NCBI RefSeq assembly: GCF_003001955.1
Contig: NZ_PVNH01000007.1
Span: forward strand, 124,001-188,000
Source: Prauserella shujinwangii
GTDB taxonomy: Bacteria; Actinomycetota; Actinomycetes; Mycobacteriales; Pseudonocardiaceae
DNA: 64,000 nt
Direction: 5' to 3'
The notes beneath the pieces are model-generated. The model saw nothing but the letters and a program-made list of their open reading frames with translations, searched no databases and was not told the origin of the DNA. The position numbers were made by a program, and so were the translations under genes. Positions 1 to 64,000 of this stretch are shown here, in pieces (the first letter of the stretch is position 1; each line of letters begins with the position of its first letter).

Positions 1-4
1 CGCG

Positions 5-706
5 GTGGGCAGGCACGTCGAGGCCGACCTGCTGGTCACCGGACCCGACCGGGTGGCCCGCCCGGTGCGGCCGCCCGAGCCCGCCATGCGCCTGCTGGCG
101 ACCCTGCGGGCCGGCATGTACGAACCGGGCCGGGGCACCTGGCTGTCCGCCGTGCTCGAATTCGCCCCCGGGGACGAGCCGAGGGCGGAGTTCTCGGTGG
201 ACGCCGAGCCCCGGTGGCGGCGCGTGCCGCCACCCGTGGGCTTCGCCGACGAGCTGCGCTTCTTCCCCCGCGCCGCCGAGTTCGTGCCCGGCTGGCTGCG
301 CACGCGCGCCGGGCTGCCCGAACCTGCGCCTCCCGCCGGGCGCCTGCGCACGCCGCGGCTGTACGACGGGCTCGACCCGGCGGGCAGGCCCGTCACCACG
401 CGCGGGCCGCTGCACCCGGCCGAGCGGGACCGCGTGCTCGGCTACCTGGAGGGCGCGCCGGTGGTGCTGGCCGCCCGCGGGTTCGGCGACGACGTGTTCG
501 ACCCGGACCGGCCCGCCTCGGTGCCGCTGACCTTCCGCACCGACGGCACGTGGGTGTGGCCGGGCGCGGTCGCCTACTACCTGCGCGAGCACGAGCTGGC
601 GCCGGACCCGGACCTGCTGTCCCACATCCGCGCCCTGGACTTCCGACTGCCCGAAGTGGACGAACCGATCCGCGAGCTGGCCGTCGCCACCGTCACCGGG
701 CAGTAG
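5..706 (+). CDS. Conserved hypothetical protein, 5' end probably outside the window
   Basis: The frame is open to the left edge, so the GTG at 5 is only the first usable start and the real one is probably upstream. The 233 visible residues are acidic, soluble and lack a signal peptide or membrane segment. The C-terminal third carries a compact pattern (FRTDGTWVWPGAVAYYL, then LPPD-like and LSHIRALDF) that I associate with actinobacterial hypothetical proteins found near polymorphic toxins. That link is from memory and weak. The 3' end overlaps the convergent pepE-like gene by 14 bp. No function is assigned. Confidence 0.6.
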   Translation: MGRHVEADLLVTGPDRVARPVRPPEPAMRLLATLRAGMYEPGRGTWLSAVLEFAPGDEPRAEFSVDAEPRWRRVPPPVGFADELRFFPRAAEFVPGWLRTRAGLPEPAPPAGRLRTPRLYDGLDPAGRPVTTRGPLHPAERDRVLGYLEGAPVVLAARGFGDDVFDPDRPASVPLTFRTDGTWVWPGAVAYYLREHELAPDPDLLSHIRALDFRLPEVDEPIRELAVATVTGQ

Positions 707-1427
707 CCCGCCCTGGCCCGCCACCCGGCTCGCGCAGCAGCTCGCCGAGGTCGGCACCGGTGGGCACCTCGGCCGGGGCCCGGCCCCGCCGGAACAGCCG
801 CGCCCCCGCGGCCGCCCCGCCCAGCGCCAGCCGGTCACCGTCCCGCTCCAGCCACGTGCCCTCGCGCAGCCCGAGCACCGGCACGTCGTCCTCCTCGAGG
901 AACTGCAGCAGCCGTTCCTCCCTGGTCTCGCCCATATGCGTGCTGGCGGGATCCGGGTCCAGGTAGTGCGGATTGAGCTGGAACGGCACCAGCCCGAGCG
1001 CGTCGAACGTCGGCGGGCGCACGATCGGCATGTCGTTGGTGGTCCGGATCGTCGGGCAGGCGACGTTCGTGCCCGCGCTGGACCCGGCGTAGCGCAGGCC
1101 GTCCGCGATCCGCTCCCGCAGCGAGCGGACCAGATCCCGCGCGTACAGCTCGCGCAGCAGCCGGAACGTGTTGCCGCCGCCGACGAACACCGCCCCGGCC
1201 GAGTCCAGCAGGTCCTCGGGCCTGCCGCGGTGCGCACCGGTGACCTCGACCCCGTACGGTGCGAGCGCACCGGCGACCACCGCGGTGTACCCGTCGTGGT
1301 CCGCGAGCGCGAACGGGACGAACACCAGCCTGCGCACCCCGTCGAGGAAGGGGCCGAGCGCGCTCGCCGCGTGCTCCAGGAAGCCCTGGCCGGGCGCGGC
1401 CGAGTTGGACAGCAGCAGCAGACGCAC
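693..1427 (-). CDS. pepE: Peptidase E (family S51, alpha-aspartyl dipeptidase type)
   Basis: A 244-residue cytoplasmic serine peptidase expected to cleave N-terminal Asp-X dipeptides. The start MRLLLLSNSA is typical of the family. VFVGGGNTFRLL is the conserved glycine-rich turn. YAGSSAGTNVACPTI contains the nucleophile serine in the G-S-S-A-G elbow. FQLNPHY and the DDVPVLGLREGTW strand match the rest of the fold. Length fits the family (about 230-240). The last 14 bp overlap the convergent gene on the left. Upstream, about 80 bp separate it from the remnant of a permease gene, so it probably has its own promoter. Family assignment is firm; substrate is inferred from the family. Confidence 0.88.
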   Translation of the reverse strand: MRLLLLSNSAAPGQGFLEHAASALGPFLDGVRRLVFVPFALADHDGYTAVVAGALAPYGVEVTGAHRGRPEDLLDSAGAVFVGGGNTFRLLRELYARDLVRSLRERIADGLRYAGSSAGTNVACPTIRTTNDMPIVRPPTFDALGLVPFQLNPHYLDPDPASTHMGETREERLLQFLEEDDVPVLGLREGTWLERDGDRLALGGAAAGARLFRRGRAPAEVPTGADLGELLREPGGGPGRATAR

Positions 1428-1509
1428 GACCAGTACCTATCACGGCCGCGGGTCCGTGGCGCCGTCCGGCCCCGCGGCCGTGCGGTGACGAGAACGTTGA
1501 TCCACCTGT

Positions 1510-2230
1510 TGTTCGGCCGGCGTCGACGGGCAGCGCCTTCGCCAGCAGCGTCAGCGGGATCGCCAGCAGGGCGGGCGGCGGCGGTCCCAGCACGAACCCG
1601 ATGTTGGGCACGTAGGCCGAACACCGAGGTGACCCACCGGAACCGGCGGGTGCCCGACGCGCACGGCGTCAGCGCGGTCACCACGTCGCGCCGCTCGCCT
1701 CCGAGCAGCCCGAGCCGCCCGGGGAAGCGCACGGCGTCCATGCCCATGGAGAACACGAGCAGCAGGTCCGACGCCACGTTCGCGACCTGGCCCGGGAGGT
1801 TCCGCAGCACCTCCGCGACGCTGCCGACGTCCAGCTGGTTCAGCGCCGAGTCCACCTGGTCGCGGCCGATGCCGAGCCGTTCCGGCAGCGAGGTGGCCTG
1901 CGTGATGAGTGCCTCGAACTGGTCGGCGTACCCGGGCAGCGTCGCGGCCAGCTCGGCGATGGCGTACGCCGGCGAGCCGGCCAGTGCCGCGAGCACCCAG
2001 GTAGGCGGCCAGCACACCGGCGAGCGCCGCGAGTCACGCGGGCACGCCGCGCCTGCGGAGCAGGCCGCCGAGCGGGCTCACCGCGACGGTGCGCACCAGG
2101 GCCGGGAAGATCGGGCCGAGGATGCCGGCGACACCGCGGCTCCCGGCGACCACCACGACCAGTGCCGCCATCCCGGCGAGCACCACCAGCCCGCACGGGC
2201 GCAGTCCCGCCCGGTCGCCCCACCGGTTCC
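1510..2230 (-). pseudogene. Decayed AI-2E family permease
   Basis: Pieces of an AI-2E/PerM-type permease can be read on the minus strand, but not in one frame. The first piece (about 2230-2036) gives LVVLAGMAALVVVVAGS, then PALVRTVAVSPLGGLLRRRG, and stops at a TGA near 2036. A second frame continues with LAGSPAYAIAELAATLPGYA, the central cytoplasmic part (SLPERLGIGRDQVDSALNQL) and ends with VTALTPCASGTRRFRWVTSV. It then jumps to YVPNIGFVLGPPPPALLA near 1620, so the transmembrane segments normally between these blocks are missing. The C-terminus after LAKALPVD is unrelated sequence. No start codon fits the first piece. Frameshift, internal deletion and lost end together mark a genuine pseudogene rather than one base error. 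Confidence 0.7.
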
Positions 2231-2258
2231 GGCGGCTGCGGCGGTCCGGGCGGTGTGG

Positions 2259-2651
2259 TCACAGCAGCTCGCTGGGATCCGCGGGCACGTCGACGGCGTG
2301 CCGGCGCAGCGCGTCGAGCGGGATGACGTCGAGGGCCCGGACGTGGGTGGCGGCGAGGACCACCGGCGGTGCGGCCCCGGCCTCGCAGGCCTCCAGCCAC
2401 CTGGCGGCGCACACACACCATCGGTCACCGGGACGGAGCCCGGTGAACCCGTACTCCGGTCGCGCCGTGACGAGATCGTTTCCCGCGGCCTGCTGGTGGG
2501 CGAGGAACTCCGCGGTGACGACGGCGCACACGGTGTGGTTGCCGAGGTCCTCGGGCCCGGTCTGGCAGCAGCCGTCGCGGTAGAAGCCGGTCACCGGGTC
2601 GGTACCGCACTCCTCCAGCCTGCCGCCGAGCACGTTGCGATCCGTTGTCAT
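2259..2651 (-). CDS. DUF2237 family protein
   Basis: About 130 residues starting at MTTDRNVLGG, which is the usual DUF2237 start; a longer frame to 2693 adds 14 uncharacteristic residues. The family signature is present: NVLGGRLEECG, TGFYRDGCCQTGPED, HTVCAVVTAEFL, GFTGLRPGDRWCVCAARW and the closing HVRALDVIPLDALRRHAVD. The several cysteines (GCC, CVC) are conserved and may bind a metal, though the family has no established biochemical function. It has no signal peptide. Its stop directly precedes the permease remnant and its start faces the PfkB gene, with 57 bp between. Confidence 0.85.
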   Translation of the reverse strand: MTTDRNVLGGRLEECGTDPVTGFYRDGCCQTGPEDLGNHTVCAVVTAEFLAHQQAAGNDLVTARPEYGFTGLRPGDRWCVCAARWLEACEAGAAPPVVLAATHVRALDVIPLDALRRHAVDVPADPSELL

Positions 2652-2708
2652 GCCATCCAGCGTGGCACGGACGAGCCCGATCCGGCAGACCACACACCGG
2701 TGGCGTGA

Positions 2709-3653
2709 TCAGTCCGCCGCACCGGTGGCGGCGTCCAGCCGGGAGAGCTGTTCGGTGACGGCGGCGGGGGTCAGGTCGGGCCTCCCGCCGGCGTGGCCGA
2801 CGGCCGCCCCGGCCGCCGCGGCGGCGAGCCGGGCCGCCTCCCGCACCGGACCGCCCCGGGTGAGCGTCGCGGTCAGCGCGGCGACGAGCGCGTCCCCCGC
2901 TCCCGTCGTGTCCACGACGTCCGGATTCACGTGGGGCAGGAACTCGTGCCGGCCGGACTCGACGAAGACGTTGCCCTTTCCGGAGACCTCGAACACCACC
3001 AGCGAGGGGCCCTCCGCGATCAGCTCCCGCGCCGCCGCGACGGCGTCGTCCTCGGTCGTGAACGCGCGCCCCGTCAGCAGCTCCGCCTCGGTGCCGTCCG
3101 CCCGGACCACGTCGGCGCCCGCGAGCAGCTCCGCCCGGCCGCGTTCGTCCCGCACGGCGCCGTCGAGAACGACCCTGGCTCCCGCGCGGCGGGCCAGCCG
3201 GACCGCCTCCAGCGCGGCGGCCGTGGGCTGCTGCAGCTGGACGACGACCGTGGCGGCGTGGGCGATCGCGGTGCCGGACGCCGCGACGTCGCGCGAGGTG
3301 AGGAGCATGTCGTCCGGGACGTGCTCGAGGTAGCGCCACTGGCCGTGGTCGTCGACGACGTCGACGATCAGCGCGGTCTCACCCTGCCGCCTGCGGACGA
3401 CGCCGGAGGTGTCGATGCCGTCGAGGCCCGCCTGCTCCAGGATCTCCGACCCGGCGTGGTCGGTCGCGGTCACGCCGACCAGCGTCGGTTCGAGGCCCAG
3501 CTGGGCCAGGCCGACCGCCTGGTTCGCCCCCTTGCCGCCGAGCACCTCCCGGCGCGACCGGACGGCGACGCTGCTCCCCGCTCCGGGAGCCTCCGCGACG
3601 CGGAGCACGAGGTCCCGGGCGACCTGTCCGGCCACCACCACATCGATCGGCAT
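2709..3653 (-). CDS. PfkB family carbohydrate kinase (ribokinase-like)
   Basis: A 314-residue cytoplasmic sugar kinase. VLGGKGANQAVGLAQLG near residue 37 is the N-terminal PfkB signature, with the G-G-K-G-x-N-Q substrate loop typical of ribokinases. PDVVDTTGAGDALVAAL near residue 250 is the C-terminal signature with the anion hole and catalytic aspartate. Length matches ribokinase (about 300-310). There is no neighbouring sugar transporter or nucleosidase to define the substrate. The divergent AraC-type gene begins 194 bp away, so that regulator could control it. Ribose is the default guess from the family; other pentoses or nucleosides cannot be excluded. Confidence 0.82.
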   Translation of the reverse strand: MPIDVVVAGQVARDLVLRVAEAPGAGSSVAVRSRREVLGGKGANQAVGLAQLGLEPTLVGVTATDHAGSEILEQAGLDGIDTSGVVRRRQGETALIVDVVDDHGQWRYLEHVPDDMLLTSRDVAASGTAIAHAATVVVQLQQPTAAALEAVRLARRAGARVVLDGAVRDERGRAELLAGADVVRADGTEAELLTGRAFTTEDDAVAAARELIAEGPSLVVFEVSGKGNVFVESGRHEFLPHVNPDVVDTTGAGDALVAALTATLTRGGPVREAARLAAAAAGAAVGHAGGRPDLTPAAVTEQLSRLDAATGAAD

Positions 3654-3847
3654 GCCCCAGCCCTACCCGGCGGTGCCGCGGCCCAACCACGGAACCGGCC
3701 TTCGTCGGTTGACCGGCGGCGCGGCGCTGTTCTAGATTCGCGACTCACTCTTCCTCAGCACGAAAGACGTGCGATACCTCGTGCCGTGGCACGCGGGCGT
3801 TCCGCGGGAGGCTTCGGGAGCGCCTGTCGAGCAGCCTCCCAGGCCCG

Positions 3848-4822
3848 ATGAACCTGCCCCTGGACGGCTTCTCCTACTTCCGCTCGGACGAGCCCGCCGA
3901 GACGCAGCGGAAGCTGTCCTGGCTGTTCTGCACGCACCTGTTCGAGCTGCACGGGGACACCGCCAACGTCGACGCGCGGCTCAACGCGGTGCGGCTGGGC
4001 AGGGTGCTGCTGCTCTCGGCGCGCCTGGGCTGCGAGGTGCGGCTGTGCCCGGGGGAGACCCGGCCGTTCTACGTCATCGTCATCCCGCTCGCCGGCCGTG
4101 GCGTCTTCTTCCTCAACGGGGAACGCGCCGAGGTCAATCCGGGGGTGGGTGTCGTCGTGTCGCCGGACGTCTCGCTGGACGTGTTCCTCTCGGCCGACTT
4201 CGCGGCGATCGCACTGCGGATCGAGGAGGGTGCGATCGAGCACGCCGTGGCCGACCGGCTGGGGTTCCTGCCGCCGGTGCCCGTGCGCTTCGACCCGCTG
4301 ATGAACCTGACCGCGGGCCCGGTGGTGGACTGGTGCGACTCCGTTCTCGACTGCGTCGCGGACCTCGACGATCCGGCGAGCCTGCTGCTCGCCTCCGACG
4401 ACCTGCTGCGCCGCATGGACGACTCGCTGGTCGGCACGTTGCTGGCCGCCCAGCCGCACAACTACTCGGGCTTCCTCGGTGACCGGCGCGAACCGCCCGC
4501 ATCCCGGCGCGCCGTGAGTTTCGTGCTCGGGCTGATGCACCACGACCCTCGGCTGTCCCTCGCGGACTACGCGCGCCGCGTGGGCGTCAGCGTCGAGGCG
4601 CTGCACGAGGGTTTCCAGCGCCGGTTCGGCATCGTCGCGTCGGCCTTCCTGCGCCGTGTCCGGCTGCGGCGGGCGCGGGCGCACCTGCTGCTCGTGGCGG
4701 GTGAACCGGCGGCGTCGGCGCGCGAGGTCTTCCTGCACTGGAAGCTTCCCTACGACCCCGGCGCGCTCGCCGAGTACCGTCAGCTCTACGGCGAGTCGCC
4801 GGAGGACACCCTGCGGGGCTGA
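3848..4822 (+). CDS. AraC family transcriptional regulator
   Basis: A 324-residue protein. The N-terminal half (to about residue 200) is a cupin-like AraC-binding domain of the type in activators such as AlkS/OruR: VIVIPLAGRGVFFLNGER, GVGVVVSPDVSLDVF, then LMNLTAGPVV. The C-terminal part from about residue 220 is the DNA-binding domain; the first helix-turn-helix is readable (LSLADYARRVGVSVEALHEGFQRRFG). The second is degenerate (ASAREVFLHWKLPYDPGALAEYRQLYGESPEDTLRG), but the last residues match the GxSPxxYLR end of AraC domains. It lies between the divergent PfkB kinase and a convergent GntR-type gene. A target or ligand cannot be read from the sequence. Confidence 0.8.
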   Translation: MNLPLDGFSYFRSDEPAETQRKLSWLFCTHLFELHGDTANVDARLNAVRLGRVLLLSARLGCEVRLCPGETRPFYVIVIPLAGRGVFFLNGERAEVNPGVGVVVSPDVSLDVFLSADFAAIALRIEEGAIEHAVADRLGFLPPVPVRFDPLMNLTAGPVVDWCDSVLDCVADLDDPASLLLASDDLLRRMDDSLVGTLLAAQPHNYSGFLGDRREPPASRRAVSFVLGLMHHDPRLSLADYARRVGVSVEALHEGFQRRFGIVASAFLRRVRLRRARAHLLLVAGEPAASAREVFLHWKLPYDPGALAEYRQLYGESPEDTLRG

Positions 4823-4842
4823 GCGGCTTGCCTGCCGGTCGC

Positions 4843-5091
4843 TCACCGGGCCCTGGTGACGAAGGTCCCCTTCGACTTCAGCGTGACCACGAGGCCGCGG
4901 TCCCGGAGGATGTCGGTGGCCTTCCGGACAGTGCCGAGGGCGACGCCGTACTCCTCGGCGAGCGCGCGCTCGCCGGGCAGCCTGCTGTTCGGCGCCCACT
5001 CGCCGGACTCGATGAGTTTCGTGAAGTGGTCGGCGAGGAGCTCGTAGGTGTAGCCCGGCTTGTTGTCCGGGTTGAACTTCGGACCGTTCAT
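4843..5091 (-). CDS. Minimal GntR family regulator (winged helix only)
   Basis: An 82-residue protein starting at MNGPKFNPDNKPGYTYELLA. Nearly the whole protein is one GntR winged helix: LLADHFTKLIESGEWAPNSR, then LPGERALAEEYGVALGTVRK (recognition helix) and ILRDRGLVVTLKSKGTFVTR (wing). There is no C-terminal effector-binding domain, so it either acts without ligand or is controlled through its own level. Such single-domain GntR proteins are common in actinomycetes. A longer reading to 5133 is possible, but the extra residues do not look coding. It lies 20 bp past the convergent AraC gene. Confidence 0.82.
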   Translation of the reverse strand: MNGPKFNPDNKPGYTYELLADHFTKLIESGEWAPNSRLPGERALAEEYGVALGTVRKATDILRDRGLVVTLKSKGTFVTRAR

Positions 5092-5252
5092 GGGGTCACC
5101 ATAGAACGGTGCCGAGCAGTCGGCCCTGCTCAACCGCGGACCACTGCGTTATGCCGCGTCCTGCCGCGCCCGTGCCCGTTCTAGGAGCGGACACAGTGGA
5201 CCGTGTGGCGTCCTTCCGGGACGGTGGGCCGGAAACCGCGTGGTTCCGCCGG

Positions 5253-6119
5253 TTACGGACCCGTGCGTTCGGCCGCCCGCTGCGTGGTCACCGGGTTGGT
5301 GGTGATCTGGTCCGCCACGTCGATCAGCACCTTCGCCGCCCGCTCGACGTCCTTGAGCGTGAAGCGCGCCGCCGGTGCGCTGATACTCAGCGCCGCGGGC
5401 AGGTGCGTGCCGAGCAGTGGCGCGGCGACGCAGCGACCGTCGGCGGAGGTCTCCCCGTTGTCCACGGCGTACCCGAGCCTGCGGACCTTCGCGAGCTCGT
5501 CGAGGTAGCCCTCGGCCGTCGTGATCGTGTTGGCCGAGTGCTGTTCCATGCCGGTGCGCTCGAGCAGGTCGCGTACCCGAGCCTCGGGCAGCTGCGCGGC
5601 GATCGCCTTGCCCAGCGCGGTGGAGTGCAGCGGATCGCGGTCGCCGCGGGAGGCGGCCAGCCGCACCTTGTGCCTGCTCTCCACGATGTCCACGAAGATG
5701 ACGTGGTCGCCGTCGAGCAGGCCGAGGTTCGTGGTCTCCTCGAACTCGTCCCGCAGGTTCTCCAGCCACGGCCGGGCGCGCTCGCGCAGGACCTCGAGGT
5801 GGCGGGACTGCATGCCGACGAAGCCGAGGCCGAGCCGGTAGAGCCCGGTGTGCTCGTCCCGCTCGACGTAGCGGTGTGCCTCGAGGGTCCACAGATAGCG
5901 GAACGCGGAGGACTTGGGCAGGTCGGTCGCCTGGCCGACCTCGATCAGCGAAACGCCGTCGATGGACTCCTGCAAGAGGTTGAGAATGGAACAGACCCGC
6001 TCCACGGCGCGAACGGAGTAATCGCGTTCCTCAGTCGCGGCCTTCTCCGCGGTCTCGCCGTTCTGCCCTTGGTTTCGTCGCCGTGGCAGCGTAATCACGT
6101 CCCCTCGGAATCGGATCAT
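5253..6119 (-). CDS. IclR family transcriptional regulator
   Basis: About 289 residues starting at MIRFRGDVITLP; longer reading is open to 6326, but those residues look non-coding. The IclR winged helix is at about residues 35-100 (SVRAVERVCSILNLLQ, SLIEVGQATDLPKSSAFRYL, YRLGLGFVGMQ). The effector domain follows with LGLLDGDHVIFVDIVES, PLHSTALGKAIAAQLPEARV, DNGETSADGRCVAAPLLG and ALSISAPAARFT, all IclR hallmarks. Ligand is unknown: no catabolic operon lies next to it, only other regulators and the PfkB kinase further left. The 518-bp gap before the next gene probably holds its promoter. Confidence 0.87.
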   Translation of the reverse strand: MIRFRGDVITLPRRRNQGQNGETAEKAATEERDYSVRAVERVCSILNLLQESIDGVSLIEVGQATDLPKSSAFRYLWTLEAHRYVERDEHTGLYRLGLGFVGMQSRHLEVLRERARPWLENLRDEFEETTNLGLLDGDHVIFVDIVESRHKVRLAASRGDRDPLHSTALGKAIAAQLPEARVRDLLERTGMEQHSANTITTAEGYLDELAKVRRLGYAVDNGETSADGRCVAAPLLGTHLPAALSISAPAARFTLKDVERAAKVLIDVADQITTNPVTTQRAAERTGP

Positions 6120-6637
6120 GTATTTCAGAATCCTAGCGTGCGGGCGCTTTCCAGACAGGGGGCCAGAAGTCGGATTCCGTACCGGTCGGAGCCGTGGTCC
6201 GGGTCGGCTGGAGAGGGCTGTTTCGCCGCAACTTTTTCGAGTGCGCGAGGTATTTATTTTGCTGATTGAAACAGTGCGCCGGGAGCTGCCGGAGAGCCGG
6301 GTGGAGACGCAACTTGCCCGACGCAAGTTTCTTGCCGGGCCCCTCGGTGACTGGTTTACTCGGCGCGTTGGATTCCCTGCGCGAGGCGATCTGCAAGTTG
6401 CTGATCGCAGGATGCACTCGTTTGGTGGTACGGCTCGTGACGCCGGTGGAGCAGAGTAGCGGCGAGAGGAGGTGCGGTGGGAATGTGTCAGAACCGTTCT
6501 GCGAGTCCACGTTCCCCCGGCCCGTCATGACGCACCGACCGCTCGACCGTTCCGAACCGCCCGTGTCCGGGTCGATTCGCCGGCGCCCCGGTGCGCCGGA
6601 TGGCCGAAGTCCCCTCACACACCCCGCATCGGTGATC
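6120..6637. other. Intergenic region between iclR-like and XRE-like genes
   Basis: No convincing gene. The reading frame continuous with the XRE gene (from 6266) has no actinomycete codon pattern before 6638. Base composition is lower in GC near 6230-6290 than in the genes, as expected for promoters of the divergent pair. Two small inverted repeats are visible: aacttgc-n5-gcaagtt around 6310-6330, and gcgatc-n11-gatcgc around 6388-6411. Either could be an operator for the IclR-type regulator. No RNA gene was recognised. Confidence 0.4.
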
Positions 6638-7021
6638 ATGGTTTATGGCAACGCGCAGGAAGCGCGAGATGACGAGCGGAACAGACCGATCGGCGGGCCA
6701 CCGTGGTCCGTCCGGCCGCACGGAGAGCCCGGCGCGCCACCCGCGCCGGACGGCGGACCACCGCCGGAGAGCGACGACGTGGAGCCGATCTGGTCACTGG
6801 TCCGCAGGCTCCGCAAGCAACGCGGCCTCACCCAGTACCAGCTCGCCGACATGCTCGTGAGCCTGTCCAGCAACCGCGGTGTCAGCAGGCACGAGGTGGC
6901 CCGCTGGGAACGCGGCAAACGGGTTCCCGGGCCGTACTGGCAGCGCTGGCTCAGTGCCGCGCTCGACGTCCCCTCGGAGCAACTGCACGCGGCCGCCCGG
7001 CGAGGTCGCCGGCTCCGCTGA
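6638..7021 (+). CDS. XRE-type helix-turn-helix protein
   Basis: About 127 residues. The first 50 are proline- and glycine-rich and look disordered. From about residue 55 there is a Cro/CI-type domain: LVRRLRKQRGLTQYQLADML, then VSRHEVARWERGKRVPG with the usual recognition helix and ERG turn. It ends WLSAALDVPSEQLHAAARRG, as in many short actinomycete XRE proteins that interact with partner proteins. The start is uncertain: ATG at 6638 and an in-frame GTG at 6632 are both possible and no strong ribosome-binding site is seen. No partner gene is adjacent. Confidence 0.72.
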   Translation: MVYGNAQEARDDERNRPIGGPPWSVRPHGEPGAPPAPDGGPPPESDDVEPIWSLVRRLRKQRGLTQYQLADMLVSLSSNRGVSRHEVARWERGKRVPGPYWQRWLSAALDVPSEQLHAAARRGRRLR

Positions 7022-7240
7022 GCGGCCGGTCGCCCGCCACCCTGTTCCGCCACCGGCTCCGTTCCGGTGAACGGCGGTTCCGGAACCCTTTCGTGCTCGC
7101 GAGTTGACCGGCGCGGTGGATAATTTCATCGCGCTGGCGTCATCATCCCGCCCCGGGCCTGTCATGTCAGGTGACGGTCCCACGGCGCGCCAACCCATTG
7201 GCGGGGAGAAGCGACGTCACGACGCGAGCGAGGTGGCCAC

Positions 7241-7894
7241 GTGACCGAACCGCCTGCCAATCCGCTGTCGATCCGGCTGTCCCTGCGGCACGAACGGCTG
7301 TGGTGGCACATCGACGACGAGGATCACTCCCCGGAGCGCTGGGACGTCTCGGCGGACGTGTGGGAGCTCGACTCGTGCCCGGCCCAGGTCCGGCACGTGG
7401 GCGACATCTCCCTCGTCGTCGCGGACCTGCACCGCGACCGGAACCTGCTCGACTCCGTGGCGCTCGGCGAGTGGGCGCTGGAGTTCATCGCCGAGACCGT
7501 CCTCGACGCCAGCGACGGGCGGCTGCACCCCGAGCTCGACTCGGAGCTGTCGGAAGGGCCGCCCCGCATGGTGATCGTGCGTGACGTCACGCTGTCCCCG
7601 GTCTGGCGCGGGCACGGGCTCGCGGCACCGCTGGTCGCCGGCGCCCTGCGGACACTCGCGCGCACTGCCCGCCTGGCCGCGTGCCGGGTGTCGCCGCTGG
7701 AGTTCCGTGCCACCACGCCGGACCGGGTCTCGGCGGAGCTGGTCAGCGTGCGCATGGCGGCCATGCTGGAACGCATCGGCTTCCGCCGCTGGCGCGACGT
7801 CCACGTCGTCGACCTGCGGGACAGCGCGTTGCTGGAGGCCCGCATGCACATCCTCGACCACTGGTGGCCCTCGGGACGCGGGCACGTGCCCTGA
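7241..7894 (+). CDS. GNAT-fold protein, probable acetyltransferase
   Basis: A 217-residue cytoplasmic protein starting with GTG at 7241. Residues about 105-135 (MVIVRDVTLSPVWRGHGLAA, then PLVAGALRTLART) look like the acetyl-CoA-binding beta4-alpha3 element of GNAT enzymes, with R-G-H-G-L-A in place of the classical Q/R-x-x-G-x-G/A loop. MLERIGFRRW near the end matches the typical Y/RxxxGF segment. The N-terminal 100 residues are not a typical GNAT start and may be a family-specific extension. The next gene starts 60 bp further on the same strand, so the two may be cotranscribed. Substrate unknown. Confidence 0.6.
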   Translation: MTEPPANPLSIRLSLRHERLWWHIDDEDHSPERWDVSADVWELDSCPAQVRHVGDISLVVADLHRDRNLLDSVALGEWALEFIAETVLDASDGRLHPELDSELSEGPPRMVIVRDVTLSPVWRGHGLAAPLVAGALRTLARTARLAACRVSPLEFRATTPDRVSAELVSVRMAAMLERIGFRRWRDVHVVDLRDSALLEARMHILDHWWPSGRGHVP

Positions 7895-7954
7895 GCGTCC
7901 CGGGCGGGCCCGGATCGCGCCGGGCGGGCCGCTGCCGCGGGCTAGTATCCCCGG

Positions 7955-9052
7955 GTGCCAGGACCGAGGGAAGGCCGTGCCGCACCCGCGGGCAGGGCCC
8001 GCACGCTCGCCTGGACGTACCGGCGCTTCGGCGAGGTCGATGCCGCGGGCACGTCGCCGCTGTACGAGCGTGTCGCCGTCGCACTGAGCGAGTCCGGTGC
8101 GGCGCTGCGCGCCCTCGAGGCGGTGCCGGCACGCAGGCGGCACCCCACGGTGATCCTCGCCGCGCTGCACGACCTGGCCCTGGCCGGCCGTGCCCCGGCG
8201 CTCGCCGCGGCGTACGCCGCCGGGGACGGCGCCGCCGCCGCGGGCGCGGCCGTCGACACGCTGGTGCGGATGACCGGGCAGGTCGCGGCGGTCGCCGCGC
8301 GCAGGCGGCCACGGACCGACGAGACCGGACGCTGCTCCGTGCTGTACCCGGCCATCGCCGAGGCGGCACGCCGGGCGGGCGCGCACACGGTCGGACTGAT
8401 CGACGTGGGCCGCTCGGCCGGGCTCAACCTCAACGTCGATCGCGTCGGCATCACCTACGGCGACGGGCGGATGCTGGGCGACCCGGACTCCCCGGTGCGG
8501 ATGTCGTGTTCGCTCGTGGGGGACCTGCCCGTCCCCGCGCAGCCGATGCCTGAGGTCGTCGCCAGGATCGGCGTCGACTCCGATCCGGTCGACGTGACCG
8601 ACGCGGACGACGTCCGGTGGTTGCGTGCCTGCCTGCCGCCGGACCAGCCGGAGCGTGCCGCCAGGCTCGACGCGGAGCTGGCGCTGGCGGCGACGGCCCC
8701 GCCGCTGCTGCTGCGGGGGGACGTTCTCGAGGCGCTGCCCGACGCCGTCGCCCTGGTGCCCGCGGACGCGCTGCCCGTCGTCACCACGACGTGGGCGCTG
8801 TCGCGGTTCCCGCCGGAGAGCCGCCCGCGATTCCTGTGCCGCCTCGGCGAAGCGGCCGCGGACCGGGCGGTGGCGTGGGTGTCGGCGGAGGGAGTCGGTG
8901 TCGCGCCCGCGGTGCCGACACTGGGCGATCGCCGCGCCTCCGGCCACAGCATCCTCGGGCTGGTGCTGCTCGACCGCTCGGCCCTGCGCGCCGAAGCCCT
9001 CGGCCGCTGCTGGTCACGGGGCCGCCTGCTGTCGTGGCTGGCGGACCCCTGA
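7955..9052 (+). CDS. DUF2332 family protein
   Basis: A 365-residue protein starting with GTG at 7955. The DUF2332 pattern covers nearly all of it: SPLYERVAVALSESGAALRA, HPTVILAALHDLAL, TDETGRCSVLYPAIAEAAR, IDVGRSAGLNLNVDRVGITY, DVTDADDVRWLRACLPPDQP, LLLRGDVLEALPDAVALVPA and TTTWALSRFPPESR. The family resembles an S-adenosylmethionine-dependent methyltransferase fold (DVGRSAGLNLN in the place of motif I), but no activity is established. There is no signal peptide. It follows the GNAT-like gene by 60 bp and meets a convergent DUF5753 gene 10 bp past its stop. Confidence 0.85.
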   Translation: MPGPREGRAAPAGRARTLAWTYRRFGEVDAAGTSPLYERVAVALSESGAALRALEAVPARRRHPTVILAALHDLALAGRAPALAAAYAAGDGAAAAGAAVDTLVRMTGQVAAVAARRRPRTDETGRCSVLYPAIAEAARRAGAHTVGLIDVGRSAGLNLNVDRVGITYGDGRMLGDPDSPVRMSCSLVGDLPVPAQPMPEVVARIGVDSDPVDVTDADDVRWLRACLPPDQPERAARLDAELALAATAPPLLLRGDVLEALPDAVALVPADALPVVTTTWALSRFPPESRPRFLCRLGEAAADRAVAWVSAEGVGVAPAVPTLGDRRASGHSILGLVLLDRSALRAEALGRCWSRGRLLSWLADP

Positions 9053-9062
9053 CGTCACCACG

Positions 9063-9950
9063 CTAGCGGGCGTCCCCCTGCGGTTCGCCCGCCCAGCCGG
9101 TGATCAGCTCGGCCGACCGCTCCGCGGGCAGCGCCTGCGCGGCGATCCGTTCCCAGCGGGCCCCGAAGTCCGCGACCTCGTCCGCACGCTCGTGACACAC
9201 CCACCCGCGCGGCGTCCGGACGTAGGCCACCCCGGGATGGCCGTCGAGTTCGGCGGGCATGTCCAGCACCGAGAAGTTCCCCTCGGCCGAGGGCAGTCCC
9301 GCCGCCGGGGGCAGCACCCGCACGGTCACGTTGCCCTGCGCCGCCCGCGCGGCGAGGTGCCGGAGCTGGGCGCGCAGCACCGGCTTGCCGCCCACCCGCC
9401 TGCGTACGGCCGTCTCGTCCAGCACCACGTGGAGTTCGGTCGGCTCGGCGCCGCACAGCAGGGCCTGCCTGCCGGGCAGCAGGGCGCGGCGGAGCTCCGC
9501 GTGTGGCGGCCGGGTCACCCGCAGCACGTGCTCCGCGTACGCCGGGGTCTGCAGCAGGTCGGGGACCGCGTACGGCTCGTAGAGCCGGATCCGGGTCGCC
9601 GACGACTCGTACGAGAGGAACAGCTCCAGCTCCCGCAGCTTCCGGCGCTCCGCCTTGTCCCTGGGCAGCAGGCCACGCCACCACTCACCCTTGCCCGCCG
9701 CGTCGGTGACGAGCTTCTGGTACCGCGCGACGTGCTCGGCCCTGCCCAGCGCGGGCAGCAGGGCGGCGACGTGGTCGGGGTTGAACTGCCGGACCGCGGC
9801 CTCCAGGTGCCCGACCAGCGACTTGCCCGACCACCCCGCGCGCTCCGCGAGCTGTTCCCGCGTGTAGCCGCGTTCCTCGCGCAGCGTCGAGATGTGCTCG
9901 CCCATCCATTTGGTCGTCACGAGCGGTGTCGCTCCGAGCAAGGCTGTCAC
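9063..9950 (-). CDS. Helix-turn-helix regulator with DUF5753 domain (first copy)
   Basis: Up to 295 residues. The N-terminal XRE helix-turn-helix (HISTLREERGYTREQLAERA, then SGKSLVGHLEAAVR) is followed by a DUF5753 domain with its hallmarks: RLYEPYAVPDLLQTPAYAEH, RALLPGRQALL, VVLDETAVRRRVGGKPVLRA, QLRHLA, VTVRVLPPAAGLPSAEGNFS and the final GVAYVRTPRG. In Streptomyces such proteins usually pair with a small DUF397 protein; none is present here. The start is uncertain: GTG at 9950 lies almost on a GGAAGG sequence, whereas TTG at 9941 is spaced 8 nt from it. The 14-bp palindrome at 10005 lies just upstream. Confidence 0.85.
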   Translation of the reverse strand: MTALLGATPLVTTKWMGEHISTLREERGYTREQLAERAGWSGKSLVGHLEAAVRQFNPDHVAALLPALGRAEHVARYQKLVTDAAGKGEWWRGLLPRDKAERRKLRELELFLSYESSATRIRLYEPYAVPDLLQTPAYAEHVLRVTRPPHAELRRALLPGRQALLCGAEPTELHVVLDETAVRRRVGGKPVLRAQLRHLAARAAQGNVTVRVLPPAAGLPSAEGNFSVLDMPAELDGHPGVAYVRTPRGWVCHERADEVADFGARWERIAAQALPAERSAELITGWAGEPQGDAR

Positions 9951-10004
9951 CTTCCGCGGCGGGCGAAGCGCGGCAGCGCATCACCCGGACAGGCCACACC
10001 GCGG

Positions 10005-10018
10005 TGTAGCGCGCTACA
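10005..10018. promoter_or_regulatory. Operator-like palindrome upstream of DUF5753 regulator
   Basis: TGTAGCGCGCTACA is a perfect 14-bp palindrome 55-68 bp before the start of the gene at 9950. Two further half-site-like copies (gctac) follow within 40 bp. The same core, GTAGC-n2-GCTAC, occurs twice upstream of the second DUF5753 gene. The shared position suggests autoregulation or cross-regulation by these proteins, which is inference. Confidence 0.55.
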
Positions 10019-10153
10019 TCGCAGCGTGCTACGGTCGGACGTGGCTACAGGTTGGACCGTTCATCCGTAACCGTAGCCCCCGGTGACGCGGCGGCTGGGA
10101 ATTCCGTGGACCACGGCCGCGTCACCGGTGTGAACCCGTTCCCGTCAGCTTCC

Positions 10154-11029
10154 TCAGCGACGCCGCCGTTCCGATGCCAGGTGGTCGATGAACTCCCGAG
10201 ACCGTTTCGTGCTCAGCGCCTGTCCCCGCAACCGGTCCGCCCGGTCGCGGAACACGCCGATCTGGCCCGCCTTCTCGAAGAAGGTGCCCTCGACGACCGT
10301 GGCGACATACGCGACGCCGGGGTGACCCTCCAGTTCGGGCGGCATCGCCATCACGGTGAACCCGGCGTCCGTGCTGGCGTGCGCGCCGAGGTCCGTCGGC
10401 AGCACCCGGATGTCCACGTTCGACCGCCTGCCCACGTCCAGCAGGTGCCGCAGCTGCTCCCGCAGCACCGCCGGTCCGCCGACCGGCCTGCGCAGTGCCG
10501 CCTCGTCGATGACGCACCGCAGCACGCAGGGGTCATCGCGGTCCAGCACCTCACGCGTGCGCCCGGCGCGCACCTCGCAGGCGAGCTCGACCCGTTCCTC
10601 GTCGGCCTCGGGTTCGGTGGCGTGGACGATTGCCTCGGCGTAGGCGGGCGTCTGCAGCAGGTCGGGCACCACCTGCGGGGCGTAGGTGAACGTCTCGACG
10701 GCCGAGGTCTCGTAGCCGAGGAACAGCTGGTACCACTCCGGCACGGCACCCTCGGGGAGGGTGTCCCACCACTGCCGCCTGGCCTTCGCGCGCTCGACCA
10801 GCGCCGCGAAGTACCCGGCGCGGTCGCCGTGTCCGTAGTAGCTCAGCAGTACTTCGATCTTGTTGACCGCGGGGAAGTTGCGGCCCGACTCGACGTGGCC
10901 GAGTGCGGCCGGCGACTTCTCCACGCGTTTGGCCGCTTCCGACCGCGAGGGGTTGTGGCTGCTGTTGCGCATGGCGGCGAACTCGGATCCGACCCATCTG
11001 CGCACCACGATGGGACACGCTTCGACCAA
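10154..11029 (-). CDS. Helix-turn-helix regulator with DUF5753 domain (second copy)
   Basis: About 291 residues. I place the start at TTG 11029 because GGAGG lies 8 nt before it; a GTG/ATG-type longer reading to 11071 has no ribosome-binding site. The N-terminal XRE part (VVRRWVGSEFAAMRNSS, EAAKRVEKSPAALGHVESGR) is followed by DUF5753: WYQLFLGYETSAVETFTYAP, QVVPDLLQTPAYAEAIVHAT, CVIDEAALRRPVGGPAVLRE, VDIRVLPTDLGAH and MPPELEGHPGVAYVATVVEG. It is a paralogue of the neighbour at 9063 with the same layout. No DUF397 partner lies next to it. The upstream region carries two GTAGC-n2-GCTAC palindromes that may also serve the divergent gene at 11252. Confidence 0.85.
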   Translation of the reverse strand: MVEACPIVVRRWVGSEFAAMRNSSHNPSRSEAAKRVEKSPAALGHVESGRNFPAVNKIEVLLSYYGHGDRAGYFAALVERAKARRQWWDTLPEGAVPEWYQLFLGYETSAVETFTYAPQVVPDLLQTPAYAEAIVHATEPEADEERVELACEVRAGRTREVLDRDDPCVLRCVIDEAALRRPVGGPAVLREQLRHLLDVGRRSNVDIRVLPTDLGAHASTDAGFTVMAMPPELEGHPGVAYVATVVEGTFFEKAGQIGVFRDRADRLRGQALSTKRSREFIDHLASERRRR

Positions 11030-11093
11030 GGCGTCATCCTCCGCGTGCGGGCGAGTGCGGGCGCACTTCACCCGAATAGGCCACGCCCGCGAT

Positions 11094-11120
11094 GTAGCGC
11101 GCTACGTCGTAGCGAGCTAC
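11094..11120. promoter_or_regulatory. Tandem operator-like palindromes upstream of second DUF5753 gene
   Basis: GTAGCGCGCTAC (11094-11105) is a perfect palindrome, and GTAGCGAGCTAC (11109-11120) repeats it with GA in the centre. Centre-to-centre spacing is 15 bp. Both lie 65-91 bp upstream of the TTG start at 11029 and in the divergent region before 11252. The core matches the palindrome at 10005, which supports a common regulator. Confidence 0.55.
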
Positions 11121-11251
11121 ATTGGTCGTGGCTACTGGTTACACCTGACACCTGTCACCGTAGCCGCTGGTGACGCCGGTCGTGGGTACCCCCTGGATCA
11201 CGGCCGCGTCGCCCCAAAGCCTGGGGATGACAGTTCGGCCTGGGGAGTCTC

Positions 11252-11962
11252 ATGGACAGCAGCAGCGCGCCCGCGGTGCGCCGGGTGGGCGTCGAGCCGT
11301 GGAGCGCGACACTCGACGTGCGCACCGCGGCGCTCGACGTGGACGAAGCGTGTTTCCGGCTGGCGTTGCGGCATCCGTACCACCGCACCGGCGACACGCC
11401 CGTGCTGTATGGCGCCGAGTCGATCGCGCCGTGCACGGGCGAGCTCACCCCGGACGAGCGGTTGCTCCTCGAGCTCGACTATCCCCGTGGGGTGCTGCCG
11501 CACGCGCACGACCGCAGCGCCCACGGCCGGTTCGAGCAGGCACACGTCGCCGACTACGTGCAGGCGCTGTTGCTCGCCCACGAGCGCCTGCTGGATCCAC
11601 CCGACGAGCGGGCGGAGCGGCGGTACGCCGCCCGGCGCGAACTGCGCCCCGAGGTCCGGCTGCGGGTGTGGCAGGCGCGGTACCGCGTGTGGTTCCTCGC
11701 CGGGCGGGACAAGGCCTCGGCGCGGGAGCGCGCCGGAGAGCTGGCCGCGACCATCGTGGACTACGCGGGCCGTCCGTTCGCCCGGATCCACGACGTGCGG
11801 CCCGACCGTGCCGTCCTCCACTGGGACACCGACGTCGCCAGGGCACTGTGGAGGGACCACGAGGAGGGTGACCGGCACGATCGTGCCGGACTGCTGGCGC
11901 GTTCGGCCTGCGAGCTGTGGCGGGCGTTCCTCGTTGCCCGTGTGGCGCCGGTGAGTGCCTAG
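11252..11962 (+). CDS. Hypothetical protein
   Basis: A 236-residue, highly charged, mostly helical protein of unknown function, starting with ATG at 11252. It has no signal peptide or membrane span. There is one histidine/tyrosine-rich stretch near residue 40 (LALRHPYHRTGDTPVLYGAE), then TPDERLLLELDYPRGVLPHA, and helical segments around QARYRVWFLAGRDKASARER. I recognise no family. It is divergent from the second DUF5753 regulator and shares its palindrome-containing upstream region, so it may be a target of that regulator. Its stop codon is 4 bp before the first unit of the 21-bp array. Confidence 0.7.
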   Translation: MDSSSAPAVRRVGVEPWSATLDVRTAALDVDEACFRLALRHPYHRTGDTPVLYGAESIAPCTGELTPDERLLLELDYPRGVLPHAHDRSAHGRFEQAHVADYVQALLLAHERLLDPPDERAERRYAARRELRPEVRLRVWQARYRVWFLAGRDKASARERAGELAATIVDYAGRPFARIHDVRPDRAVLHWDTDVARALWRDHEEGDRHDRAGLLARSACELWRAFLVARVAPVSA

Positions 11963-11966
11963 CACC

Positions 11967-12147
11967 GTGTCCGCCATCCCCGATCACGTGTCCGCCATCC
12001 ACGATCACGTGTCCGCCATCCACGATCACGTGTCCGCCATCTGCGACGGTGCTCACCATGCCCGGTGTCGCCGACCGCGGACACGGGGACACGGACGGCG
12101 GACACGCGCGCACAGTTGGCGGACACGCGTGCACGGACGGCGGACAC
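11967..12147. repeat. Converging array of 21-bp units (GTGTCCGC / GCGGACAC), array 1
   Basis: Four direct units with core GTGTCCGC begin at 11967, 11988, 12009 and 12030. Four inverted units with core GCGGACAC begin at 12077, 12098, 12119 and 12140. Spacing is exactly 21 bp within each half. Start plus end coordinates of each matching pair sum to the same number (24114), so all eight cores would pair in a single long hairpin with regular internal loops. The array starts 4 bp after the stop of the hypothetical gene and lies before a convergent gene. The 21-bp period equals seven codons and also two helical turns. It is not a CRISPR: there are no unique spacers. Confidence 0.85.
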
Positions 12148-12290
12148 GGCGGCGTGGCAACTTGATCCGTTCGCACCCTCGACCCTCGCGGCCCGGTGCC
12201 GTATGCTGAAACATGAAGCTCTTGCAATGAGATTCATGTTCGCGGGCTTGCCGGGCGCCATTGCCCCCTCCTCGGGCGCCACGGCATCGA

Positions 12291-12331
12291 GAGTGCCCCG
12301 GCGCCGGACCCCCAGCGGCGCCGGGGCACTC
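12291..12331. terminator. Strong hairpin between convergent genes
   Basis: GAGTGCCCCGGCGCCG (12291-12306) pairs perfectly with CGGCGCCGGGGCACTC (12316-12331) around a 9-nt loop. It lies 6 bp from the stop of the EAL/GGDEF gene on the minus strand and could act in both directions. Between it and the 21-bp array (12148-12290) I see only an 8-bp inverted repeat, AACATGAA/TTCATGTT at 12210-12240, in a locally AT-richer stretch. Confidence 0.7.
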
Positions 12332-12337
12332 GTCACG

Positions 12338-14098
12338 TCAGCCGGCGGAGCGCCGGTTCCCCGGCGAGGGTGGCTGCCCGCGGAGGATCTCGAGACGGTC
12401 GGATCCCGGCCAGCCGTTGACCCAGCTGGAGCCGGTCACCGCCTTGGCCTCTTTCTTCAACGGCGCCAGCATGCGCGAGATCTCGCGGTAGGACCCCACC
12501 GACGAACCCGCGCACACCAGGGTCGCCAGCGACACCGTCACCGGAACGCCCTCCGCGGACCAGGCGCTCTCCAGCACGCCGTCGGCCAGCTTCGTGATCC
12601 GGTCGATGCCACAGGCGATGAGGAAGTCGTCGCCGCCCACGTGGCTCACCACCACGTCGCCCAGCGTGGCGCTCAGCTCCGTCAGCCTGCGGCCGAGCGC
12701 GCGGATGAGGTCGTCGCCCGCCGCGAACCCCACCGTGTCGTTCACCCGCTTGAACGAGTCGACGTCGAGCCAGCCGACCACCACGGGCTGGCTCGCCGCG
12801 ACCCGGCGATCGACATCCCGGGCGACGGCGTCGCTGCCGGGCAGCCGGGTCAGCGGGTTGAGCGCGGCGGCCTCCTCGATCTTCGCCTCCGCCATGCCGC
12901 GCATGATCTCGTGGACGAACACCACGCCTTCGCAGCGACCGTCCTCGTCCACCACCACGATGTCGTCGCCGGTGCGGTTCCAGTCGGCGTCCGCGACGAG
13001 GTCGAGCAGCTCGATCGCCGCCGCGCCCTTGCGGATCACGTGCGGCGGGTCCGCCAGCCGCGCGGCCGGCCGGTGCGCGTGCAGCGCGTGCCCGAACGGT
13101 CCGGTGACGGCGAGCAGGAACCGTGTCCGGTCGATCGACCACTGTGGACGGTCGTCGAGGTCGACCCCGACGATCCCCGTCGGTGCGTCGTGCGCGGCGA
13201 GCACCGTGCGGACCTCCTCGCACGTCGCCTCGGCGGGCAGGGTGGTCGCCGGCCGCAGGAACGCGTCGATCGACGGCATGGCGGTGGGCGTGAACGACGG
13301 CGGGCCGAGCTGGTTGTCCGGGCTGGCGAGGGTGAGGGTGCCGGTGGCGGTCATGCCCGGCCTGGCGGGTGCGAACAGGTTGCCCTGGACCACGCGGACA
13401 CCGATCCGGCGCACCGTCTCCAGCTGCTCCTCGGTCTCGATGCCGGTGGCCACGAGCCGGGACTGCGTGCGGGCCGTGTAGTGGACCAGCGCTTCGACGA
13501 GAGCGACCGTCGCCAGATCGTCGGGCAGTCTGCGCAGCGCCGTCCGGTCCAGCTTCACGAGGTCCACCCGTGACTCGGCGAGGAGGTTGAGCGGCAGGTC
13601 TCCGGCCCCCAGCCCGTCGAAGGCGAGCCGGAAACCCGCGTCGGCCAGCCGGCGCAACCCGCCGAGCAGCGCACCGGACGGCACGCTGTGGAACGGCGGC
13701 CCGATCTCCAGCACCACCTCACGAGGTCTCCGGTGCGCTGTCGTCAGCGCTTCGTGCAAGGGGGCCAGTGCCTCGGCGGGAGCGGCCGCCGTGAGCGCCG
13801 TGATGTTGAGATGCAGGGGGAGGAGCGTGTCCAGCTCCGCCTCGTCCAGTACCGCGCGCGCGGCGAGCCCCGCGTCGACCTCGACCAGCCTGCCCTGGCG
13901 CAGCGCCGAGCCCAGGAGCTCGCGCACCTCGCCCGACGGTGGCCGGGCCAGCGCCTCCACCGCGACGACACCGCCGGTGTGCAGGCTGTACAGCGGCTGG
14001 AACGCGAAGCGGACCTGGCTCAAGGCGACTCCCACGCCTGCACGGCGAAATGTAGCCTGATACTCACACGACCCGGCGACAGAATCAAGGCTGCTCAA
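12338..14098 (-). CDS. EAL-CBS-GGDEF domain protein (cyclic-di-GMP related)
   Basis: About 560-586 residues without membrane spans. Order: EAL-like domain (residues 25-270; VAVEALARPP, LHLNIT, VVLEIG, VDLVKLDRTAL, ATGIETEEQL, VVQGNLFAPARP), a CBS-pair region (about 275-410; FLLAVTGPFGHALHAHRPAA, GDDIVVVDEDGRCEGVVFVH), then GGDEF (about 420-560; NPLTRLPGSDAVARDV, GWLDVDSFKRVND, SHVGGDDFLIACG). The EAL metal-binding DDFG motif is changed to DGLG and the diguanylate cyclase signature reads GGDDF, so catalytic competence of both domains is uncertain. TTG at 14098 has GGAGG too close; TTG at 14023 with GGGAG 5 nt before it may be the true start. Confidence 0.82.
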   Translation of the reverse strand: MSSLDSVAGSCEYQATFRRAGVGVALSQVRFAFQPLYSLHTGGVVAVEALARPPSGEVRELLGSALRQGRLVEVDAGLAARAVLDEAELDTLLPLHLNITALTAAAPAEALAPLHEALTTAHRRPREVVLEIGPPFHSVPSGALLGGLRRLADAGFRLAFDGLGAGDLPLNLLAESRVDLVKLDRTALRRLPDDLATVALVEALVHYTARTQSRLVATGIETEEQLETVRRIGVRVVQGNLFAPARPGMTATGTLTLASPDNQLGPPSFTPTAMPSIDAFLRPATTLPAEATCEEVRTVLAAHDAPTGIVGVDLDDRPQWSIDRTRFLLAVTGPFGHALHAHRPAARLADPPHVIRKGAAAIELLDLVADADWNRTGDDIVVVDEDGRCEGVVFVHEIMRGMAEAKIEEAAALNPLTRLPGSDAVARDVDRRVAASQPVVVGWLDVDSFKRVNDTVGFAAGDDLIRALGRRLTELSATLGDVVVSHVGGDDFLIACGIDRITKLADGVLESAWSAEGVPVTVSLATLVCAGSSVGSYREISRMLAPLKKEAKAVTGSSWVNGWPGSDRLEILRGQPPSPGNRRSAG

Positions 14099-14194
14099 AC
14101 CTCCGGCATCTTTCTAGTCCATTGAGCTGAAGTTCAGTTGAACGGCTACCGGGCAGTAGTGACAAACCACGCCGTTTATGAAATGTCTTCAGCT

Positions 14195-15823
14195 ATGAAT
14201 ACGTGGACTCGGCGAGAATTGTTCCGTGCGGGCGGGGTCGCCGCCGTCGCCGCGGGGGCCGGAGCGTTCGGTGGTGTGGCGGTCGCGGACACCGGCCCCT
14301 TCGCCCACGGCGTGGCGTCCGGTGACCCGCTGCCCGGCGGCGTCGTGCTGTGGACCCGGGTCACCCCGGTGGCCGACGCCGTCCCCGGCTCCGGGGCCGG
14401 TCCCGAGGTGCGGGTGCGCTGGGAGATGGCGCTCGACGAGGGGTTCCGGAACGTCGTGGCCCGCGGCGCGGTGCCGACCGGCCCGGCGCGTGACCACACC
14501 GTGAAGGTCGACGTCACCGGACTGGCCCCGGGCACGTGGTACTGGTACCGGTTCCACCTGGGCGGGGCCGCCTCGCCCGCGGGCCGGACGCGGACGGCGC
14601 CGGCCGGGGACGCGCCCGTCGACCGGCTTCGCTTCGGCGTGGTGTCCTGCTCGAACCTGCAGGCCGGCCACTTCTCCGCCTACCGCCACCTGGCCCGCCG
14701 GGAGGACCTGGATGGTGTGCTGCATCTCGGTGACTACCTGTACGAGTACGCGCCCGGCGAGTACCAGGCCCGGGACGTGGTGGTCCGCCCGCACGACCCG
14801 CCGATCGAGATGACGACGTTGGCGCACTACCGGCGCAGGCACGCGCAGTACAAAGCGGACCCCGACCTGCGGGCGCTGCACGCGCGGGTGCCGTTCGTCG
14901 TCACCTGGGACGATCACGAGTCCGCGAACGACGCCTGGTCCGGCGGTGCGCAGAACCACACCGAGGGCGCCGAGGGCAGGTGGCTCGACCGCAGGGCCGC
15001 CGCCCAGCGGGCCTACGCCGAGTGGATGCCCGTGCGCTACGAACCGGGCGGGCGGCTCTACCGCAGGTTCACGTTCGGCGCGCTCGCCGAACTGTCCATG
15101 CTGGACCTGCGCACCTATCGCAGCAGGCAGGCCGCGCACCCGCTCGATCCGGCGATCCACGATCCGGATCGGACGATCACCGGAGACGCGCAGCTGCGCT
15201 GGCTGCGGGACGGGCTCGTCACGTCGGGTGCGCAGTGGAAGCTGGTCGGCAACCCGGTGATGATCGCGCCGGTCCGCTTCCCTTCGACACTGTCCACGGA
15301 GGAACTGCGGGCGCTGTCGCGGCTCACCGGGCCGTTGACCGGAGTTCCGTACAACGTGGACCAGTGGGACGGCTACACCGCCGACCGCAGGGAGCTGTTC
15401 GCGGCGTTGCGGGATCACGGCGTGCGGGACACGGTCTTCCTGACGGGCGACATCCACTCCGGCTGGGCCGCCGACCTGCCCTACGACCCGCTGACGTATC
15501 CGCTCAACCGCAACTCGGTCGGCACCGAGCTCGTCTGCACGTCGGTCACGAGCGACAACCTGGACGACATCCTGCGCGTGCCGCCGCGCACCGTGTCGCT
15601 CGGCGTCGAGGCGGCCGTCCGGGTCGCCAACCCGCACGTCCGCTACCTCGACTTCGACTCGCACGGCTTCTCGGTGCTGGAGGTGGCGCCGAGCCGCGTG
15701 CAGATGGACTGGTTCGCGCTGGCCGACCGCACCGATCCGGGCAGCGCCGCGCGGCACACGGCGTCGTTCACCGTGCGCGCGGGCACGCAGCGCGCGGTCC
15801 GGACGTGGGAGCCGCTGCGATGA
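14195..15823 (+). CDS. phoD: Alkaline phosphatase D family protein, Tat-exported
   Basis: About 542 residues from ATG 14195 (a start at 14183 adds four). MNTWTRRELFRAGGVAAVAA is a twin-arginine signal, so the protein acts outside the membrane. PhoD features follow: FAHGVASGDPLPGGVVLWTR, a fibronectin-like N-domain to about residue 130, then the calcineurin-like core with FGVVSCSNLQ, LHLGDYLYEY (metal ligands), VTWDDHESANDAW, DLRTYRS, FLTGDIHSGWAADL and TSVTSDNLDD. PhoD enzymes hydrolyse phosphodiesters such as teichoic acid or phospholipid. The stop overlaps the ATG of the next gene (ATGA at 15820-15823), so both are translationally coupled. Confidence 0.88.
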   Translation: MNTWTRRELFRAGGVAAVAAGAGAFGGVAVADTGPFAHGVASGDPLPGGVVLWTRVTPVADAVPGSGAGPEVRVRWEMALDEGFRNVVARGAVPTGPARDHTVKVDVTGLAPGTWYWYRFHLGGAASPAGRTRTAPAGDAPVDRLRFGVVSCSNLQAGHFSAYRHLARREDLDGVLHLGDYLYEYAPGEYQARDVVVRPHDPPIEMTTLAHYRRRHAQYKADPDLRALHARVPFVVTWDDHESANDAWSGGAQNHTEGAEGRWLDRRAAAQRAYAEWMPVRYEPGGRLYRRFTFGALAELSMLDLRTYRSRQAAHPLDPAIHDPDRTITGDAQLRWLRDGLVTSGAQWKLVGNPVMIAPVRFPSTLSTEELRALSRLTGPLTGVPYNVDQWDGYTADRRELFAALRDHGVRDTVFLTGDIHSGWAADLPYDPLTYPLNRNSVGTELVCTSVTSDNLDDILRVPPRTVSLGVEAAVRVANPHVRYLDFDSHGFSVLEVAPSRVQMDWFALADRTDPGSAARHTASFTVRAGTQRAVRTWEPLR

Positions 15824-17082
15824 GCGGGGTCTCCCGCCGCCACTTCCTGCGTCTGACCGCGGGGACGGGCGCCGCGGTCGTGCTCTCCAGCGCGACCCCG
15901 GCCGCGCTGGCCGAGGGCGGGCCGCGGGACACGCGGGTGTACGTGCTCGTGGTCGACGGGTGCAGGCCGGACGAGATCGGTCCCGTGCTGACCCCGCACC
16001 TGCACCGCCTCCGGGAGAGTGGCACGAACTTCCCCGCCGCGCGTTCGCTGCCCGTCATGGAGACCATCCCGAACCACGTGATGATGATGTCCGGGCTGCG
16101 CCCGGACCGCTCCGGCGTTCCGGCCAACTCGGTGTACGACCCGGGGGAGGGCGCGGTCCGCACCCTCGACCGGCCGTCCGACCTGCGCGCCGCGACGCTG
16201 CTGGACCGGCTGCGTGCGGCCGGTCACGTGACCGGCAGCGTGCTCAGCAAGGAGTACCTCTACGGCATCTTCGGCGAGCGGGCGAGCGTGCGCTGGGAAC
16301 CGTTCCCCATCGTCCCGGTGAGCGGGCACGCGCCCGACCTGGCCACCACGGACGCGCTGATCGCGATGGTGCACCGCGCCGATCCGGCGCTGGTCTTCGT
16401 CAACCTCGGGGACGTGGACCGGGCCGGGCACACCGATCTCACCGGAACGACACTGCGCGCCGCGCGCACCGCGGCGCTGTGGTCGACGGACCTGCAGGTG
16501 GGCAGGTTCGTGGCGGACCTGAAGCGCACCGGGCGCTGGGCGTCGAGTGTGCTGCTGGTGCTCGCCGATCATGCGATGGACTGGTCGCTGCCGCACCGCG
16601 TGGTGTCGCTCGCGGGTCGCCTGGCGGCGGATCCGGCGCTGACCGGCCGGGTCGTGGTGGCGCAGAACGGTGGCGCGGACCTGCTGACGTTCACCGGTCC
16701 GGAGGCCGAGCGGGCGGCGGCGGTGGCGCGGATGCGGTCGATCGCGGCGGGCACGGAGGGGGTGCTGTCCGTGCACGCGCCCGCGGAGCTGCGACTGGGT
16801 CCCGAGGCGGGGGACCTGGTGGCGTACTGCCGGGCGGGGTGGCGGTTCACCGATCCCGACGTGTGGTCCAACCCCATTCCCGGCAACCACGGCCATCCGG
16901 CCACGGAGCCGATCCCGTTCTTCGTGGCGGGCGGTCATCCGGCCGTGCGGGCGGGAGCCACCTCGTCCGCGCCGGCCCGGACGGTCGACGTCGCGCCGAC
17001 GGTCGGCGCGCTGTTCGGCCTGCCGGAGCCCGCGGGCGGATATGACGGAACCGCCCGCCTCGACGCGCTTGTCGGTGTGTGA
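15820..17082 (+). CDS. Tat-exported alkaline phosphatase superfamily phosphodiesterase
   Basis: A 420-residue protein overlapping phoD by 4 bp. MSGVSRRHFLRLTAGTGAAV is a Tat signal. The core is of the type I phosphodiesterase/nucleotide pyrophosphatase family: VYVLVVDGCRPDEIGPVLTP (first metal aspartate), NFPAARSLPVMETIPNHVMM (nucleophile threonine region), VFVNLGDVDRAGHTD (Asp/His metal ligands), LVLADHAMDW (in place of TSDHG) and GNHGHPATEPIPFFVAG (final His ligand). Coupling with PhoD suggests a pair of extracellular enzymes that release phosphate from diesters. No PhoB/PhoP box was identified. The 21-bp array 2 begins 21 bp past its stop. Confidence 0.83.
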   Translation: MSGVSRRHFLRLTAGTGAAVVLSSATPAALAEGGPRDTRVYVLVVDGCRPDEIGPVLTPHLHRLRESGTNFPAARSLPVMETIPNHVMMMSGLRPDRSGVPANSVYDPGEGAVRTLDRPSDLRAATLLDRLRAAGHVTGSVLSKEYLYGIFGERASVRWEPFPIVPVSGHAPDLATTDALIAMVHRADPALVFVNLGDVDRAGHTDLTGTTLRAARTAALWSTDLQVGRFVADLKRTGRWASSVLLVLADHAMDWSLPHRVVSLAGRLAADPALTGRVVVAQNGGADLLTFTGPEAERAAAVARMRSIAAGTEGVLSVHAPAELRLGPEAGDLVAYCRAGWRFTDPDVWSNPIPGNHGHPATEPIPFFVAGGHPAVRAGATSSAPARTVDVAPTVGALFGLPEPAGGYDGTARLDALVGV

Positions 17083-17103
17083 CGCCGTTTCCTCCCCACC
17101 GCC

Positions 17104-17309
17104 GAGTTCTGCGTTCCGGACGTCGATTTCTGCGTTCGGGGCGCCGAGTGCCGCATTCCGGAACGCGAGTGCCGCGTTCCGGCCGGTGAATTCCGCATTC
17201 GGTCTTCGTGGTGACCGGTACGGCATCCTCCGGGAATGCGGAACTCGCGTTTCCGAACGGGGGACTCGCGGCCTGGAATGCAGAACTCGCGGTTCTGGGC
17301 GGGGGGCTC
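17104..17309. repeat. Converging array of 21-bp units (GAGTTCYGCRTTCCGG type), array 2
   Basis: Five direct units start at 17104, 17125, 17146, 17167 and 17188, with consensus GAGTTCYGCRTTCCGG. Four inverted units (GGAATGCRGAACTC type, two of them degenerate) end at 17246, 17267, 17288 and 17309. Spacing is exactly 21 bp in both halves. Four direct/inverted pairs sum to the same coordinate (34413), so they fit one hairpin register. The unit sequence differs from arrays 1 and 3, but the architecture is the same, again directly after a stop codon. Read as codons, the first half would encode a seven-residue repeat of SAAFRNA type; I treat that as a by-product. Confidence 0.85.
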
Positions 17310-17457
17310 GCGGGGCGCGGCGACGGGGGCCCGGCCAGGCGCTGCGGGGGTGCCGCGGGGCACTGTCGGCGCCGGGATCGCGAGGGTTGCCCGCGAGGCA
17401 CCCGGGGTACCCGGTCGGGCACCGGGGGTGGCTTTTGCCGGGTTTGTTGATCGATGC

Positions 17458-17469
17458 GCAACGCGTTGC
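17458..17469. promoter_or_regulatory. Perfect 12-bp palindrome, LacI-operator-like
   Basis: GCAACGCGTTGC is a perfect palindrome in the non-coding stretch upstream of the betaine operon. Its AACGCGTT core resembles operators of LacI-family regulators, and the region around it (gataacgctacg) is less GC-rich than the flanks. No LacI-type gene lies in the window. It is about 310 bp upstream of the promoter candidate at 17780, so a role in operon control is only a guess. Confidence 0.3.
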
Positions 17470-17779
17470 TGATAACGCTACGAACTCGACTGGGCGTGTC
17501 GCCGTCAGGCCGGTGGACTAGTAAAGCTGTGAAAGTGGCACCCAGGGCAACCTTGAGTGGTACTGACTGCTCCATACGAGTGAGATCGTCGTCATGGCCG
17601 GTGAAGCGTCGGTAGAGCTGTCAAGAGCCGGTGAAGGATTGGCCGGAACAGCGCGACTACCACGCGGTATACCGTCTTCAGGGTCGCTCCGGAGGGCTGT
17701 GCGCGGTGCGCTCAGGAGTGCGGATCGCGAGCGCCGGAGTTATACAACGGGTGAAACCGCACGTCACGCCATCGACCCA

Positions 17780-17809
17780 TTGATTGGTTCCGCCCGGGCT
17801 CAATAGATT
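17780..17809 (+). promoter_or_regulatory. Candidate promoter of the betaine/methyl-cycle operon
   Basis: TTGATT (17780-17785) and TAGATT (17804-17809) are separated by 18 bp and match -35 and -10 consensus elements well for this GC-rich DNA. A start near 17816 would leave a leader of about 320 nt before the first ATG at 18137. The nearby repeat gattggttc/gattggctc overlaps the element. This is pattern matching only; other promoters are possible. Confidence 0.3.
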
Positions 17810-18136
17810 GGCTCAAGGCGCTTCGCCGGGATCAACGTGGATGCCCGCAGCGGGGTGCCGAGTCGGGGTGAATTGGGTCGAGGGGCGCACGCGCGGCGCC
17901 CTCGGCGGAGGCTGCGCGCGAACGGCGCTGCGGCCGCGGAATTTCCACCGGCTGCGGACCGTGTGGCCGCGCGCGTCCGCGTGACTTTTTCCGGCTGATT
18001 GGCGGCGGTGCGCCGCGCGCCTTTTCGCGGGTGAGGAGGAAACCGAACAGTGCCGTGAATGCCGTGCCGAGGTGAGGGAACGCGCCACGCGTTCCGCGAC
18101 TGACTGTGTATCCGGCCGCACGTGGAGGGAAACGCA
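17810..18136 (+). other. Long leader region before the betaine operon
   Basis: About 330 bp without a convincing gene. It is very GC-rich with several self-complementary stretches (for example around gcgcacgcgcggcgcc at 17885). I looked for SAM, SAH and cobalamin riboswitch core sequences and did not recognise one. The segment ends with GGAGGGAAACGCA directly before the ATG, a strong ribosome-binding site. Confidence 0.35.
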
Positions 18137-19840
18137 ATGAACGAATCAACGCCCGGCCAGACGGACGTTCGACCGGCCGGAACGGCCGATACCGACGAAA
18201 TCCAGGCGCACCCGGCGCAGAAGTTCGGAGAGGACCCGCTGCAGGTCCGGGACACGGACCACTACACCAACGAGTACGTCAAGGGTTTCGTCGAGAAGTG
18301 GGACGACCTGATCGACTGGAGGAAGCGCTACGAGAGCGAGGGCAGCTTCTTCACTGACCTGCTCAAGTCCCGCGGCGTGAAGTCCGTTCTGGACGTGGCG
18401 ACCGGCACCGGTTTCCACTCGGTGCGGCTGATCGAGGAGGGTTTCGACACCACCAGCGTCGACGGCAGCCCGGAGATGCTGGCCAAGGCGTTCGAGAACG
18501 GGATGAGCTACGGCGGGCACGTGCTGCGCGTGGTGCACGCGGACTGGCGCTGGCTCAGCCGGGACGTGCACGAGAAGTTCGACGCGGTGATCTGCCTCGG
18601 CAACTCGTTCACGCACCTGTTCTCCGAGCGGGACCGGCGCAAGGCGCTCGCCGAGTTCTACTCCGTGCTCAAGCACGACGGCATCCTGATCCTGGACCAG
18701 CGCAACTACGACTCGATCCTGGACAACGGGTTCTCGAGCAAGCACAGCTACTACTACTGCGGTGAGGAAGTGGTGGCCGAGCCGGAGTACGTCGACGACG
18801 GGCTCGCGCGCTTCCGGTACAGCTTCCCCGACAAGTCGCAGTACCACCTCAACATGTTCCCGCTGCGGAAGGACTACGTCCGGCGGCTGCTGCGGGAAGT
18901 CGGCTTCCAGCGGGTCGAGACCTACGGTGACTTCCAGGAGACCTTCGCCGTCGACGAGCCGGACTTCCTCATCCACGTCGCGGAGAAGGACTACGTGAAG
19001 ACCACCGACGACCGGCTCAACTACTCCGCCGCGGTCAACGTGGCGCGGGACTACTACAACTCGAACGACGCCGACAACTTCTACTTCACCATCTGGGGCG
19101 GCGAGGACATCCACGTCGGCCTCTACGAGACGCCGGACGAGCCGATCGCCCCGGCCAGCGTCCGTACCGTGGAGCGGATGGCGGGCAAGCTGTCGCTGAC
19201 CGAGCACAAGCACGTGCTGGACCTCGGGGCCGGCTACGGTGGTGCGGCCAGGTACCTCGCACGGACCTACGGCTGCCGGGTCACCTGCCTCAACCTGAGC
19301 GAGGTGGAGAACGACCGCAACCGCCGGTACAACGAGGAACAGGGTCTGGACCACCTCATCGACGTCGTCGACGGCTCCTTCGAGGACCTGCCCTTCGAGG
19401 ACAACCACTTCGACGTCATCTGGTCGCAGGACGCCATGCTGCACAGCGGTGACCGCCTGCGGGTGCTGCAGGAGGCCACCCGCGTGCTCAAGGCGGGCGG
19501 CGAGTTCGTGTTCACCGACCCGATGGCGTCGGACACCTGCGAGAAGGCAGCGCTGCGGCCGATCCTGGACCGGCTGCACCTGGACACGATGGGCTCGCCC
19601 GCGTTCTACCAGCGTGAGCTGAGCAGGCTCGGCCTGCGCGACATCACGTTCGAGGACCACACGCCGCAGCTGGCGACGCACTACGGCCGGGTGCTGCAGG
19701 AGACCCAGCGGCGCGAGGCCGACATCGCCGAGAAGGTGAGCCAGGAGTACCTCACCCGGATGAAGAAGGGCCTGCAGCACTGGGTCGACGGCGGCCACGC
19801 GGGGAACCTCGCGTGGGGCATCTTCCACGCGCGTTCCTGA
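18137..19840 (+). CDS. Fused glycine/sarcosine/dimethylglycine N-methyltransferase (glycine betaine synthesis)
   Basis: A 567-residue cytoplasmic protein made of two methyltransferases in tandem, the architecture known from the halophile Actinopolyspora halophila. The N-terminal half (1-280) is the glycine/sarcosine enzyme, with SAM motif I VLDVATGTGFHS near residue 85 and AVICLGNSFTHLF. The C-terminal half (about 290-567) is the sarcosine/dimethylglycine enzyme, with VLDLGAGYGGAARYLA near residue 360 and IWSQDAMLHSGDR. Together they turn glycine into betaine with three SAM, releasing three S-adenosylhomocysteine. A strong ribosome-binding site GGAGGG precedes ATG 18137. It leads an operon that regenerates SAM, which strongly supports the role. 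The expected function is osmoprotection. Confidence 0.93.
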   Translation: MNESTPGQTDVRPAGTADTDEIQAHPAQKFGEDPLQVRDTDHYTNEYVKGFVEKWDDLIDWRKRYESEGSFFTDLLKSRGVKSVLDVATGTGFHSVRLIEEGFDTTSVDGSPEMLAKAFENGMSYGGHVLRVVHADWRWLSRDVHEKFDAVICLGNSFTHLFSERDRRKALAEFYSVLKHDGILILDQRNYDSILDNGFSSKHSYYYCGEEVVAEPEYVDDGLARFRYSFPDKSQYHLNMFPLRKDYVRRLLREVGFQRVETYGDFQETFAVDEPDFLIHVAEKDYVKTTDDRLNYSAAVNVARDYYNSNDADNFYFTIWGGEDIHVGLYETPDEPIAPASVRTVERMAGKLSLTEHKHVLDLGAGYGGAARYLARTYGCRVTCLNLSEVENDRNRRYNEEQGLDHLIDVVDGSFEDLPFEDNHFDVIWSQDAMLHSGDRLRVLQEATRVLKAGGEFVFTDPMASDTCEKAALRPILDRLHLDTMGSPAFYQRELSRLGLRDITFEDHTPQLATHYGRVLQETQRREADIAEKVSQEYLTRMKKGLQHWVDGGHAGNLAWGIFHARS

Positions 19841-19903
19841 TGGCGTCCGGCACACCGGCCGCGCACACCGAAACCGACATCACCGAGGAGAGAAGGCGGA
19901 ACT

Positions 19904-21103
<1,200 letters not shown>

Positions 21104-21108
21104 CCCGC

Positions 21109-21167
21109 CGTCGTGGGCAGGGGGCCGGGGTTCGCCCGGTGGAGAGCCCGGTTCCCTGCCCACGACG
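21109..21167 (+). promoter_or_regulatory. Hairpin in the metK-adoK gap
   Basis: CGTCGTGGGCAGGG (21109-21122) pairs perfectly with CCCTGCCCACGACG (21154-21167); the 31-nt loop has additional pairing potential (ggccggg/cccgg). It is inside an operon, with no T-run after it, so it could be a partial terminator or an mRNA-stability element that sets the ratio of metK to downstream expression. A terminator followed by a new promoter for adoK is the alternative. Confidence 0.5.
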
Positions 21168-21203
21168 CCCGGCCGACCCCTACGACACGAGGAGTGTGCC
21201 CGA

Positions 21204-22181
21204 ATGCGCATCGCGGTGACCGGCTCGATCGCCACCGACCACCTGATGGTCTTCCCCGGCAAGTTCGCCGACCAGTTCGTGGCCGACCAGCTGGAGAAGG
21301 TGTCCCTGTCCTTCCTGGTCGACCAGCTCGACATCCGCAGGGGAGGTGTCGCCGCGAACATCTCCTTCGGCCTGGGCTGCCTCGGTATGACGCCGATCCT
21401 GGTCGGCGCGGTCGGCACCGACTTCGACGACTACCGCGCCTGGCTGGAGCGCCACGGCGTCGACACGAAGTCCGTGCACGTGTCGCAGGACAAGCACACG
21501 TCGCGGTTCCTGTGCACCACCGACGAGACGCAGGCCCAGATCGCGTCGTTCTACGCGGGCGCGATGGAGGAGGCCCGCAACATCGAGCTGCAGGCCGTGG
21601 CCGACCGGGTCGGCGGACTCGACCTCGTCGTGGTGGCGCCCAACGACCCCGTCGCCATGGTGCGGCACACCGAGGAGTGCCGCGACCGCGGCTTCCCGTT
21701 CGCCGCCGACCCGTCGCAGCAGCTGGCCCGGATGGAGGGGCCGGACGTGCGCAAGCTGATCGACGGGGCGAAGTACCTGTTCACCAACGAGTACGAGACC
21801 TCGCTGCTGCTGCGGGTCACCGGCTGGACGGCGGACGAGGTCCGCTCCAAGGTCGACCACTGGATCATGACCCACGGGCCGGACGGCGTGCGGATCGAGG
21901 CCGAGGGCGAGGAGCCGGTCTCCGTCCCGGCGCTGCCCGTGCAGAACGAGGCCGACCCGACCGGCGTCGGCGACGCCTTCCGCGCCGGGTTCCTCTGGGG
22001 CGTGCACGCGAAGCTGAGCAAGGAGCGCGCGGCGCAGGTCGGCTGCACGCTGGCGACGATCGTCCTGGAGACGGTCGGTACCCAGGAGTACACGCTCGAC
22101 CGCGCGGAGTTCTCCGAGCGCATCGCGAAGACCTACGGTAACGACGCCGCGGCCGAGATCGAATCCAAGTTGCGCGTGTGA
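21204..22181 (+). CDS. adoK: Adenosine kinase (PfkB family, mycobacterial type)
   Basis: A 325-residue PfkB kinase closely patterned on mycobacterial adenosine kinase: it starts IAVTGSIATDHLMVFPGKF, and has KVSLSFLVDQLDIRRGGVAA, ASFYAGAMEEARNIEL, FAADPSQQLARM, YLFTNEYETSLLL and DPTGVGDAFRAGFLWG (catalytic Asp). It phosphorylates adenosine to AMP. In this operon adenosine comes from AhcY, whose equilibrium favours S-adenosylhomocysteine, so removal of adenosine pulls the cycle forward. GAGGAG lies 9 nt before ATG 21204. The metH gene begins 26 bp after the stop. It differs from the ribokinase-like PfkB at 2709, which has the G-G-K-G-x-N-Q loop. Confidence 0.92.
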   Translation: MRIAVTGSIATDHLMVFPGKFADQFVADQLEKVSLSFLVDQLDIRRGGVAANISFGLGCLGMTPILVGAVGTDFDDYRAWLERHGVDTKSVHVSQDKHTSRFLCTTDETQAQIASFYAGAMEEARNIELQAVADRVGGLDLVVVAPNDPVAMVRHTEECRDRGFPFAADPSQQLARMEGPDVRKLIDGAKYLFTNEYETSLLLRVTGWTADEVRSKVDHWIMTHGPDGVRIEAEGEEPVSVPALPVQNEADPTGVGDAFRAGFLWGVHAKLSKERAAQVGCTLATIVLETVGTQEYTLDRAEFSERIAKTYGNDAAAEIESKLRV

Positions 22182-22207
22182 GCGCGGCCGGGGAGGTAGG
22201 TAGATCC

Positions 22208-25200
22208 GTGGACAGCTCGTTCCTCACCGAACTCGAACGCCGGGTTCTCGTGGCCGACGGCGGGATGGGCACCGCGCTGCAGGCCCACGACCTCACGCTG
22301 GACGACTTCGCCCAGCTCGAGGGCTGCAACGAGATCCTCAACGACACCCGCCCCGACGTGGTGAGCTCGGTGTACCGGGGTTTCCTCGAGGCGGGCTCCG
22401 ACGCGATCGAGACCAACACGTTCGGGACCAACCTCGCCAACCTCGGCGAGTACGGGATCGCCGACCGCATCCGGGAGCTGGCGGAGAAGGGCGCCGCACT
22501 GGCCCGGCAGTGCGCGGACGAATACTCCACTTCGGACAAGCCACGGTTCGTGCTCGGCTCGGTCGGGCCCGGCACCAAGCTGCCGACGCTCGGCCACGCG
22601 CCGTACGCGGAGCTGCGGGATGCCTACGTCGAGAACGTGCTCGGCCTGCTCGACGGCGGCATCGACGCGGTGCTGGTCGAGACCTCGCAGGACCTGCTGC
22701 AGACCAAGGCCGCGATCGTCGCCGCCAAGCGGGCGATGGAGCAGGCCGGGCGGCGGGTGCCGATCATCGCGCAGGTGACCGTCGAGCAGACCGGCACGAT
22801 GCTGGTGGGCTCGGAGATCGGCGCGGCACTGACGGCGCTGGAGCCGCTCGGCATCGACATGATCGGCATGAACTGCGCGACCGGTCCCGCGGAGATGAGC
22901 GAGCACCTGCGGGTGCTCGCCCAGCACGCGCGGGTGCCGATCTCGGTCATGCCGAACGCGGGCCTGCCCGAGCTGGGCCCGAACGGGGCGGTCTACCCGC
23001 TGCGGCCGGACGAGCTGGCCGAGGCGCTCACCGGGTTCGTCACCGACTTCGGCGCGCGCCTCGTCGGCGGCTGCTGCGGCACGACGGGCGAGCACGTCCG
23101 CGCGGTGTGCGAGGCGGTCTCCGAACTGGAGCCGAGGCCACGTACGCCGGAGATCGTGCCCTCGGTGTCGTCGGTGTACCAGGCCGTGCCGTTCGAGCAG
23201 GACGCCTCGATCCTCAACGTCGGCGAGCGCACCAACGCCAACGGCTCGAAGGCGTTCCGGGAGGCGATGCTCGAGGGCCGCTACGAGGACTGCGTGGAGA
23301 TCGCCAAGGCGCAGACCCGTGAGGGTGCGCACATGCTCGACCTGTGCGTGGACTACGTGGGCCGCGACGGCACGCACGACATGCGGGAACTGGCCTCCCG
23401 GCTGGCGACCGCCTCCACGTTGCCGATCATGGTGGACTCCACCGAACCCGAGGTGATCGAGGCCGGGCTGGAGCACCTCGGCGGCCGGTGCGCGATCAAC
23501 TCGGTGAACTACGAGGACGGCACCGAGCCCGGCGGGCGGTACGACCGGGTCATGCGCATGGCCGTGGAGCACGGTGCGACCGTGGTGGTCACGTGCATCG
23601 ACGAGGAGGGCCAGGCGCGCACGGCGGACTGGAAGCTCCGCGTCGCCGAGCGGGCCATCGAGGACCTCACCACCAACTGGGGTCTCGAGAAGTCGGCGAT
23701 CATCATCGACTGCCTCGTCTTCCCGATCACGACGGGGCAGGAGGAGGTCCGCAAGGACGCCATCGAGACGATCAACGCGATCCGGGAGCTGAAGCGCAGG
23801 CACCCGGACGTGCAGACCACCCTCGGTCTGTCCAATGTGTCCTTCGGGCTCAACCCGGCGGCGCGGCAGGTGCTCAACTCGGTGTTCCTGCACGAGTGCC
23901 GGGAGGCCGGGCTCGACTCCGCGATCGTCAACTCGTCGAAGATCCTGCCGATGAACAAGATCGACGACGAGGCGCGGGAGGTCGCGCTCGACCTGGTCTA
24001 CGACCGGCGCAGGGCGGAGTCCGACGACGAGGAGGGCTACGACCCGCTGCAGAAGCTGATGTCGCTGTTCGAGGGCAAGACCGCGTCCTCGAGCCGGGCG
24101 TCGCGGGCCGAGGAGCTGGCGAAGCTGCCGCTGTTCGAGCGGCTGGAGAAGCGCATCGTGGAGGGTGAGGTCAACGGGCTCGAAGCCGACCTCGAGGACG
24201 CGATGCGGGAGAAGGACCCGCTGGCGATCATCAACGAGAACCTGCTCGCCGGGATGAAGGTCGTCGGCGACCTGTTCGGCTCCGGTCAGATGCAGCTGCC
24301 GTTCGTGCTGCAGTCGGCCGAGGTGATGAAGACAGCGGTGGCCTACCTCGAACCGCACATGGAGAAGCAGGAGGACGGCGGCAAGGGCAGGCTGCTGCTG
24401 GCCACCGTCAAGGGTGACGTCCACGACATCGGCAAGAACCTCGTCGACATCATCGTGTCCAACAACGGCTACGAGGTGGTGAACATCGGCATCAAACAGC
24501 CGATCAACGCCATCCTGGAGGCCGCCGAGGAACACAAGGTCGACGCCATCGGCATGTCCGGCCTGCTGGTGAAGTCCACCGTCATCATGAAGGAGAACCT
24601 GCAGGAGATGAACTCCCGCGGGGTGGCGGAGAAGTACCCGGTGCTGCTCGGCGGCGCCGCCCTCACCCGGACGTTCGTCGAGAACGATCTCGACGAGGTG
24701 TACGAGGGCGACGTCCGCTACGCCAAGGACGCCTTCGAGGGCCTGCACCTGATGGACCGCCTGATGGCGATCAAGCGGGGCGACGCCCCTGAGGAGGACG
24801 AGGCGGAGCGGGCCAAGAAGGCCGAGCGCAAGGCCCGCCGGGAACGGTCGCTGCGCATCGCCGAGAAGCGCAAGGCCGAGCAGGGCGACGAGCCCTCACT
24901 CGACGACACCACCAGGTCCGATGTGGACCCCAACGTCCCGGTGCCCACGCCGTCGTTCTGGGGCTCGAAGGTGGTCAAGGGCGTCGCCGTCGCCGACTAC
25001 CTCTCGCTGCTCGACGAGCGGGCGACGTTCTTCGGGCAGTGGGGCCTGCGCGGCGCCAAGCGCGGCGAGGGTCCGTCGTACGAGGAGCTGGTGGAGACCG
25101 AGGGCAGGCCACGCCTGCGCGCGTGGGTCGACGAGCTGTCCACGGCCGGCATCCTGCAGCACGCCGCGCTGGTGTACGGCTACTTCCCCTGCTACTCGGA

Positions 25201-25774
25201 CGGCAATGACCTGGTCGTCCTCGACAAGGACGAGCCGGACGCGCCCGAGCGGCTGCGGTTCAGCTTCCCCCGCCAGCGGCGGGACCGGCGGCTGTGCCTC
25301 GCCGACTTCTACCGGTCGAGGGAGAAGGCCGAGGAGACCGGCCAGGTCGACGTGCTGCCGCTGCAGCTGGTCACGATGGGGCAGCCGATCGCCGACTTCG
25401 CGAACGAGCTGTTCGCGAAGGACGCCTACCGGGACTACCTGGAGGTGCACGGCCTCGGCGTGCAGCTGACCGAGGCGCTGGCCGAGTACTGGCACCGGCG
25501 CATCCGGGAGGAGCTGCGGTTCTCCTCGGGCGCGGCGGTGGCCGAGGAGGACCCCGAGGACGTGCAGCAGTTCTTCAAGCTCGGCTACCGCGGCGCGCGG
25601 TTCTCGCTGGGCTACGGCGCCTGCCCGGACCTGGAGGACCGGGCCAAGATCGTCGAGCTGCTCGAGGCCGAGCGGATCGGCGTGGAGCTCTCCGAGGAGT
25701 TCCAGCTGCACCCGGAACAGTCGACCGACGCGATTGTCGCCCACCACCCCGAAGCGAAGTACTTCAACACCTGA
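22208..25774 (+). CDS. metH: Cobalamin-dependent methionine synthase
   Basis: About 1188 residues, full length. Order: homocysteine domain (1-310; VADGGMGTALQAHDL, zinc ligands in GMNCATGP and GGCCGTTGEH), pterin domain (about 330-610; NVGERTNANGSKAF, VDSTEPEVIEAGLEHLGGRC), B12 cap and binding domain (about 615-870; VKGDVHDIGKNLVDIIVSNN with the cobalt-ligating histidine) and the reactivation domain (about 900-1188; RLCLADFYRS, FSLGYGACPDLEDR). A charged linker lies near residue 860-900. It remethylates homocysteine using methyl-tetrahydrofolate. I prefer GTG 22208 because GGGGAGG precedes it; a GTG at 22178 overlapping the adoK stop is possible. Cobalamin is needed, but no cobalamin riboswitch was seen. 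Confidence 0.96.
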   Translation: MDSSFLTELERRVLVADGGMGTALQAHDLTLDDFAQLEGCNEILNDTRPDVVSSVYRGFLEAGSDAIETNTFGTNLANLGEYGIADRIRELAEKGAALARQCADEYSTSDKPRFVLGSVGPGTKLPTLGHAPYAELRDAYVENVLGLLDGGIDAVLVETSQDLLQTKAAIVAAKRAMEQAGRRVPIIAQVTVEQTGTMLVGSEIGAALTALEPLGIDMIGMNCATGPAEMSEHLRVLAQHARVPISVMPNAGLPELGPNGAVYPLRPDELAEALTGFVTDFGARLVGGCCGTTGEHVRAVCEAVSELEPRPRTPEIVPSVSSVYQAVPFEQDASILNVGERTNANGSKAFREAMLEGRYEDCVEIAKAQTREGAHMLDLCVDYVGRDGTHDMRELASRLATASTLPIMVDSTEPEVIEAGLEHLGGRCAINSVNYEDGTEPGGRYDRVMRMAVEHGATVVVTCIDEEGQARTADWKLRVAERAIEDLTTNWGLEKSAIIIDCLVFPITTGQEEVRKDAIETINAIRELKRRHPDVQTTLGLSNVSFGLNPAARQVLNSVFLHECREAGLDSAIVNSSKILPMNKIDDEAREVALDLVYDRRRAESDDEEGYDPLQKLMSLFEGKTASSSRASRAEELAKLPLFERLEKRIVEGEVNGLEADLEDAMREKDPLAIINENLLAGMKVVGDLFGSGQMQLPFVLQSAEVMKTAVAYLEPHMEKQEDGGKGRLLLATVKGDVHDIGKNLVDIIVSNNGYEVVNIGIKQPINAILEAAEEHKVDAIGMSGLLVKSTVIMKENLQEMNSRGVAEKYPVLLGGAALTRTFVENDLDEVYEGDVRYAKDAFEGLHLMDRLMAIKRGDAPEEDEAERAKKAERKARRERSLRIAEKRKAEQGDEPSLDDTTRSDVDPNVPVPTPSFWGSKVVKGVAVADYLSLLDERATFFGQWGLRGAKRGEGPSYEELVETEGRPRLRAWVDELSTAGILQHAALVYGYFPCYSDGNDLVVLDKDEPDAPERLRFSFPRQRRDRRLCLADFYRSREKAEETGQVDVLPLQLVTMGQPIADFANELFAKDAYRDYLEVHGLGVQLTEALAEYWHRRIREELRFSSGAAVAEEDPEDVQQFFKLGYRGARFSLGYGACPDLEDRAKIVELLEAERIGVELSEEFQLHPEQSTDAIVAHHPEAKYFNT

Positions 25775-25819
25775 CCGAAGCGCGTCGCGGGGCACAACCC
25801 CACAACACGAAAGGAAACC

Positions 25820-27277
<1,458 letters not shown>

Positions 27278-27288
27278 GTCCTCGTCGC

Positions 27289-27327
27289 GCCGGTGCCCCG
27301 CGCCCTGCGCGGATGCGGGGCACCGGC
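27289..27327 (+). promoter_or_regulatory. Hairpin in the ahcY-metF gap
   Basis: GCCGGTGCCCCGC (27289-27301) pairs perfectly with GCGGGGCACCGGC (27315-27327) around a 13-nt loop, 11 bp after the ahcY stop and 39 bp before metF. With the metK-adoK hairpin it gives the operon two internal stem-loops. It may be a partial terminator or a 3'-end stabiliser. Confidence 0.5.
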
Positions 27328-27366
27328 CCAGCCGGTCGGTGACCGCGGAGACAGCGAGAAGGAGCC

Positions 27367-28257
27367 ATGAACACCATCGCACTCGAGCTCGTTCCACCGG
27401 ACCTCGACGGCGGCCGGGAGAAGGCCGTCGACATCAGCCGCAAGGTGGTCGAGCACAGCAAGGCCAGCGGTATGACCGACCAGATCAAGCACCTGCTGAT
27501 CCCCGGCATGATCGCCGAGGACGAGGACCGGCCGGTCGAGATGAAGCCGAAGATGGACACGCTCGACTTCTGGCGGGTCGTGCGGCCGGAGATCGGCGAC
27601 GTGCGCGGCCTGTGCACGCAGGTCACGGCGTTCCACGACAAGGAGCAGCTGACCGGGCGACTGCGGTCACTCCGTGAGTCCGGAATGGACGGTGTCGCGT
27701 TCGTCGGCGTGCCGCGCACGATGAGCGACGGCGAGGGGCCCGGCATGGCGCCCACCGACGCGCTCGCCGAGTTCGGCGACATCGTGGAGAACCGCGGCGT
27801 GATCCTGATCCCGACCCGGGAGGGGGAGCAGGGGCGGTTCGGGTTCAAATGCGACCGCGGCGCCACGTTCGCCATGACCCAGCTGCTGTTCTCCGACGCG
27901 ATCGTCGAGTTCCTGCGGGGCTTCGCCGCGCACAGCTCGCACCGGCCGGAGATCCTGCTCTCGTTCGGGTTCGTGCCCAGCGCGGAGAGCCGGGTCCGGC
28001 TCATCGACTGGCTGATCCAGGACCACGGCAACGACGTGGTGAAGCAGGAGCAGGAGTTCGTCGCCAAGCTCGCCGAGCTGCCGTTCGAGCAGCGCAAGCG
28101 CGAGCTGGTGGAGCTGTACCGGCGCGTGATCGACGGTGTCGGCGAGCTGGGCTTCCCGCTGAGCATCCACCTGGAGGCCCCGTACGGCCCGGTGAAGCCC
28201 GCCTTCGAGACCTTCGCCGCCATGCTCGACCACTGGTCCCCGCTGACCGCGGCGTGA
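27367..28257 (+). CDS. metF: Methylenetetrahydrofolate reductase-like protein (divergent MetF)
   Basis: A 296-residue protein with the overall length and TIM-barrel pattern of MetF. It opens with ALELVPPDLDGG, the divergent form of the FEFFPPK start, and continues with LRSLRESGMDGVAFVGVPRT, VILIPTREGEQGRFGFKCDR, GATFAMTQLLFSDAIVEFLR and LSFGFVPSAESRVRLIDWLI. Classical motifs such as TCRDRN and the FAD contacts are not obvious, so it belongs to the divergent actinobacterial group. Context supports the assignment: it is the last gene of the operon and would supply methyl-tetrahydrofolate to MetH. AAGGAGCC precedes ATG 27367. Cofactor and electron donor need testing. Confidence 0.75.
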   Translation: MNTIALELVPPDLDGGREKAVDISRKVVEHSKASGMTDQIKHLLIPGMIAEDEDRPVEMKPKMDTLDFWRVVRPEIGDVRGLCTQVTAFHDKEQLTGRLRSLRESGMDGVAFVGVPRTMSDGEGPGMAPTDALAEFGDIVENRGVILIPTREGEQGRFGFKCDRGATFAMTQLLFSDAIVEFLRGFAAHSSHRPEILLSFGFVPSAESRVRLIDWLIQDHGNDVVKQEQEFVAKLAELPFEQRKRELVELYRRVIDGVGELGFPLSIHLEAPYGPVKPAFETFAAMLDHWSPLTAA

Positions 28258-28267
28258 CGATTCGGAC

Positions 28268-28320
28268 GCAGTGAAGGCCACCATCACCGCGTCCAACGCA
28301 CTGATGGTGGCCTTCACTGC
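28268..28320. terminator. Perfect long hairpin between convergent genes (gcagtgaaggccacc family)
   Basis: A 19-bp perfect stem: GCAGTGAAGGCCACCATCA (28268-28286) with its complement at 28302-28320, loop of 15 nt containing gcgtccaacgcac. It lies 10 bp after metF and 35 bp before the convergent AraC gene. A close copy lies at 47087-47139, so this is a repeated genomic element used as a bidirectional terminator. Confidence 0.8.
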
Positions 28321-28355
28321 TCGTACGCGGGCGCACCCAGACCGGTGGCGGCCGG

Positions 28356-29339
28356 TCAACGGCGATCGGCCGCCACCCTCCCCTCGGGTGCGCCCGGCCC
28401 GGGCTCCTGGCGGCCGGCGCGGTACTCCCGCGGGCTGATGCCACGGACCCGCTTGAAGGCCGAGCTGAACGCGAACGGGGTGCCGTAGCCGACCTTCCTG
28501 GCCACCGCGGCGACGGTGGCGTCGGGCCCGCGGAGCAGGTCGGCCGCCAGCGTCATCCGCCAGCGCGTCAGGTACGCCATGGGCGCCTCGCCGACCAGTT
28601 CGGTGAACCTCCGCGCGAACGCCGCGCGGGACGCCCCCGCGCGGCCGGCGAGCGTGGTCACCGTCCACGGCGCCGCGGGCTCGGCGTGCATCAGCCGCAG
28701 CGCGCGGCCGACCACCGGGTCGCCGTACGCGCGATACCACGCGGGCGCTCCCGCGTCCGGCCGGTCGAACCACGCCCGCAGCGTGGACACCAGCAGCAGA
28801 TCGAGCAGCCGGTCGAGGACCACCTCCTGGCCGGGGCGGTCCCGGCGCAGCTCGTCGCCGAGCAGGCTGAGCAGCGTCGCGCCCGCCGCGCCGCCCCGGA
28901 CCACCGCGACCCGCGGCAGTGCCCGCAGCAGGTGCCCGCCGACCTCGCCCGGCAGGGGATAGGTGCCGACGAGCAGCACCGTCGGGCTGTCCGGATCGTC
29001 GCCCCACGTCCGCACCCCCAGGTCGAGCGACTCGCACAGCTCCTCGCCCGCGACCGTGGTGGTGCGCTGGCCCGGGTGCACGACCACCCGCGGCGGGCTG
29101 CCCGGCTCGTCGGCGACCGAGTACGGTTCCGGCCCGCGGACCACGCCGACGTCGCCCGGCCGGAGCCGGACCGGTGCGGGACCGTCGGGCAGGACCCACG
29201 CGTCGCCGCGCACCATCGACAGCAGGGTCAGCGGCGCGCCGTCGACCACGCGGATGTGCCACGGCGGGCTCAGCACGGACCGCAGCAGGAAGGCGCCGCG
29301 CGCCCTGGGACCGTCCAGCAGCCCCGCGAACGCGTCCAT
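28356..29339 (-). CDS. AraC family regulator with cupin-type ligand domain
   Basis: A 327-residue protein. The N-terminal domain (1-200) is of the cupin_6 type: VLSPPWHIRVVDGAPLTLLS, DGPAPVRLRPGDVGVVRGPE, VLLVGTYPLPGEVGGHLLRA. Two helix-turn-helix motifs follow: WTVTTLAGRAGASRAAFARR and VAAVARKVGYGTPFAFSSAF, ending RVRGISPREYRAG. This layout is common for regulators adjacent to small oxidoreductase or membrane genes. It is divergent from the DUF1772 gene (160 bp apart), which is its most likely target. Confidence 0.88.
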   Translation of the reverse strand: MDAFAGLLDGPRARGAFLLRSVLSPPWHIRVVDGAPLTLLSMVRGDAWVLPDGPAPVRLRPGDVGVVRGPEPYSVADEPGSPPRVVVHPGQRTTTVAGEELCESLDLGVRTWGDDPDSPTVLLVGTYPLPGEVGGHLLRALPRVAVVRGGAAGATLLSLLGDELRRDRPGQEVVLDRLLDLLLVSTLRAWFDRPDAGAPAWYRAYGDPVVGRALRLMHAEPAAPWTVTTLAGRAGASRAAFARRFTELVGEAPMAYLTRWRMTLAADLLRGPDATVAAVARKVGYGTPFAFSSAFKRVRGISPREYRAGRQEPGPGAPEGRVAADRR

Positions 29340-29499
29340 GCGGTCACTCTAGAGCTGTGCCCGGTGCCCCGGTGAGCACCGGCGTCGAGCGGCGGGCGCC
29401 CGGTGAGACGGACACGTATGCGGCCGAGCCGATCGGCGATGGTGCCCGGCCACCCCGGCCGGTTGACTGGGGTCGCCCACCGGACCGGGAGGACCGACC

Positions 29500-29982
29500 A
29501 TGCTCGACGGAGTCCGCTTCGCCCTCACCCTCGCCGCCACGCTCGGCTCGGGGCTCGTCGCCGGGGTGCTGTTCGCGTTCTCCAGCTTCGTCCTGCGCGC
29601 GTTCCGGCTGCTGCCCGCCGCGCAGGGGATCGCCGCGATGCAGTCGGTCAACCGCACGGTCCGTACGCCGTCGTTCCTGCTGGTGTTCACCGGCACCGCC
29701 GTGCTGGGCGCCGCGCTCGCCGGCTGGGCCGCCGTGACCGGCGCCGGTCACGGCGGCGGCTGGCTTCTCGCCGGCGGCGTCCTCTACGTCGCGGGCACGT
29801 TCGTGCTCACCGGCGCGGTGCACATCCCGCGGAACAACGCACTCGACACCGTCGACCCGCACACCCCGGAGGGCGCGGCGGCGTGGGCCCGCTTCGTGCC
29901 CGCGTGGACCGCGTGGAACCACGTGCGGACACTGGCCGCGCTGGGTGCCTGCGCCGCCTTCGCCCTCGCCCTCGCCGCCTGA
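29500..29982 (+). CDS. DUF1772 (anthrone oxygenase-like) membrane protein
   Basis: A 160-residue integral membrane protein with four predicted spans: LTLAATLGSGLVAGVLFAFS, SFLLVFTGTAVLGAALAGWA, GGWLLAGGVLYVAGTFVLTG and VRTLAALGACAAFALALAA. Family signatures are the N-terminal GLVAGVLFAFSSFV, MQSVNRTV, FTGTAVL and HIPRNNALDT plus WNHVRT near the end. DUF1772 relatives include polyketide anthrone oxygenases; most bacterial ones have no known function. ATG 29500 is preceded by GGGAGGACC. It is divergent from an AraC-type regulator, the usual neighbour of this family. Confidence 0.85.
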   Translation: MLDGVRFALTLAATLGSGLVAGVLFAFSSFVLRAFRLLPAAQGIAAMQSVNRTVRTPSFLLVFTGTAVLGAALAGWAAVTGAGHGGGWLLAGGVLYVAGTFVLTGAVHIPRNNALDTVDPHTPEGAAAWARFVPAWTAWNHVRTLAALGACAAFALALAA

Positions 29983-30008
29983 CCGGGCCTGGCACGCCCG
30001 GCGCCGGA

Positions 30009-30063
30009 TGTCCTGAGTGGCTCGTTGCCGACGAGAAACGTCAGTAACGAGCCACTCAGGACA
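30009..30063. terminator. Perfect 18-bp hairpin between convergent genes
   Basis: TGTCCTGAGTGGCTCGTT (30009-30026) pairs perfectly with 30046-30063. The loop holds a nested GACG/CGTC stem. The right arm covers the stop codon of the convergent gene at 30056, so that mRNA ends in the structure. It serves as a terminator for both directions. Confidence 0.75.
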
Positions 30064-30511
30064 GTGGGCGGTCGGTGGTGCGGGCGGCGGGGTCTTGCGC
30101 GGGCTCGGTGGTGCGCTGGGCCGGGATGTCCGGGCTCTCCGGCAGCGATCGCCCGGCGAGGCGGGCGATCCTGATCCGGATCCCGCCGCGGAACGCCGCG
30201 CGCAGCGGGGCGAGCACGCCGGTGCACGGCAGCGGCCACGGAATGTCGGCCGGGCCGAGCGGGCGCGCGAGCCCCGCGCCGCTCATCGTCCAGCCCGCGT
30301 CGTCGTCGGTGAGCTCGATCGTCACCGGCCGCCCCCGGGCCGCCCGCGCCAGCGTGCGGTCCCGGCCCGTGGGCACGAGCACGTCCCCGTCCGGCAGCAC
30401 CACGCAGGCCACCGGAACGGGGTCGTCGTCCTCGACCCGGAGCACGGCCCCGCGGCTGCGTTCCGGCGTGCCGGCGAGGCCGGCGCAGATCCGATGCGTG
30501 AGGGTGTCCAC
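30056..30511 (-). CDS. Pyridoxamine 5'-phosphate oxidase-like (FMN-binding split barrel) protein
   Basis: About 151 residues from GTG 30511, chosen because AAGGAG lies 5 nt upstream; the longer reading to 30562 has no such site. The pattern of strands fits a short flavin-binding split barrel: DPVPVACVVLPDGDVLVPTG, RDRTLARAARGRPVTIELTD, WTMSGAGLARPL. The C-terminal 40 residues (SPDIPAQRTTEPAQDPAART) are proline-rich and probably disordered. It may bind FMN, F420 or heme as other small members do, but no specific cofactor residues are evident. Its stop codon is inside the terminator hairpin. Confidence 0.55.
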   Translation of the reverse strand: MDTLTHRICAGLAGTPERSRGAVLRVEDDDPVPVACVVLPDGDVLVPTGRDRTLARAARGRPVTIELTDDDAGWTMSGAGLARPLGPADIPWPLPCTGVLAPLRAAFRGGIRIRIARLAGRSLPESPDIPAQRTTEPAQDPAARTTDRPLS

Positions 30512-30796
30512 CCGCTCTCCTTCCTGCCGGGCCGGGCGGAGCGGCTCGCGGGCGGAGCTCACCCGTGTCAGCGGCCGGGCCGCCGCCCGGACGCCTGCTC
30601 GCGTTCGGGGGTCGAGATGATGGCGATGACCTTTCCTCTGCCTCGTGGTGCGGTTGGGCGCGGGAACGCTGAACCGCGCTCGTCATTCCTTGGTACGCCG
30701 GGCGAAACGTCGAGTCCAGACCTGGCACCCGCGAGGCGGAATGCGCGCGGCCCCGTGCGGGTTGCTCTCCCCGTACGGGCAAGCGAGGGAGGAACC

Positions 30797-31039
30797 GTGG
30801 TGAGGGAAACGCCGGGGCGGGACGGACGGCGCTCGCCGGTGCTGCGGACCGGGTGCGGCAGGGAGGTGTCGGTGACGCGGCTGCGCGTCGACGGGGGTCA
30901 GGCTCCGATCGAGCGGGTCTCGCTGAGCATCTCGTGCCAGGACCACGACGGGGAGCGGTTGTGGACGAGCCTGACCCCGGACGAGGCCCGCAGGCTCGCT
31001 CGCTGGCTGTTCGACCAGGCGGGCCCCGCCGCGCGGTAA
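30797..31039 (+). CDS. Small hypothetical protein
   Basis: About 80 residues from GTG 30797, preceded by GAGGGAGG with 4 nt spacing. The chain is charged: RETPGRDGRRSPVLRTGCGR, then VTRLRVDGGQAPIERVSLSI and a helical end SLTPDEARRLARWLFDQAGP. The C-terminal LTPDEARRLARWL looks like a small conserved actinomycete domain, but I cannot name it. The same frame is open further upstream to 30017 without coding character. The 285 bp between it and the divergent gene at 30511 should hold both promoters. It is followed by the SPW gene 108 bp later. Confidence 0.6.
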   Translation: MVRETPGRDGRRSPVLRTGCGREVSVTRLRVDGGQAPIERVSLSISCQDHDGERLWTSLTPDEARRLARWLFDQAGPAAR

Positions 31040-31147
31040 CGCGGGTCACCCACGGATCCCGCCGCACCGCCGGGTTTACGTCCCCTGTCGGTGGAAAGCC
31101 TCGGACTGACCCTCCGTCACTACGTGAGAGTAAGGGGGTATGTCCGA

Positions 31148-31585
31148 ATGGCGACGCGCACGGGTTCGATCGACCAGCACCCGGACATCGTCGCGCTGCG
31201 CGACCGCTACGAGCAGGCCGCCGAGACGCCGCAGGCGCAACTGCTGGACGGCCTGACCTTCCTGGGTGGTCTGTACGTCGCGATCTCCCCGTGGGTCGTC
31301 GGCTTCAGCTCCGCTGGCGCACTGGCCGTGAGCAACCTGGTGACCGGTATCGCACTGGCCGTGCTGGCGATGGGCTACGCGGGCGCCCACGGGCGGATGC
31401 ACCGCCTGGCCTGGGTCGCCCCGCTGATCGGGGTGTGGACGATCATCACACCCTGGGTGATCCTGCAGGGCGCCGCGACCACCGGCATGGTGATCAGCAA
31501 TGTCATCACCGGCGGTGTCGTGACGTTGCTGGGTCTCGGTGTCGCCGCGATCGGCATGACCGGCCGTTCGCGGCGGTCCCGCTGA
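31148..31585 (+). CDS. SPW repeat membrane protein
   Basis: A 145-residue membrane protein with two SPW repeats. The first motif is YVAISPWVVGFS, the second WTIITPWVILQG; each is followed by SNLVTGIALAVLAM and SNVITGGVVTLLGL, the paired transmembrane helices of the family. The N-terminal 45 residues are soluble (DQHPDIVALRDRYEQAAETP). The SPW family is widespread in soil bacteria and has no known function; it is often linked to stress responses. AGGGGG precedes ATG 31148. A hairpin ends the transcription unit 40 bp past the stop. Confidence 0.88.
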   Translation: MATRTGSIDQHPDIVALRDRYEQAAETPQAQLLDGLTFLGGLYVAISPWVVGFSSAGALAVSNLVTGIALAVLAMGYAGAHGRMHRLAWVAPLIGVWTIITPWVILQGAATTGMVISNVITGGVVTLLGLGVAAIGMTGRSRRSR

Positions 31586-31625
31586 CCGGTGCGGGCGACG
31601 TGAACCCACCATCGGACACCGCGGT

Positions 31626-31655
31626 ATCGCGGCCCGGGAGTTCCCGGGCCGCGAT
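31626..31655 (+). terminator. GC-rich hairpin after the SPW gene
   Basis: ATCGCGGCCCGGGA (31626-31639) pairs perfectly with TCCCGGGCCGCGAT (31642-31655), loop of 2 nt. It lies 40 bp after the SPW stop and 23 bp before the next start, and is followed by ctt, so a factor-independent terminator for GC-rich DNA is likely. Confidence 0.65.
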
Positions 31656-31678
31656 CTTCGTGTGGGGGCCGGGCGCCC

Positions 31679-33323
31679 GTGCCTAGCCCGCGACGGCGCC
31701 TGGCCGCGCTGCTGCTGCTCGCCTCGGTCCCGGTACTGGCCGAGGCCGCGATCCTGCGCGGTGCCGGCTTCACCACCGCGCTGCCGCTCGCTCCGCAGGC
31801 GAGCGCCCCGCCCCCGTTCGGCGCCTTCCACGACCTGCGCTGGCTGCTCGTCTACCACGACTCGTGGCTGATGTTCGCCGGCGAACTCCTCGCCGCGGTG
31901 GCCGTGCGCACCGTCCTCGGAGCGGCGCTGGTCCGGGCGGCCTGGCCCGCCGGGACGCCCCCGCCCGGCCCGCGGCGGCTGCTGCTGGCCAACCTCGGTT
32001 TCACCGTCGTCGCGCTGGTCGTGCTGTCCCCGTGGGCCGCCATCGCGGGCGCGGCCTCCGGCATCTCGCTGTCCTGGTTCCTGTTCGGCGAGCTGGTGCC
32101 GCTGGGTTTCCTCAGCCTGTTCCTGCAACGCGGCGGGATCACCGGGAACTGGTGGCGCGGGCTGCCCTCGCCCGCACTCGCCGGGTGGTCGCTGGCGATG
32201 GTGCTGGTGTTCTCGGCGGAGGCGTTCGTGGTCGGGTTCACCCCCGGCTGGTGGGTCGTCCCGGTGGCCGGGGCACTGGGCGCGCTGAACGGGGCTGCTG
32301 TGGCGGCGGCTCGTCGCCGCCGCGGTGCGGGCCGGGCCCGCCCTGCCGCGGCTGCCCGCCGCACCCGTCGCCGTGGCGGTCTCGGCGGTGGCGCTGCTGG
32401 TGCTGGCGCACCTCTCGCTGGTCGGCGGGGCACCGGCGCGGCCCGCCGAGGAGCGCACGCCCGCGCTGGTCGTCGACGGTCCGGATCCGCGCGCCGCCGT
32501 GCTGTTCATCGCCGGGTACGACTCGTGGTACTCCGGCAAGCCGGTGCACGACCGGATCGGCATCACGCGCTACTCCTACGCGGGCCTCGGCCAGGACGGG
32601 CGGCCGCTGCCGTACCACCCGATCGACACGCACGCCTCCCTCGACGCCAGCGCCGCGAACCTCCGCGCCCAGATCGACGTGCTGCACCGGCGCACCGGCA
32701 AGCCCGTCGCGGTGATGGCCCGCAGCGAGGGCACCCTCGTCGTGCGGACGTTCCTCGCCAGGTACCGGCACCCGCACCTGGAGTCGGTGGTGCTGCTCAG
32801 CCCGCTCGTCCGGCCGGGGCGGGTCTACTTTCCGCCGCAGGACGCGAGGGCGGGCTGGGGGCTGGCGCTCGGCTGGGAGCTGCGCGGCATGCTGTCGCTG
32901 GTCCGCTGGACGAGCGGCGCGAAGGCCGACGCCGACTCCCCGCTCGTGCGGTCGGTGCTCAACGACGCGCCGCTGTACCGGAACCGGATGCTCTGCCCGG
33001 AACCGGGGGTGCGGATGATCGCCTTCGTCCCGTTGGTCACCGCCGCGGTGGTGTCGCCCGCCGACTACCCGGCGGTGCCCAGCGTGCAGTTGCCCGGCCT
33101 GCACGCGTCGATGCTCGGGCGGATGGACATCCAGCGTGCCGTCGCCGACTTCCTCGCGGGCAGGCGGGTCGACGGCAACCCGAGCACGTACTACCCGGCG
33201 ATCCAGATGGCCGCCGCCGCGTGGCAGGCTCCCGCCCTCCCGCTGAAGCTCAACGCGGTGTGGGAGCGGGACACGCCGGACGCCGCGTTCGGCGATGACG
33301 GTTGCTTACCGCGACCGAGATGA
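31679..33323 (+). pseudogene. Membrane protein/alpha-beta hydrolase gene interrupted by a one-base frameshift
   Basis: Two adjoining frames form one protein of about 547 residues. The first (31679 to about 32294) gives a polytopic membrane domain: VAVRTVLGAALVRAAW, LANLGFTVVALVVLSPWAAI, SWFLFGELVPLGFLSLFLQR, LAMVLVFSAEAFVVGFTPGW, ending GALGALNG. The second (from about 32294) continues WRRLVAAAVRAG, one more membrane span (AVAVSAVALLVLAHLSLVGG) and a hydrolase-like domain with AVLFIAGYDSWYS, VAVMARSEGTLVVRTFLARY (nucleophile region) and SVVLLSPLV. Removing one G from the GGGG run at 32291-32294 joins them seamlessly (ALNGLLWRRL). It is either a real frameshift, a phase-variable tract or a sequencing error. 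If intact in vivo, it would be a membrane-anchored hydrolase. Confidence 0.65.
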
Positions 33324-33456
33324 GCATCGCCGTCATCTGATCGGACGCTCGGTTACGCCATCCGGGTGTCCTGAGTCACAGGTGGCGCGGCAGCGCCCCA
33401 GCACCGTCCCGAATGTCGGTACCGTCCTGGTCGTGGGGCATCTCCGTTCGCGCATC

Positions 33457-34707
33457 ATGTCCATCGTCACGCGCCTGTATCTCGCGCGTGCCCGGAAGAA
33501 GGGCTTCGACCTGTCGAAGATGGCCTTCTTCCCGGACTCGGCACTGTTGCCGCTCCGGCGCGACGGCCTGGACCCGGTTCCGGAGCTCGGGCGGACCCGG
33601 GAGCGGGAGCCGATCAGCAAGCTGCCCGTCCCGTTCGGGATGAACGTGTGGTTGGTGACCGGGCACGCCGAGGCGAAGGCCGTGCTGAGCAACGCCAAGG
33701 ACTTCAGCAACGACTTCACCAACCTCGTCGGCACGGCAGGGGCCGACGACGAGCAGAACCCCGGCGGCCTCGGCTTCGCCGACCCGCCCGTGCACACGCG
33801 CCTGCGCAAGCTGCTGACGCCGGAGTTCACGATGCGCAGGCTCGGCAGGCTCAAGCCGGGCATCGACGCGATCGTGCGGGAGCAGCTCGACGCGATGGAC
33901 AAGGCCGACGGTCCGGTCGACCTCGTGGAGCACTTCGCCCTGCCGATCCCGTCGCTGGTCATCTGCGAGCTGCTCGGCGTGCCCTACGAGGACCGCGAGG
34001 AGTTCCAGCACCTCAGCGTCGCGCGGTTCGACCTGTTCGGCGGTGCGGGCGCCTCCCTCGGCGCGATCTCCGAGTCGCTGAGCTACCTGCAGGGCGTCGT
34101 CCGCAGGCAGCGCGAGGAGCCGGGCGACGGGCTGCTCGGCATGATCATCAAGGAGCACGGCGACGAGGTGGACGACCGGGAGCTCGCCGGACTGGCCGAC
34201 GGCGTGCTCACCGGCGGGTTCGAGACCACGGCGAGCATGCTCGCGCTCGGGGCGCTGATGCTGCTGCGCGACCCCGAGGCGTTCGCGCGGGTGCGGGACG
34301 ACGACGAGGCGGTGTCCGGGATCGTCGAGGAGCTGCTGCGGTACCTCACGGTGGTGCAGGTGGCGTTCCCCCGGTTCGCGCGGACGGACGTCGAGGTCGC
34401 CGGCACGCGGATCGCGGCGGGTGACGTCGTGATCGTCTCGCTCAGCGGCGCCGACCGCGACCCCGCTCTCGGGTCCGGGATCGAGCGGTTCGACTCCGTC
34501 CGGGAGCCGACGCCCCACCTCGCGTTCGGCTACGGCGTCCACCGCTGCATCGGTGCCGAGCTGGCCCGCATGGAGCTGCGGGCGGCGTATCCCGCGCTGG
34601 TCCGCCGGTTCCCCGGGATGCGGTTGCACGTCCCGCCGGAGGAGCTGGAGTTCCGCAAGTCGTCGATCGTGTACGGCGTCGAGTCGCTGCCCGTCGTCCT
34701 GCGCTGA
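33457..34707 (+). CDS. Cytochrome P450
   Basis: A 416-residue soluble bacterial-type P450 from ATG 33457. All signatures are present: the I-helix oxygen site GVLTGGFETTASMLA, the K-helix EELLRYLTVVQ (ExxR), the PRFARTDVEVAG stretch, FGYGVHRCIGAELARMELRA with the heme-ligating cysteine, and the C-terminal GVESLPVVL. The segment GFADPPVHTRLRKLLTPEFT is the C-helix heme-propionate contact. No ferredoxin or ferredoxin reductase lies alongside, so it must use general redox partners. Substrate is unknown; the DPPVHTRLRK and VQVAFPRFA blocks are of a family common in actinomycetes. Confidence 0.92.
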   Translation: MSIVTRLYLARARKKGFDLSKMAFFPDSALLPLRRDGLDPVPELGRTREREPISKLPVPFGMNVWLVTGHAEAKAVLSNAKDFSNDFTNLVGTAGADDEQNPGGLGFADPPVHTRLRKLLTPEFTMRRLGRLKPGIDAIVREQLDAMDKADGPVDLVEHFALPIPSLVICELLGVPYEDREEFQHLSVARFDLFGGAGASLGAISESLSYLQGVVRRQREEPGDGLLGMIIKEHGDEVDDRELAGLADGVLTGGFETTASMLALGALMLLRDPEAFARVRDDDEAVSGIVEELLRYLTVVQVAFPRFARTDVEVAGTRIAAGDVVIVSLSGADRDPALGSGIERFDSVREPTPHLAFGYGVHRCIGAELARMELRAAYPALVRRFPGMRLHVPPEELEFRKSSIVYGVESLPVVLR

Positions 34708-34720
34708 CCAGCCGTCCGCG

Positions 34721-34766
34721 CTCGTGAGTGTTTTCCGTGGTTAGAACGACGTTCCGCACTCACGAG
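34721..34766. terminator. Hairpin between convergent P450 and LysE genes
   Basis: CTCGTGAGTG (34721-34730) pairs with CACTCACGAG (34757-34766) around a 26-nt loop. The same stem sequence recurs, with two mismatches, at 58693-58738. It lies 13 bp past both stops and probably ends both transcripts. Confidence 0.6.
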
Positions 34767-34779
34767 GGTGACCAGCCGC

Positions 34780-35415
34780 TCAGACCACCATCGCGGCGGC
34801 CAGCCCGAGGAACGCCGTGCCCGCCACGCCCTCGATCAGGCGCCGGGTGCGCGGTCCGGTCATCAGCCTGCGGCCGCGTCCGGTCACCTGGATCACCAGG
34901 GCCCACCACAGGGCGGAGGCCACGACCGTGGTCACCGCGAGCAGGAGCGTCTGCGCGGTCACGGTGGCCGCGGTGGCCCCGGTGGTGACGAACTGGGGGA
35001 GCAGGCCGACGAAGAACAGCACCGCCTTCGGGTTGAGCACGTTGCTCGCGAACCCGTCGCGGTACGGGTGGGTGCCCGCCGGTGGCCCGTCCACGGCGAT
35101 CTCCGCCGCGGCCGCGCCGCCACGCCGCGGCAGGCTCGCCCGCAGCGCGGTGACGCCGAGCCACGCGAGGTAGGCGGCGCCCGCGAGCTGGATGCCGCGC
35201 AGCACCGGCGGGTGCGCGGCGACCAGCATCGACAGCCCGGCCGCCGCGGTGATCGTGTGCACGGTGAGGCCGGTGACGATCCCGGCCGCCGTGTACATCC
35301 CCGCGCGGATCCCGCCGCGCAGCGAGTGCCGGAGCACGACGAGGAAGTCCGGGCCGGGGGTGCACAGGACGACGAGGAGCACGCCGACGAAGGCCAGCCA
35401 CCGTTCGACTGTCAT
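34780..35415 (-). CDS. LysE/RhtB family amino acid exporter
   Basis: A 211-residue membrane protein with the LysE pattern: WLAFVGVLLVVLCTPGPDFL with the conserved TPGPD, then LRHSLRGGIRAGMYTAAGIV, TGLTVHTITAAAGLSMLVAA, IQLAGAAYLAWLGVTALRAS, FASNVLNPKAVLFFVGLLPQ (NP-K-A) and a last hydrophobic pair. Six helices are predicted. It is divergent from an Lrp/AsnC-type regulator with 59 bp between, the classical lysE-lysG-like or Lrp-exporter pair. The likely substrate is an amino acid that also serves as ligand of the regulator, but which one is unknown. Confidence 0.88.
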   Translation of the reverse strand: MTVERWLAFVGVLLVVLCTPGPDFLVVLRHSLRGGIRAGMYTAAGIVTGLTVHTITAAAGLSMLVAAHPPVLRGIQLAGAAYLAWLGVTALRASLPRRGGAAAAEIAVDGPPAGTHPYRDGFASNVLNPKAVLFFVGLLPQFVTTGATAATVTAQTLLLAVTTVVASALWWALVIQVTGRGRRLMTGPRTRRLIEGVAGTAFLGLAAAMVV

Positions 35416-35474
35416 GCGCTCACGTTCGCGCTGTGTCCGGACCCTGGCAAACCTGTCCGGATAGCATCCGAGGA

Positions 35475-35951
35475 ATGACCGAAAAGGCGAGTCTGGATCC
35501 GGTGGACTGGCACATTCTGAGCGTTCTCCAGGACGATGCGTCGATCACGAACAAGGCGCTGGCCGAACGCGTCGGACTGCCGACGTCGTCGTGTCACGAG
35601 CGGGTCCGCAGGCTGCGGGCCACCGGGGTGATCTCCGGGGTGAAGGCCGTCGTGGATCCCGCGGCACTGGGCCGGGGGCTGCAGGCGTTCATCGCCGTGC
35701 GGCTGCGCCTGCACCGGCGCGAGCTGGCCGAGGTGTTCGTCGCCGCGGCGCTGGCACTGCCCGAGACGCTGTCCGTCTACAACGTGTCCGGTCCGGAGGA
35801 CTACTTCCTGCACGTCGCGGTCACGGACAGCGCGCACCTGCAGCGGATCATCGTGGACCATCTGGCCACCCGGCCGGAGGTGGCCCATGCCCAGACGCAC
35901 CTGATCTTCGACCGGCCGCTCACCGCGACCGTCCGCCCGGTGCCCTCGTGA
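35475..35951 (+). CDS. Lrp/AsnC family transcriptional regulator
   Basis: A 158-residue regulator from ATG 35475, with GAGG just upstream. N-terminal winged helix: DWHILSVLQDDASITNKALA, ERVGLPTSSCHERVRRLRAT, GVISGVKAVVDPAALGRGLQ. C-terminal RAM/ligand domain: AFIAVRLRLHRRELAEVFVA, SVYNVSGPEDYFLHVAVTDS, with the GPEDY-x-L-H turn that binds amino acids. It is divergent from the LysE-type exporter and probably activates it when the amino acid is in excess. Confidence 0.9.
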   Translation: MTEKASLDPVDWHILSVLQDDASITNKALAERVGLPTSSCHERVRRLRATGVISGVKAVVDPAALGRGLQAFIAVRLRLHRRELAEVFVAAALALPETLSVYNVSGPEDYFLHVAVTDSAHLQRIIVDHLATRPEVAHAQTHLIFDRPLTATVRPVPS

Positions 35952-35980
35952 CGGGTTGCGCGCGGTGTTACGGTCAATGA

Positions 35981-36724
35981 GTGAGTGAGCCACTGATCAA
36001 CAAGACGGTTCCGCGGTCGAACGTGGTGGACACGGTCGCGGACAGCCTGCGCACGGAGATCCTGTCCGGTGCCTACGCGCCGGGGGACTACCTGCCGCCC
36101 GCGCGCGAGCTCGCCGAGCAGTACGGCGTCAACCGCACCTCGCTCAAGCACGCGCTCGTCCGGCTGACCCAGGCCGGTCTGCTGGAGACCCGGCACGGGA
36201 TCGGCACCCGGGTGCGCGACTTCGAGCGCGAGGGCGGAATCGACCTGCTCCCGATGCTGGCCGTCGCGAACGCGGCAGGCTGGGCGCGGGCGATCTTCGA
36301 GGTGCGCACCGAGATCGGCACGCTCATCGCGGTGCGGGCAGCCGCGCACGCCACCCCGGCCCAGCGGGACCGTCTCACCGATCTGGCCGGACGGCTGCGC
36401 TCCGCGGGGGACGCCGACACGGCGCAGGTGACCGAGGCCGAATGGCACCGGGAGCTCGCCAGGGCCAGCGGCAACCGCGTGTACCCGCTGCTGATGAACG
36501 TCGTCCTCGACACCTACCTGCGGCAGCGGCGGGCCCTGCGCGGGCCGTTCCTCGATCCCGCCGCCGCGGCCGACCGGCTCACCCCGTTGTGCCGGGCGGT
36601 GTGCGACGGCGCGGACGCCGCCACGGTCCGGGCGGAGGCGGCCCGCTACCTCGACGAGACCGGCGCGCTGATGCTCGCGGGTGGCACGGCGGCGGAGGCG
36701 GAGACGGAGGGAGACCGGACATGA
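35981..36724 (+). CDS. GntR family regulator (FadR-type)
   Basis: A 247-residue regulator starting with GTG 35981, 29 bp behind the Lrp gene. The winged helix is SVADSLRTEILSGAYAPGDY-like (VVDTVADSLRTEILSG, LPPARELAEQYGVNRTSLKH, ALVRLTQAGLLETRHGIGTR). The C-terminal helical FCD/FadR domain spans residues about 90-235 (IFEVRTEIGTLIAVRAAAHA, HRELARASGNRVYPLLMNVV). Its stop overlaps the ATG of the next gene (ATGA at 36721-36724), so it is cotranscribed with the hypothetical, GMC oxidoreductase and glycosyltransferase genes and may regulate them. Confidence 0.87.
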   Translation: MSEPLINKTVPRSNVVDTVADSLRTEILSGAYAPGDYLPPARELAEQYGVNRTSLKHALVRLTQAGLLETRHGIGTRVRDFEREGGIDLLPMLAVANAAGWARAIFEVRTEIGTLIAVRAAAHATPAQRDRLTDLAGRLRSAGDADTAQVTEAEWHRELARASGNRVYPLLMNVVLDTYLRQRRALRGPFLDPAAAADRLTPLCRAVCDGADAATVRAEAARYLDETGALMLAGGTAAEAETEGDRT

Positions 36725-38100
36725 CCACCGGAACCGGCTGGCGCACGACGTTCAGCGAGACCATGGCGGGCGACGGGGGCACCCGGCCGTGCGAGCTGCG
36801 GCTCGACGTGGACGTGCCGGGCCTGCTCCACCCGCTGGCCGACGTGGAGGCCGGGCTGCGCGGCCGGGTGCGTATCCCCGGCCTCGCCGACGACCCGGCC
36901 GCCACCGGCACGCTGCACATCGCCCCCGTAGCGCGCAGGCGCATCCGCTACCGGCTCGGCTTCACCGCGCTGGACGGCCGCAGGCTGCACCTCGACGGCT
37001 GGAAGTCAGTCAGCTTCCGGCACCTCCTGCGGTCGATGACGACGCTGCCCGCCACGGTCACCGATGAGTCCGGCGCCGTGGTCACCGAGGTCGTGGTCCG
37101 CTTCGACCTCCGCAGGGCGCTCGGGCCGATGCTGCGCAGCGCTCGCCTCACCAGGGCAGGCGACCGCGACGACCTGGCGCCGCGCTGGGACGGCAGCCCC
37201 GGCAGGCTGGAGGTCTGGTACACCACCCTCACCGACCCGGCCACCGGCACCGGCTTCTGGGTGCACCACGAGCTCGTCGCGCCCGCCGGGGGCGGCGCGC
37301 CGCACCTGCACGGCTGGGCCACCGCGTTCCCGCAGGACGGGCCACCGGTGTTCGCCCGGTTCGGCCCGCACGACTGGACGGAGCCCGCGGCGGGGCACGT
37401 GCTCGGCACGCCGGCCGCGACGGTCACCCCGCACCGGCTCACCGGCAGCGCGGGCACGCTGTCCTGGGACCTGGCAGGCGACGGCGAGGCCGGAACACTG
37501 TTCACGTTCCCCCGCTGGGCGTGGCGCACGGGCGTGCTGCCCGGAGCGCAGGTGGTGCCCCAGCCCTCGGCGCGCTTCACCGGCGAGATCCGCGTCGGCG
37601 ACCGCACGCTGCGGGTCGACCGGGCGCCCGGAGCCACCGCGCACATCTACGGCCACGGCAACGCGCGCCGCTGGGCCTGGCTGCACGCCGACCTCGGTGG
37701 TGGCGACGTGGCGGAGGTCGTCGCCGCCGTGTCCACCCGCCCCGGCCTGCGCCGCCTGCCACCGCTGCCGTTCGTCCGGCTGCGCGTGGACGGGCGCGAC
37801 TGGCCCGCGGGCGACCCGTTGCTCGCCGCGCTGCGGCTGCGCGCCGACCTCGCGCTGCCCACCTGGCGCGTGCACGGCCGGATCGGCGACCACCGCCTCA
37901 CCATCGAGGTCACGCAGCCGCCCGAGCACACGGTCGCGGTCGACTACGCCGATCCCGACGGCAGCCCCGCCGTCTGCCGCAACACCGAACGCGCCGACGC
38001 GCTCGTGCTCGTCGAGCGGCGCTCGGGCGGCCGGTGGCGGACGGTGCGGGAGTGGCGGCTCGACGGCACCGCGCACGCCGAGGTCGGCGACCGTGCCTGA
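36721..38100 (+). CDS. Hypothetical protein, GMC-oxidoreductase-associated
   Basis: A 459-residue soluble protein. The N-terminal 125 residues (FSETMAGDGGTRPCELRLDV, then RRRIRYRLGFTALDGRRLHL, DGWKSVSFRHLLRSMTTLPA) resemble the small beta-domain that accompanies or is fused to cholesterol-oxidase-type GMC enzymes. The rest (about 150-459) has GFWVHHELVAP, DGPPVFARFGPHDW, TAHIYGHGNARRWAWLHADL and EVVAAVSTRPGLRRLPPLPF. This resembles lipocalin-like AttH/CrtC proteins with their conserved GHxNxxxWxW turn. Both links are pattern-based. It is coupled by ATGA to the GntR gene and overlaps the GMC oxidoreductase start by 8 bp, so a joint lipid or terpenoid substrate is plausible. Confidence 0.6.
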   Translation: MTTGTGWRTTFSETMAGDGGTRPCELRLDVDVPGLLHPLADVEAGLRGRVRIPGLADDPAATGTLHIAPVARRRIRYRLGFTALDGRRLHLDGWKSVSFRHLLRSMTTLPATVTDESGAVVTEVVVRFDLRRALGPMLRSARLTRAGDRDDLAPRWDGSPGRLEVWYTTLTDPATGTGFWVHHELVAPAGGGAPHLHGWATAFPQDGPPVFARFGPHDWTEPAAGHVLGTPAATVTPHRLTGSAGTLSWDLAGDGEAGTLFTFPRWAWRTGVLPGAQVVPQPSARFTGEIRVGDRTLRVDRAPGATAHIYGHGNARRWAWLHADLGGGDVAEVVAAVSTRPGLRRLPPLPFVRLRVDGRDWPAGDPLLAALRLRADLALPTWRVHGRIGDHRLTIEVTQPPEHTVAVDYADPDGSPAVCRNTERADALVLVERRSGGRWRTVREWRLDGTAHAEVGDRA

Positions 38101-39928
38101 CGGGGCCGCGCCCCGCAGGGCGCTCACCGGCACGGTCGGCGCCCTGCTCGGTCTCGACGACGTGGCCGACGCCCGCGCCGTCGCCGCGCGGGTCGAGGCG
38201 CTGTGCGGCGGGTTCCCGCCGTTCGCGCGGGCGGGGCTGCACGCGGGCGCCGGGCTGTTCGACGCCACCGCGCTGCTGCTCACCGGCAGGCGGCTGGACC
38301 GGCTCGACCCGGCGCGCCGGGACGCGTTCTGCCGGGCGATGACCGCGCGGCCCACGGCGGCCGCGCTGGTCGACGCGCTCAAGCTGCCCGCGCTGCTGGC
38401 CTCCGGCGGGCAGGAGATGCCGGAGCGACCGGCGCTCGTCCGGCCCGACGCCGAGCTGGACTGCGTTCCGGCGCACGCGTGGCCCGCGCGGGCCACCGCC
38501 GACGCCGTGGTGATCGGATCGGGAGCCGGGGGCGCGATGGCCGCCAGGGAGCTCGCCCGCGCGGGACTGCGGGTCATCGTGGTGGAGGAGGGCCGCCGCT
38601 TCGGGGTGCGGGACTTCCGTACCGCCCCGCCCGCGGAGCGTTTCGGCGCCCTCTACCGCGACGGCGGCGCCACCGCCGCCGTGGGCGTGCCGCCGGTGCT
38701 GCTGCCGCTCGGCCGCGCCGTCGGTGGCAGCACGGTGGTCAACTCGGGCACCTGCTACCGGCCGCCCGAGCGCGTGCTCGGCCACTGGCGCGCCCACGCC
38801 GGGGTCGAGCTCGTCGACCGGTTCGCCGAACTGGTGCCGGAGGTCGAGCGGACGCTCCGGGTCGCCGAGCAGCCGACCGACGTGCTGGGCCGCAACGGCC
38901 TGCTCGCCCTGCGCGGCGCCGAGCGGCTCGGCTGGCGGGCGAGCCCGCTGCGGCGCAACGCGCCCGGCTGCGGCGGCTGCTGTCAGTGCGCGGTGGGCTG
39001 CCCGCGCAACGCCAAGTACGGGGTGCACCTCAACGCCCTGCCGCAGGCGTGCGCGGCCGGTGCGCGGATCGTCTCGGAGCTGCGCGTCGACCGGGTGCTC
39101 ACCGAGCGCGGGCACGCGGCCGGGATCGCGGCACGCAGGCCCGACGGCTCCCGCGCCGAGATCCTCGCCCCGCTCGTCGTCGTGGCGGCGGGCGCCACCG
39201 AGACCCCGCCGCTGCTGCGCCGCTCCGGCCTCGGCCGGCACCCCGAGCTGGGCCGCAATCTCGCGCTGCATCCCGCGCTCAGCGTCGCGGGCCGGTTCGC
39301 CGAGCCCGTCGAGTCCTGGCGGGGCGTGCTGCAGAGCGTCGGCATCGAACGCTGGCACGACGACGGCATCCTGCTGGAGGCCACCGCCGCGCCGCCCGGC
39401 ATGGGCACGTTCGTGCTGCCGGGCACGGGCAGCGCCCTGCGGGCGGAGATCGCGGACTCGGCCCACCTGGCCACGCTCGGCGCGATGATCGCCGACGCGC
39501 CGTCCGGCCGCGTGCACGGCCGGGAGCGGGCCGTGCCGAGCTACCGCCTCACCCGCCGCGACGAGGACCGCCTGCGCACGGCGCTGTGCGTGACCGGCGA
39601 GGTGCTGTTCGCCGCGGGCGCGCGGGAGGTGCTCACCGGACTCGCCCGCCACCCCCGCGCCGGGAGCCCCGCCGAGCTGCGTGCGATCGCGGCGCGGGTA
39701 CCCGCACGGCAGCTGCACCTCGCGGCCTTCCACCCCACCGGGACGGCGCGGATGGGCGCCGACGGCCGGACCAGCCCGGTCGACGCCACCGGCGCGCTGC
39801 GGGGCGTGCGCGGGGTGTACGTGGCCGACGCCTCGGTGCTGCCCAGCTGCCCCACGGTCAACCCCCAGGTCACCATCATGGCGATGGCACTGGCGATCGC
39901 CGGTGCCGCGCTCGACGCCGTGGACTGA
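38093..39928 (+). CDS. GMC family FAD-dependent oxidoreductase with cysteine-rich motif
   Basis: About 611 residues from GTG 38093. Residues 1-125 are a helical domain (ALLGLDDVADARAVAARVEA). Then come the FAD site AVVIGSGAGGAMAARELARA, LPLGRAVGGSTVVNSGTCYR, and near residue 290 PGCGGCCQCAVGCPRNAKYG. The latter holds C-x2-C-x2-C-x3-C, the spacing of a 4Fe-4S ferredoxin site, and is a feature of long-chain alcohol oxidase relatives. The C-terminus is typical GMC: LHLAAFHPTGTARMG, VYVADASVLPSCPTVNPQVT. The helical domain plus cysteine motif fits a fatty-alcohol or sterol oxidase. It overlaps the upstream hypothetical gene and precedes a glycosyltransferase gene by 58 bp. Confidence 0.87.
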   Translation: MPDGAAPRRALTGTVGALLGLDDVADARAVAARVEALCGGFPPFARAGLHAGAGLFDATALLLTGRRLDRLDPARRDAFCRAMTARPTAAALVDALKLPALLASGGQEMPERPALVRPDAELDCVPAHAWPARATADAVVIGSGAGGAMAARELARAGLRVIVVEEGRRFGVRDFRTAPPAERFGALYRDGGATAAVGVPPVLLPLGRAVGGSTVVNSGTCYRPPERVLGHWRAHAGVELVDRFAELVPEVERTLRVAEQPTDVLGRNGLLALRGAERLGWRASPLRRNAPGCGGCCQCAVGCPRNAKYGVHLNALPQACAAGARIVSELRVDRVLTERGHAAGIAARRPDGSRAEILAPLVVVAAGATETPPLLRRSGLGRHPELGRNLALHPALSVAGRFAEPVESWRGVLQSVGIERWHDDGILLEATAAPPGMGTFVLPGTGSALRAEIADSAHLATLGAMIADAPSGRVHGRERAVPSYRLTRRDEDRLRTALCVTGEVLFAAGAREVLTGLARHPRAGSPAELRAIAARVPARQLHLAAFHPTGTARMGADGRTSPVDATGALRGVRGVYVADASVLPSCPTVNPQVTIMAMALAIAGAALDAVD

Positions 39929-39986
39929 CAGCGCTGAGGGCGACGCTGACGGCGCCGACGACACGGACGACACTGACGGGGTGACG

Positions 39987-41163
39987 ATGCACGAGGCGCT
40001 GCTCGGCGTCGCCGGGGCGAGCCTGCTCGCCTGGCTGTGGCTGGCCGTCGCGCACGGCGGCTTCTGGCGGTCCTGGCGGGAACGCGCCGGGCTGCCGCGG
40101 GTGCCGCCGCCCGCGCGGCCGCCTCCGGTGGCCGTGGTGGTCCCCGCTCGCGACGAGGCCGCCGTGCTTCCGGAGACGTTGCCTGCCCTGCTCGGCCAGG
40201 ACTACCCGGGCGCCGCGCGGGTCGTGCTCGTCGACGACGGGAGCACCGACGGCACCGCGGCGCTGGCCGGGCGGCTCGGCCGGGAGCACGGCGGGCTGCC
40301 GCTGACGGTCACCACGCCCGGCCCCGCGCCGGAGGGCTGGACCGGCAAGCTGTGGGCCGTGCGGCACGGGATCGCGGACGCCGAGCGGGGTGGCGCCACG
40401 TACGTGCTGCTCAGCGACGCCGACATCGCCCACGGTCCCGGCTCGCTCGCCGCCCTGACCGCGTTCGCCTCCGCGGGCGAGCTCGATCTGGTGTCGCAGC
40501 TGGCCCGGCTGCGCACGCGGTCCCGCTGGGAGCGGCTGCTGGTGCCCGCGTTCGGGTACTTCTTCGCCCTGCTGTACCCGTTCCGGCGGGTCAACCGGCC
40601 GGGTGCGCGCACCGCGGCCGCCGCGGGCGGCTGCTGCCCTGCTCCGGCTCGACGCCCTGCGCGCGGCAGGCGGGATCGAGGCGATCCGGGGCGCCGTGAT
40701 CGACGATGTCGCGCTGGCCCGCGCGGTCAAGCGGGCGGGCGGCCGCCTCTGGCTCGGCCCGGCCGACGATGTGCGCAGCGTGCGGCCGTATCCGGGGCTT
40801 GCCGGGTTGTGGCGGATGGTGGCCCGCAGCGCCTACGCGCAGCTGCGTTACTCGCCGTGGCTGCTGCTGGCGACCGTCGCCGGACTGGCGCTGGTGTTCC
40901 TGGCGCCACCGGTCACCGCGGTGACCGGTGCGGTGACCGGTTCCGTGCCCGCGCTGCTCGCGGGCGGCACGGCGTGGGCGATCATGGCCGGGACGTACGC
41001 GCCGGCGCTGCGGTACCACGGGCTCCCGGTGGCCTGCGCCCCGCTGCTGCCCGGTGTCGCCCTGCTGTACCTGCTGATGACGATGGACTCCGCCGTGCGC
41101 CACTGGCGAGGGCTCGGCGTGGAATGGAAGGGCCGCAGCTATGCCGCACGCGGACGGGGCTGA
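39987..41163 (+). pseudogene. HpnB-type glycosyltransferase gene interrupted by a one-base frameshift
   Basis: Two frames together give a family 2 glycosyltransferase of about 390 residues, patterned on the hopanoid-associated protein HpnB. The first frame (39987 to about 40637) has an N-terminal membrane anchor (LLGVAGASLLAWLWLAVAHG), VAVVVPARDEAAVLPETLPA, VVLVDDGSTDGTAALA, GWTGKLWAVRHGI and LSDADIAHGPGSLAAL. The second (about 40639-41163) has LDALRAAGGIEAIRGAVIDD, VALARAVKRAGGRLWLG, PYPGLAGLWRMVARSAYAQL and three closing membrane spans. Deleting one C from the CCC at 40637-40639 joins AAAAGGCC to LLRLDALRAA. A homopolymer error or a true mutation is possible. No other hopanoid gene is present in the window. 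Confidence 0.68.
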
Positions 41164-41192
41164 CGGGCCCGGCAGGCCCGCCGGCACCGGCT

Positions 41193-41234
41193 CGTGCGCG
41201 GGAAACGCGGCGCGAACCACGTTTCCCGCTCACG
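41193..41234. terminator. Hairpin between convergent genes
   Basis: CGTGCGCGGGAAACG (41193-41207) pairs with CGTTTCCCGCTCACG (41220-41234), 14 of 15 matched, loop 12 nt. It lies between the glycosyltransferase and patatin genes and overlaps the stop of the latter. Confidence 0.6.
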
Positions 41235-42165
41235 GGCGGGCGTGCTGGTGGGAGGGCTCGCGCAGGGTCTCCGGGACGGCGGGCAGGCCGGGCGGGAGGT
41301 CGTCGAGGAAGTCCCGCGCGTTCGCCAGGCCCCGCTCGACCAGCTCGGCCGACCGGGAGAAGTCGGTCGGCGCGACCGTGAGCGGGCACGGCGGCGGCAG
41401 CACGATCAGCGGGAAGCCGTCCGGGATGCGGCGGATGTCCTCGACCAGGCGGCGCTGGATGAGTAGCGACAGCGCGTGCGCCGCGACGGCGAGGGCGCTG
41501 CCGGGCGGCTCGCGCAGCGCGCACGGGTAGCCAGTGGGCAGCACGTAGATCCGGGTCGCGCCGTGCGCGAGGGCCTGCGAGATCGGGGTGTTGTTGGTGA
41601 CGCCGCCGTCCATGAGCGGGTCCCCGCCGATCCGCACCGGCGGGAACACCCCGGGCAGGGCGGCGCTGGCGCGGGCGGCCTCGGCCGCCGGTCCGCTGGA
41701 CAGCCTCCGCTCGTCGCCGGTCAGCACCTCGGTGGCGATGAGGTGCAGCGGGACCGGCGCCTGCTCGAGGCGGTCGAACTCGACCCAGCGGCGCAGCAGC
41801 TTCTTCAGCCCGCGCGGCGACACCAGGTGGTCGCGGAAGCCGAGCAGGCCGAGCAGCGCCGTCAGCGGGCTGAGCGGGAAGACGTCCCGGTGCCGCAGTG
41901 ACGTCCACACGTCCGCGAGCGTGCGCGCCGTCGGCACGGCCGGCGGGCGGGAGGCGAGGAACGCGGAGTTCAGCGCGCCCACCGACGTGCCGACGATGAG
42001 GTCCGGCGCGATGTCCCGCTCGTAGAGGGCGCGCACCATGCCGGCCTGGATCGCGCCGAGGCTGCCGCCCCCGGACAGCACGAAGCCGGTCTTCCCGGCG
42101 GTCGCGGGGTTCCCGGTGGACTCGGCCATGCTCCGCAGTGTGCCGGGGCGCCGCGGCGCTGTCAC
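41230..42165 (-). CDS. Patatin-like phospholipase
   Basis: A 311-residue (or 299 from ATG 42129) acyl hydrolase without signal peptide. It has the patatin signature: TGFVLSGGGSLGAIQAGMVR (glycine-rich oxyanion loop), LIVGTSVGALNSAFLASR with the G-T-S-V-G nucleophile, and DPLMDGGVTNNTPISQAL with the catalytic aspartate in DGG. It probably releases fatty acid from phospholipids on the inner face of the membrane. The GTG at 42165 overlaps the stop of the upstream aldehyde dehydrogenase gene (GTGA), which suggests translational coupling; ATG 42129 has GGAG almost touching it and is the alternative start. Confidence 0.86.
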   Translation of the reverse strand: MTAPRRPGTLRSMAESTGNPATAGKTGFVLSGGGSLGAIQAGMVRALYERDIAPDLIVGTSVGALNSAFLASRPPAVPTARTLADVWTSLRHRDVFPLSPLTALLGLLGFRDHLVSPRGLKKLLRRWVEFDRLEQAPVPLHLIATEVLTGDERRLSSGPAAEAARASAALPGVFPPVRIGGDPLMDGGVTNNTPISQALAHGATRIYVLPTGYPCALREPPGSALAVAAHALSLLIQRRLVEDIRRIPDGFPLIVLPPPCPLTVAPTDFSRSAELVERGLANARDFLDDLPPGLPAVPETLREPSHQHARP

Positions 42166-43643
42166 AGCGGAAGGTCACGGCGCGTGTGCTGCACGCTCAC
42201 CCAGTGGTCGGTGGTGAACTCCTCGATCGCCCACGCGCCGCCGAACCGGCCGACGCCGGACGCCTTCTCCCCACCGAACGCGGTGTTGGGCTCGTCGTTG
42301 ATCGTGGTGTCGTTGACGTGGGTCATCCCGGCCCGCACGCGCAGCGCGAAGGCGACCCCGCGCTCGACGTCCTCGGTGAACACCGCGCTGGACAGGCCGT
42401 ACTCGGTGTCGTTGGCCAGCTGCAGCGCGTGGATCTCGTCGTCGGCCCGCACGATCGTCGCGACCGGGCCGAACACCTCCTCGGCCGCGGTCGCCACGTC
42501 GTTGCTCCCGGCGAGCACGTGCGGCGGCAGCACCTGCCCGGTCGGGCCGCCCGGCTCGCCGGAGAGCAACAGGTCCGCACCGCCGGACACGGCGCGGTCG
42601 ATCTTGTCCCGCACGGCGTCGAGCTGGCGGGCGTTGACGACAGGGCCGATGTCGGTGCCCGGGTCCGCGGGGTCCCCGCAGCGCAGCTCCCCGGCCCGCG
42701 CGGCGACGCGGTCGGCGAGCTCGTCGTGCACGTCGGCGTGCGCGATGATCCGGTTGGTCGCCATGCACACCTGGCCCTGGTGGAACAGCGACCCGAACAG
42801 GGCGGCGTCGACGGCGCGGTCGAGGTCGGCGTCGTCGAGCACCACCAGCGGACCGTTGCCGCCGAGCTCCAGGCTGAGCTTCTTCAGCGCCGCCTTCTCC
42901 GCGATGCCCCGGCCGACCGGGGTCGACCCGGTGAACGACACGGCGGCGGCGCGCGGATCGGTGACGAGCGGGTCGCCGACGTCCCCGCCACCGCCGATGA
43001 CCACGTTGAGCAGTCCCTCCGGCAGCCCGGCCTCCTCGTAGATCTTCGCCAGCAGCAGCCCGCCGGTGACCGGGGTGTCGCTGGCGGGCTTGAGCACCAC
43101 GGCGTTGCCGACGGCGAGGGCAGGCGCCACCGACCGGTTGGACAGCTGCAGCGGGAAGTTCCACGGGCTGATCACCGCGACGGTGCCCACCGGCTGCCGG
43201 TACACCCGGTTCTCCTTGCCGCCGATCAGTGCGGCGGGCAGGATCCGCCCCTCGACCCTGGCGGGGTAGGAGGCGGCCTCCAGCATCACCGCGCGCACGG
43301 CGAGCCATTCCCACTCGGCGCGCGGGCGCACCGCTCCGGCCTCGGCGACCAGCCAGTCGATGATCTCCTCGCGGCGGTCCTCCATGATGCGGGCGGCCCG
43401 GACGAAGACCTCGGCGCGCTCGGAGGCGGGCCGCCGCGCCCATTCCGGCTGTGCCCACTCGGCGGCCTCGTAGGCGGCGGCCACGTCGGAGGCGTCCGCC
43501 TTGCCGATCTCGGTGAGGGTGTCGCCGGTGTACGGGTTGACGTCCCTGGCGGGCTCGCCCGCCGCGCCCGTTCGCCACTGTCCGCCCACGGGCATCCGGT
43601 CGAACCCGGTGTACGGCGCTGGTGTGCTCGTGTCCGCGGGCAC
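42162..43643 (-). CDS. Aldehyde dehydrogenase, NAD(P)-dependent
   Basis: A 493-residue ALDH superfamily enzyme. Motifs in order: PVGTVAVISPWNFPLQLSNR, LKPASDTPVTGGLLL, VSFTGSTPVGRGIAEKA (nucleotide loop), LSLELGGNGPLVVLDDADLD (catalytic Glu), FHQGQVCMATNRIIAH (catalytic Cys), EEVFGPVATIVRADDE and NTAFGGEKASGVGRFGG. The MATNRI stretch and the SLFHQGQVCM context resemble benzaldehyde/vanillin-type dehydrogenases, so an aromatic aldehyde is a reasonable but unproven substrate. Its stop overlaps the start of the patatin-like gene by 4 bp, which suggests a two-gene operon read leftward. Confidence 0.9.
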   Translation of the reverse strand: MPADTSTPAPYTGFDRMPVGGQWRTGAAGEPARDVNPYTGDTLTEIGKADASDVAAAYEAAEWAQPEWARRPASERAEVFVRAARIMEDRREEIIDWLVAEAGAVRPRAEWEWLAVRAVMLEAASYPARVEGRILPAALIGGKENRVYRQPVGTVAVISPWNFPLQLSNRSVAPALAVGNAVVLKPASDTPVTGGLLLAKIYEEAGLPEGLLNVVIGGGGDVGDPLVTDPRAAAVSFTGSTPVGRGIAEKAALKKLSLELGGNGPLVVLDDADLDRAVDAALFGSLFHQGQVCMATNRIIAHADVHDELADRVAARAGELRCGDPADPGTDIGPVVNARQLDAVRDKIDRAVSGGADLLLSGEPGGPTGQVLPPHVLAGSNDVATAAEEVFGPVATIVRADDEIHALQLANDTEYGLSSAVFTEDVERGVAFALRVRAGMTHVNDTTINDEPNTAFGGEKASGVGRFGGAWAIEEFTTDHWVSVQHTRRDLPL

Positions 43644-43706
43644 CTGTTCCTCCTCGCTCGGGCGGGTTCTCGCTGACCTCGTCCGGTTACCCGCCGTACC
43701 GCGCGG

Positions 43707-44813
43707 CTACGCCGCCGGCACCCGGGTGTGCCGTTCCGCCTCCCGGGTCACCAGGTCCGCGGCGTCCTGTTCGAACAGGGCCTGCCCGCGGGCGATCCGG
43801 TCCCGCCGGAGCGCGCGGTCGGTGGTGAGCCTTCGCGCGGCGGCGAGCAGCTCGGCCGTGTCGTCGGCGAGGTCGGTGAGCCCGAGTCGCGCGAGGGCCT
43901 CCGCGTCGTCCCTGCCGTGCCCGGGAATCGGCCGGAACGTCACCACGGGAACGCCGCGGCACAGGGCCTCCTTGGCGCTGAGCCCGCCCGCGTTCTCCAC
44001 CACGAGGTCCGCGGCGCCCGTCAGCCGGGGCATGTCCTCGACCCAGCCGAGCACCGCGCCCCGGCCGAGCCTGCGGCGCAGGCGTTGGCGCAGCCGCTCG
44101 TTGCGGCCGCACACCACGACGGGGAACCAGCCGGGGTCGTCGGCGAGCGCCGTGACGGCCCGCTCCACCGAGCCGAACCCGAACGAGCCGCCGACGACCA
44201 GCGCGATCCGGGCGTCCGCGGGAACGCCCAGCTCGTCGCGCACCGGCGCGGGGTCGCCGCGCGGCGCCGAGAACGCCTCCCGCACCACCGGGCCGCACAC
44301 CCCGGCGGCCCGGCCGGTGCGGCGTTCCGCGTCGGCCGCGGCCGAGGGGGAGATGCACAGCTCGGCGTCGTTGGCCGGGTGCAGCCACAGGCCGTGCACC
44401 GAGAACGTGGTGACGAACGACACCGCCGGGGTCGGCAGCGTGCCCTGCTCGCGGAGCTGCCCGAGACACAGGCTCGCCAGGTGATAGGTCGACACGGTGA
44501 CGTCGGGCCGGACCTCGCCGACCAGCCTGCGCAGGCCCGGCAGCGCGAGCCGCACGGTGGGCGCGACCCGCCGCCGCGCGCGTTCGTGCAGGAAGTACCG
44601 CCGGTAGATCAGGTCGTACAGCCACGGGGCGCGGTTGACCAGCCAGGGGTAGAACCTGCCCAGCCAGTTGCCCGTGCCGGCGGGCATCAGGTCGTTGAGG
44701 TCCGCGAGCACGACCTCGTGCCCGCGGTCGGTGAGCCGTCGCGCCAGCTCCCGGCTCACCTGGACGTGGCCGCCGCCCATCGCGGCGGTCAGGATCAGAA
44801 CTCGATAGCCCAT
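43707..44813 (-). CDS. Glycosyltransferase of the MGDG synthase/MurG-like family (GT28)
   Basis: About 368 residues from ATG 44813. The N-terminal domain matches monogalactosyldiacylglycerol synthases and processive diacylglycerol glucosyltransferases: RVLILTAAMGGGHVQVSREL (with the GGGH loop), VVLADLNDLMPAGTGNWLGR, RFYPWLVNRAPWLYDLIYRR and VSTYHLASLCLGQLREQGTL. The C-terminal nucleotide-sugar domain has ALVVGGSFGFGSVERAVTAL, GWVEDMPRLTGAADLVVENA, GGLSAKEALCRGVPVVTFRP and IPGHGRDDAEALARLG. It probably glycosylates a lipid acceptor at the membrane. It is divergent from the tandem membrane-transporter-like genes at 44940. Confidence 0.83.
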   Translation of the reverse strand: MGYRVLILTAAMGGGHVQVSRELARRLTDRGHEVVLADLNDLMPAGTGNWLGRFYPWLVNRAPWLYDLIYRRYFLHERARRRVAPTVRLALPGLRRLVGEVRPDVTVSTYHLASLCLGQLREQGTLPTPAVSFVTTFSVHGLWLHPANDAELCISPSAAADAERRTGRAAGVCGPVVREAFSAPRGDPAPVRDELGVPADARIALVVGGSFGFGSVERAVTALADDPGWFPVVVCGRNERLRQRLRRRLGRGAVLGWVEDMPRLTGAADLVVENAGGLSAKEALCRGVPVVTFRPIPGHGRDDAEALARLGLTDLADDTAELLAAARRLTTDRALRRDRIARGQALFEQDAADLVTREAERHTRVPAA

Positions 44814-44939
44814 CGGCGCCTCCCGTCCCTCTGCGCACCTCGCACATTCCCCGGGCGCGCCGGGGCAAACCCGGGCCGTTTCTCCCTGGCCGATCCGGGA
44901 ACCCCACACGCCGGACGGACCTATCGAGCCGGAGGTGCG

Positions 44940-46142
44940 ATGGTCTACGCCCTGAGTGCCGTGGCGGCGCTGATCCTCGGTACCGGCTCGGTCATCCAGC
45001 AGCGCGCCGCCGCCGAGGCGCCGCCGGAGCACAACCTCTCCCCGAAGCTGCTCGTCTGGCTCGCCCAGCGGCCGCTGTGGCTCGCGGGAGTGGGCACCTC
45101 GCTCGTCGGCAACCTCGTGCTGGCCACGGCGCTCGGCACCGGGAGCGTGACCGTGGTGGAAACGGTGTTCGTGGTGCGGCTGGTGTTCGCGCTGTCGCTC
45201 GCCGCGCTGTGGCGCAGGCAGCGGATCCCCGGCCGGGACTGGATCGGCACGGCCGCGGTCTGCCTCGGCATCATCGGGTTCCTGCTCAGCGCCGAGCCGG
45301 TGAAGGGTGAGGCGGGCGTGCCGGACGGCCGCTGGGCGCTGGGCGGCGGGATCATCGTCGGTCTCGCGATCGCGCTGGCGGTCGTCGCCAGCAGGCTCGG
45401 GCCCGCCCGGAGGGCCGTGCTGCTCGGCGCGGGAGCGGGCGCGCTGTACGGGCTGCAGGCGGCGCTCACGCACACGGCCGTGCGGATCCTCACCGGGTCG
45501 GGCGTGCTCGCCCTGCTGGTGACGTGGAACGGCTACGCGGTGGTCGCGGTGGCGCTGCTCGGCATGCTGCTCGTGCAGAGCGCCTACGAGACGGCGCCAC
45601 TGCCCGCGTCCTACCCGGCGGTGGTGACCACCGAACTGCTGGCGAGCATCGCGGTCGGCATCGCCGTGCTGGGCGGGCAGGTCCGGACGGAGCCGCCGCG
45701 GCTGGTGGTCGCCCTCGCCGGGCTCGCGGCCATGATCGTGGGGATCTCCCTGCTGACCACGTCCCGTCTCGTCACCGGCAGGCTCGACGAGCTGGTGCGC
45801 AGGCAGGAGGTCGGGCATGCCACGCGCATCGCGGCGCGGTTGACGCGTGAGCTGACCAAGGCGGAACGGGCCCGGCGGCCCGGACCGGCGGCGCGGCGCG
45901 TGACGGAGGGCGTCGAGGAACTCGGCAGGCTGTGCGCGGACCTGCGCCGGCACCGGGACGCCGAGCTGGCCAAGCTCCACCGGGTGTCCGAACGGGAGCG
46001 CGCGGACCTGCTGCGCCGCGACCGGGAGCTCGCCGAGCAGGAGCGGTGGATCGACGAACAGGCGGCCAGGTTGCGGGTCCGCGCCGACCGGCTGACCGCA
46101 GCCCCGGCGGGCCCGGGACGGCCGGAAGGGGACGAAGGGTAG
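44940..46142 (+). CDS. DMT-superfamily-type membrane protein with C-terminal coiled coil
   Basis: A 400-residue protein from ATG 44940 with GGAGG 4 nt before it. Residues 1-280 are eight to nine hydrophobic helices in the EamA/DMT pattern: VYALSAVAALILGTGSVIQQ, GVGTSLVGNLVLATALGTGS, TVVETVFVVRLVFALSLAAL, DWIGTAAVCLGIIGFLL, LVTWNGYAVVAVALLGMLLV, SYPAVVTTELLASIAVGIAV. Residues about 285-385 are a charged helical tail (RRHRDAELAKLHRVSERERA, LLRRDRELAEQERWIDEQAA), likely coiled coil in the cytoplasm. The next gene, 8 bp on, is a paralogue without the tail, so a two-subunit complex is plausible. Substrate unknown. Confidence 0.78.
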   Translation: MVYALSAVAALILGTGSVIQQRAAAEAPPEHNLSPKLLVWLAQRPLWLAGVGTSLVGNLVLATALGTGSVTVVETVFVVRLVFALSLAALWRRQRIPGRDWIGTAAVCLGIIGFLLSAEPVKGEAGVPDGRWALGGGIIVGLAIALAVVASRLGPARRAVLLGAGAGALYGLQAALTHTAVRILTGSGVLALLVTWNGYAVVAVALLGMLLVQSAYETAPLPASYPAVVTTELLASIAVGIAVLGGQVRTEPPRLVVALAGLAAMIVGISLLTTSRLVTGRLDELVRRQEVGHATRIAARLTRELTKAERARRPGPAARRVTEGVEELGRLCADLRRHRDAELAKLHRVSERERADLLRRDRELAEQERWIDEQAARLRVRADRLTAAPAGPGRPEGDEG

Positions 46143-46150
46143 GTCCGTCG

Positions 46151-47068
46151 ATGGGATCGATCACCGACACGATCATCTCCGCCGCCGCGGCGCTGGCCGC
46201 GGGCCTGTGCCTGGCCGCCACCGGCCTGCTGCAGCAGCGCGCCGCCAGCGCCCGGCCGCAGCGGGAACAGTTCTCCCCGAGGCTGATCCTGTCGCTGGCC
46301 AAGGACAAGCGATGGCTCGCCGGCATCGCCACGGCGGTGGCCTCGTACGGGTTCCAGGCGATCGCGCTGGCGAAGGGACCGCTCGCGCTGGTGCAACCGC
46401 TGATCGTCTCGGAGATGCTGTTCGCGGTGCCGATCTCGGTGCGCCTGCGCGACGTGAAGCTGGGTGCCAGGGAGTGGCTGGCCGTCGGGGCCGTGGTGAC
46501 GGGGCTGGTGGTCGGCATCGTGTCCGCCTACCCGCGCCAGGGGGAGCCGCTGCCGCCGATCGAGCTGTGGGCCTACGCGCTGGGCGGGATCACGGTGCTC
46601 GCCACCGGCTCGGTCGTGACCGGGCGGCTGGTGCGGGGGCCCGCGCGGGCGTCGCTGTTCGCCTTCGCGGGCGCGTCGGTGATGGCGCTGCAGTCGTCGA
46701 TCTTCGCGGCGACGATCGCGTTGCTCGGCAAGGACGTGTGGGGGGCGTTCACGACCTGGCAGCCCTACGCGCTCATCGTCGTGAGCCTGCTCGGGATGTT
46801 CCTGGTGGAGAACTCCTACCAGGCGGGGCCCCTCGCCGCGAGCATGCCGGTGATGGACGCGACCCTGCCGCTGGTGTCGATCGCGCTCGGTGTCGGCCTG
46901 TTCGGGGAGACGGTGCGCACCGGGGCGCTCGCGCTCACCGGGACGTCGTTCGGGCTGGTACTGCTGCTCGTGGGCATCATCCTGCTCGACACGTCCCCGG
47001 TGGTGCGCAAGACACAGCGCATCGAGGAACGGGAACAGGAACGGACCGCCGAGCGCGAGGGCTCCTGA
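46151..47068 (+). CDS. DMT-superfamily-type membrane protein, paralogue of previous gene
   Basis: A 305-residue membrane protein, 8 bp after its paralogue. It repeats the layout: TIISAAAALAAGLCLAATGL, LLQQRAASARPQREQFSPRL (same LLQQRAA turn as GSVIQQRAA in the partner), WLAGIATAVASYGFQAIALA, PLALVQPLIVSEMLFAVPIS, EWLAVGAVVTGLVVGIVSAY, SLFAFAGASVMALQSSIFAA, YALIVVSLLGMFLVENSYQA and VMDATLPLVSIALGVGLFGE. The last 20 residues are charged. The QQRAA motif at the end of helix 1 is shared by both proteins and looks like a family mark. Function is unknown. A terminator hairpin follows. Confidence 0.8.
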   Translation: MGSITDTIISAAAALAAGLCLAATGLLQQRAASARPQREQFSPRLILSLAKDKRWLAGIATAVASYGFQAIALAKGPLALVQPLIVSEMLFAVPISVRLRDVKLGAREWLAVGAVVTGLVVGIVSAYPRQGEPLPPIELWAYALGGITVLATGSVVTGRLVRGPARASLFAFAGASVMALQSSIFAATIALLGKDVWGAFTTWQPYALIVVSLLGMFLVENSYQAGPLAASMPVMDATLPLVSIALGVGLFGETVRTGALALTGTSFGLVLLLVGIILLDTSPVVRKTQRIEEREQERTAEREGS

Positions 47069-47086
47069 GCACCCACCGCTACCCGT

Positions 47087-47139
47087 GCAGTGAAGGCCAC
47101 CTTGAGTGCGTCCAACGCACTCAAGGTGGCCTTCACTGC
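47087..47139. terminator. Perfect long hairpin, second copy of the gcagtgaaggccacc family
   Basis: GCAGTGAAGGCCACCTTGAG followed by TGCGT (47087-47111 region) pairs perfectly with CGCA and its complement up to 47139; the loop is only ccaa. It shares both the outer arms and the central gcgtccaacgcac with the element at 28268. Both copies lie between convergent genes. Confidence 0.8.
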
Positions 47140-47160
47140 TTCGCGGTCAGGGGTGAGGGG

Positions 47161-49311
47161 TCACCTCCCGATGTCGGACTGCTCGGCGGCCTTGATGATG
47201 CGGCGCTGCTCCTCCTTGGAGAGCACGTCGTCCGCCCTCAGGTCCCTGGTGACCTGCCGGACGTGCCGGACGAACTCCCGGTGGCCGGAGTAGTCGCCGT
47301 TCTCGTCGATCAGGTCGTTGATCGTGCACCCGTTACCCGTGTCCACGTTCGGCACGGTCGTGTCGTGACCGTCGATGACGACCGTGTCGCGGATGTCCGA
47401 GGCCGGGCAGGCGTCCCCTTCCTCGGCCACCACCGTGAACGTCAGCTTCCCGTCCGGAGAGCGATTCCCCTCCTGGTCGACCGCGTGGTAGAGCACCGTG
47501 TGGTCGCCCGGGGTGTTCACCACGAACGGCTCGCCGTAGGCGGTGTACGAGCCGCCGTCGAGGGAGTACCGGAGGAAACGCACCCCGGAGCCGGGGTCGC
47601 TGGCCGAGACGGTGACGGTGGCCATGCCGACGTAGTTCCACTGGTGGTTCTGGGGCCCGACGACCGAGGCCGAGACCTCCGGTGGCGTGGTGTCGCCCGG
47701 GTCCACCTCCACGACGGTGAAGCTCACCGACGCGATCTCGGAGGTGTTGCCCGCCTTGTCCGTGGCGCGGTAGCGCACGGTGTGCTCGCCGGGTTCGGAG
47801 ACGACCACGGGCTCGGTGTAGGGGCCGTACGAACCGTCGTCCACGGAGTACGACACGGTGTCCACACCGGATCCCGCGTCACTCGCGGACAGGGCGACGG
47901 TGGCGGTGCCGACATAGTTGCCGTTGTCGTCCTGGTCGCCGGTGACCTCGGCGGTGACCTCCGGCGGGGTGGTGTCCTCAGGTGCCGGTTCCACGATGGT
48001 GACGATCACGGAGCCGTCCTCGGACGTGTTGCCGGAGTTGTCGGTCGCCCGGTACGTGACCGTGTGGTCCCCGGCGCCTTCCAGCGTGATGGGACCGGTG
48101 TAGGGCTGGAATCCGCCACCGTCCACATCGTACTGAATGACGTTCACACCGGATCCGGCGTCGGTCGCGGACAGGGCGACGGTGGCGGTGCCGATGTAGT
48201 TGCCGTTGTCGTCCTGGTCGCCGGTGACCTCGGCGGTGACCTCCGGCGGGGTGGTGTCCTCGGGGTCCGGCGCCGTGATCGTGAAGGTCGTCGTGCCGGT
48301 CTCGGACGTGTTGCCGGAGTTGTCGGTCGCGCGGTAGGCGACCGTGTGCTCGCCCTCCTCCGTCACCTGCACCGGCTCGGTGTAGGCCTGGAAGCCCGCG
48401 CCGTCCAGGTCGTACTCGACGGTGGCGACACCGGAGCCGGCGTCCTGCGCGTCCAGGTTGACGGTGGCGGAACCGATGTAGTTGCCGTTGTCGTCCTGGT
48501 CGCCCGTGATCTGGGCGGTGACCTCCGGCGGGGTGGTGTCCTCGGACGAGGGTTCCACGACCCGGAACGGCGTGGAACCGGGCTCCGACGTGTTACCGGC
48601 CAGGTCGGTGGCGCGGTACTGCACCGTGTGGTCGCCCGGCTCGTCGACGGTCACCGGGCCGTCGTAGGGCCGGAACCCGGTGTCGTCGATCTCGTACTCG
48701 ATACTGTCCACACCGGAACCCGTGTCCTGGGCGTCCAGAGTGATCGTGGCCGAGCCGATGTAGTCGCCCTCGGCGTTCTGGTCGCCGGTGATCTGGGCGC
48801 TCACCTCGGGCGGGGTGGTGTCCTCGTTGCCGCCGTCCTCGGTGACCGTGAGCACGCCGGCCATCTCGCCGTGCCCGGGGATCGCGCAGTAGTACCGGTA
48901 CTTGCCGGGGGTGAGGTTCACCTGCACCTCGTGCCTGCCGCCGTTCGCGTCGAAGGGGCTCGCGACGATGTTCAGGTTGACGTCGGAGTTGTACTCCGGG
49001 TTCGAGGTGTCGAAGGTGAGCGTGTGGGACATCCCGGTCGTGTTGCCGGTCGCCTCGCTGTTCTCGAAGACGATCGTCGCCGGTCCCGCGGTGGCGGTGG
49101 TGGGAACCGAGGCGTACTCGGTCATGCTGTCGTCCGCGGTCCAGGTCAGCACCTGCTCCTGTGCCGCGGCGGTGGACTGGATTCCCTGCGGGGTCGCCGA
49201 CACCGGGACGAGCCACAGTGCGGCCAGTGCCGCGCTGAGCCCGGTGACCATCAGCGCACGCCCCGATCTCGGGCGGCGGCCCCGGACGGCCGCCAGTAAT
49301 CGCTGGATCAT
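47161..49311 (-). CDS. Secreted cupredoxin with five Ig-like repeats
   Basis: About 716 residues from ATG 49311, with GGAG 7 nt upstream. A signal sequence covers residues 1-40 (LMVTGLSAALAALWLVPVSA). Residues 50-155 are a cupredoxin with copper ligands visible as His96 (MSHTLTF), Cys142, His147 and Met150 (YYCAIPGHGEMAG). Five tandem Ig-like domains of about 94 residues follow, each beginning DTTPPEV and containing GSGV and HTV-x-Y-x-A-x-D. They match the OmpL47/bacterial Ig type. The last 56 residues are the module CTINDLIDENGDYSGHREFV...LSKEEQRRIIKAAEQSDIG shared with the next upstream gene. The protein is likely extracellular and may accept electrons from, or dock with, that enzyme. Confidence 0.85.
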   Translation of the reverse strand: MIQRLLAAVRGRRPRSGRALMVTGLSAALAALWLVPVSATPQGIQSTAAAQEQVLTWTADDSMTEYASVPTTATAGPATIVFENSEATGNTTGMSHTLTFDTSNPEYNSDVNLNIVASPFDANGGRHEVQVNLTPGKYRYYCAIPGHGEMAGVLTVTEDGGNEDTTPPEVSAQITGDQNAEGDYIGSATITLDAQDTGSGVDSIEYEIDDTGFRPYDGPVTVDEPGDHTVQYRATDLAGNTSEPGSTPFRVVEPSSEDTTPPEVTAQITGDQDDNGNYIGSATVNLDAQDAGSGVATVEYDLDGAGFQAYTEPVQVTEEGEHTVAYRATDNSGNTSETGTTTFTITAPDPEDTTPPEVTAEVTGDQDDNGNYIGTATVALSATDAGSGVNVIQYDVDGGGFQPYTGPITLEGAGDHTVTYRATDNSGNTSEDGSVIVTIVEPAPEDTTPPEVTAEVTGDQDDNGNYVGTATVALSASDAGSGVDTVSYSVDDGSYGPYTEPVVVSEPGEHTVRYRATDKAGNTSEIASVSFTVVEVDPGDTTPPEVSASVVGPQNHQWNYVGMATVTVSASDPGSGVRFLRYSLDGGSYTAYGEPFVVNTPGDHTVLYHAVDQEGNRSPDGKLTFTVVAEEGDACPASDIRDTVVIDGHDTTVPNVDTGNGCTINDLIDENGDYSGHREFVRHVRQVTRDLRADDVLSKEEQRRIIKAAEQSDIGR

Positions 49312-49366
49312 CAGAATTCTCCACTCCTCGTGGTGCGGGCCGCGTGAGCGGCGCCCGCGGTCTCGG

Positions 49367-49412
49367 CCGGGGCGGTGCGGACGGTCGTCGGCGGCCGTCC
49401 GCACCGCCCCGG
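49367..49412 (-). terminator. Perfect 18-bp hairpin between the two module-sharing genes
   Basis: CCGGGGCGGTGCGGACGG (49367-49384) pairs perfectly with 49395-49412 around a 10-nt loop. It lies 7 bp past the stop of the 1342-residue gene and 56 bp before the start of the cupredoxin gene, in the same direction. It could end transcription or allow partial read-through. Confidence 0.6.
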
Positions 49413-49418
49413 CAGCCG

Positions 49419-52400
49419 TCAGAGCTGCCGCACCCGGATGTTGCGGAACTCGATCAGGTCGTTGTCGCCGTGGTTCTGCAACCCGATGTACCCGCTGATG
49501 AACTGGCGCAGGTCGGTCGAGGGGTCACTGGCACGCGACGACTGCTTGCCCGGGGTGTTGTCGAACTCGTTGATCACCTTGCCGTTGCGGATGATCGTGT
49601 AGTGCTGCCCGACGACCCGGATCTCGTAGTCGTTCCACTGGTTCTTCGGCGTCACTCCGGCCCGGCCGTGGTAGACCTGGTCGAAGTTGTAGATCGACCC
49701 GGTCTTCTGCGGCTCACCGGACTCCCCGTCGTAGATCTGCACCTCGTGCCCGCAGTAGATCGCCACCCATGCCTGCGAGTCGCGGGCGGAGCCACGCGTG
49801 CCGCAGCTGCTGCCGGGACGCTGGTCGAGCGGTGTCCTCGGGTCGGGGAACCGCACGAACACGCCGCTGTTCGCGCGATGACCCTCGGGGGCGATGTCCC
49901 GGAACTGCAGCTTCAGCGAGAAGTCACCGAACGCCTCCGCCGAGTACCAGAGCATGCCGAGCCCGCCCTGCGATCGGATGGACCCGTCCGGCCGCAGCTC
50001 GAAGCGCCCGCCGGGGGCCTGCTGCCAGCCGTCGAGGGACTCCTCCGTGCCGTCGAAGAGCGCCTCGTACCCGCGGTCGCCCTCCTTGCCGATGTCCGAC
50101 TGGCGGGCGGCCCTGACGAGCGTGTTGCGCTCCTTCTTGCTGAGCACGCCGTCCTGCTGCAGCTGGCCGGTCACGTCCCGCACGTGGTCGACGAACGCGC
50201 CGTGGCCGGGCCAGGTGCTCTCGTCGTCGATCAGGTCGTCGATCGTGCAGCTGCCCGCGGCCGTCCGGTTGGGCACGCCGGTGTCGGTGTCGCGGAAGTC
50301 GACGTTCTCGCCCTTGTCCGGCACCGCGCAGTCCACGGTGACGTCGACCTTCTTCGTCGCCTTCTCTCCGTCGGCGTAGGTCACGGTCAGGGTGGCCGTG
50401 TACTCGCCGACCGCGGCGTAGGTGTGCCGCGGGTTGGCTTCCGTCGACGTGGCGCCGTCGCCGAAGTCCCAGTGGTACGACACGCCACCGGAACGGGCGC
50501 CGTTGAACCCGATGGTCAGCGGCTTGTTCTGCACCGCGGTCGCCTTCGCGGTGGGCGCGGGCGTGGCAGGCCCGCCCTGGTAGGTGACGCGGATCAGCTT
50601 CTGGTTGTCGTCCAGGCTGAAGAACCCGCCCGCGTAGTCGAGCAGGTACAGCGCGCCGTCCGGGCCGAACTTGGCGTCCATCCAGCTCTGCAGCTCGTTG
50701 CTGTCGCCGCCGGCCCGGATGATGTGCCGCAGCGACTCGCCGAAGGCCGGTGGCGCGTGCTCAGCGACCTTGCCGGGGTCCACGGTGACCGCGACCCGGT
50801 TCTGCGGGTTGGACTGGTCGCCGAGGAACCACTTGTTGTCCCAGTACTCCGGCCACGCCACGCCGGAGTCCGTGTTCACCTGGGAGCGGTGGTAGGTGGG
50901 GCCGTCCATGATGGCCTGCCCGCCGCCCCTGAGGTAGGGCTGGGTGTAGGTGGCGTCCTCCTTCTTGTAGGTGGGCACGCCGCTGCCGTCGTCCCGCGGC
51001 GGGAACACCGGGCCACCGCCGCCCGGCGAGTACCAGATCATGTTGTCCCGCACCGGGGGCAGGTCCACCAGTCCGGTGTTGCGCGGCGAGGTGTTCTTCG
51101 GGTTGTCGCAGTCGTACCACCCGGTCAGCACGTTGGGGTCGGTGTTGCTGCGGTCGCGGTACGGCTGCCGGTTGCCCATGCAGTACGGCCAGCCCTGGTT
51201 CCCCGCGGACGTGATGATCGTCGCGGTCTCGTACTTCGCCGGTCCCAGCTCGGGGTTCGGTTCGAAGGCGTCCGGGCCGACCCAGGCGGCGGTCAGCCAG
51301 TCGTTCTTCTTGTCGTAGTGCAGCCGGGCGATGTTGCGCACGCCCATCACGTAGATCTCCGGCCGGGTCTTGTCCCCGGGGTCGTCGGCCTCGGGGAACA
51401 GGTTGCCCTCGGGGATCGTGTACGTGCCGTCGTCCTCGGGATGGATCCGCAGGATCTTGCCGTTCAGGTCGTTGGTGTTACCCGACGTGCGCCGGGCGTC
51501 CTGGAACGACAGTCCCTTGTAGTCCTTCTCCCAGTTGTTGCCCGAGTACCCGTTGGAGCCCTGCGAGGAGTTGTTGTCACCCGAGCCGATGTAGAGGTTG
51601 CCCTCGTTGTCGAAGGTCATCCCGCCGCCGGCGTGGCAGCAGCTGTGGATCTGGGCGTCCCACTGCAGCAGGTCCTTGCGGGTCGCCTTGTCGATCGACT
51701 GCTTCCCGAAGTCGTAGGTGAACCTGGAGATGGTGCGCTTGCCGATCCGCTTGTCCCGGTCGATGGACTCGTGCGGCATCCAGTAGACGTAGATCCAGCC
51801 GTTCTCCGCGAAGTCCGGGTCGAGCGCGATGCCGACGAGGCCTTCCTCGTTCTTGACGAGCTCGCCACCGCTGCCGCGGTTGCCCATGACGTCGAGGGTC
51901 GTCAGGAGCTTGACCTTCTTCGTCTCCGGATCCCACTGGTGGATCGTTCCGCAGCCGAGACCGACGTTCGGGTCCTCCCACGACACGATGGGGCCGGACG
52001 GGCACGCCGCCTTGCCGACGTAGAACACCGTGCCGTCGGGCGCGATCGTCAGGCCGTGCGGCTCGCCGATCTGGTCGAGCTGACCCTCCTGGTTCTCCGC
52101 GGTGAGCCGCTCGATCTCGTAGTTCGAGCCGATCGTGGCCTGGCAGTCGCCGCGGACCACGCCGGTCGTCCACTGGAGCGCGCCGAGCAGGTGCGTGCGG
52201 AACCGCGGCTCCCCGTAGCTGCCGTCGGTGCCGCCCATGCCGGTGTAGAAGGACCGGCCACCTTCGTAGTCGCGGCACCAGGAGATCGGGTGGAACGGCC
52301 CGTTCGCGCCCTCACCCGGGTCGTAGGTGTGCTCCTGCACCTGCGCGACCGTGTGGACCTCACCGATCGGGTTGGGCGACCAGTTGAGCCACCGGTCGGA

Positions 52401-53447
52401 CCGGGTCCAGGTCAGCGGGAGTCCTTCGTTCGCCGGATGCTGCCGGTCGACCACGCTGACCGTGGCCTCCTGCACCTCGACCTCCGGCGGCGGCTCGGTC
52501 GACTCGCCCGCGAACAGCTGTAGCTCGGCGAGCTGGGTCAGGCCGTCGCCGCTGTTGGCGGTGATGTCGAGCTGGTAGTGCTGGTAGGGCTCGGTGTTGC
52601 CGTCGATGCGGTAGTCGCGGGTCTGGAAGCGGTCCGGGAAATCCTGGTTCGACCGGCTGTCCAGGTCGGTCCAGTTCTGCCCGTCGGCCGATCCGCGCAG
52701 GGTCCAGTCCTTGGGGTCCCGGCCGGCGAAATCGTTGGCCGAGGTGAGCGCGTACTGGGAGATCACGGCGGGTTCCGCGAGCCGCATCGTGATCGTCGCC
52801 GTCGGCTCGAACGCCAGCCACTTGGTGCTGGTGTCCCCGTCCGCCAGGTTGACCGCGATCTCGTTGGGCGGGTTCTCCGCGGAGGCGGTGACCTCGGCGA
52901 CCTCGGCGGGATCGGGCAGGTTGCCGACGGGCCGTGTGCCGATCAGGCCGGTGAACCATTCGGAACGTTCCTGAGCGCGGGCGGCGTCGCGGATGCCGAG
53001 GAACCCGCCGCCGTCGCGGACGTACTCCTTGAGGGCGTTCTCCTGGCCCGACGTGAGCTCCTTGCCCTGTGCCGAGAGGAAGACCACGCCGCGGTACTTG
53101 CCGAGGTTCTTCGCCGTGAAGACGGCGGGGTCCGTCGACGCGTCGACGGTGAAGCCGTGCTGTGCCCCCAGTTCCTCGATCGTCGCCGTGGCCTTGGCGA
53201 CGGGGTCGTCCTGCGCCGCCGGGTCGCCGTGGAAGACCAGCACGCGCACGGCGCTCGGCTCTTCCGCCGTCTGGGCGGCGCGTGCCTGGTCGCCGGACCG
53301 CCCTGGCCCGGATGGCTGGCCGAGCGCCGGTGCGGCCATCAGGCCGACCGTGAGCGCGGCGCTCGTGGCCAGGATCAGCGTGCGGTGCAGCGGATTCGGC
53401 CGTGCCCGCCCACCGCCGCGCGGGCGTAAGAGTCCTCTTCGTCCCAT
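49419..53447 (-). CDS. Secreted multidomain ThuA / discoidin / sorbosone dehydrogenase / PKD / DUF1080 protein
   Basis: A 1342-residue exported protein from ATG 53447 with GGAG 5 nt before it. A signal peptide ends near residue 43. ThuA domain: first part residues 66-175 (VRVLVFHGDPAAQDDPVAKA), interrupted by an F5/8-type (discoidin) domain at about 185-325 (LADGDTSTKWLAFEP, YQHYQLDITANSGDG), then the rest (about 335-440; RQHPANEGLPLTW, FYTGMGGTDGSY). A glucose/sorbosone-dehydrogenase beta-propeller spans about 450-960 (EPHGLTIAPDGTVFY, LVGIALDPDFAENGWIYVYW, GNLYIGSGDNN). A PKD domain (about 965-1050; YHWDFGDGATS), the shared helical module (about 1066-1120) and a DUF1080 domain (1125-1342) follow. 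It probably binds and oxidises carbohydrate outside the cell. Confidence 0.88.
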   Translation of the reverse strand: MGRRGLLRPRGGGRARPNPLHRTLILATSAALTVGLMAAPALGQPSGPGRSGDQARAAQTAEEPSAVRVLVFHGDPAAQDDPVAKATATIEELGAQHGFTVDASTDPAVFTAKNLGKYRGVVFLSAQGKELTSGQENALKEYVRDGGGFLGIRDAARAQERSEWFTGLIGTRPVGNLPDPAEVAEVTASAENPPNEIAVNLADGDTSTKWLAFEPTATITMRLAEPAVISQYALTSANDFAGRDPKDWTLRGSADGQNWTDLDSRSNQDFPDRFQTRDYRIDGNTEPYQHYQLDITANSGDGLTQLAELQLFAGESTEPPPEVEVQEATVSVVDRQHPANEGLPLTWTRSDRWLNWSPNPIGEVHTVAQVQEHTYDPGEGANGPFHPISWCRDYEGGRSFYTGMGGTDGSYGEPRFRTHLLGALQWTTGVVRGDCQATIGSNYEIERLTAENQEGQLDQIGEPHGLTIAPDGTVFYVGKAACPSGPIVSWEDPNVGLGCGTIHQWDPETKKVKLLTTLDVMGNRGSGGELVKNEEGLVGIALDPDFAENGWIYVYWMPHESIDRDKRIGKRTISRFTYDFGKQSIDKATRKDLLQWDAQIHSCCHAGGGMTFDNEGNLYIGSGDNNSSQGSNGYSGNNWEKDYKGLSFQDARRTSGNTNDLNGKILRIHPEDDGTYTIPEGNLFPEADDPGDKTRPEIYVMGVRNIARLHYDKKNDWLTAAWVGPDAFEPNPELGPAKYETATIITSAGNQGWPYCMGNRQPYRDRSNTDPNVLTGWYDCDNPKNTSPRNTGLVDLPPVRDNMIWYSPGGGGPVFPPRDDGSGVPTYKKEDATYTQPYLRGGGQAIMDGPTYHRSQVNTDSGVAWPEYWDNKWFLGDQSNPQNRVAVTVDPGKVAEHAPPAFGESLRHIIRAGGDSNELQSWMDAKFGPDGALYLLDYAGGFFSLDDNQKLIRVTYQGGPATPAPTAKATAVQNKPLTIGFNGARSGGVSYHWDFGDGATSTEANPRHTYAAVGEYTATLTVTYADGEKATKKVDVTVDCAVPDKGENVDFRDTDTGVPNRTAAGSCTIDDLIDDESTWPGHGAFVDHVRDVTGQLQQDGVLSKKERNTLVRAARQSDIGKEGDRGYEALFDGTEESLDGWQQAPGGRFELRPDGSIRSQGGLGMLWYSAEAFGDFSLKLQFRDIAPEGHRANSGVFVRFPDPRTPLDQRPGSSCGTRGSARDSQAWVAIYCGHEVQIYDGESGEPQKTGSIYNFDQVYHGRAGVTPKNQWNDYEIRVVGQHYTIIRNGKVINEFDNTPGKQSSRASDPSTDLRQFISGYIGLQNHGDNDLIEFRNIRVRQL

Positions 53448-53477
53448 GCCTGCTCCTTCATCGTGATGTGGCCCGGA

Positions 53478-54476
53478 CTAGTGGTTGTGGAAGCGGTCGA
53501 TCGCGTCCTGCGCGCCGGGCGGCATGCTGCCGTCGGCGTTGCGGACCAGGAAGATGCCCGCCATGCCCTGGTCAGAGTGGTTCTGGACGTGGCAGTGGTA
53601 CATCCACGCACCGGGGCCGACGCCCTCGCCCGCGATGACCTGGAAGCCGAACGAGCTGCCCGGGTTGAGGTCCTTGTTGTCGACGACGGGTGTCGGGTCG
53701 TCCGGACCACTGAGGAAGCCGGTCCGGTTGTCCGCCCAGCGGTGTGCGTGCAGGTGGAAGGTGTGGAAGAAGTCGCCGTGCCCGATCGCGACGAACTCCA
53801 CGCGTTCCCCGTGCCGTGCCTCGAACATCGGGGTGTGCGGCGCCATCCTGTTGTTGATGTGCATGCCGTTGAAGACCACGGTGAACTGGCGGTCTGGGAG
53901 GAGGTCGCCCTCGCGGCGCACGATCAGCGCGCCGTACAGGCCGCGGACCAGTCCCTGAGTGCCGTGCGGGGTGCCCATCGCATGGTCGTGGTAGTGCCAG
54001 TAGCCCGCGCTGCCGGGCATCCAGACACCGTTGCGCTTGAACGGCTCGCGGGTGCGCCAGACGTAGCGCTTGGTCTCCCCGGGCAGGTTGAACGAGGCGT
54101 TCATCGGGCTGCCGTCGGAGTCCACGCTGTAGTCCACGCCGTGCGGGTGGATCGACAGCCGGTGGTCGGTGTTGTTCACCAGGTCGATCTCGAGGGTGTC
54201 GCCCTCGTACATCTCGAGGACCGGTCCGGGGACCGTGGCCCCGCCCGGCCGGAGGCCGTAGCCGATGTCGCCGCTGGGCAGCTCCTCGGCGTACATCGTG
54301 ATGCGGCGAGTCTCGCCCTGGCGCTGTCTGCGGTTGCCCGGCGCGGCGGCGGCGGGAGCGGCACCGAGCCCCACGCCGATCGCGGGAGCGACGACACCCA
54401 CCGCGGCACCGGCGAGCATCGACCGTCTGGACAGTGCCTGGCGAGGCGGTTCCTCCTGAAGGCGTTCGTCGGTCAT
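53478..54476 (-). CDS. Two-domain multicopper oxidase (small laccase type), Tat-exported
   Basis: A 332-residue enzyme with a Tat signal ([20 protein letters not shown]). It has two cupredoxin domains and all four copper motifs: HPHGV at 110, HYHDH at 161, HTFHLHAH at 238 and [12 protein letters not shown] at 294, the last with the type-1 Cys, His and Met. Length and spacing match the two-domain laccases of Streptomyces, which form trimers. The enzyme reduces oxygen to water while oxidising phenols or metals. It is 30 bp upstream of the ThuA/sorbosone-dehydrogenase gene and heads the cluster, so it may be the terminal oxidase of a secreted chain through the cupredoxin. Confidence 0.93.
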
Positions 54477-54746
54477 GCGTCTCCATTCGGTCTTCCCCGG
54501 GCACCGGCTCGGGGACCAGCGGCGGCCTGCCCGGAACCGGGCGGCCGGAAGGGACAGATTTGTCCGAAGAGGACTTTCGGCGCGCCGGCCGTCGGGAGGG
54601 CCCGCGCGGAGGGAGGTGTCGTCGTGGCGTCGCAGGGCCGGGCCGAAGCGCCGGTGGTGCTTCGCGTCAGCCTTCGCGTCGTTGCACCCACGCTGCCTCG
54701 CCTCCCAGTGCCGAGGATCCGCGATGGCACGTTAATTACTTTTGGT

Positions 54747-54812
54747 CCGTACGTAAATATCTAAGGTCGATATGACCGTACTTATGCTGCGTTGAGACAG
54801 AAGTATGTACGG
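54747..54812. promoter_or_regulatory. AT-rich regulatory region with CCGTAC repeats
   Basis: The 450-bp gap 54477-54929 contains no gene. Its centre (54730-54815) is much less GC-rich than the genome. CCGTAC occurs at 54747 and 54776, with the inverse GTACGG at 54807; spacings are 29 and 31 bp, close to three helical turns. It lies 270-336 bp upstream of the laccase start and about 120 bp from the Nudix start. A regulator-binding region or promoter is likely; the protein is unknown. Confidence 0.4.
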
Positions 54813-54929
54813 CTAACGGAGTAACGACGGCGGCCGAGAGGCCGTAAGGGATGCCGGTGGCTCACTGGCCGCGAACGCGGTTGTAATTGATGAGACAGCC
54901 GTCGCCGGGAGCGGCTACGGTGCCGGGCC

Positions 54930-55472
54930 GTGACACTGACCGATCTGTTGACGCCCTACCGGCCGCACGACGCCGCCGAGGCGGCCGATGTCGCACGCGT
55001 CCGGGCCTTGCTGGCGAGCACCGGCGACCCGTGGGCGAGATCCCTCCCGTTGCACGTCACCGCGTCCGCGTTCGTCCTGCATCCGGACAGCGGGCGGGTG
55101 CTGCTGCGCTGGCACGCCCGGCAGCGGTCGTGGCTGCAGGTCGGCGGGCACGGCGATCCGGGTGAGTCCGATCCCGTCGAGGTCGCGCTGCGTGAGGGCC
55201 GCGAGGAGACCGGGCTCGCGGACCTGGAGCCCTGGCCCGCCGCGGACCTGCTGCACGTGGCGGTGGTGCCGGTTCCCGCGAAGGGAGCCGAGCCCGCGCA
55301 CGAGCACGCCGACCTGCGGTTCACGCTGACCACAGCGGAGCCGGAGGCGATCCGGCCGGAACGGCCCGGCGCGGAGCTGCGCTGGCTGACGCCGGGGGAG
55401 GCCGCGGAGCTCACCGCGGAGGCCAACGTGCGGGAGTCGCTGCGGCGGGTGGAGCGGCTGCTGGCGTCGTGA
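54930..55472 (+). CDS. Nudix hydrolase
   Basis: A 180-residue enzyme from GTG 54930. The Nudix box is intact: GGHGDPGESDPVEVALREGR followed by EETGL gives G-x5-E-x7-R-E-x2-E-E-x-G-L. VTASAFVLHPDSGRVLLRWH before it and HEHADLRFTLTTAEPEAIRP after it complete the fold. Such enzymes hydrolyse nucleoside diphosphate derivatives; the substrate cannot be read. An N-terminal helix (LLTPYRPHDAAEAADVARVR) resembles the start of the NUDIX proteins that act in housekeeping. Its TGA stop is directly joined to the TCA of the convergent acyltransferase gene. Confidence 0.88.
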   Translation: MTLTDLLTPYRPHDAAEAADVARVRALLASTGDPWARSLPLHVTASAFVLHPDSGRVLLRWHARQRSWLQVGGHGDPGESDPVEVALREGREETGLADLEPWPAADLLHVAVVPVPAKGAEPAHEHADLRFTLTTAEPEAIRPERPGAELRWLTPGEAAELTAEANVRESLRRVERLLAS

Positions 55473-56621
55473 TCAGAGGATCCGGCGCAGCGGGGTCCGC
55501 TGGACGGCGAGCAGGCCGAGCCCGAAGCACAGCACGATGCCCAGTGCCCCGACCAGTGGTGCCTTGATCTCCGCGGGCAGCGCGAACGGGCGGAGCGCCA
55601 CCGCGAGCAGGAGCAGCACGGGGCCCTGCAGCACGAACGCCGCGAAGGAGCCGCGTCCGGCCGCCGTCCGCAGCGGTCCGGACGCGGCGAGCCTGCGTTG
55701 CGCGAGCCCGAGCAGCCAGACCGATCCCGCCACGACCAGGGTGGCCTCGACACCGGCGAGGGCGAGCGCCTGCCAGTGCGGGCCGCCGAGAAACGGTGCC
55801 GCGCCGGTGGTGAGGTCGGCTCCGGCGAGGATCAGCGCGAGGACCGGCAGCGCGGCCACCACCGCCGCCGTGGTCCGGCCGCAGCCGCGGTAGAGCCGGT
55901 CCGGGACGTGGGCGGCCAGCCCGCCGCGGGCGTGCGCGATGCCGAAGGCGAACATGACGCCCAGCTGCGGCCACAGCCACAGGTGCAGGTCGAGCACGTC
56001 GGTCTCCCGTGCCGACGTCCACAGCCGCACCGTGAACGTGGCCAGCGTGAGCGTGGCCGCCAGCCCGGCCAGCCGCCACCCGGTGACGGGGACGGGCGCG
56101 CGGTCCCCGGCGGGGCGGCGGAGCGACCGCAGCGCCGCGTAGGCGAGGGAGAAGAGCAGCAACACCACGGCGAACCACAGGGCGCCCGAGTCGAGGAAGC
56201 GGTCCCGGCCGGTGAGCACCCAGCCGTACGACACGTCGCGGCCTGCCGCCCGGTAGGCCAGCAGGACGGGCAGCGGCCAGAGGACCAGGACGCTGACCGC
56301 GAACGGCACCCCCAGCCGCAGCAGGCGGCGGCGGACGAACGTGCGCGCGCCGCGACGGTCGAACGACGCGGGCGTGCACAGCCCGGCGAGCAGGAAGAAC
56401 GTGCCCAGCACGAACAGGGCGGACGGGCCGAGCAGCGCGAGCAGCACCAGCTCGGCCTGCGCGGTGAAGGACACCTCGTTGACCTCGTCGTAGGCCCAGC
56501 CGCCGATGGCGGAGTAGCCGAGCAGGGCGTGCCCGCCGATGATCCAGGCGACGAGCACCGCACGCAGCGTGTCCAGTGCGGGCAGCCGCGTGGTGACGTC
56601 GTTTCCCGTTCGTACCGACAC
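55473..56621 (-). CDS. Acyltransferase family 3 membrane protein
   Basis: About 382 residues from GTG 56621, which has GGAGG 6 nt before it; an upstream ATG at 56639 lacks such a site. Around ten hydrophobic helices are present. It begins with the family pattern RLPALDTLRAVLVAWIIGGH (with the conserved R and H), then ALLGPSALFVLGTFFLLAGL, FVRRRLLRLGVPFAVSVLVL and FAAFVLQGPVLLLLAVALRP. Family 3 acyltransferases (OafA/YrhL) modify cell-surface sugars or secreted metabolites. No glycan cluster lies around it. Transcription meets that of the Nudix gene at stop codons that touch (TGATCA at 55470-55475). Confidence 0.86.
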   Translation of the reverse strand: MSVRTGNDVTTRLPALDTLRAVLVAWIIGGHALLGYSAIGGWAYDEVNEVSFTAQAELVLLALLGPSALFVLGTFFLLAGLCTPASFDRRGARTFVRRRLLRLGVPFAVSVLVLWPLPVLLAYRAAGRDVSYGWVLTGRDRFLDSGALWFAVVLLLFSLAYAALRSLRRPAGDRAPVPVTGWRLAGLAATLTLATFTVRLWTSARETDVLDLHLWLWPQLGVMFAFGIAHARGGLAAHVPDRLYRGCGRTTAAVVAALPVLALILAGADLTTGAAPFLGGPHWQALALAGVEATLVVAGSVWLLGLAQRRLAASGPLRTAAGRGSFAAFVLQGPVLLLLAVALRPFALPAEIKAPLVGALGIVLCFGLGLLAVQRTPLRRIL

Positions 56622-56726
56622 GTCCGTCCTCCGCTCCACCCGCTCGTGCCACTGTTCACGGTGCGGGCGGACGGCGCGCGGGGGTAGGGACGAACGGCCC
56701 CTCGTCGCGGGAATCCGGTACCGGCG

Positions 56727-57059
56727 TCAGGGCAGCTTGGCGACGGTGAGCAGCACGGCGGAGTCCTCCAGCGCCTCCAGGCCGTGCCGCGCCTGGGGGA
56801 CCACGATGAGATCGCCGTGCCTGCCGTCCCACGCCACCTCCCCCGCGTGCAACCGGACGCGGCCGCGAAGGACGAAGATCGTCGCCTCGCCGGGGTTCTC
56901 GTGCTCGGCGAGCGTCTCGCCGGCGAGCAGGGCGATGACCGTCTGGCGCAGCACGTGCTCGTGCCCGCCGTACACCGTGTCGGCGCTGCGGGCGGGGGAC
57001 GAGGTGGCGGCCCGTTCGAGGAGCTCGCGGGCGAGGGCGTCGAGGGAGAACTTCCGCAT
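56727..57059 (-). CDS. Small cupin-domain protein
   Basis: A 110-residue protein from ATG 57059. The single cupin fold is readable: VYGGHEHVLRQTVIALLAGE, then ENPGEATIFVLRGRVRLHAG and GDLIVVPQARHGLEALEDSA. In the first cupin motif the metal ligands are incomplete (EHENPGEAT), with the second motif histidine present (ARHGLEAL). It resembles small cupins that bind LuxR-type or quercetinase-like ligands, without a defined role. The ATG lies inside the left arm of a perfect 23-bp inverted repeat, so translation start could be masked in the mRNA. Confidence 0.8.
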   Translation of the reverse strand: MRKFSLDALARELLERAATSSPARSADTVYGGHEHVLRQTVIALLAGETLAEHENPGEATIFVLRGRVRLHAGEVAWDGRHGDLIVVPQARHGLEALEDSAVLLTVAKLP

Positions 57060-57108
57060 CGGCCCAGTGTGCCCGCCGCCCGCCTGCGGGCACACTGGGC
57101 CGATGCGG
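57054..57108. repeat. Perfect 23-bp inverted repeat covering a start codon
   Basis: CCGCATCGGCCCAGTGTGCC plus CGC (57054-57076) pairs perfectly with 57086-57108, spacer 9 bp. The left arm includes the ATG of the cupin gene at 57057-57059. The hairpin would form in the 5' end of that mRNA and close its initiation region. The repeat also lies between divergent genes (cupin left, zinc-finger gene right), where terminators are not expected. Confidence 0.75.
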
Positions 57109-57170
57109 GGTTTGGGCCCGGCCCGGGTGGGAACTCCGCGCCGGACACCGACCGAGAGCGGAGTGGGACA

Positions 57171-57539
57171 GTGCCGACCGGAAGCGACAACCCGCGCAGG
57201 CAGCTGGGCTGCCGGTTCTGCGCCCGCGTGCCGGTGGCGGGCGAGCCCCGGTTCCCCGGTCCTCGGGGCCCGATCTGCGTACCGTGCCTGGAGACCGGAC
57301 TGCGCCTGGTCGCCACCCGGAGGCCGGGGCCGGACCGCGAGCGGACGGGGGTGGTGCGTACCCGCTCGGCGGACGACCTCGCCTGCGAGTGCTGCGGCAG
57401 GTACGAGCGCCGCGACTTCCTCGGGTTCCGGCGGCCGCTCACCCGGATGCACTCGCCCGAAGCCGGCGCCGCGATCTGCGCCGACTGCCTCGACCGGGCG
57501 GGCGACCTGATCAACAGGGCGCTCGCGGGCACGGGCTAG
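57171..57539 (+). CDS. Zinc-finger protein with paired CxxC motifs (ClpX-zinc-finger-like)
   Basis: A 122-residue protein from GTG 57171, with GGAG 7 nt before it. Two four-cysteine sets are present: CRFC with CVPC (LGCRFCARVPVAG, GPICVPCLETGLRL) and CECC with CADC (DLACECCGRYERRDFLGF, AAICADCLDRAGDLI). Each set has the C-x2-C-n20-C-x2-C spacing of the small zinc finger at the N-terminus of ClpX, where it recruits substrates. No ATPase domain is fused. It may be an adaptor or a nucleic-acid-binding protein; function is open. It is divergent from the cupin gene. Confidence 0.72.
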   Translation: MPTGSDNPRRQLGCRFCARVPVAGEPRFPGPRGPICVPCLETGLRLVATRRPGPDRERTGVVRTRSADDLACECCGRYERRDFLGFRRPLTRMHSPEAGAAICADCLDRAGDLINRALAGTG

Positions 57540-57620
57540 CACGTTCCCGGCAGCGCGCCGGTGGCGGTGCCACCATGGGGCGATGAGATCGTCCAGGACG
57601 GCACCGAGGGCAGGCCGCCG

Positions 57621-58703
57621 ATGACGGCGTTCCGGATCGAGGGGGCCGAGGGCAGGCCACTGACCGCCAGGCTCGACCTGCCCGGCACCGAGCCGCGCGC
57701 GTACGCCCTGTTCGTGCACTGCCTGCCGTCCGGCACGGGCTCCGCGGCCGAGGTCGTCACCCGCGCGCTGACCGCCGCGGGCGTCGGTGTGCTGCGCATC
57801 GCCTGTGACCGGCCAGGCGAGTTCACCACCGAACGCGGGTTCGGTGCCACCGTCGCCGACCTCGTCGCGGCCGCGCGGCGCCTGCGCCGCCGGTACGCGG
57901 CGCCCACCCTGCTGGTCGGGCACTCGCACGGCGGTACGGCACTCCTCGCCGCCGCCCACCGGCTCGCCGACGTCCGCGCCGTGGTCACGATCGGCGCGCC
58001 GTCCGGTCCACCGCACGCCGACCTCTCCGACCGGATCGCTCGGCTCGGCGCGGCGCTGCTGGTGCTGCACTCGCCGGTGGACGCGGAGGTCGGTATCGAG
58101 CACGCGCGGGAGATCTTCGAGGCTGCCCGCCACCCCCGCTCGTTCCTCGCGCTCGACGGAGCCGACCACCATCTCACCGGGACGGCGGACGCCGCGTTCG
58201 CCGCGTCGATGCTCACGGCGTGGGCGGTGCGGTACCTGCCCGCACCCGCGGCGGCCGAACCGGAGGAGGGCCGCGTCGTCGTCGCGGAGAGCGGGGCGGG
58301 GCCGTACGGTCAGCACCTCACCGCGGGGCACCACGCGCTCACCGCCGACGAACCGCCGCCCGCCGGCGCGGGCAGTGGCCCTTCGCCGTACGACTACCTG
58401 CTGGCCGGGCTCGGCGCGTGCACGTCGATGACGGTGCGGATGTACGCCGACCGCAAGGGGTGGCCGCTCGACGGCGTCACCGTGTCCCTGCGGCACTCGC
58501 GTGTCCACGCGGCGGACTGCGCGGACTGCGAGACGACGTCGGGCCGCATCGACCGGATCGACCGCGTGATCCGGATCGACGGTGGTGACCTCGACGATGA
58601 GCAGCGCGCCAGGCTGCTGGAGATCGCCGACCGGTGCCCGGTGCACCGCACGCTGCGGTCGGAGACGGTGATCCACACCGAGGCGGCCCCACCTCGTGCG
58701 TGA
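57621..58703 (+). CDS. Alpha/beta hydrolase-OsmC fusion protein
   Basis: About 360 residues from ATG 57621. The N-terminal half (1-230) is an alpha/beta hydrolase: YALFVHCLPSGTGSAAEVVT, LLVGHSHGGTALLAAAHRLA (nucleophile Ser in GHSHGG), LLVLHSPVDAEVGIEHAREI and FLALDGADHHLTGTADAAFA. The C-terminal half (240-360) is an OsmC/Ohr-type domain with LLAGLGACTSMTVRMYADRK and DRCPVHRTLRSETVI, which hold the two redox-active cysteines. Fused hydrolase-OsmC proteins are a known bacterial family with presumed peroxide or acyl-substrate function. It follows the zinc-finger gene by 81 bp. Its stop lies in a hairpin shared with the convergent amiB-like gene. Confidence 0.88.
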   Translation: MTAFRIEGAEGRPLTARLDLPGTEPRAYALFVHCLPSGTGSAAEVVTRALTAAGVGVLRIACDRPGEFTTERGFGATVADLVAAARRLRRRYAAPTLLVGHSHGGTALLAAAHRLADVRAVVTIGAPSGPPHADLSDRIARLGAALLVLHSPVDAEVGIEHAREIFEAARHPRSFLALDGADHHLTGTADAAFAASMLTAWAVRYLPAPAAAEPEEGRVVVAESGAGPYGQHLTAGHHALTADEPPPAGAGSGPSPYDYLLAGLGACTSMTVRMYADRKGWPLDGVTVSLRHSRVHAADCADCETTSGRIDRIDRVIRIDGGDLDDEQRARLLEIADRCPVHRTLRSETVIHTEAAPPRA

Positions 58704-58738
58704 GGAACCTCGTTCTCGCCGCGGTCTTCACTCACGAG
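58693..58738. terminator. Hairpin overlapping two convergent stop codons
   Basis: CTCGTGCGTGAGG (58693-58705) pairs with CTTCACTCACGAG (58726-58738), 11 of 13 matched. It overlaps the stops of both the hydrolase-OsmC gene and the amiB-like gene. The stem is related to the one at 34721, indicating a repeated family. Confidence 0.55.
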
Positions 58739-59802
58739 CGCGGGCCGGCTTCCACCGGGTGCGCGACGGCGGTCAGGCGGTCACCGCTGACCTGGACGGT
58801 GACCCGCACCGGCCCGGTGCCCTCGGGCCGCACGCGCAGGACCTCCGCGGCGACCGGGGCGGCCAGCTCCACCCGCAGGCAGCGGCGCAGCGCCCGGGCC
58901 CCGTAGACGGGATCGAACCCGCGCCGGGCGAGCCACCGGACGGCCTCGTCCGCGAGGTCCAGCCGGACCCCCCGACCGCGCAACCTGCGCCGGAGCGACC
59001 CGATCTCCAACCGGGTGATCGCCAGTGCGGTGCCCGCGTCCAGCTCGGCGAACTCCACCACCTCGTCGATCCGGTTGAGGAACTCCGGATCGAAGAACGC
59101 GGTCACCGCCCGGGAGACCACCGCGCGTTCGCGGCCGGACGCGAGCCATCGCCACCGGCTCGCCCGCCGCCGCGCCAGCTCGGCCGAGCCGAGGTTGGAC
59201 GTGAGGAACACGAAGCTGTTGCGGAACGAGATCGTCTGCTGCCCGCTCGCGAGCCGCAGCACCCCGGTGTCGAGCACGTGCAGCAGCGCGCGCAGGACGG
59301 TCGGATGAGCCTTCTCCACCTCGTCGAACAGCACGAGGCCCGGCGTGTACGGATCCCCCTCCACAGTGGATCGATCGAAGACGCTGAACGCCTCCTTGCT
59401 GCCCGCGTAGCCTGGTGGCGCTCCACTGAACGAGGCCGCGTAGTGCTCCTGGGCGAGCGCGCTCATGTCCACCCGGCAGAGGTCGTCGGGCCCGGACCGC
59501 AGCTCCGCGGCCACCCGCCGCACCAGCTCCGTCTTGCCCACGCCGGTCGGCCCGACCAGCAACAGGTTCGCGAGCGGCCGGTCCTTCTCGTGCGCGCCCG
59601 CGCGGGCCAGCGTGACGGCGCGCACGACCGCCGCCACCGCGTCGTCCTGCCCGAGCACCCGGGACCGCAGCCGGGCGGCCACCGCCGAGGGCGACCGGTC
59701 GTGCGCGTCTCCCTCGGCGGCGGTTCCGGCGGACCCGGCGGGCCCGGTGTCGGTCGCCCGGTGCCGGTTCTGCTCGTGGAACATGTCGGTCAGGTACGGC
59801 AT
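58732..59802 (-). CDS. amiB: AmiB-like Clp-type AAA ATPase of the amidase operon
   Basis: A 356-residue protein with one AAA+ module similar to the second ATPase of ClpB. Residues 1-40 are flexible. Then VLGQDDAVAAVVRAV, Walker A GPTGVGKTELVRRV at about 84, SFSGAPPGYAGSKEA, Walker B LVLFDEVEKAHPTVLRALLH, sensor 1 VFLTSNLGSAEL, the arginine finger region FDPEFLNRIDEVVEF and sensor 2 GARALRRCL. In Pseudomonas aeruginosa AmiB of the same type is encoded next to amiE and is thought to act with AmiS. It starts at ATG 59802 with GGAG 7 nt before it, 28 bp after amiE. Its exact job in amide use is not established. Confidence 0.85.
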   Translation of the reverse strand: MPYLTDMFHEQNRHRATDTGPAGSAGTAAEGDAHDRSPSAVAARLRSRVLGQDDAVAAVVRAVTLARAGAHEKDRPLANLLLVGPTGVGKTELVRRVAAELRSGPDDLCRVDMSALAQEHYAASFSGAPPGYAGSKEAFSVFDRSTVEGDPYTPGLVLFDEVEKAHPTVLRALLHVLDTGVLRLASGQQTISFRNSFVFLTSNLGSAELARRRASRWRWLASGRERAVVSRAVTAFFDPEFLNRIDEVVEFAELDAGTALAITRLEIGSLRRRLRGRGVRLDLADEAVRWLARRGFDPVYGARALRRCLRVELAAPVAAEVLRVRPEGTGPVRVTVQVSGDRLTAVAHPVEAGPRS

Positions 59803-59830
59803 CGGTCCACTCCGGACACAGCCGGCATGC

Positions 59831-60868
59831 TCACGCCTCCAGGGTCCGCTCGACCGGGAGCGAGCCGACCCGGCACTCCGCGACGCCGACGGTGTCGCGG
59901 GTGATGGCCTCCACGTTCTCCCTGGCCTTCCGGGCGTCGGTCACCCAGAGCTTGTAGAAGTCGAACGGGCAGTCGGCCACACCCGACTCGCCGTCTCCGG
60001 CCGCGTGCACGCCCGAGTACCCGCGGTGCAACAGCTTGAACAGGTGGTTCTGTGACTGGTCGTAGGTCCGGGCATCCCGCAGGGCGGACAGCGAGAGCTG
60101 TGCGTACTGGATGCCGTACTCCTCCTCGCCGGTCTCGCCGAGCGTCCGGCCGTCGAAGCCGATGATCGACGAGTGCCCGAAGTAGGAGTACACACCGTCG
60201 AACCCGGCCGCGTTGGCCACGGCCACGTAGCAGTTGTTGGCCCACGCCATCGCCTTGGCCATGAGCACCTGCTGGTCCTTCGCGGGGTACATGTAGCCCT
60301 GGCAGCGGACCACGAGCTCGGCGCCCTTCATCGCGCAGTCGCGCCAGATCTCGGGGTAGTTGCCGTCGTCGCAGATGATCAGCGAGATCTTCATGCCCTT
60401 CGGTCCCTCGGTGACGTAGGTGGTGTCGCCGGGGTACCAGCCCTCGATCGGGCACCAGGGCAGGATCTTGCGGTACTTCTGCACGATGTCGCCGCGGTCG
60501 TTGATCAGGACGAGCGTGTTGTAGGGCGGCTTCGCGGGGTGGTCCTCGTGCCGCTCGCCGGTGATGGAGAAGACACCCCACGTGCCGGCCTCCCGGCACG
60601 CCGCCGCGAAGATGTCCGTCTCCTCGCCGGGCACGGTCGCGGCGGTCGCGAACATCTCCCCGGGGTCGTACATGATCCCCTGGGTCGAGTACTCGGGGAA
60701 GACGACGAGGTCCATTCCGGGCAGGCCGCTCTTCATGCCGACGACCATCTCGGCGATCCGGCGCGCGTTGTCGAGCACCTCGGCCTTGGTGTGCAGCCGG
60801 GGCATCTTGTAGTTGACCACCGCGACGCCGACGGTGTCGGGGCTCGCGGAGATGTCGCCGTGTCTCAT
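59831..60868 (-). CDS. amiE: Aliphatic amidase
   Basis: A 345-residue nitrilase-superfamily enzyme. The catalytic triad falls at the same numbers as in Pseudomonas AmiE: Glu59 ([10 protein letters not shown]), Lys134 (QKYRKILPW) and Cys166 ([12 protein letters not shown]). Other family blocks: [40 protein letters not shown] and [20 protein letters not shown]. It hydrolyses short amides such as acetamide or propionamide to acid and ammonia, in the cytoplasm. AAGGAG lies 6 nt before ATG 60868. Upstream is amiS (34 bp) and downstream amiB (28 bp), so the three are one operon. Confidence 0.95.
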
Positions 60869-60902
60869 GGGTTTCTCCTTCTGTTGACGGGTCCTGCGGA
60901 GG

Positions 60903-61535
60903 TCAGGCGGTGGTGGCCGCGGCGGGCGCCGGGGTGGCGGTTTCGGCCCCGCGGGAGCGGGCGAGCAGCGCGGCGAGGGCGACGAGCGCGACGGCGGCCG
61001 CCGCGGCGAGCAGGCCGGTCCCGGCGTTCGACCGGTACGCGCCGGTCATCGCGAGGAACGCGGGAAGGGTGCAGGTGGGCTGGCTGAGCAGGACGACGGC
61101 CCAGCCGGTGAACCGCGTGAGCTCCTGCCTGCCGAGGCCGAGCACGAGGAAGAACAGTGTCCACAGCAGAGCCCACGCCAGCCAGATCACGCCGAAGACC
61201 GGATCACCCTGACGCCAGAAGGACAGTCCCGCGTAGACGACGGCACATCCGGCGACGAACAGCGAGAACCAGCCGACGCCCTCCGGTTCGAGCCGTGCGA
61301 GGTTCGCCACCCCGACGTAGAGGTAGGTGAAGCCGAACAGGTACAGCCCGGACGCGGCGAGGATCGCGTCCCCGTCGCCGCCCGCCCGCACGATCAGCAC
61401 CGTTGGCGTGACGCACTGCAGGGCGCCGACGAAGAGGTTGAGCGCACCGGCCGACCTGGCGGGCACCCGCCCCAGCAGCATGAGCCCGTTCACGAGCAGG
61501 ACGGCGCCGACGTAGAGCAGACCGACGTTGTTCAT
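60903..61535 (-). CDS. amiS: AmiS/UreI family amide or urea channel
   Basis: A 210-residue membrane protein from ATG 61535, with GGAGG 5 nt before it. It has the six-helix AmiS/UreI pattern: [100 protein letters not shown] and [17 protein letters not shown]. These proteins form a hexameric pore for urea or short amides. The C-terminal tail after ALLARSRG is alanine-rich. Gene order amiS-amiE-amiB shows that it imports the AmiE substrate. A 117-bp gap with an operator-like site separates it from amiC. Confidence 0.92.
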
Positions 61536-61591
61536 CGTGGCCTCCCGGACCGGGTCTCCGCCGAACCGGCGAATCGATTTCAATCGGTGTA

Positions 61592-61604
61592 TTTCCAGAT
61601 GAAA
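61592..61604. promoter_or_regulatory. Operator-like inverted repeat upstream of amiS
   Basis: TTTCCAGATGAAA (61592-61604) has TTTC and GAAA arms around five bases and lies in a locally AT-rich stretch 57 bp before the amiS start. It resembles the perfect palindrome TTTCAGCTGAAA upstream of amiC. A second promoter for amiS-amiE-amiB under the same MarR-type regulator is plausible. Confidence 0.4.
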
Positions 61605-61652
61605 GTAATTGGGCCGGCGGCGGCCGTCAAGGTCCGTCCGCGCGGGACGGGC

Positions 61653-62726
61653 TCAGAGGCGGGTGACGACGTCGAACTCGTAGCCGTCGGCGACGGCGAG
61701 ATGCACGTGCTGGCTCGCCTGCGGGCCGTGGAACTCGACGGTGCCGCGGGGGCCCTCGAACGCGGTGCCGTCGATCGCCGCGTTCAGCGCGCGCAGATCG
61801 GGCGTTCCGGCTCTGCGCAGCAGCCGGTCGAGCGTGTGCAGCCCCTCGTAGCAGGACTCGGCGGCGTTGTTCAGCGGGGGAGCGGTCGGTCCGTGCAGGT
61901 CCACGTAGGAGCCGAGCAGGTCCATCGCGCCGGGGGAGACCAGCGACCGGAAGTAGCCCGCGGACACGAACAGGTTGGCCGTGTTCGCCTCCCCGCTGGC
62001 GATCAGCATGTTCTCCTCCATGAGCGGGCTGAACCGCACCAGCCGCTCGTGCAGCCCCGCGGCCGCGAAACACCGGTTGAACTCGACCGCGTCCTGCCCG
62101 ACGAGCAGCATCAGCACGCCGTCGCACGTCGTCCGGCGAACCAGGTCGACGGCGCGGCTCATGTCCGCGGTGCCGAGGCCGACGAACGTCTCGCCCGCGA
62201 TGCGCAGGCCGAGCTCGTGCGCGTACCGGCGGACGGCCGCCGTCGACCCGCGCGGCCAGACGTAGTCGTCGCCGACGACGAACCAGCTTCGGGCTCCGAC
62301 GTGGTCGCGCAGCCAGCGCAGCGCGGGGGCGATCTGGCAGCGCGGTGTCTCCCCGGAACAGAACACGCCGGGCCTGCGTTCGCCACCCTCATAAAGCGAC
62401 GTGTAGACGTACGGCACGCGGCCGGCCAGGACCGGCACGAGCGCGTTGCGGACCGAGGAGATGTGCCAGCCGGTCACCGCGTCCACCGCACCGCGGTCCA
62501 CCAGCCCGCGCAGCTCCGCCGCGACCTGCTCGGGTGGCCCGCCGCCGTCGACGACCTCGACGGTGACCTCACGGCCGAGGATCCCGCCGCGCGCGTTGAG
62601 CTCGCGCACGGCGAGCTCGGTGATCGCCTCGCAGGAAGGGCCGAACAGGCCGGCCGGTCCCTGCAGCGGGATCACCAGCGCGACGCGCCAGAGCGCGCAC
62701 TCGCGGATGACCGAGCCGGTAGCCAT
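61653..62726 (-). CDS. amiC: AmiC-like amide-sensing periplasmic-binding-fold protein
   Basis: A 357-residue protein without signal peptide, so it is a cytoplasmic sensor and not a transport component. Type I binding fold as in the leucine-binding and AmiC family: WRVALVIPLQGPAGLFGPSC, LAVRELNARGGILGREVTVE, VVDGGGPPEQVAAELRGLVD, AVTGWHISSVRNALVPVLAG, RSWFVVGDDYVWPRGSTAAV, FSPLMEENMLIASGEANTAN and AAESCYEGLHTLDRLLRRAG. The last block is typical of amide/urea-binding AmiC/FmdD/UrtA. It is transcribed away from the MarR-type gene, 104 bp apart. In mycobacteria AmiC is a positive regulator of acetamidase; here it probably acts with the MarR regulator, as no AmiR is seen. Confidence 0.9.
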   Translation of the reverse strand: MATGSVIRECALWRVALVIPLQGPAGLFGPSCEAITELAVRELNARGGILGREVTVEVVDGGGPPEQVAAELRGLVDRGAVDAVTGWHISSVRNALVPVLAGRVPYVYTSLYEGGERRPGVFCSGETPRCQIAPALRWLRDHVGARSWFVVGDDYVWPRGSTAAVRRYAHELGLRIAGETFVGLGTADMSRAVDLVRRTTCDGVLMLLVGQDAVEFNRCFAAAGLHERLVRFSPLMEENMLIASGEANTANLFVSAGYFRSLVSPGAMDLLGSYVDLHGPTAPPLNNAAESCYEGLHTLDRLLRRAGTPDLRALNAAIDGTAFEGPRGTVEFHGPQASQHVHLAVADGYEFDVVTRL

Positions 62727-62773
62727 GAGGTCTCCGAACGGACGCCGGGCCGCCTCCCCGTCGACGGGAACAG

Positions 62774-62785
62774 TTTCAGCTGAAA
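62774..62785. promoter_or_regulatory. Palindrome between amiC and marR-like genes
   Basis: TTTCAGCTGAAA is a perfect 12-bp palindrome in the 104-bp gap between the divergent amiC and marR-like genes. A related site lies before amiS. MarR proteins bind such AT-flanked palindromes, so this is the best operator candidate for the locus. Confidence 0.5.
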
Positions 62786-62830
62786 GTCTTACAATCGGAA
62801 GGGAATCCGCGCAAGGGTGAGGGCAGGCCG

Positions 62831-63271
62831 ATGGATGTACGCGATGCCAGGGACACCGGCGACGCCACCGCCGGGCCGCGGCTGAGCAGCTCGCTGGCCA
62901 GGGCGGCGCGGGCGGTGACCGCGCGCGTGGAGCAGGTGCTCCGGAGCGAGAACGTCACCTTCGACCAGTGGCTGGTGCTCGACGCGCTCGCCGCTGAGGG
63001 CGGGCTCACGATGTCGGAGCTGACCGCGCGGACGCTGGCGACGGGGCCGACGCTGACGCGCGTCGTGGACCGCCTGGTCACGGTGGCGGCCGCCTACCGC
63101 GAGGTCGACCTCGACGACCGCCGCCGCGTGCGCGTGCACCTGAGCACGCGCGGCCGCGCCCAGCACGCGCGCCTCGCCGGCCGGGTGGCCGAGGTGGAGG
63201 AGGAGATGCTCGGCAGCCTGAGCCGTACCGGCCCGCTGTTCACCGCGCTCGACCGGCTCGGCGACGGCTGA
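62831..63271 (+). CDS. MarR family regulator of the amidase locus
   Basis: A 146-residue regulator from ATG 62831. It has the MarR layout: helix 1 SSSLARAARAVTARVEQVLR, ENVTFDQWLVLDALAAEGGL, the winged helix TMSELTARTLATGPTLTRVV and RLVTVAAAYREVDLDDRRRV with the wing DLDDRRRVRVHLSTRG, then the dimerisation helix. It is divergent from amiC. In Mycobacterium smegmatis a MarR-type repressor (AmiA) controls acetamidase, so the same role is likely here, with amides or AmiC as the inducer. Its stop codon is 2 bp before the first unit of 21-bp array 3. Confidence 0.88.
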   Translation: MDVRDARDTGDATAGPRLSSSLARAARAVTARVEQVLRSENVTFDQWLVLDALAAEGGLTMSELTARTLATGPTLTRVVDRLVTVAAAYREVDLDDRRRVRVHLSTRGRAQHARLAGRVAEVEEEMLGSLSRTGPLFTALDRLGDG

Positions 63272-63273
63272 CC

Positions 63274-64000: not shown

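Follow-up and report, generated by a model that had tools for sequence, protein, structure and literature searches.

Phased converging 21-bp repeat arrays behind genes in Pseudonocardiaceae as candidate protein docking sites

Introduction

Bacterial transcription is taught as ending by way of RNA hairpins or Rho. The iterons of plasmid origins are direct repeats, each close to two turns of the helix in length, that form the phased sites of one protein, at a single replication origin beside a rep gene. REP elements are palindromes of 20-40 bp with a GT(A/G)G head, in which pairing is kept by compensatory change and which are associated with a RAYT transposase (PMC2817692, PMC3733652). In Beggiatoaceae, more than 100 sets of TAACTGA repeats stand just upstream of start codons and have been proposed as post-transcriptional sites (PMC4679880). 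For Streptomyces, one study reports structured 3' ends without a U-tract, as well as bidirectional ends common to both strands (PMC8269248).

Here we describe arrays of a 21-bp unit, starting from a 64-kb window (the whole stretch of DNA analysed). They share with iterons the phased direct repetition at about two turns of DNA, but stand in converging pairs of arms at gene ends, of which there are dozens to hundreds. REP/BIME elements resemble them in high copy number, intergenic position behind genes, preference for convergent and tandem contexts and clusters of oppositely oriented units, and may also touch stop codons (PMC2817692, PMC3733652); unlike REPs, the array unit is not a palindrome, keeps a strict 21-bp phase, shows no compensatory change and has no associated RAYT. 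A short invariant word and direct repeats near genes are common to the arrays and the TAACTGA repeats, whereas the latter lie on the 5' side of genes and the arrays stand behind stops and converge (PMC4679880). The Streptomyces terminators, too, are structured, U-lacking and bidirectional 3' ends in a GC-rich actinobacterium, but are described there as single stem-loops and are not known to have a repeating unit of 21 bp or to be helically phased (PMC8269248). We found no published description of the arrays in the open-access literature; the best sequence-search matches were unrelated, and no Rfam family covered the arrays.

Results and Discussion

An array of eight phased cores

The array at 11967-12147 has two arms of four units each. 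In the left arm (11966-12037, + strand) the core CGTGTCCGC starts at 11966, 11987, 12008 and 12029, and the three intervening spacers of 13 nt each read CATCCMCGATCAC. The right arm (12077-12148, - strand) carries the opposite core, GCGGACACG, at 12077, 12098, 12119 and 12140. The centre between them spans 39 bp (12038-12076; 47 bp start to start). Exact 8-mers were located at 11967, 11988, 12009 and 12030 on the + strand (GTGTCCGC) and at 12077, 12098, 12119 and 12140 on the - strand (GCGGACAC), giving steps of 21, 21, 21, then 47, then 21, 21, 21 bp, with each pair summing to 24114. A preliminary description of this DNA had listed four GTGTCCGC and four GCGGACAC units with exact 21-bp steps and the same pair sums, and we confirmed all eight in place. 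It had also assigned the cores to one face of the helix, which the exact phasing supports.

Upstream lies a gene of 236 aa (11252-11962, + strand), whose TAG stop (11960-11962) precedes the first core by 4 nt. It matched no Pfam family, in agreement with its earlier designation as hypothetical. Homologues were found in Qaidamihabitans albus (74% identity) and in eight Saccharomonospora genomes, none of them with an array 3' of the gene; for this reason the array looks younger than those at orthologous sites. The gene on the other side (12338-14023, - strand) is convergent and encodes EAL and GGDEF domains.

The array had been described as neither CRISPR, REP nor standard terminator, and this assessment held. 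CRISPR repeats have one orientation and unique, longer spacers, whereas here two arms converge and the 13-nt spacers follow a consensus. The sequence directly 3' of the array is GGCGGCGTGGCAACTTG, with no U-tract after the stem of the kind that a standard intrinsic terminator would have.

A candidate sRNA was identified beyond the array (12200-12335, + strand), with a -10-like CGTATGCT at 12200 and two hairpins with C-rich loops. The second hairpin is a 16-bp inverted repeat (12291-12331) that had been taken for a normal terminator; a hairpin is indeed present there, and it is the 3' hairpin of the conserved candidate sRNA, on the + strand. The same inverted repeat also follows the stop of the convergent EAL-GGDEF gene at a distance of 6 nt. 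The candidate sRNA is kept 3' of the same gene in the eight Saccharomonospora genomes, where it directly follows the stop of the upstream-gene homologue with no array between. Rfam returned no family above threshold for it (best sub-threshold match Scr3202, E 0.67), and it is reminiscent of the 6C-type actinobacterial sRNAs.

Abundance and distribution

Single cores matched 21 times in the 64-kb window, against a shuffle mean of 9.8 and a shuffle maximum of 17. This excess is modest, and it is the phasing that is the non-chance feature. A DNA uptake sequence was considered as well, and no excess of dispersed single copies was seen: outside arrays the window has 8 copies against 9.8 by chance. 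A second array of the same family was found in the window at 63274-63383. It follows a TGA at 2 nt and has a single core in the left arm and four in the right.

The source genome (G000; 6.1 Mb, Pseudonocardiaceae, same genus as Q. albus) was then covered by pattern searches, on which all genome-wide counts given here are based. The two-unit pattern GTGTCCGC-N13-GTGTCCGC occurred in 128 places and the same pattern reversed, as a control, in 0. With at most one mismatch allowed, the three-unit pattern gave 62 exact and 5 one-mismatch places. Among 297 genomes of the family the two-unit pattern was abundant only in the genus itself, in Saccharomonospora (g24; up to 338 places) and in the genera g10 and g28; elsewhere it was at chance level, except for a cluster of two arrays in one g26 genome. 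Converging arrays were found in the named genomes of Saccharomonospora piscinae, Saccharomonospora sp. NB11, 'Amycolatopsis' arida, Q. albus and the MAG DX1.bin91. The remaining matches of that scan were one-stranded repeats whose clusters lacked converging arms.

The search of the genome and its relatives for repeats of 21-bp period, as put forward in the preliminary description, thus showed that the arrays recur, by the dozen in the source genome and in other genera too. The same description had allowed that such repeats might be scarce and out of phase elsewhere, or might stem from the assembly. Neither is the case, because other species, whose genomes were assembled independently, have such arrays too.

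Two large contigs of S. piscinae (G024) start inside arrays, C3 (array at 6-118) and C4 (3-175), so short-read assemblies are probably interrupted at the arrays. A genome of another genus (G145) contains two arrays in locus L230, at 8384-8544 and at about 10859-11010, one of them with diverging arms. This genome is otherwise free of arrays, and the surroundings are rich in oxidoreductase, ferredoxin and Rieske-type genes; the two arrays were possibly acquired by horizontal transfer.

Anatomy and phasing of the unit

The anatomy of the unit was derived from 169 arrays, with units counted at up to two mismatches; the statistics are over related sequences, which are not independent. Same-strand steps of 21 bp were counted 540 times and steps of 19-20 or 22-23 bp not once, while the few steps above 21 bp were mostly multiples of 21 (unit loss). 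The steps are strict although the spacers vary widely, suggesting that indels are selected against. The conserved 21-bp unit was found to be CGTGTCCGC-N3-YY-N2-G, i.e. C-GTGTCCGC-N3-Y-Y-N2-G-N5, with YY at +12/+13 and G at +16. Core positions are 96-99% conserved over 808 units and G16 97% (99-100% in five species, 91% in NB11). The remaining spacer positions follow a species consensus, +19 being C in the source genome, Q. albus and arida, and G in S. piscinae and DX1. A conserved word, a fixed helical phase and the absence of indel steps are what a phased array of the iteron kind would have.

Nearly all two-armed arrays converge; diverging arms were seen rarely (G145 and locus L219). The commonest centre (51/82) has an 18-bp offset that creates a near-palindromic 26-mer. 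In it the G16 of one side falls within the spacer of the other unit, and it is kept in 50/51 cases. Other centre distances were mostly 37-40, 47-48, 58, 67-69 and 79 bp, and those outside the 18+21k class were best fitted by a shared period of about 10.4 bp. The nominal Rayleigh p for this phasing is 1e-7 over arrays, which is too strong because arrays share ancestry; on distinct values only, p = 0.02.

Placement at gene ends

Gene ends were taken from a simple codon-usage gene caller. A stop codon lay within 20 nt in 96 of 131 arrays, with the outer core typically 2-6 nt behind it (mode 4; consensus TGA-CRC-CGTGTCCGC). The contexts of the 131 arrays were convergent in 63 cases, tandem in 60 and divergent in 8. 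Between convergent genes, the sequence not taken up by a two-sided array had a median length of 13 nt, so that there is rarely space for a second terminator. A -10-like box was present between the array and the next start in 26/44 tandem cases against 12 expected, and some arrays in divergent contexts stood directly upstream of -10-like boxes. By their proximity to stops, their convergent and tandem contexts and the -10-like boxes beyond them, the arrays mark predicted transcription-unit borders.

The symmetric layout, the phasing of about 10.5 bp through the centre and the bias to convergent genes (63/131) would also be expected of a topology element, e.g. preferred sites of gyrase or of a nucleoid protein that absorb positive supercoils between convergent genes. 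Known gyrase sequence preferences are much less specific than a nearly invariant 9-mer. Arrays are, moreover, about as frequent in tandem contexts and are also found before promoters, and we consider such an element very improbable.

One-sided arrays amounted to 6/40 in the source genome, where they were sampled by the two-unit pattern. They were common in the named-genome scan, where their share is inflated because that scan took arrays with at least three units in one arm. One-sided arms had a bias (34/48, p = 0.006), while the arms were equal in tandem contexts, which argues against recognition of one RNA strand. A polar barrier with one arm for each direction of transcription was not supported, as the bias was confined to one-sided arms and tandem contexts had equal ones.

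At two loci, conserved in both the source genome and Q. albus, the outermost core abuts a -10-like TAATCT as GCGGACAC-TAATCT (L052, about 4057-4070; L195, about 1529), and a protein bound there could affect the promoter. Some arrays were also found inside genes. Two of these (L049, 3974-4065; L120, 5726-5775) lie within an open reading frame in both the source genome and Q. albus; translated, a 21-bp unit would give a repeat of 7 residues, for example GHGDAD.

At several orthologous sites, arrays were found in two or three genera that differ there in the number of units and in the spacers. This bears on a further alternative, a REP-like repeat spread passively or by a transposase, which settles where it is least harmful and has no host function. 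Sites kept across genera while the spacers diverge, and docking as precise as 2-6 nt behind stops, are hard to reconcile with passive settling, whereas the variable number of units at orthologous sites, the hundreds of two-unit matches per genome, their restriction to a lineage and the species-wide spacer consensus would all fit it. Arrays also sit between convergent and tandem genes as REPs do (PMC3733652). The unit begins GTGT rather than with a GT(A/G)G head, and only the central 26-mer is palindromic. No Y1_Tnp (RAYT) gene was detected in the source genome, Q. albus, arida or G061; S. piscinae has two, without cores in the flanks examined. Transposon ends or MITEs of an rve transposase were rejected likewise, S. 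piscinae having no rve gene and rve loci elsewhere having no cores nearby. Arms 0.5-1 kb apart, taken as a possible mobile element, proved to be separate arrays flanking ordinary genes. Taken together, we regard the REP-like origin as improbable.

RNA pairing

A long stem is possible for the transcript of the array at 11967-12147 (-114.5 kcal/mol, z = -5.5). The preliminary description had pictured a very long regular RNA stem; folding of this kind is possible, while the stem as a conserved feature found no support, with no covariation and unequal arms. The main rival reading builds on this fold. It holds that the arrays are factor-independent RNA hairpin terminators of the I-shaped kind, without a U-tract, that has been proposed for GC-rich bacteria, with stems grown by duplication of 21 nt, the DNA phasing being a by-product of that duplication. 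Converging arms fold strongly, the commonest centre (51/82) is a 26-nt near-perfect palindrome, and the arrays start directly behind stops, as do ordinary hairpins of the source genome (about 1-20 nt from stops). U-lacking and bidirectional transcript ends are described for Streptomyces (PMC8269248).

Covariation was examined in 61 altered core pairs. None was compensated (40 were broken and 21 were wobbles), also in contrast to REPs. Partners would covary if the stem were selected, yet none do, suggesting that selection does not act on pairing. Spacer complementarity in register was 0.595 against 0.617 +/- 0.011 with arms shuffled among arrays of the same species, i.e. there was no excess. 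Arm lengths were often unequal, or one arm was missing, and in the rare diverging arrays the arms point away from each other. The hairpin present in two-armed arrays was lacking in 17/43 one-sided arrays at stops, which had no stem of at least 9 bp in or behind the array. The 9-mer and G16, moreover, are conserved far past the needs of pairing. An ordinary hairpin was commoner behind one-sided arrays (18/43) than behind two-sided ones (10/58), and thus the dyad may also matter as RNA. On balance we hold the hairpin-terminator reading to be rather unlikely.

Phased sites for a DNA-binding protein

The conservation looks like that of protein docking sites marking gene ends and not like that of a simple RNA hairpin. 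A strict 9-mer with an invariant G about one turn on, 21-bp steps and centres that keep the helical face fit the needs of a row of DNA-bound protein, and binding sites as such are strongly suggested by these sequence patterns. The protein, its cooperative stacking and its termination or insulation activity are each what we infer beyond this. Our main reading, to which we give a probability of about 0.5, is that the arrays are phased sites at which a DNA-binding protein would bind cooperatively and form a two-way transcription boundary at gene ends. It draws on the strict steps, the conservation of core and G16, the centre period of about 10.4 bp, the absent covariation, the docking 2-6 nt behind stops and the sites conserved across genera with changed spacers. 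The strong RNA fold of two-armed arrays counts against it, as does the helical phasing of distinct centres, at only p = 0.02.

In the proposed mechanism, each 21-bp unit (CGTGTCCGC, YY at +12/+13 and G at +16) would be contacted by a single protomer in two neighbouring turns on one face, and neighbouring protomers would stack at every two turns. Where two converging stacks meet, the centre would hold them to the same face of the helix. The bound row would act as a two-way boundary, with RNA polymerase halted by a protein roadblock or a terminator, and would shield the next transcription unit, which at 11967-12147 would be the candidate sRNA. As some arrays stand upstream of promoters or inside genes, the role of the protein may exceed termination.

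A second array family

At about 17104-17310 the window has another array of converging arms and 21-bp steps, built on the core GAGTKCYGCRTTC and lying some 20 nt behind a stop at 17082. Further arrays of this second family were seen at other loci of the source genome (L252-L256, C1:110425, C13, C16). By exact pattern the family was absent from Q. albus, and exact TGCGGCATT as its core had no match in the genus. The pattern GAGTGCCGC matched only in the source genome and at one place in G129, so far as these patterns go making the family apparently specific to the source species. Aligned by eye without gaps, the consensus units of the two families match at 14/21 positions; should the families be related, the core of the class would be open to change.

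We tentatively extend the main reading, with more doubt than confidence, to genome-wide protein-dependent gene ends: a lineage-specific DNA-binding protein, stacked on phased converging arrays behind stop codons, may stop RNA polymerase from both sides and so stand in for RNA hairpins as terminators of dozens to hundreds of genes, and the second family (GAGTKCYGCRTTC) may have its own reader. If true, gene ends set by a DNA-bound protein would be an added route beside hairpins and Rho, and would explain how tightly packed convergent genes are kept apart in these GC-rich actinobacteria. The arrays are abundant, easily recognised and present in cultivable strains, which makes the idea directly testable.

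One further repeat was noted in the window at 47862-48825, where a unit of 282 bp recurs in tandem about 3.4 times (79% matches), possibly encoding a repeated protein domain.
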